NCBI GenBank assembly: GCA_945828175.1
Contig: CALZQD010000009.1
Location: 1-15,246, forward strand
Length of the DNA stretch: 15,246 nucleotides
Direction: 5' to 3'
Source: an uncultured Bacteroidales bacterium
GTDB taxonomy: Bacteria > Bacteroidota > Bacteroidia > Bacteroidales > Muribaculaceae
Of this stretch, positions 1-15,246 are shown piece after piece. A program made the position numbers and the translations under genes. The notes under the pieces were generated by a model, which worked only from the letters and a program-made list of their open reading frames with translations, searched no databases and was not told where the DNA came from. The stretch's first letter is position 1; each line of letters starts with the position of its first letter.

Positions 1-54
1 ATGGAATCGGCCCTATTTTTTTAATCGCTCAAAAACTTTAGCGGACAGTAATAG
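1..54 (+). mobile_element. 3' end of an insertion sequence (partial; body lies left of the window)
   Basis: Positions 1-24 read as an open frame ending ALFF-stop, and positions 22-54 match, as an inverted copy, the sequence at the far right end of the window. The shared core is TTTAGCGGACAGTA here and TTTAGTGGACAGTA there. A short A+T-rich transposase tail, a stop codon and then a terminal repeat is the usual layout of an IS 3' end. The transposase would be on the plus strand, to the left. I cannot name the IS family from so short a stretch. The PepSY lipoprotein gene ends 38 bp beyond it. Confidence 0.5.
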
Positions 55-91
55 TAAATTTATGGCTTTTTGCTTATGTTATCAATCGGTT

Positions 92-601
92 TCAGAGCTT
101 GGTGTGGGGATAAATCTTGATGCTGCGGCCGGTGTTGGCTTTGATGAAGGCACCGTCGGCGCTGTAGAAGAGCTCGGTGTCGGGCCGGCCGGCTTTTTCG
201 ACCTCGATGACATAGAAACTGCCGTCGAAGCGCTCGTAATAATCGACGTCGTCGACGCGGTAGTCACCGTAACCGCCGGCATTGAAAGCAGCCTGAACGG
301 CATCGGGCAGCTGGTCGATGCGCTCAAGATCGGTCTGGGTCATGACCCACTTGGCGTCGTCGGCAAACCAGACTTCGACTTCCTGACGGAACTCGTTGTT
401 AAAATCGGCGACGAAATAGCCCTGGTCTTTCTCCCAGTCGGCACGCTGCGATGCTCCGGGATAGATTGCGTCGAGGGCCTTGCGGAGCTTGATGGCGTTC
501 TCGGTGTCGATGCTGTTGTCGTCATCGTCGCTGCACGAGGCAAAGGCGGTGGCCGTCATTGTCATCATCGCGACGAAGAGAAGATAGATATACTTTTTCA
601 T
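92..601 (-). CDS. PepSY-like (DUF2874) surface lipoprotein
   Basis: This is a 169-residue lipoprotein. Residues 1-22 form a signal peptide (MKKYIYLLF...AFAS) followed by Cys23. The SDDDDN just after the Cys matches the acidic export signal that sends Bacteroidota lipoproteins to the cell surface. The mature part holds two repeats typical of the PepSY-like/DUF2874 family: one around the YPGA...FVADF and EVWF motifs, the other around the FYVIEVEK and ELFYSADG motifs. These small beta-rich domains are common in Bacteroidales; their ligand is not established. I chose the start at 601 because the signal peptide begins there. The frame stays open to an ATG at 685 that overlaps the TGA of the upstream 92-residue gene (ATGA), so translational coupling from that site is possible but would bury the signal peptide. 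Confidence 0.85.
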   Translation of the reverse strand: MKKYIYLLFVAMMTMTATAFASCSDDDDNSIDTENAIKLRKALDAIYPGASQRADWEKDQGYFVADFNNEFRQEVEVWFADDAKWVMTQTDLERIDQLPDAVQAAFNAGGYGDYRVDDVDYYERFDGSFYVIEVEKAGRPDTELFYSADGAFIKANTGRSIKIYPHTKL

Positions 602-681
602 AATAGTCAAAGTTTTATGTTTAACGATGTAATTTCGATTCACTATGGGCATAACGCCGCGGGCGGGGGCTTTGTTCACGC

Positions 682-960
682 TCATCGCACGATGCTGACC
701 GCGGCGCGCAGATGTTCGGCGTCGCCGCCGCGAATGACGTCGACCTTCAGCGTCTCGAGCGCGGCGAGGCGCTCGGCCGTGGCGACGTCATCGAGGGGGA
801 TGCGCACGACGTGCGACCAATTGAGATAAATACGCAGCAACAGTTCTCTGAAATGCACGACGGCACGGAATACGCCGGGGTCGATGTCTTCTATATCGTC
901 GCCGGTCAGCACTGCGACAAAGCCACCGTCGTCGGGACGGTAAAGGAGGTCATAAGTCAT
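682..960 (-). CDS. Small protein of unknown function (92 aa)
   Basis: The protein is soluble and acidic, with no signal peptide or membrane segment. It begins MTYDLLYRPDDGGFVAVLTG, has a hydrophobic central helix (FRELLLRIYL) and ends ...AEHLRAAVSIVR. I do not recognise a family. The start at 960 is chosen because the frame upstream runs through the strong terminator at 981-1020, which makes the longer version unlikely. The terminator sits only about 20 bp upstream, so the promoter is unclear: the gene may depend on read-through from the BAX inhibitor-1/argS transcript or on a promoter overlapping the terminator. Its TGA overlaps an ATG of the next frame downstream (ATGA at 682-685), suggesting that it and the PepSY lipoprotein are co-transcribed. 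Confidence 0.6.
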   Translation of the reverse strand: MTYDLLYRPDDGGFVAVLTGDDIEDIDPGVFRAVVHFRELLLRIYLNWSHVVRIPLDDVATAERLAALETLKVDVIRGGDAEHLRAAVSIVR

Positions 961-980
961 GATTATAAAGTTTTTGCAGC

Positions 981-1020
981 TTAAAAAATGACCGCCGTCA
1001 TGGCATCCACGGCGGCGGTC
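981..1020 (-). terminator. Intrinsic terminator after the argS/BAX inhibitor-1 operon
   Basis: Read on the minus strand, an 8-bp GC-rich stem (GACCGCCG at 990-997 with CGGCGGTC at 1013-1020) is followed directly by a run of T residues (A983-A988 on the plus strand). It lies about 50 bp past the BAX inhibitor-1 stop codon. Confidence 0.8.
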
Positions 1021-1037
1021 GGTCGTTATGTTGCTGT

Positions 1038-1060
1038 GAGCTTGTTTAAAAAACAAGCTC
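1038..1060. repeat. Perfect 10-bp palindromic hairpin
   Basis: GAGCTTGTTT (1038-1047) pairs with AAACAAGCTC (1051-1060) across a 3-nt loop. It lies 12 bp past the BAX inhibitor-1 stop. On the minus strand no T-run follows, so it is probably a 3'-end stabiliser or an accessory stem in front of the true terminator at 981-1020. Confidence 0.6.
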
Positions 1061-1071
1061 TGTTTTTCGGT

Positions 1072-1770
1072 TTAGTCTCTGTTGCCGAAGATACGCAGCA
1101 GGTAGAGGAAGAGGTTGATGAAGTCGAGGTAGAGGTTGAGGGCGCCGATGGTGGCGAGGCGGCCGACAGAGTCAGCGGGTGCAGCCATGGCCATTGCCTT
1201 AATCTGCTGTGTGTCCCAGGCGGTGAGGCCGACGAAGATGAGCACGCCGGCGTAGGTGATGATCCACATCATCGTCTCGCTCTTGATGAAGAAGTTGACG
1301 AGGGTGGCGATGATGATGCCGAGCAGGGCCATGAAGAGTATCGAGCCCATGCGCGAGAGGTCGTTCGAAGTGAAATAGCCGTAGATGCTCATGGCGGCGA
1401 AGGTGCCGGCGGTTACGAAGAATGTCGTTGCTATCGTCTCGTGGGCGTAGGCGAGGAATATCGGCGCCAGGGTCAGGCCGTTGACGGCAGCGAAGACATA
1501 GAAGAGCAGCGAGGCCATGGCGTTGCTGAGTTTATTGATAGCGGCTGTGATGGCGATGACAATGCCGACCTCGGCAATGAGCAGGCCCCACATGAGCCAC
1601 GAGTTGTTATACATTAGGTTCCAGAAGGCAGCGCTTTGCGAAGCCCACAGCGAGACGAAGGCCGAAACAAGCAGGCCGAGCGTCATCTTGAAGTAGACTC
1701 GTTTCATGACAGACGAAACGGTCGATACCATTGAGCGATTCTGATAAGAATCATAAGGAGTGTTGTTCAT
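1072..1770 (-). CDS. BAX inhibitor-1 / YccA family membrane protein
   Basis: This is a 232-residue polytopic inner-membrane protein, the usual length for the bacterial Bax inhibitor-1 (YccA/YetJ) family. The short polar N-terminus (to about residue 25) is followed by about seven hydrophobic segments, for example FKMTLGLLVSAFVSLWA, LLIAEVGIVIAITAAI, FVTAGTFAAMSIYGYF, ILFMALLGIIIATLVNFF and IITYAGVLIFVGLTAWDTQQIK. The TAWDTQQIK motif and the C-terminal ALNLYLDFINLFLYLLRIFG are strong family signatures; the acidic residues there form the proton/calcium-sensing site in structurally studied relatives. In E. coli YccA interacts with FtsH; a role here is inference. The gene starts 45 bp downstream of argS on the same strand, so the two are likely co-transcribed. 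Confidence 0.93.
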   Translation of the reverse strand: MNNTPYDSYQNRSMVSTVSSVMKRVYFKMTLGLLVSAFVSLWASQSAAFWNLMYNNSWLMWGLLIAEVGIVIAITAAINKLSNAMASLLFYVFAAVNGLTLAPIFLAYAHETIATTFFVTAGTFAAMSIYGYFTSNDLSRMGSILFMALLGIIIATLVNFFIKSETMMWIITYAGVLIFVGLTAWDTQQIKAMAMAAPADSVGRLATIGALNLYLDFINLFLYLLRIFGNRD

Positions 1771-1815
1771 ATCAATGTGTTTAAAGATGAATGATATATG
1801 TTTTTATAAACGTGA

Positions 1816-3603
1816 TTACATGCGTTCGGGTACCTTTATGCCGAGCAGGGCCATGCCCGAGGCAATGACGCGCGAGGTGGCGTCGCAGAGAGCAAGGCGC
1901 AGCGAGCGCACTGCGTCGTCGCTCTCGCGCAGCACGGGGCAGTCGTGGTAGAACTGGTTGTATTCCTTAGCCAGGTCGTAGACATAGTTGGCGATGAGCG
2001 CGGGCGAGTAACTGCGACCTGCCTCGGCGACGACGCCGGGATATGAGGCGAGGCGCTGAATCAGGGCAATCTCTTTCTCGCAGGGCTCGACGGCCGAGTA
2101 GTCGGCAGCGGCAGTACCGGCCTCGGCGGCACGGCGGAGCACCGAACGAATACGGGCGTAGGTATACTGGATGAAGGGGCCTGTGTTTCCGTTGAAATCA
2201 ATCGATTCCTTGGGGTTGAAGGTCATATTCTTGCGTGGGTCGACCTTGAGCAGGAAGTATTTGAGTGCGCCGAGGCCGACGATTTCGGCGATGGCGTCCA
2301 TCTCTTCGGGGGTGAGGCCGTCGGTCTTGCCGAGCGACTCAGATACCTCGCGGGCTGTGTCGACCATCTCGGCCATGAGGTCGTCGGCGTCAACGACTGT
2401 GCCCTCGCGGCTCTTCATGCGGCCTTCGGGCAGCTCGACCATGCCGTATGAGAAATGGACGAGGTCTTTGCCCCAGCTGAAGCCGAGCTTGTCGAGAAGC
2501 AGCGACAGCACCTGGAAGTGATAGTTCTGCTCGTTGCCGACGACATAGATCATCTTGTCGATGGGATAGTCGCGGAAACGCAGTTTGGCTGTGCCGATAT
2601 CCTGAGTCATGTAGACCGACGTGCCGTCGCTGCGAAGCAACAGCTTGTGGTCGAGGCCGTCGGCTGTGAGGTCGGCCCAGACAGAGCCGTCTTCGCGGCG
2701 ATACATGACGCCTTTATCGAGGCCTTCGAGCACTTTCTCCTTGCCCTCGAGGTAGGTCTCCGATTCGTAGTATATCTTGTCGAAATCAACACCCATGCGA
2801 GCGTATGTCTCGTCGAATCCGGCGTAGACCCATGCGTTCATCATCTCCCAGAGCGAGCGCACCTCGGGGTCTTTGTCTTCCCATCGGCGAAGCATCTCGC
2901 GGGCCTCGAGCATCAGCGGCGAAGCGGCTTCGGCCTCTTCCTTGGTCATGCCTTTTTCCATCAGTTCGGCAACTTCGGCCTTGTAGTGCTTGTCGAACGC
3001 GACATAGCAGTCGCCGATGAGGTGGTCGCCCTTGATGCCGGTCGACTCGGGCGTGGCGCCGTTGAACCATTTCTTCCATGCGAGCATCGACTTGCAGATA
3101 TGTATGCCGCGGTCGTTGACGATGTTGGTCTTGACGACTTTGTTGCCGCAGGCCTTGAGAATCTCCGAGAGGCTGTAGCCCAGGAGTATGTTGCGCAGAT
3201 GGCCGAGGTGGAGGGGCTTGTTGGTGTTGGGCGACGAGTATTCGACCATGACGAGCTTGCTGTCGTCGGTGACGGGGCGGCGGCCGAAGTCCTTGTCGGC
3301 GACGATGCGCTCGAGGACGGTGTTCCAGTAGGTCGGCTCGATGACGATGTTGAGGAAGCCCTTGACGACATTGAAAGCCTTGACGGCCGGCTCGTTGGCG
3401 ACAAGCCACGCGCCGATTTCGTTGCCCACGGCTTCGGGAGCCTTGCGGGCGGCCTTGACCCAGGGGAAGACGACAACGGTGACGTTGCCCTCGAATTCCT
3501 TGCGTGTGGGCTGCGGGCCGACCGATTCGGGAGCTACATCGACATTATAAAGTTCTTTGACAGCCTTTGCCACGGCTGAAGATATGATCTGATCTATCGA
3601 CAT
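1816..3603 (-). CDS. argS: Arginyl-tRNA synthetase
   Basis: A full-length class I aminoacyl-tRNA synthetase of 595 residues that charges tRNA-Arg with arginine using ATP in the cytoplasm. Residues 1-110 are the N-terminal Arg-tRNA synthetase domain (GNVTVVVFPW, VVKGFLNIVI). The HIGH signature is HLGH at 132-135 inside PNTNKPLHLGHLRN, and the KMSKS-equivalent is MKSR at 396-399 (GRMKSREGTVVDADDL). The C-terminal DALR anticodon-binding domain starts near GPFIQYTYARIRS (475-487) and ends with ALLGIKVPERM at the terminus. The ATG at 3601-3603 lies 54 bp downstream of a consensus Bacteroidota promoter. Nothing is truncated. The large opposite-strand open frames over this gene are shadows of its GC-rich codons. 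Confidence 0.98.
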   Translation of the reverse strand: MSIDQIISSAVAKAVKELYNVDVAPESVGPQPTRKEFEGNVTVVVFPWVKAARKAPEAVGNEIGAWLVANEPAVKAFNVVKGFLNIVIEPTYWNTVLERIVADKDFGRRPVTDDSKLVMVEYSSPNTNKPLHLGHLRNILLGYSLSEILKACGNKVVKTNIVNDRGIHICKSMLAWKKWFNGATPESTGIKGDHLIGDCYVAFDKHYKAEVAELMEKGMTKEEAEAASPLMLEAREMLRRWEDKDPEVRSLWEMMNAWVYAGFDETYARMGVDFDKIYYESETYLEGKEKVLEGLDKGVMYRREDGSVWADLTADGLDHKLLLRSDGTSVYMTQDIGTAKLRFRDYPIDKMIYVVGNEQNYHFQVLSLLLDKLGFSWGKDLVHFSYGMVELPEGRMKSREGTVVDADDLMAEMVDTAREVSESLGKTDGLTPEEMDAIAEIVGLGALKYFLLKVDPRKNMTFNPKESIDFNGNTGPFIQYTYARIRSVLRRAAEAGTAAADYSAVEPCEKEIALIQRLASYPGVVAEAGRSYSPALIANYVYDLAKEYNQFYHDCPVLRESDDAVRSLRLALCDATSRVIASGMALLGIKVPERM

Positions 3604-3657
3604 AATTATAAGTTATAACGCTGTTTCAAAATAAAAAGATGAAAACTTTTCAACTTA

Positions 3658-3688
3658 CAAAGATAGCGAAAAAGTTTCAACAGTCAAA
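3658..3688 (-). promoter_or_regulatory. Consensus Bacteroidota promoter for argS
   Basis: On the minus strand a -33 box TTTG (3685-3688), a 19-bp spacer and a -7 box TATCTTTG (3658-3665) match the TTTG/TAnnTTTG consensus exactly. It predicts a leader of roughly 50 nt before the argS ATG. Confidence 0.8.
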
Positions 3689-3714
3689 ATCCATGGCCAA
3701 AAGGGCTACAGACA

Positions 3715-3748
3715 CCCGCTTTCGGGCGAAGAAAGCCGCTTTTTCGCC
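3715..3748. repeat. Tandem overlapping hairpins in the argS / small membrane gene divergent region
   Basis: CCCG-CTTT-CGGG (3715-3726) overlaps a longer stem, GGCGAA (3725-3730) with TTCGCC (3743-3748), which extends inward by an AAA/TTT block. They lie in the leader of the plus-strand small membrane protein gene and could be a 5'-UTR element. No function can be assigned. Confidence 0.4.
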
Positions 3749-3804
3749 GGTCGGGGTAATTTTTCGCAGCAAGATACATCATATGATAAAAACCTTACTT
3801 GATT

Positions 3805-4044
3805 ATGACAAACAAAGCAAAAAGAAACCTCTCGCTCGCAATGATGATTTTGGGCCTGGTCACCCTTATCGGTCTCGCCCTCAGCCGCAAATATCTTGGC
3901 GCCGAGCACGACACCTGGCAATTCATCGCCGCCCCGCTCTGGATCTGCTTCTTCGACGTCCTGTATCGCAACTTCAGCCTCGCCGCGAAAGAAGACAAAA
4001 AATACGGCCCGGTAAAACGCAAGTCAGACGATGTGGGAGCGTGA
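3805..4044 (+). CDS. Small two-helix membrane protein
   Basis: A 79-residue protein starting MTNKAKRNLSLAMMILGLV. A positively charged N-terminus is followed by one hydrophobic helix (about 10-28), a polar turn (SRKYLGAEHDTWQF), a second helix (about 42-57, IAAPLWICFFDVLY) and a charged, lysine-rich tail (KEDKKYGPVKRKSDD). The pattern predicts a hairpin inner-membrane protein with both ends in the cytoplasm by the positive-inside rule. I do not know a named family. The ATG at 3805 is preferred over a TTG two codons upstream. The -7-like sequence TAATTTTT at 3757-3764 is one base off consensus and has no clear -33 box. A longer overlapping open frame (3639-4052) is rejected as a shadow. Confidence 0.65.
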   Translation: MTNKAKRNLSLAMMILGLVTLIGLALSRKYLGAEHDTWQFIAAPLWICFFDVLYRNFSLAAKEDKKYGPVKRKSDDVGA

Positions 4045-4064
4045 GTCTGTAATAGTTTTGATTG

Positions 4065-4106
4065 CACAAACGCACTGCATTTTTTTAAAAGTGCAGTAAG
4101 TTTGTG
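4065..4106. repeat. Long imperfect inverted repeat
   Basis: CACAAAC (4065-4071) pairs with GTTTGTG (4100-4106), and ACTGCA (4074-4079) with TGCAGT (4092-4097), separated by a 2x2 internal loop. The apex is a T7/A4 run. It starts 20 bp past the small membrane protein stop. There is no clean T-tract after it, so it may be a weak bidirectional terminator or the end of a decayed element. Confidence 0.5.
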
Positions 4107-4381
4107 ACGACAATTTTACTCATTAGGCTCTTTTAAGGCACTTCTCGATGTCTTGCAACTATACCATGGCACTGCCCCACCGGCGCTTATAAAATCATTT
4201 GTTCTTATGGCCTTGTGTCCTTTTGTTCTTTTAAGGCGGCGCTACGGCTGAAGCCGTACCTCCATATCGCCTGACACAGCTGCGCGCATCCCTATTCCGA
4301 CTCCGACGTTCACAGGGCATCACAAAAATATCACATTAACTGCGGTTATCGCCGCAAGAATATAATATATCGATTTCATAA
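4107..4381. other. Non-coding region left of the Rhs cassette
   Basis: I see no credible gene here. It contains the degenerate repeat listed separately (4123-4154), a compact hairpin TACGGC-TGAA-GCCGTA (4243-4258), and two partly similar TTTGTTCTT blocks (4199-4232). The composition is mixed and it looks like decayed repeat DNA. Confidence 0.5.
4123..4154 (+). repeat. Degenerate direct repeat, copy A (partner at 5876-5906)
   Basis: TTAGGCTCTTTT is identical in both copies, and the next 20 bp (AAGGCACTTCTCGATGTCTT here, TAAGCATTTTCGACATCTT there) align with a few changes and one gap. The two copies are in the same orientation and lie on either side of the Rhs tip cassette. Confidence 0.45.
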
Positions 4382-4924
4382 TCAATGCCTTTTCTGTTTC
4401 AAGAATCGCGCAAGTCCGTCTTTGTCCAAAATACGCGTGTTTTCGAGAATATACGTGGCGAGCTTTATATATTCGGGCGGTATGTTCCAGGCCGAAATAT
4501 CAGTTTGAACATCAAGCGCATCTATTCTATTAAGCGGCTGTTTGTCAAAGCCTCTGAATCTCAATACGACCGATTTCCTGCCATTGTCAAGATTTATAAT
4601 CTCGAATTTTGTCGTATCGGCCTGCAGTGACGACTTCGATGACATCTGAGACGCATCGAGTCTGATTTGGCCCTTGCCGAAAAGCCGCCACGTCAGCGTG
4701 CTGCCGCAGTCATCGCAGAGCGACTCGGTTTTGATGGACTTCCACGGACATATTCCCGATATTGTATCTGTCGGGATAGGTACGACCACAAACTTTGTGC
4801 CGCGCAAATCAGTCTGATATACATAATATTCCAGATGGAACGTACGGCTTCCGTCACTCCAGCTCACGGCCGACGACAACAGTGCTGTGCATAATAATGC
4901 TATGAAAGTCACAATGTGCCTCAT
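4382..4924 (-). CDS. Small exported protein next to the Rhs tip; possible immunity or partner protein
   Basis: A 180-residue protein with a clear Sec signal peptide: MRHIVTFIALLCTALLSSAV and a small-residue cleavage site near SAVS/WSDG. The mature region looks beta-rich (FHLEYYVYQT, GTKFVVVPI, KSVVLRFRGF), has one CDDC pair that could form a disulfide or bind metal, and ends in a basic helix (ENTRILDKDGLARFLKQKRH). I do not recognise the family. The start at 4924 is only 4 bp after the stop of the Rhs gene; alternative ATGs at 4939 and 4969 overlap that gene. The tight coupling to an Rhs C-terminal tip suggests a toxin-immunity type partnership, with a periplasmic site of action if so. That is inference from position only. 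Confidence 0.65.
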   Translation of the reverse strand: MRHIVTFIALLCTALLSSAVSWSDGSRTFHLEYYVYQTDLRGTKFVVVPIPTDTISGICPWKSIKTESLCDDCGSTLTWRLFGKGQIRLDASQMSSKSSLQADTTKFEIINLDNGRKSVVLRFRGFDKQPLNRIDALDVQTDISAWNIPPEYIKLATYILENTRILDKDGLARFLKQKRH

Positions 4925-4928
4925 ATAT

Positions 4929-5771
4929 TTATTGATCATATTTTCGCAGATAATTCTTTCTTGCCTCATTTTCCACTATCTTAATCTGTAATTCGATAGG
5001 ATTTGCTTTGATTAAAGTTCGAGTATAAACAGCATCCGGGAATGAGCATCCCGGGGTTATTTCTCCCGGTTCTAATGTTTCAACATATCTATGAAATGGA
5101 TCTATAGAATCATCTTTTCTTTTTAGTTCATAATAATATGCGTGTCCATAACCTTCGTGTGCGATATTTTCTGCTCGTTTTAAAGCATTTGTAAAAATAC
5201 TTGTAATTATATAAACATTTTCATCTGGCGATGGACTTTCTTCACAATTTGGCAATAATGTAACACCAACTTTACCCTCTGATGGATCAGCTACTAAAGT
5301 TTCTTCTATTCCGTTATAAAGAATCTTATCTTTTCCTTGAAATATGTACTTTAAATCACTATTCGCCATCGTCTTTATAGCTAAAAAATTAGCAGATTTA
5401 GCAATACATCGATTTAACAACTCGTTATTTAGTACCTCATTATCAAATTGAATAAAACTACTTTCATATTCAGATAAACCGTCAAGAATTCCTTCCTGAC
5501 ACCATTGGTCTGCAATAACAGCCATGCCTGTAGGATCAAGTATATTCGCCGGATTGCCGGCGCAGTGGCTGAAGTGGGAGTGGCCGGGATAATCAACGGC
5601 GCGGCTGTCGCAGGTGAGCATCCGGGGCATGACGGGGTCATGGACGCGGGCGGTGTTGTCGTACATCGCCAGGCCTAAGTGTCCGAGCCAGCGGTTGCCG
5701 ATATGAAGACGGTCAGTGATGCTGTCGAGCGGCATCCTATGATTGTAAATATGGCAATATCCGGTCTTCAT
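4929..5771 (-). CDS. 5'-truncated Rhs protein with a HEGYGH metallopeptidase-like C-terminal tip
   Basis: The protein has 280 residues. Residues 25-82 carry the Rhs-repeat-associated core signature (NRWLGHLGLAMYDNTARVHD ... HFSHCAGNPANILDPTG), which normally closes the Rhs shell just before a variable toxin tip. Upstream YD repeats are missing: the gene starts only about 25 residues before the signature. Residues 83-280 form the tip and contain HEGYGH (205-210), a HExxH-type zinc motif; a third ligand is not certain. Base composition drops sharply at the DPTG junction (about 5525): the core is GC-rich like its neighbours and the tip is AT-rich, the usual sign of an exchanged polymorphic-toxin tip. 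ATG 5771 is chosen over a TTG two codons upstream. It has its own -7 box at 5800-5807, so it may be expressed as an orphan tip or kept as a recombination donor. Confidence 0.8.
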   Translation of the reverse strand: MKTGYCHIYNHRMPLDSITDRLHIGNRWLGHLGLAMYDNTARVHDPVMPRMLTCDSRAVDYPGHSHFSHCAGNPANILDPTGMAVIADQWCQEGILDGLSEYESSFIQFDNEVLNNELLNRCIAKSANFLAIKTMANSDLKYIFQGKDKILYNGIEETLVADPSEGKVGVTLLPNCEESPSPDENVYIITSIFTNALKRAENIAHEGYGHAYYYELKRKDDSIDPFHRYVETLEPGEITPGCSFPDAVYTRTLIKANPIELQIKIVENEARKNYLRKYDQ

Positions 5772-5799
5772 GGTCAAACGATTCTAATGTAACTACCTG

Positions 5800-5832
5800 C
5801 AAATATAGTTATTCGAATGACCCATTTGCAAG
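5800..5832 (-). promoter_or_regulatory. Promoter for the orphan Rhs gene
   Basis: The minus-strand -7 box TATATTTG (5800-5807) matches TAnnTTTG exactly. The -33 region is weaker (CTTGC at 5828-5832, 20-21 bp upstream). The predicted leader is about 20-25 nt. Confidence 0.55.
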
Positions 5833-5875
5833 CAATTGAGCAAAATTATTGCAAAACATGTCATAATGGCAACTT

Positions 5876-5906
5876 TTAGGCTCTTTTTAAGCATTTTCGA
5901 CATCTT
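5876..5906 (+). repeat. Degenerate direct repeat, copy B (partner at 4123-4154)
   Basis: It begins with the identical TTAGGCTCTTTT block and continues with a diverged match to copy A. It lies just upstream of the Rhs gene promoter. Confidence 0.45.
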
Positions 5907-5964
5907 ACTGGCAGCATCATCAGGCTATTGTGAGTTTAACGGGCTCTACGCCATCGGGAGTGCC

Positions 5965-6066
5965 GCCGCTAATGCGGCTCTTTTGCGTCAAATGCCATTT
6001 AATACACGCACTACGGCGCGTTGCGCCTCGTACGTGCCTAATGAACTGTCGCCGCTAACGCGGCTC
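5965..6066. repeat. Two near-identical 16-bp hairpin units, 86 bp apart
   Basis: GCCGCTAATGCGGCTC (5965-5980) and GCCGCTAACGCGGCTC (6051-6066) differ by one base. Each forms a GCCGC/GCGGC stem with a 4-nt loop. They resemble dispersed intergenic palindromes of the REP type, but membership in a family needs genome-wide counting. Confidence 0.5.
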
Positions 6067-6181
6067 GGGATGTTGCTCCGTTTTATTTGCACTGCGAATG
6101 CGTCTATTGCCCGAACGACTATAATTTCACCGATGAACTTGTAGAGTTGCCTCTCAATTTATTCAAAAATGCTGTTGCGAT

Positions 6182-6212
6182 TTTGCCTTTTCGGGCGAAT
6201 TTGCTAATTTTG
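6182..6212 (+). promoter_or_regulatory. Consensus Bacteroidota promoter for the gldE-gldD operon
   Basis: A -33 box TTTG (6182-6185), 19-bp spacer (6186-6204) and -7 box TAATTTTG (6205-6212) match the consensus perfectly. Transcription would begin near 6217-6220, about 30 nt before the gldE start. Confidence 0.85.
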
Positions 6213-6226
6213 TGACGATAAACATC

Positions 6227-6259
6227 ATGTTGAACCAATTTATACAGTCTTGGATATAG
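6227..6259 (+). other. Ten-codon upstream ORF overlapping the gldE start
   Basis: ATG at 6227 opens a frame reading MLNQFIQSWI and ends at TAG 6257-6259. It overlaps the TTG start of gldE in another frame. It is the first ATG in the predicted transcript, so it could control gldE translation by re-initiation; it may also be chance. Confidence 0.35.
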
Positions 6260-7593
6260 ACCCTTTGCCGGCTTGCGAGCCGCTTTTGTTTTTACTGAAT
6301 AGCGTCGGCGTTGAGATTGCCGACTTCGATGCTCCCAGAATCATCGCTCTTGTCATCGCTCTGATGGCGCTTTTTGTCTCGGCTTTTATCTCGGGCAGCG
6401 AAATTGCATGCTTCTCGCTGACTCAGTCGCAGCTCGAAGAACTCGAAGAATCGCCAAAAGGCCGCAACATCGTCAAAATGATGTCTCAGCCCGAAAAGCT
6501 TTTGGCTACGATATTGATTACCAACAATCTCGTCAACGTCACAATCGTCGTGCTCTGTAACTTCGCTCTCGGACCTATCTTCAATACAATGAGTCCGGTG
6601 TGGAGCTTCATCCTTCAGACAGTGCTGCTTACCTTCCTGATTCTGCTCTTCGGCGAGATTCTGCCGAAACTCTACGCCAACAACAATCAGGTCAGATGGG
6701 CCACCTTCGCCTCGGGCGGACTGATGGCCTTCATGAAGATATTCTCTCCGCTGTCGCGCCTGCTCGTCAGCTCGACAAAGGTCGTCAACCGCGTCGTCGC
6801 CAAACAGCCGCAGAGCATCACCCCCGAAGACCTCTCGCAGGCCCTCGAAATAACCGACGTAGCCGCAGGCGATGAAAAAGATATGCTCGAAGGCATTCTC
6901 AAGTTCGGCGACACAACGGCATCCGAGGTCATGACCCCGCGCATCCGCGTCACCGACATCGACTATGAGGCCGGCTTCGACGAAGTCGTCAAAATCGTCA
7001 TCGAGAGCGGCTACTCGCGCCTGCCAGTCTACGAAAACTCGCTCGACACGATAAAGGGCATCCTCTATGCCCGCGACCTGCTGCCATATATCGGCAAGAA
7101 GACCGACGGTTTCAAATGGCAAACCCTTCTGCGCGAGCCGTATTATGTGCCCGAATCGCGCATGATCGACGACCTGCTCGAAGATTTCCGCCAGAAAAAG
7201 ATCCACCTCGCCATCGTCGTCGACGAATTCGGCGGCACCCAAGGCATCGTCACCCTCGAAGACGTGCTCGAGGAAATCGTCGGCGACATCAACGACGAAT
7301 ACGACGAAGAAGAGCAGACCTACAAACGCCTGCGCGACAATACATTCATCTTCGAAGGCCAGACGCTACTGACCGATTTCTTCCGCATCACCGAGCTCAA
7401 CAGCGAGGACTATGAAGATGTCACCGAAGACGCCGAGACCCTCGCCGGCATGCTCCTCGCCATCAAGGGCGACTTCCCCAAAGACAAAGAGCCGCTGGTC
7501 TACGGCCGCTGCCGCTTCCTCGTGCTCGACGTCACCGATCACCGCATCGTCAGCGTCCGCGTAAAGGTAATGCCTGAAAATCAGACAGAATGA
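6250..7593 (+). CDS. gldE: GldE-like CNNM/CBS/CorC-domain membrane protein
   Basis: A 447-residue protein with the layout of the HlyC/CorC (CNNM) family in its Bacteroidota GldE form. It has a short N-terminus, three to four membrane segments (about 30-52, 85-110 and 118-140, with the SGSEIACFSL motif near 48-57), two CBS domains (about 210-345, VMTPRIRVTDID and IVVDEFGGTQGIVTLEDVLEEIVGDI motifs) and a C-terminal CorC_HlyC transporter-associated domain (about 360-440). In gliding Bacteroidota GldE is linked to lipoprotein GldD; in non-gliding gut members the pair is conserved but its role is unclear, with ion transport possible. I use the TTG at 6250: it gives an MDIDPLP start like that of relatives, and no in-frame ATG lies upstream. 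It overlaps gldD by 4 bp. Confidence 0.93.
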   Translation: MDIDPLPACEPLLFLLNSVGVEIADFDAPRIIALVIALMALFVSAFISGSEIACFSLTQSQLEELEESPKGRNIVKMMSQPEKLLATILITNNLVNVTIVVLCNFALGPIFNTMSPVWSFILQTVLLTFLILLFGEILPKLYANNNQVRWATFASGGLMAFMKIFSPLSRLLVSSTKVVNRVVAKQPQSITPEDLSQALEITDVAAGDEKDMLEGILKFGDTTASEVMTPRIRVTDIDYEAGFDEVVKIVIESGYSRLPVYENSLDTIKGILYARDLLPYIGKKTDGFKWQTLLREPYYVPESRMIDDLLEDFRQKKIHLAIVVDEFGGTQGIVTLEDVLEEIVGDINDEYDEEEQTYKRLRDNTFIFEGQTLLTDFFRITELNSEDYEDVTEDAETLAGMLLAIKGDFPKDKEPLVYGRCRFLVLDVTDHRIVSVRVKVMPENQTE

Positions 7594-8168
7594 AACTGCC
7601 GCTTATCTGCGTCATCACGCTCGCGGCCACCTGCGCCACCGCCTGCGGCGGCCACGACGACACGGCGACTCCGCGTCGCCGCGCCTATCAGCGCATCGAG
7701 GCTTACGCTCCCGAATACACTGCCGTCGACAGCCTCCCCGTCAGATTGCTCGTCAACTCGTCGGCTACAGTCTCTCGCCCGCGCCGCGACTGGGTCAACG
7801 TAAGCTATCCGCGTTATAATGCCACCATATTCATCTCTGTCACAGAGGCTGACAGCGGCAATATCGACGACGTCATCGCCAACCGCATCGAGCGTATCGC
7901 CCTCAACGCCGGCGATGTTCGGGTCGACGCACTCGACATCGACAACGGTCGATTCTCATCGACACTCTACGACGCACCGGCAGCCGTTGCGATGCCGCTG
8001 CAGTTCGTCGCCACCGACGGCAAGTCGTTGGTCGTCAGTGCATCGGTATTCTTCGATAATGCCGACCGCATCACATCGCTCGACTCTGTCGCCCCGGCCG
8101 TCGAGGCCATACGCCGCGACCTGACGACAGCACTCGACAGTCTCGACTACCGTTTAGCAAATGATTGA
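7590..8168 (+). CDS. gldD: GldD-like gliding-motility-associated lipoprotein
   Basis: A 192-residue lipoprotein with N-terminal signal MKLPLICVITLAATCATAC; Cys19 before GGHDD is the likely lipidated residue. The mature protein has the GldD pattern: a proline/arginine-rich start (PRRRAYQRIEAY), a central WVNVSYPRYNATIFISV motif, then alternating strands and a C-terminal helix (VEAIRRDLTTALDSLDYRL). Its ATG overlaps the gldE stop (ATGA) and its end overlaps the next gene by 8 bp, so the three genes should be translationally coupled. GldD is required for gliding and for stable type IX secretion-related function in Flavobacterium; whether this organism has that machinery cannot be told from the window. 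Confidence 0.85.
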   Translation: MKLPLICVITLAATCATACGGHDDTATPRRRAYQRIEAYAPEYTAVDSLPVRLLVNSSATVSRPRRDWVNVSYPRYNATIFISVTEADSGNIDDVIANRIERIALNAGDVRVDALDIDNGRFSSTLYDAPAAVAMPLQFVATDGKSLVVSASVFFDNADRITSLDSVAPAVEAIRRDLTTALDSLDYRLAND

Positions 8169-8703
8169 AGTATTTAAATATGACGATATTACGCTCGGCG
8201 TAGCCCCAATTTTAGCAGACGCGGGCCAAACGCGAGCCGAGCGCGAGCGGGCAGCCGTCAGCGTTATCGTCGCTCACTTTTTCGGCTCCAATGCAGGCAT
8301 CGGTCATCGCGAAAGCGGCGCGCCATATCTCGTCGGTCATGAAGATATAAGCCTGACCATCAGCCATAGCCGCGACTATGCCGCAGTAGCTTTTTCAGCA
8401 GTGCGCACCGTCGGCGTCGACATTGAGCAATGGCGCGAACAGCTCGTGCGCGTCGCGCCGCGAGTATTGTCAGAATCCGAAATGGCAGTCTACGGCGCCT
8501 CGTCCGACCTGCTATTGCGCGCCTGGACCATGAAAGAAGCACTCTACAAAGCCGCACTGACTCCCGGCCTCGACTTCAGACGCGACATCGTGCTTTCGCC
8601 CCACCCCACATCAACCGCCGCCAATGTCGCCGGCCGCCCCTTCACAATAATCACAACCCTCCCCCTCGCCACCAACACCCTGACCCTCGTGGCAGAAGGA
8701 TAA
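8161..8703 (+). CDS. 4'-phosphopantetheinyl transferase (Sfp/AcpS superfamily)
   Basis: A 180-residue enzyme that would move the phosphopantetheine arm of coenzyme A onto a serine of an acyl or peptidyl carrier protein. Recognisable motifs are ISLTISHSRDYAAVAFS (about 63-79), the magnesium-binding VGVDIE (about 84-89) and WTMKEALYKA (about 122-131). The substrate-binding C-terminal half continues to the end. It is shorter than Sfp itself, as usual for Bacteroidota members. It overlaps gldD by 8 bp and ends 12 bp from the convergent nucleotidyltransferase gene, with no terminator visible between them. The carrier protein it serves is unknown; no biosynthetic cluster lies nearby, so the housekeeping acyl carrier protein is a likely target. 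Confidence 0.93.
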   Translation: MIEVFKYDDITLGVAPILADAGQTRAERERAAVSVIVAHFFGSNAGIGHRESGAPYLVGHEDISLTISHSRDYAAVAFSAVRTVGVDIEQWREQLVRVAPRVLSESEMAVYGASSDLLLRAWTMKEALYKAALTPGLDFRRDIVLSPHPTSTAANVAGRPFTIITTLPLATNTLTLVAEG

Positions 8704-8715
8704 TGTCAATCCCCC

Positions 8716-9015
8716 TCACCCATATATTAATTGCTTTGAGCGGTCAAGTTCTTTACGGAAGATTTGATTTTTTACGGCTGTTTCATCAACCATATCAACC
8801 TTACGGCCAAGCAGATGCTGCAGCTCGTCAATAAAGTCGAAAAAAGTAATAAACAAATCGTGAATCTGCTCATAATGAAACACCACCGAAAAATCGACGT
8901 CACTCTCATCATTGAAACGCGGCGTCAGTATAGACCCGAAGACCCACAACTTCGCCACCTTGTATTTTTTACACAAGGCAACAATCTGGTCCATATGCAG
9001 TTCAATCAATTTCAT
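8716..9015 (-). CDS. Orphan MNT-type nucleotidyltransferase domain protein
   Basis: A 99-residue minimal nucleotidyltransferase. The motif GSILTPRFNDESDVDFSVVF (27-46) gives the GS pair and the DxD catalytic pair (Asp39, Asp41), and the third acidic residue is in RKVDMVD (Asp74 or Asp77). Family members often act as antitoxins that AMPylate a HEPN RNase partner. No HEPN-like gene adjoins it on either side, so it is either an orphan or its partner is elsewhere. Its promoter is a perfect consensus whose -7 box ends only 5 bp before the ATG; either the mRNA is leaderless or translation starts at Met8 (8994). Both versions keep the catalytic motifs. Confidence 0.85.
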   Translation of the reverse strand: MKLIELHMDQIVALCKKYKVAKLWVFGSILTPRFNDESDVDFSVVFHYEQIHDLFITFFDFIDELQHLLGRKVDMVDETAVKNQIFRKELDRSKQLIYG

Positions 9016-9020
9016 ACCTG

Positions 9021-9051
9021 CAAATATATCAATTTATTATGATATAACAAA
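9021..9051 (-). promoter_or_regulatory. Consensus promoter abutting the nucleotidyltransferase start
   Basis: On the minus strand, TTTG (9048-9051), 19 bp, TATATTTG (9021-9028). Transcription would start within a few bases of the ATG at 9015. Confidence 0.8.
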
Positions 9052-9107
9052 CAAGCGGTCATTAACTTTCACCACTGACGGTAATTAAACGTCTAAGAGT
9101 ATATATT

Positions 9108-10271
9108 TCATTGCAAGTTTATTCCTCTTACCCGGGCGTTTGTTCTCATTGCCAAGGTTATGGCTTCGCCGCCTAAGGCGATATTGGCGAGGAGATAATG
9201 GCGGCGGCCATTCCATTTAACTGTATGGCCCGCAATCTCAGCAGTTTTCAATAATTGCCGACGGAAATCATCATCGCCCATATAAGTCGCACTACCGATG
9301 GCAAATGCTGTGCCGCTCGGACTGAGGTTGAGTATTATCGGGCCGGCATCTATGTCATTGCCAAACAAACAACTGCGGTCGTGATACTCCTTTATACCCG
9401 AAACCGGGAAATTTTGGCGGAAGTATTTTTTAAGCCTATCATACTGCTCGCCAGCATATTCATCATCCAATAACGTTAGATAATAACAGTTAAGCGCCGA
9501 ATATGAGCCTTTCACTTCGCCGATGGGCTTGCCGTTTTCATCAAGAAACGAAGCAAGGAGTCCCGTCTCGACATCGCACCACTCGTTCTTAGCCTTCTCG
9601 AGCCATCGTTTGACAGTCGATGCATATTTGCCATCATTGAGCCGATTGTAATCACTTAGAGCCACTATTGCCACCATCATGTCAGGTACATAAATAGGCT
9701 CATCGGGATATGTTGGCAGGTTAAGTATCGGCGAGTGTAGAATGCGGCAATTCATCGTCGCACACAGCGAATCATGTAAGTTGTCATACTTGTCATCGCC
9801 GCTCAATCTCCTATAATTTCCTATCATCCAAGCAAGATGGCTTAGATAAGAAACATGGCTTTTATCACCGTCGAGAGACTCGAGCGGCTCTTCGCCCCAT
9901 CGCAGAAAGTCATAAAGACTCAGCGTCGGCGACTTCACGATTCTGATGAGACTGTCAATCGTCGAAACTGCCTTTTCTCTCGTCTCGGGATATAATTCGG
10001 CAATATTCGCGAGGGCTGACGTCAGCATCGAGCACGAATATAGAGCCCACTCGCCTTGAAACTGCAGCCCTATCCCATGAGGCATTTCGTTGAGCAACTG
10101 CAACGGGTCGACGACAATCTTGTCAACGAGATAATTCTTTCGCTCGATTATATCATCTCTCTCCTCCTCAAACGTCCCATTGCCCCAACACGACCAAACA
10201 ACCCACACTACTTTAACAAGAATCAGCGACAAAATAGTGATAAATAAAGTCTTATGCCGGACAATAAACAT
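9108..10271 (-). CDS. Membrane-anchored protein of unknown function, paired with the SanA-like gene
   Basis: A 387-residue protein with an N-terminal signal-anchor helix (about 9-28, LFITILSLILVKVVWVVW) and a large exported part of about 355 residues. That part is rich in helices with aromatic and cysteine residues, e.g. FQGEWALYSCSMLTSALANI, DNLHDSLCATMN, YSALNCYYLTLL and GTAFAIGSATYMGDDDFRRQ. The evenly spaced helical repeats suggest an alpha/alpha-toroid fold, as in glycoside hydrolases or linalool dehydratase-isomerase-like proteins. This is a guess from pattern, not a match I can prove. It begins 14 bp after the SanA-like gene on the same strand, so the pair is probably one operon. An envelope role fits both members. 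Confidence 0.7.
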   Translation of the reverse strand: MFIVRHKTLFITILSLILVKVVWVVWSCWGNGTFEEERDDIIERKNYLVDKIVVDPLQLLNEMPHGIGLQFQGEWALYSCSMLTSALANIAELYPETREKAVSTIDSLIRIVKSPTLSLYDFLRWGEEPLESLDGDKSHVSYLSHLAWMIGNYRRLSGDDKYDNLHDSLCATMNCRILHSPILNLPTYPDEPIYVPDMMVAIVALSDYNRLNDGKYASTVKRWLEKAKNEWCDVETGLLASFLDENGKPIGEVKGSYSALNCYYLTLLDDEYAGEQYDRLKKYFRQNFPVSGIKEYHDRSCLFGNDIDAGPIILNLSPSGTAFAIGSATYMGDDDFRRQLLKTAEIAGHTVKWNGRRHYLLANIALGGEAITLAMRTNARVRGINLQ

Positions 10272-10285
10272 ACTCCCACATTCAA

Positions 10286-10903
10286 TTACATAAAAACATC
10301 TATGAACATCTTTACACGAGCAAGGAATTCGCGCAGCGTATTCTTGATGCGACTACTATATACGGGCGATGGTTTGGCATTATAGCCAACGGCATAAATA
10401 CTATATTTATCAGCAAGATATATTGCTCGTTCATTATGGTATTCCTGTGAAATTAGCGTCAAGCTGTCGAGTCCATATACTTCCTTTGCTTTTGCTATGG
10501 AATTGAGCGTTCGCGTTCCTTCATAATCCAATATTATTCTATCAGCCGGGACGCCTCGGGCTACCAATGAGTCGAGAATTGCCTTAGGTTCGTCGCAGCC
10601 GTTCTTTTGAGTCCGGGAGTAATCGCCGCCGCTGGCTATGATATAGTCAACCTTGCCTGCCTTATACAATTCATCAGCTGCCTTAATACGATTGTCAAAA
10701 TAATAATTGTGTACTCCCGCCGGAGTAATAGGTGATGTCGCTAATAACAAGCCTACCTTATTGTGCGGCACGTCTCTAACCACGTCATATGTTCTACCAC
10801 TTGCGTTGACCGACACAACTATGTAGCAACAGGCAATCACAGCAATCGTCAAAACAATCGCTGTCAAAAATAAACGAATTATCTTCTTTCGCATCATTAT
10901 CAT
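10286..10903 (-). CDS. SanA/YdcF family (DUF218) membrane protein
   Basis: A 205-residue protein: an N-terminal transmembrane anchor (about 10-30, LFLTAIVLTIAVIACCYIVV) and a DUF218 domain outside the membrane. Family motifs are HNKVGLLLATSP, NRIKAADELYKAGKVDYIIASGGDYS, EPKAILDSLVARGVPADRIILDYEGTRTLNSIAKAKEVYG and TLISQEYHNERAIYLADKY, each in the usual order. In E. coli SanA and ElyC/YdcF affect envelope barrier function and peptidoglycan-precursor metabolism; the enzymatic activity is not settled. An alternative start is Met4 (10894). It is the first gene of a probable two-gene operon. A -7-like TAAGTTTC upstream is one base off consensus and lacks a -33 box. Confidence 0.9.
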   Translation of the reverse strand: MIMMRKKIIRLFLTAIVLTIAVIACCYIVVSVNASGRTYDVVRDVPHNKVGLLLATSPITPAGVHNYYFDNRIKAADELYKAGKVDYIIASGGDYSRTQKNGCDEPKAILDSLVARGVPADRIILDYEGTRTLNSIAKAKEVYGLDSLTLISQEYHNERAIYLADKYSIYAVGYNAKPSPVYSSRIKNTLREFLARVKMFIDVFM

Positions 10904-11065
10904 AATTAATACACTCAGCCATAAAACTGAATCATGTCTGAAACTTAACTTTTTGACTGCAATATTAGTCTAATTTATTAAACAGTCAGTCATCGCCTGA
11001 CAATGATTGTATGAAAGCCATCGATTGTTGTATAAAATACCGATAATCATTTATAACGATATAAC

Positions 11066-11101
11066 AAAAAAAACCGAACCATGAATTGCTTCGTGGTTCG
11101 G
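11066..11101 (-). terminator. Strong intrinsic terminator with a GCAA tetraloop
   Basis: Read on the minus strand, a 12-bp stem (11090-11101 with 11074-11085, one G-T pair) is closed by a GCAA loop, which is of the stable GNRA class, and is followed at once by eight T residues (A11066-A11073 on the plus strand). It is the best terminator in the window, yet no clear minus-strand gene lies upstream. Confidence 0.88.
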
Positions 11102-11126
11102 CGGGTTGGTGGAATGTTCTGACCAA

Positions 11127-11213
11127 TTATCGAACTTTCTGAGGGGATTTTCGCAAATTGTGGAATTTATCAAAGCTAACTCTTTTGTGGCTCAACGTCT
11201 CAAAAATTGGCAT
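11127..11213 (-). CDS. Possible 28-residue basic peptide
   Basis: ATG at 11213 opens a short frame starting MPIFETLSHKRVSFDKF and ending ...RKSPQKVR before TAA at 11127. It is strongly basic, with evenly spaced Lys/Arg and aromatic residues. Its stop is about 25 bp upstream of the strong terminator, which is what a real small transcript would look like. No promoter match was found, and it could also be the relic of a larger gene such as an integrase tail. Confidence 0.3.
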   Translation of the reverse strand: MPIFETLSHKRVSFDKFHNLRKSPQKVR

Positions 11214-11410
11214 GAATAGCAGTAAGATTGTTAGTGATGTACTATGGTAATGCTATGTAATTGAATTAAGACGCAATACCGCAAGAATGATTTGCGATAA
11301 ATTATTACAATACAATTGGATATAACTCCTCCCACCTCACTGTATCCCACCTCTTAAATGCGGCATATAGGGAGGAAGGGGGTATGCCATCGGTATCCAA
11401 CAGAAAACTT

Positions 11411-11454
11411 CCCAATTTTTTTATTTTCAAAATTTTGAGTGAAAATATTGGGGG
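11411..11454. repeat. Imperfect AT-rich inverted repeat upstream of the primase-like gene
   Basis: ATTTTCA (11423-11429) pairs with TGAAAAT (11440-11446), and outer CCCAAT (11411-11416) with ATTGGG (11447-11452). A six-T bulge lies on one arm. It lies just before the promoter and could be an operator or a replication-related site. Confidence 0.45.
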
Positions 11455-11460
11455 CGGGAT

Positions 11461-11491
11461 TTCGCGGAATGAAGCGTTTGCAGTATGTTTG
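11461..11491 (+). promoter_or_regulatory. Promoter for the primase-like gene
   Basis: TTCG (11461-11464, three of four -33 bases), 19-bp spacer, TATGTTTG (11484-11491, exact -7 match). It gives a leader of about 60 nt before the ATG at 11558. Confidence 0.6.
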
Positions 11492-11557
11492 GAGTGAAAA
11501 CTAAGCTGTGTAGGCGAAACCCTGCACATATCAAATAAAAATCATATCTAATAATGA

Positions 11558-12901
11558 ATGAGAAAATTAAAACTAAGCGTATCGACAGAACGCTTTGAAC
11601 GAAAAGAGGACATTGTTCCTAAGCTGCTCAAGTTTGAGCAAGATTTATTAACAGTGGAGGAATTTGAGGGGAAGGTCAAGGAGGGTTATTGCTTTTGCCA
11701 CTGGTTTAATAGTACCAATGAGATATTCTCGATTGCTGAGAAGACGAAAAGTAATTTTGACTGTGCTAATGTTGTTTTCGTTGATATCGATGATTACGAC
11801 GTGGAGATGAAGGAGTTTGTCAGACATTTGCCGCGTCAGCCGACTGTCTACTATACAACTCCAAGCAACGGGAAGAATGGCAAATATCGGTATAGGCTTT
11901 GCTATCTGTTCAACCAAGACATTAAGGATAGCGAAACATTTACAACTATATATAACGGTATTGTCAACAGTTTCAGAATATCATATCCCGATTATCCCGA
12001 CAAGGATAAATGTGGTAGCGTATCAGCGCAATATATGAACGGCAACGGAAGTCCTAACTGTGAGGTATATTCAACGGATTGCGTTTATACACCTAGCGAT
12101 TTTGGTGTGTCATACACGTCAACCACAGCCTCGACAGATAACTTTAAAGTCAACCCAGCACCTAAAAAGCGGAGCAATAAGGATGAGAGTAAGGAGTTCC
12201 CATTTACTGACTTGGAGTTTAAGGCCGATTTCTTTTCGATGAGTCCTAATGACCTAATAGTAAAATACTACCAGCGATATCACTTCTTTGACAGCACGGA
12301 GTTGGAATATAATGAAGAAGGCTATGCCCTTATCGGTGAGGATTACCGACAGATTTTTCGACGTTGGTATTTAGACATTTCCACAGATGATAAAGGGAGG
12401 GAACATAAAGCGACGGTGTTACGTAAAAGGCGAGATGGGGATAAACGTCGGTATTATATGTATCTGTCGGCATTGATACGAAAACAAATCATGCCTGATA
12501 TTACATTTGAGCATCTGCTTTATAATCTCGTGTGTGAGCGACAATACTTTTATGATAATTCCGACCGCGTACTGACTAACCAATTTTTGATGGAGAAAGC
12601 ACTGACGGTTATAAATACTCCGATAGAGAAAATCTCGCTTGGTTCATATAGAAAGAGACCAAAGTATAAGATAGATCGGGAGTTTTGCCGCAAAAACGGG
12701 ATAAAGCCAGTGGCACTGAGCAATATGGTGCGCTCTAAACTATACACGGAGAAGATTGGCGAATTATATGACTGCAATCTTAGTGTTGCCGAGAACTTAA
12801 AGAATATTCGTTCTCATGGCGTGAAAGTAGGCAAAACTAAGCTCTATCAGTTCTGCAAGGAGATGGGGTTATCGACAAAGCCACATAAGGTAAAAGACTA
12901 A
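11558..12901 (+). CDS. Primase-like (AEP-type) protein with C-terminal helix-turn-helix, mobile-element type
   Basis: A 447-residue protein. The N-terminal 190 residues resemble the archaeo-eukaryotic primase-like fold in replication proteins of mobile elements and in the VirE-N/primase group of Bacteroidales. The hydrophobic strand VVFVDIDDYD (about 71-80) supplies the DxD pair, then PTVYYTTPSNGKNGKYRYRL (about 95-114) gives the middle motif and SVSAQYMNGNGSPNC (about 154-168) the third. A Ser/Thr-rich linker (about 185-210) leads to a basic helical region, and the last 45 residues (SVAENLKNIRSHGVKVGKTKLYQFCKEMG) look like a DNA-binding helix-turn-helix. No helicase domain, mobilisation gene or integrase is present in the window, so it looks like an orphan or remnant of an integrated element. 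The family assignment rests on motifs only. Confidence 0.6.
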   Translation: MRKLKLSVSTERFERKEDIVPKLLKFEQDLLTVEEFEGKVKEGYCFCHWFNSTNEIFSIAEKTKSNFDCANVVFVDIDDYDVEMKEFVRHLPRQPTVYYTTPSNGKNGKYRYRLCYLFNQDIKDSETFTTIYNGIVNSFRISYPDYPDKDKCGSVSAQYMNGNGSPNCEVYSTDCVYTPSDFGVSYTSTTASTDNFKVNPAPKKRSNKDESKEFPFTDLEFKADFFSMSPNDLIVKYYQRYHFFDSTELEYNEEGYALIGEDYRQIFRRWYLDISTDDKGREHKATVLRKRRDGDKRRYYMYLSALIRKQIMPDITFEHLLYNLVCERQYFYDNSDRVLTNQFLMEKALTVINTPIEKISLGSYRKRPKYKIDREFCRKNGIKPVALSNMVRSKLYTEKIGELYDCNLSVAENLKNIRSHGVKVGKTKLYQFCKEMGLSTKPHKVKD

Positions 12902-12910
12902 ATTCAGAAT

Positions 12911-12957
12911 CTACAATTTTTCCGTTTCGGATTAATAATGTAGTAGTGCTTTTTTTA
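12911..12957 (+). terminator. Probable terminator after the primase-like gene
   Basis: CTACA (12911-12915) pairs with TGTAG (12939-12943) around an inner CCG-TTT-CGG hairpin, and a run of eight T residues follows at 12950-12957. The 6-nt gap between stem and T-run is longer than ideal. Confidence 0.55.
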
Positions 12958-12974
12958 TTATTCCGAGGAGGAAA

Positions 12975-13122
12975 AGTCCAATGTTTGTATCAAAGTCGTG
13001 AGTGTATCAATTTAATCTCTGTGGAGGTGTTGATACGCTCCTTTTCATGTGTCATTCTAATCTAAAAGATTACATGGCTCCAACACTGGACTAAAGTTAA
13101 AATCGGCATCGGATTCCCGATT
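12975..13122 (+). ncRNA. Candidate structured RNA with multi-stem fold
   Basis: There is no open frame, but there are long complementary segments. P1: AGTCCA-A-TGTT (12975-12985) pairs with AACA-C-TGGACT (13082-13092), ten pairs around one A-C mismatch. P2: GAGTGTATCA (13000-13009) pairs with TGATACGCTC (13031-13040), ten pairs including one G-U. P3: CATGT (13046-13050) pairs with ACATG (13072-13076), enclosing TAATCT-AAA-AGATTA. P2 and P3 sit side by side inside P1, forming a three-way junction. A further stem AATCGG/CCGATT follows at 13101-13122. The strand is assumed: a plus-strand RNA would read into the leader downstream, while the minus strand folds equally well apart from the G-U pair. 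I compared it by eye with RNase P, tmRNA, 6S, SRP RNA and common riboswitches and saw no match. Confidence 0.5.
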
Positions 13123-13165
13123 CTTGATATTTTGCGTTAATTTTGCAGTGAAATAGCAGCTCAAC

Positions 13166-13197
13166 CTTGCGTGATAAGAAAATTCTTGCTATATTTG
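13166..13197 (+). promoter_or_regulatory. Promoter for the structured leader and SPFH operon
   Basis: The -7 box TATATTTG (13190-13197) is an exact match; the -33 region is CTTG at 13166-13169 with a 20-bp spacer. A second -7-like TAATTTTG occurs at 13138-13145 without a good -33 box. No other promoter is evident before the zinc-ribbon gene. Confidence 0.6.
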
Positions 13198-13202
13198 CAC
13201 CG

Positions 13203-13494
13203 TTATTGGTGTATTGGCTTCGGCCATCACCCAATGACAAGACATATATAGGAAGGTTTTCGCTTCCTCTGACATGTGCAAATCACCACCTTGCAAACAT
13301 CAATAAGTCAGAGATTGCCGAGAATGCTTCTCACGTATCTGCATATCCGTCAAACACGATATACAGCTTACGGTGAGTTGCTATTTCGTGTTATCTGCTT
13401 ATTGAGCCTTGTGGTGAGGCTGCACATGAAGATGATTCTGAAAGTGGCTCACCTTTTTTATATGCCTTGAAGAATACCAATCATTAACCTCACC
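13203..13494 (+). ncRNA. Multi-hairpin leader with attenuator-like terminator
   Basis: Downstream of the promoter come, in order: a stem ATTGG(TG)/(CA)CCAAT capped by TGGC-TTCG-GCCA (13205-13235); AGGAAG/CTTCCT (13250-13268); CTCTGAC/GTCAGAG enclosing TGCAA/TTGCA (13267-13313); GAGAA-TGC-TTCTC (13320-13332); and AGCCT/AGGCT (around 13405-13421). It ends in a segment with two GGTGAG copies (13372-13377, 13413-13418) and two CTCACC copies (13448-13453, 13489-13494). Six T residues follow the first CTCACC (13454-13459), making a terminator that could be formed or broken by choosing partners. No convincing ORF covers the region. It is most likely the untranslated leader of the zinc-ribbon/SPFH operon, or a stand-alone small RNA ending near 13459. 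Confidence 0.5.
13234..13251 (+). CDS. Possible five-residue leader peptide
   Basis: ATG at 13234 reads MTRHI and stops at TAG 13249-13251. It is the first ATG after the predicted transcription start and sits between the first and second hairpins of the leader. So short an ORF can occur by chance; its position is the only support. Confidence 0.2.
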   Translation: MTRHI

Positions 13495-13530
13495 CGACAG
13501 AGCCATAAGGGGAAGAAACCTAGTCCGTTT

Positions 13531-13731
13531 ATGGCAGACCACGAAATTGAAAATCCTTCAAATTATAAGTATCAGTTGACATGTGTGGGATGTGGCTATA
13601 CTATTATGTCTGACAATTTAAATTCGGATGCTATCAAACTATGCCCTAACTGTGGAAATAAGTTTGAGGTTAGGATTGTATCTGCTCCAGAACCTAAATA
13701 TTCAAGAAATAATCCCTATCCTCATAAATAG
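13531..13731 (+). CDS. Small zinc-ribbon protein
   Basis: A 66-residue soluble protein with two CxxC knuckles, CVGC and CPNC, spaced 17 residues apart, the classic zinc-ribbon pattern (LTCVGCGYTIMSD ... IKLCPNCGNKFEVRI). The tail is proline-rich and polar. Zinc ribbons of this kind mediate protein or nucleic-acid contacts; the specific role is unknown. It lies 8 bp before the SPFH gene and is probably translationally linked to it. The Bacillus ydj locus has a similar grouping of a zinc-ribbon protein with an SPFH protein, which supports a joint function at the membrane. It is the first gene after the attenuator-like leader. Confidence 0.75.
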   Translation: MADHEIENPSNYKYQLTCVGCGYTIMSDNLNSDAIKLCPNCGNKFEVRIVSAPEPKYSRNNPYPHK

Positions 13732-13739
13732 CAATAGTT

Positions 13740-14840
13740 ATGGCATTGGTCAACGTTATAAAATGGGAAGCGAACACTAATGAACTTGTTCAAAAGTTCC
13801 CGATTGAAGACCTTAAAGCGGGTTCTCAATTAGTTGTATATCCTAGTCAGACAGCCCTATTTGTTAAAGGCGGTCAAATACTTGATGAGTTTATATGTGG
13901 CACATATACTATCAAGTCTGAAAATATACCTCTATTAAACAAGGTGTTCAACTTTCCGTTTGGTGGCAATTCTCCTTTTCAAGCAGAGGTTTGGTTTGTA
14001 AATCAAGTTTCCTTACTTGATTGTAAATGGGGAACGGCTTCTCCTATTCAGATAGAAGACCCGAAATACGGAGTTATCGTTCCAATCCGCTCTTACGGCC
14101 AGTACGGGTTTAAAGTTGATAAAGCGAGAGTGTTCTTGGAAAGACTCATCGGCAATATGCCAACGTTCTCAACTGATAAGATTGTTTCCTACTTCCGAGG
14201 TGTCATACTTTCCAAACTGACCGTTATAATATCACAGAAACTATATGCCGATAATCTCAGCATCATCAATATCAACTCACATGTCGAGGAAATTGCCGAG
14301 TATGCCAAATCAAAACTTTCGGTAGTTTTTGCTGAATATGGTGTAGAGTTGGAACTGTTTAATGTTATCGCCATCAACGTAAATGAGGAAGACCCAAGTT
14401 TTCAGAAGTTGAAAGATACAAAAGATTCTCTTGCGCGGATAAACATAATGGGCAAAGATAATTATCAGATGGAGCGAAGTTTCAACGTCCTTGACAGCGC
14501 CGCCGAGAACGAGGGTGGAGGCATGATTGGAGCTGCTGTTGGAATTGGTGCTGGCGTAGGAGTTGGCTCACAGATTGGAACGATGGTCAATGACCATATC
14601 AACACTAATCCCTCCACAACACCTCCTGCAATGCCTATCACGCAGTATTTTCTTGGCGTGAACGGTCAACAGCAGGGTCCATTCGACTTTAGTACTGTAA
14701 AGAATATGCTCACATCTCACCAAATCAATGAGACGGCATTGATATGGAGACGTGGAATGGCAAATTGGATGCCAATAGGCGATATGTCCGATTTTAGTGA
14801 TGTTTTGAATAATTGTCCTCCACCATTACCTCCAATGTAA
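13740..14840 (+). CDS. SPFH-domain (YdjI/virion-core-like) protein with C-terminal GYF_2 domain
   Basis: A 366-residue protein. Residues 1-245 fit the SPFH family related to YdjI and the so-called virion core protein: an N-terminal VNVIKWE, the GSQLVVYPSQTALFVKGGQI strand pair (28-47), FGGNSPFQAEVWFVNQ (74-89), IEDPKYGVIVPIRSYGQYGFKV (105-126) and the long FNVIAINVNEEDPSF (207-221) segment. A glycine-rich hydrophobic stretch (261-280, GMIGAAVGIGAGVGVGSQIG) could insert in a membrane. Residues 303-350 are a GYF_2 (DUF4339) domain, YFLGVNGQQQGPFDFSTVKN ... LIWRRGMANWMPI, followed by the proline-rich tail CPPPLPPM. SPFH proteins form large membrane-associated rings, and GYF_2 domains bind proline-rich peptides. 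Its own proline tail might therefore be a ligand for neighbouring subunits; that is inference. Confidence 0.85.
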   Translation: MALVNVIKWEANTNELVQKFPIEDLKAGSQLVVYPSQTALFVKGGQILDEFICGTYTIKSENIPLLNKVFNFPFGGNSPFQAEVWFVNQVSLLDCKWGTASPIQIEDPKYGVIVPIRSYGQYGFKVDKARVFLERLIGNMPTFSTDKIVSYFRGVILSKLTVIISQKLYADNLSIININSHVEEIAEYAKSKLSVVFAEYGVELELFNVIAINVNEEDPSFQKLKDTKDSLARINIMGKDNYQMERSFNVLDSAAENEGGGMIGAAVGIGAGVGVGSQIGTMVNDHINTNPSTTPPAMPITQYFLGVNGQQQGPFDFSTVKNMLTSHQINETALIWRRGMANWMPIGDMSDFSDVLNNCPPPLPPM

Positions 14841-14850
14841 TAGAATCGTC

Positions 14851-15198
14851 ATGAAAAAGAGTATAATTTTAATAGGAGCAACTCTTGCATTGGTCAACCT
14901 CTTATTTGGGTTGATTATATCAGCGTATGACTATTTTAATCTCGCCATATCGACAATAGTAATTGTGCTGACCTTTCTCATTCTTTTGGCTATTAATGGT
15001 CTAATGAGGTTAAAAGATGGATACAAGGTCAGTCTGAATATTGTGATTCCTGCTATTGGCATAGTTCAGTATTTATTTTCCTTATTCATGCCGAGTCAGT
15101 TCTCAGACAACTGGGGATTGATTGTGATAATCTTCTTGACTGCAATCGAAGCAATCATACTGGTTGCAGCAAATAGTATCTCAACAAAAATAAGATAA
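14851..15198 (+). CDS. Small four-helix membrane protein
   Basis: A 115-residue protein with four hydrophobic segments: about 4-25 (SIILIGATLALVNLLFGLII), 31-50, 62-82 and 89-108. Only short charged loops lie between them (MRLKDGYK). I know no family name. It starts 10 bp after the SPFH gene and is the third gene of that operon, so it may be the integral-membrane partner of the SPFH assembly. Its stop codon (15196-15198) touches the first base of the IS end, so the last residues may have been set by the insertion and the native C-terminus could be longer. Confidence 0.7.
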   Translation: MKKSIILIGATLALVNLLFGLIISAYDYFNLAISTIVIVLTFLILLAINGLMRLKDGYKVSLNIVIPAIGIVQYLFSLFMPSQFSDNWGLIVIIFLTAIEAIILVAANSISTKIR

Positions 15199-15246
15199 CA
15201 CTACTGTCCACTAAAAATGGAGGGGTTAAAAATTAAATAAATTCGG
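15199..15246 (-). mobile_element. 3' end of a second insertion sequence (partial; body lies right of the window)
   Basis: Read on the minus strand, 15246-15226 is an open frame PNLFNF-stop, followed by a segment ending TTTAGTGGACAGTAGTG (15215-15199). That segment is an inverted relative of positions 22-54. Both IS ends face inward with their transposase genes outside. They differ at several bases and in spacing, so they are related elements, not two copies of one. Confidence 0.5.

Follow-up and report, generated by a model that had tools for sequence, protein, structure and literature searches.

A pseudoknotted leader RNA upstream of an SPFH operon probably represents a multi-copy class of putative transcription attenuators in Bacteroidales

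The stretch of DNA analyzed here (the window; 15,246 nucleotides, positions 1 to 15,246 of contig CALZQD010000009.1, assembly GCA_945828175.1) derives from an uncultured Bacteroidales bacterium of the Muribaculaceae. Towards its 3' end, a plausible promoter and a long structured leader precede three genes that encode a small zinc-ribbon-like protein, a protein combining SPFH and GYF domains, and a small membrane protein (Table 1). Further upstream (positions 11558-12901) lies a 447-aa ORF with no Pfam match above the cut-off, whose C-terminal end has a short match near a related copy of the leader (L018).

Table 1. Elements of the leader RNA in the window and genes of the operon behind it.
Feature	Position	Strand	Basis
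Promoter: TTG at 13167 and -7 box TATATTTG at 13190-13197	13167-13197	+	sequence, known consensus
Second -7 box TAATTTTG	13138-13145		sequence
P1 hairpin, presumed transcript start	13201-13239	+	fold
Conserved RNA core (model R1)	13242-13461	+	244 bits with R1; this core was among the sequences used to build the model
P2 hairpin AGGAAG/CTTCCT	13250-13268	+	comparison of relatives
H_A 5' strand CTCTGAC, partner GTCAGAG at 13307-13313	13267-13273	+	covariation
P3a 5' strand ATGTGC, partner GCACAT at 13422-13427, pseudoknotted with H_A	13274-13279	+	covariation
P3b 5' strand TCACCAC, partner GTGGTGA at 13411-13417	13283-13289	+	compensatory changes between families
P3c 5' strand TCAATAAG, partner CTTATTGA at 13398-13405	13300-13307	+	covariation
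P3e 5' strand CTCAC, possible partner GTGAG at 13373-13377	13330-13334	+	fold
P3f apical hairpin CTGCATATC/GATATACAG	13339-13366	+	pairing in relatives
Terminator stem 5' strand GGTGAGTTGC (GGTGAG-1)	13372-13381	+	pairing in relatives
LH hairpin GCC-TTGTGGTGA-GGC	13406-13420	+	covariation
Terminator stem 3' strand GTGGCTCACC and T6 run	13444-13459	+	T-rich end in copies
X 3' strand GAGCCAT, complement of GTGGCTC at 13444-13450	13500-13506	+	comparison
Gene 1: 66-aa zinc-ribbon-like protein	13531-13731	+	Pfam zinc-ribbon scores, all below cut-off
Gene 2: SPFH (Band_7_1) and GYF_2 protein, 366 aa	13740-14840	+	Pfam
Gene 3: 115-aa membrane protein	14851-15198	+	Pfam DUF5336, below cut-off

The original prediction, made from the letters of the window, described an attenuator built on paired GGTGAG and CTCACC repeats. 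These repeats are indeed present, with GGTGAG at 13372 and 13413, CTCACC at 13448 and 13489, and a T6 run at 13454-13459. The equal spacing of 41 nt within both pairs, to which attention had been drawn, is also there, but it carries little weight because the second CTCACC (CTCACC-2) is confined to three of nine copies compared (the window, L014 and L015). The proposed promoter is plausible, as its -7 box fits the Bacteroides consensus TAnnTTTG and a TTG is found upstream. Two open frames across the leader (starting with TTG, 13167-13376, and with GTG, 13276-13470) have no Pfam match. The RNA from 13153 to 13530 was predicted to fold at -117.9 kcal/mol, compared with -89.0 +/- 5.2 kcal/mol for 100 dinucleotide shuffles (z -5.55), none of which reached its energy, and a chance fold was rejected.

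Relatives of the window copy were collected by several searches. In a blastn search with positions 13140-13530, 11 of 297 genomes of the family matched, the source genome included, and two of these matches (L021 and L022) covered the promoter only. A three-part pattern of invariant words was detected in 11 of 397 Muribaculaceae genomes and in none with the reversed control; close relatives are therefore patchy in this family. Applied to one genome each of ∼85,000 species, the same pattern yielded 13 stretches, all of them in Bacteroidales. The strict window-type pattern had no match in IMG/VR, and none of the plasmids and phages searched with the window copy matched. Across the relatives the leader is retained in front of differing genes. 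Past the T-run, conservation is lower among the close relatives, and hairpins of different sequence were seen by eye at the position of P1.

The helices were analyzed further within an alignment of 15 close relatives (A3), scored against a seven-helix pseudoknotted structure. Overall, 93.9% of the helix cells were paired. Double changes were observed in 67 cells, versus 23.2 +/- 3.5 in shuffles that ignore the relatedness of the copies (0/500 as high) and 7-12 in versions of the structure with slid partners; further pair types were not above the shuffles (81/500). Changes on both sides were found in 5 of 7 pairs of H_A, 5 of 6 pairs of P3a, all 7 tested pairs of P3c and 2 of 3 pairs of LH, in which every cell was paired. 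In P3f, 86.7% of the cells were paired and 2 of 8 pairs changed on both sides. The terminator stem (98.7% of cells paired) had no double changes among these relatives, and its 5' strand has other sequences in other families. P3e also lacked double changes, and two of its five pairs were unpaired in 3 and 6 of the 15 relatives. P3b was almost invariant, without changes on both sides. Its pairing is conserved through compensation between families, where the strands read TCACCAC/GTGGTGA, TCTCGCA/TGCGAGA, CTTCGCA/TGCGAAG, CTTCGAC/GTCGAAG, TCTGGAC/GTCCAGA or ATCGCCAA/TTGGCGAT. The check that had been proposed with the original prediction, conservation of base pairing in relatives, thus gave a positive outcome for H_A, P3a, P3c and LH, and for P3b between families, not within close relatives.

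These comparisons modify the arrangement of the repeats. A terminator had been proposed in which either GGTGAG copy pairs with the first CTCACC. The stem with GGTGAG-1 (GGTGAGTTGC/GTGGCTCACC, followed by the T-run) withstood comparison, whereas GGTGAG-2 has to be given up as a terminator strand: it is part of the loop of LH, which is the 3' strand of P3b and forms a pseudoknot with TCACCAC. CTCACC-2, the suggested alternative partner, is not generally conserved, and a GGTGAG-2/CTCACC-2 switch was rejected on this ground; the conserved alternative would be the GAGCCAT segment further downstream.

More distant copies were identified with the model R1, built on the close relatives. Among 393 genomes of the order, R1 matched the source genome and five distant genomes; in family f81 it matched 9 of 31 genomes, one of which (L070) was judged false, and in family f109, 6 of 9. 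Distant copies scored 28-40 bits, L023 reached 45 bits, and a second, diverged copy at L040 scored 22 bits; in the distant copies the order of the helices is retained and the sequences differ. An automated detector, which considers only the complementarity of P3a, P3b, P3c and LH in fixed order, was applied to 34 copies and, in 31 of them, scored higher than every one of 40 shuffles of the copy itself; the copies include near-identical ones and are hence not independent. The three failures were L070 (featureless), L076 (truncated) and L071, whose 5' and 3' arms do not match. For L069, and for P3c of five compact copies, the detector chose helices that differ from the reading by eye.

Some individual loci had features of their own. 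At L071 (619-848) the 5' arm is of one sequence type and the 3' arm of another, as if the copy were recombined, mis-assembled or broken. L017 carries two copies (8115-8333 and 8488-8701) in tandem before one gene cluster, and L040 carries two (3556-3773 and 6360-6577) in one island. By eye, the genes upstream of the RNA at L017, L040 and also L061 appeared Ser/Thr kinase-like.

A second model, R2, was built from seven copies of one genus cluster, themselves distant R1 copies, and describes a more widespread type. R2 matched 63 of 393 Bacteroidales genomes at E<=0.02, with five candidates scored per genome and a weakest tail that may be due to chance; outside its source genus, matches ranged down to 8e-52 and 3e-61. 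In a set of 13 hand-picked genomes (ten matched by R2, three with window-type copies), all 13 contained 1-11 copies each at E<=0.01, and the eight Muribaculaceae among them contained 5-11 copies of the R2 type. No R2-type copy was found in the genome of the window, which is 82% complete. Two Phocaeicola plasmids carry a 69% identical stretch, located 65 nt before a hypothetical gene; these are plasmids of P. dorei and P. vulgatus (L105 and L106; ∼95 and ∼93 kb), in which the RNA and the next gene are shared and the surroundings are nearly identical. Beyond the order, R2 matched 1 of 198 genomes of the class, itself a member of Bacteroidales, under strict filters, and 0 of 148 genomes of the phylum, under strict filters and without a positive control, which only suggests that the R2-type RNA is confined to Bacteroidales.

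The R2 consensus is strongly conserved outside the arms as well. Covariation in this type was evaluated in alignment A8 (60 distinct rows, compared with 200 shuffles in which kinship is not kept). P3b and H_A, neither of which is part of R2, had 64 and 10 double-change cells, respectively, versus shuffled means of 27.6 (maximum 36) and 2.0 (maximum 6). P3a and P3c are part of R2, and their higher counts lean towards the model. In the widespread type, two partners are available to strand GTTGCTCG, the AGCAACG region on its upstream side (helix P3d) and CGAGTAAC on its downstream side (helix T2), a competition analogous to that of P3e and the terminator stem in the window; with 10 double-change cells (mean 3.5, maximum 9) and 11 (mean 5.1, maximum 10), respectively, P3d and T2 are just above chance.

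R2 was also compared with 68 sources: it recognized all 61 of the widespread type and none of the seven R1-type ones, to which the window belongs. Both types share one order of elements, namely P1, ACATATA, P2, H_A, P3a-c, P3f, LH, terminator and X, and R1 provides a link (at best 40 bits, 2.4e-5 for one genome). By these R1 matches and the shared architecture, kinship of the two types is likely, although not proven.

The surroundings of the RNA were analyzed in 83 copies, comprising 61 of the R2 type and 22 of the R1 type; L070, L075, L076 and L035/L043 (contig ends 61 nt past TTGTGGTG) fell outside this set, and L071 was retained. A TAnnTTTG box within 95 nt upstream of the core was found in 70 of the 83 copies, versus 4.5 expected from shuffles. 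All 83 copies had at least six T in the 12 nt around the end of the model, a count that leans towards the models, of which the T-rich end is a part. The terminator stem, 98.7% paired in A3, is followed by a U-run. In 78 copies an ORF of 60 aa or more began within 260 nt, the first one lying at a median distance of 65.5 nt (quartiles 52-76), and two of the five copies without such an ORF lie near a contig end. An ORF start 40-90 nt past the model end was present in 64 of the 83 copies; on the divergent side this held for 6 of 83, and at random anchors for 212 of 1660 (13%). The element is thus a structured, promoter-proximal RNA directly upstream of a same-strand gene, and comparison of sequences establishes its main helices, T-rich end, promoter box and position before a gene.

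A further pairing, helix X, would join the 3' strand of the terminator stem to a segment past the T-run, towards the start codon. In a first set, 23 of 30 copies had an X score of at least 15, versus 10.9% of 706 swapped pairs; in the larger set, 57 of 82 copies reached this score, versus 15% of 996 swapped pairs, and 25 of 82 remained below it. Taken singly, 4 of 21 copies were significant at p<=0.05, and the window copy had p 0.053 against shuffles. The pairing occurs in different sequences (GTGGCTC/GAGCCAY, GTGACTC/GAGTCAC, GATTCCC/GGGAATC, AGCACCA/TGGTGCT and CAGACTCTC/GAGAGTCTG). Of 14 copies scoring at least 15, 13 have a downstream segment whose end lies 19-30 nt ahead of the start codon, and in the remaining one (L015) no start codon was recognized by the script. 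In L069, L072 and L073 the segment lies ∼50-57 nt upstream of the start. As helix X is located downstream of the T-run, it is no ordinary antiterminator and can act only after read-through.

In terms of the genes behind the RNA, the proposed tie to an SPFH operon proved not to be specific, as the RNA precedes many unrelated genes. SPFH-GYF-like genes were detected behind window-type copies in the window, at L015 (a 43-aa match) and at L019 (as the second gene), and behind the widespread type at L091. Pfam matches above the cut-off included SPFH-GYF (the window and L091), a zinc ribbon (L018), BspA-type leucine-rich repeats (L074 and L078), outer-membrane barrels (L082 and L115), WG repeats (L023), BACON (L085), LptE (L095), a DEAD helicase (L039) and EF-Tu domains (L104). 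Within one scanned set, 12 of 20 downstream proteins had no Pfam match at E<=0.001; the protein at L121 was scanned as a piece. Ten proteins were compared with PADLOC, in which L039 showed helicase-domain similarity and the remaining matches were weak (E 0.0087 or worse). Lipoprotein, secreted or membrane-like proteins were encoded by 44 of 78 first genes, versus 42 of the 152 further ORFs with 200 aa or more at the same loci (Fisher p 2.7e-5), as called by crude, simple sequence rules against a background that contains spurious ORFs. The downstream genes are thus unrelated to each other and enriched in envelope proteins, and no shared function that points to a ligand was found among them.

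Four loci of the widespread type (L103, L114, L116 and L130) carry similar helix-turn-helix-like proteins of 70-77 aa behind the RNA, the one at L103 matching HTH_31 below the cut-off. At L104 (382-2378), an IMG/VR contig classed as viral, the RNA precedes the EF-Tu-like gene.

The arms of the structure are hypervariable. In an alignment of the seven copies of the genus cluster (A6), 23 of 50 columns in the P3 and LH arms were variable, versus 19 of 168 elsewhere (p 4e-7), the arms having been defined after the alignment was seen and the variable loop of P3f (8/14) set apart. In A8 the mean pairwise identity was 0.41 for the 5' strand of P3a versus 0.87 for the terminator stem. The two sides of the arms paired at 87-95% of positions within a copy, versus 56-64% across copies. 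Selection for orthogonality, by which arms would diverge more within than between genomes, was not supported, since mean arm identity was 0.50 both within (24 pairs) and between genomes (141 pairs). For an aptamer, a frozen scaffold with hypervariable, complementary arms is an unusual combination, one that calls for a separate explanation. We regard it as an evenly balanced question whether these RNAs form a multi-copy, pseudoknot-controlled class of Bacteroidales attenuators that places unrelated, often envelope-related accessory genes (SPFH-GYF and zinc-ribbon membrane proteins, lipoproteins, BspA-type repeats and outer-membrane barrels) under a common signal. In the boldest form of this proposal, the P3a, P3b and P3c arms could serve as a key for each copy, addressed singly by a partner RNA.

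Taken together, the stretch in the window probably belongs, by a modest measure of confidence, to a new class of pseudoknotted leaders of Bacteroidales that act in cis and attenuate transcription in the manner of riboswitches. Transcription would start at ∼13204, near P1, and the 5' arm formed by P3a, P3b and P3c would pair with the 3' arm around LH. The strand GGTGAGTTGC (13372-13381) could then pair upstream in P3e, giving a read-through form, or downstream with GTGGCTCACC, giving a terminator form that ends in U6. In a read-through transcript, GTGGCTC could pair with GAGCCAT, 24 nt before the start codon, and helix X would keep the terminator stem from closing or shape the start region. Some signal, be it a ligand, a protein or an RNA, would shift the balance and thereby set the expression of the zinc-ribbon/SPFH/membrane-protein operon. 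Of the conditional termination originally proposed, the cis-acting leader and the terminator-like stem were recovered, and competing pairings are plausible; termination in the cell, its conditionality, the role of X and the signal are what we infer from them.

In all 22 folded copies the predicted energies, in which pseudoknot contributions are left out, were 4.7-21.4 kcal/mol less favorable for the terminator form than for the best fold, and termination may therefore be rare or need help. The 5' strand of the terminator was on average 77% paired before the 3' strand is made. By this calculation the default would tend to be read-through, with termination when a condition stabilizes the other form; the switch would be reversed if the pseudoknot stabilizes the terminator form.

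Other explanations account for part of these observations. A stand-alone structured RNA of ∼255 nt, acting in trans from its own promoter and terminator while the gene is expressed by read-through or from a promoter of its own, would fit the discrete -7 box, the 5' hairpin, the T-rich end, the weaker conservation past the T-run among close relatives and the tandem copies before one gene cluster at L017. It is nevertheless rather unlikely, given that X links the core to sequence lying 19-30 nt ahead of the start codon (13 of 14 copies scoring at least 15) and that 64 of 83 copies are followed at 40-90 nt by the start of a same-strand ORF; the unrelated downstream genes, too, suit a portable cis-acting element. 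Less likely again is an effect of the leader on translation or on the stability of the mRNA rather than on termination, with X and the pseudoknot setting ribosome access or protecting the 5' end. X keeps a steadier distance to the start codon than to the T-run (its offsets from the model end vary from 10 to 48 among copies scoring at least 15) and the nested fold favors the non-terminator form, both of which would suit this explanation; yet the terminator stem and T-rich end are retained, and X ends 19-30 nt upstream of the start (∼50-57 nt in the three copies named above), outside the core of the start region.

We give little credence to a palindromic repetitive or mobile DNA element (MITE- or REP-like) devoid of function as RNA. 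Its multiple copies, patchy in places and preceding unrelated genes, would be accounted for, but compensatory changes in non-nested helices are not expected of such an element, and neither are the order of promoter, RNA and gene and the complementarity of X. Classical leader-peptide attenuation through the five-codon ORF MTRHI (ATGACAAGACATATATAG) is barely credible. The ORF pointed out in the original prediction does exist (13234-13251); however, several relatives that retain the RNA lack its start codon, and the stretch coincides with the 3' strand of P1 and the conserved ACATATATAG. A leader ORF that is not conserved refutes this candidate.

Comparison with known systems places the attenuator class, as proposed here, nearest to riboswitches with intrinsic-terminator platforms, with which it has in common a long structured leader before a gene, candidate competing pairings, a terminator-like stem with a U-run and conserved unpaired stretches. 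In contrast to riboswitches, the genes behind this RNA share no pathway, X, its second alternative helix, extends beyond the terminator, and no riboswitch of Rfam 15 was found on the element in the scanned loci. The 4227 covariance models of this release gave no match in the window at the gathering threshold; for positions 12900-13760 at E<=5, three hits of snoRNA/scaRNA type were obtained, all far below the cut-off. Similarly, in 25 relative loci no family fell on the element at the gathering threshold or at E<=1, the latter scan covering 20 loci of the widespread type. In type III toxin-antitoxin leaders (ToxI-ToxN) a promoter, a structured RNA, a terminator and then a gene follow each other, as they do here; unlike ToxI-ToxN, the genes behind this RNA belong to many unrelated families, and no antitoxin-type repeats were seen in the RNA.

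ToxI/ToxN is mentioned in PMC8040213. The Bacteroidales-1 (RF01693) and Bacteroides-1 (RF01694) RNAs, whose accessions are listed in a table of PMC2864571, are likewise conserved structured RNAs of Bacteroidales; both are in Rfam, yet no Rfam family matched the element in the window or the 25 loci. FopS, as described in PMC11697453, is a multi-copy sRNA family of Bacteroidaceae with a single-stranded 5' stretch, and is intergenic, antisense or derived from 3' UTRs. Multiple copies, own promoters and a terminator hairpin are common to both; the leader RNA differs, however, in its length (∼255 nt), its pseudoknotted, multi-helix core and its position directly before a gene, and an sRNA of the FopS type, with only a seed and a terminator hairpin, was rejected. 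The leader RNA is not described in the available portions of PMC8040213, PMC2864571, PMC7366714, PMC11697453 or PMC10994844, the 3161 supplementary candidates of PMC8040213 being outside this comparison.

If the interpretation holds, a widespread class of riboregulators, with no Rfam match in the scanned loci, would be present in a dominant gut order, and would provide a handle on how Bacteroidales switch their accessory surface genes. As a separate observation, Cobalamin riboswitches are located within ∼1.5 kb of the RNA in two genomes of family f109 (L054 and L055).
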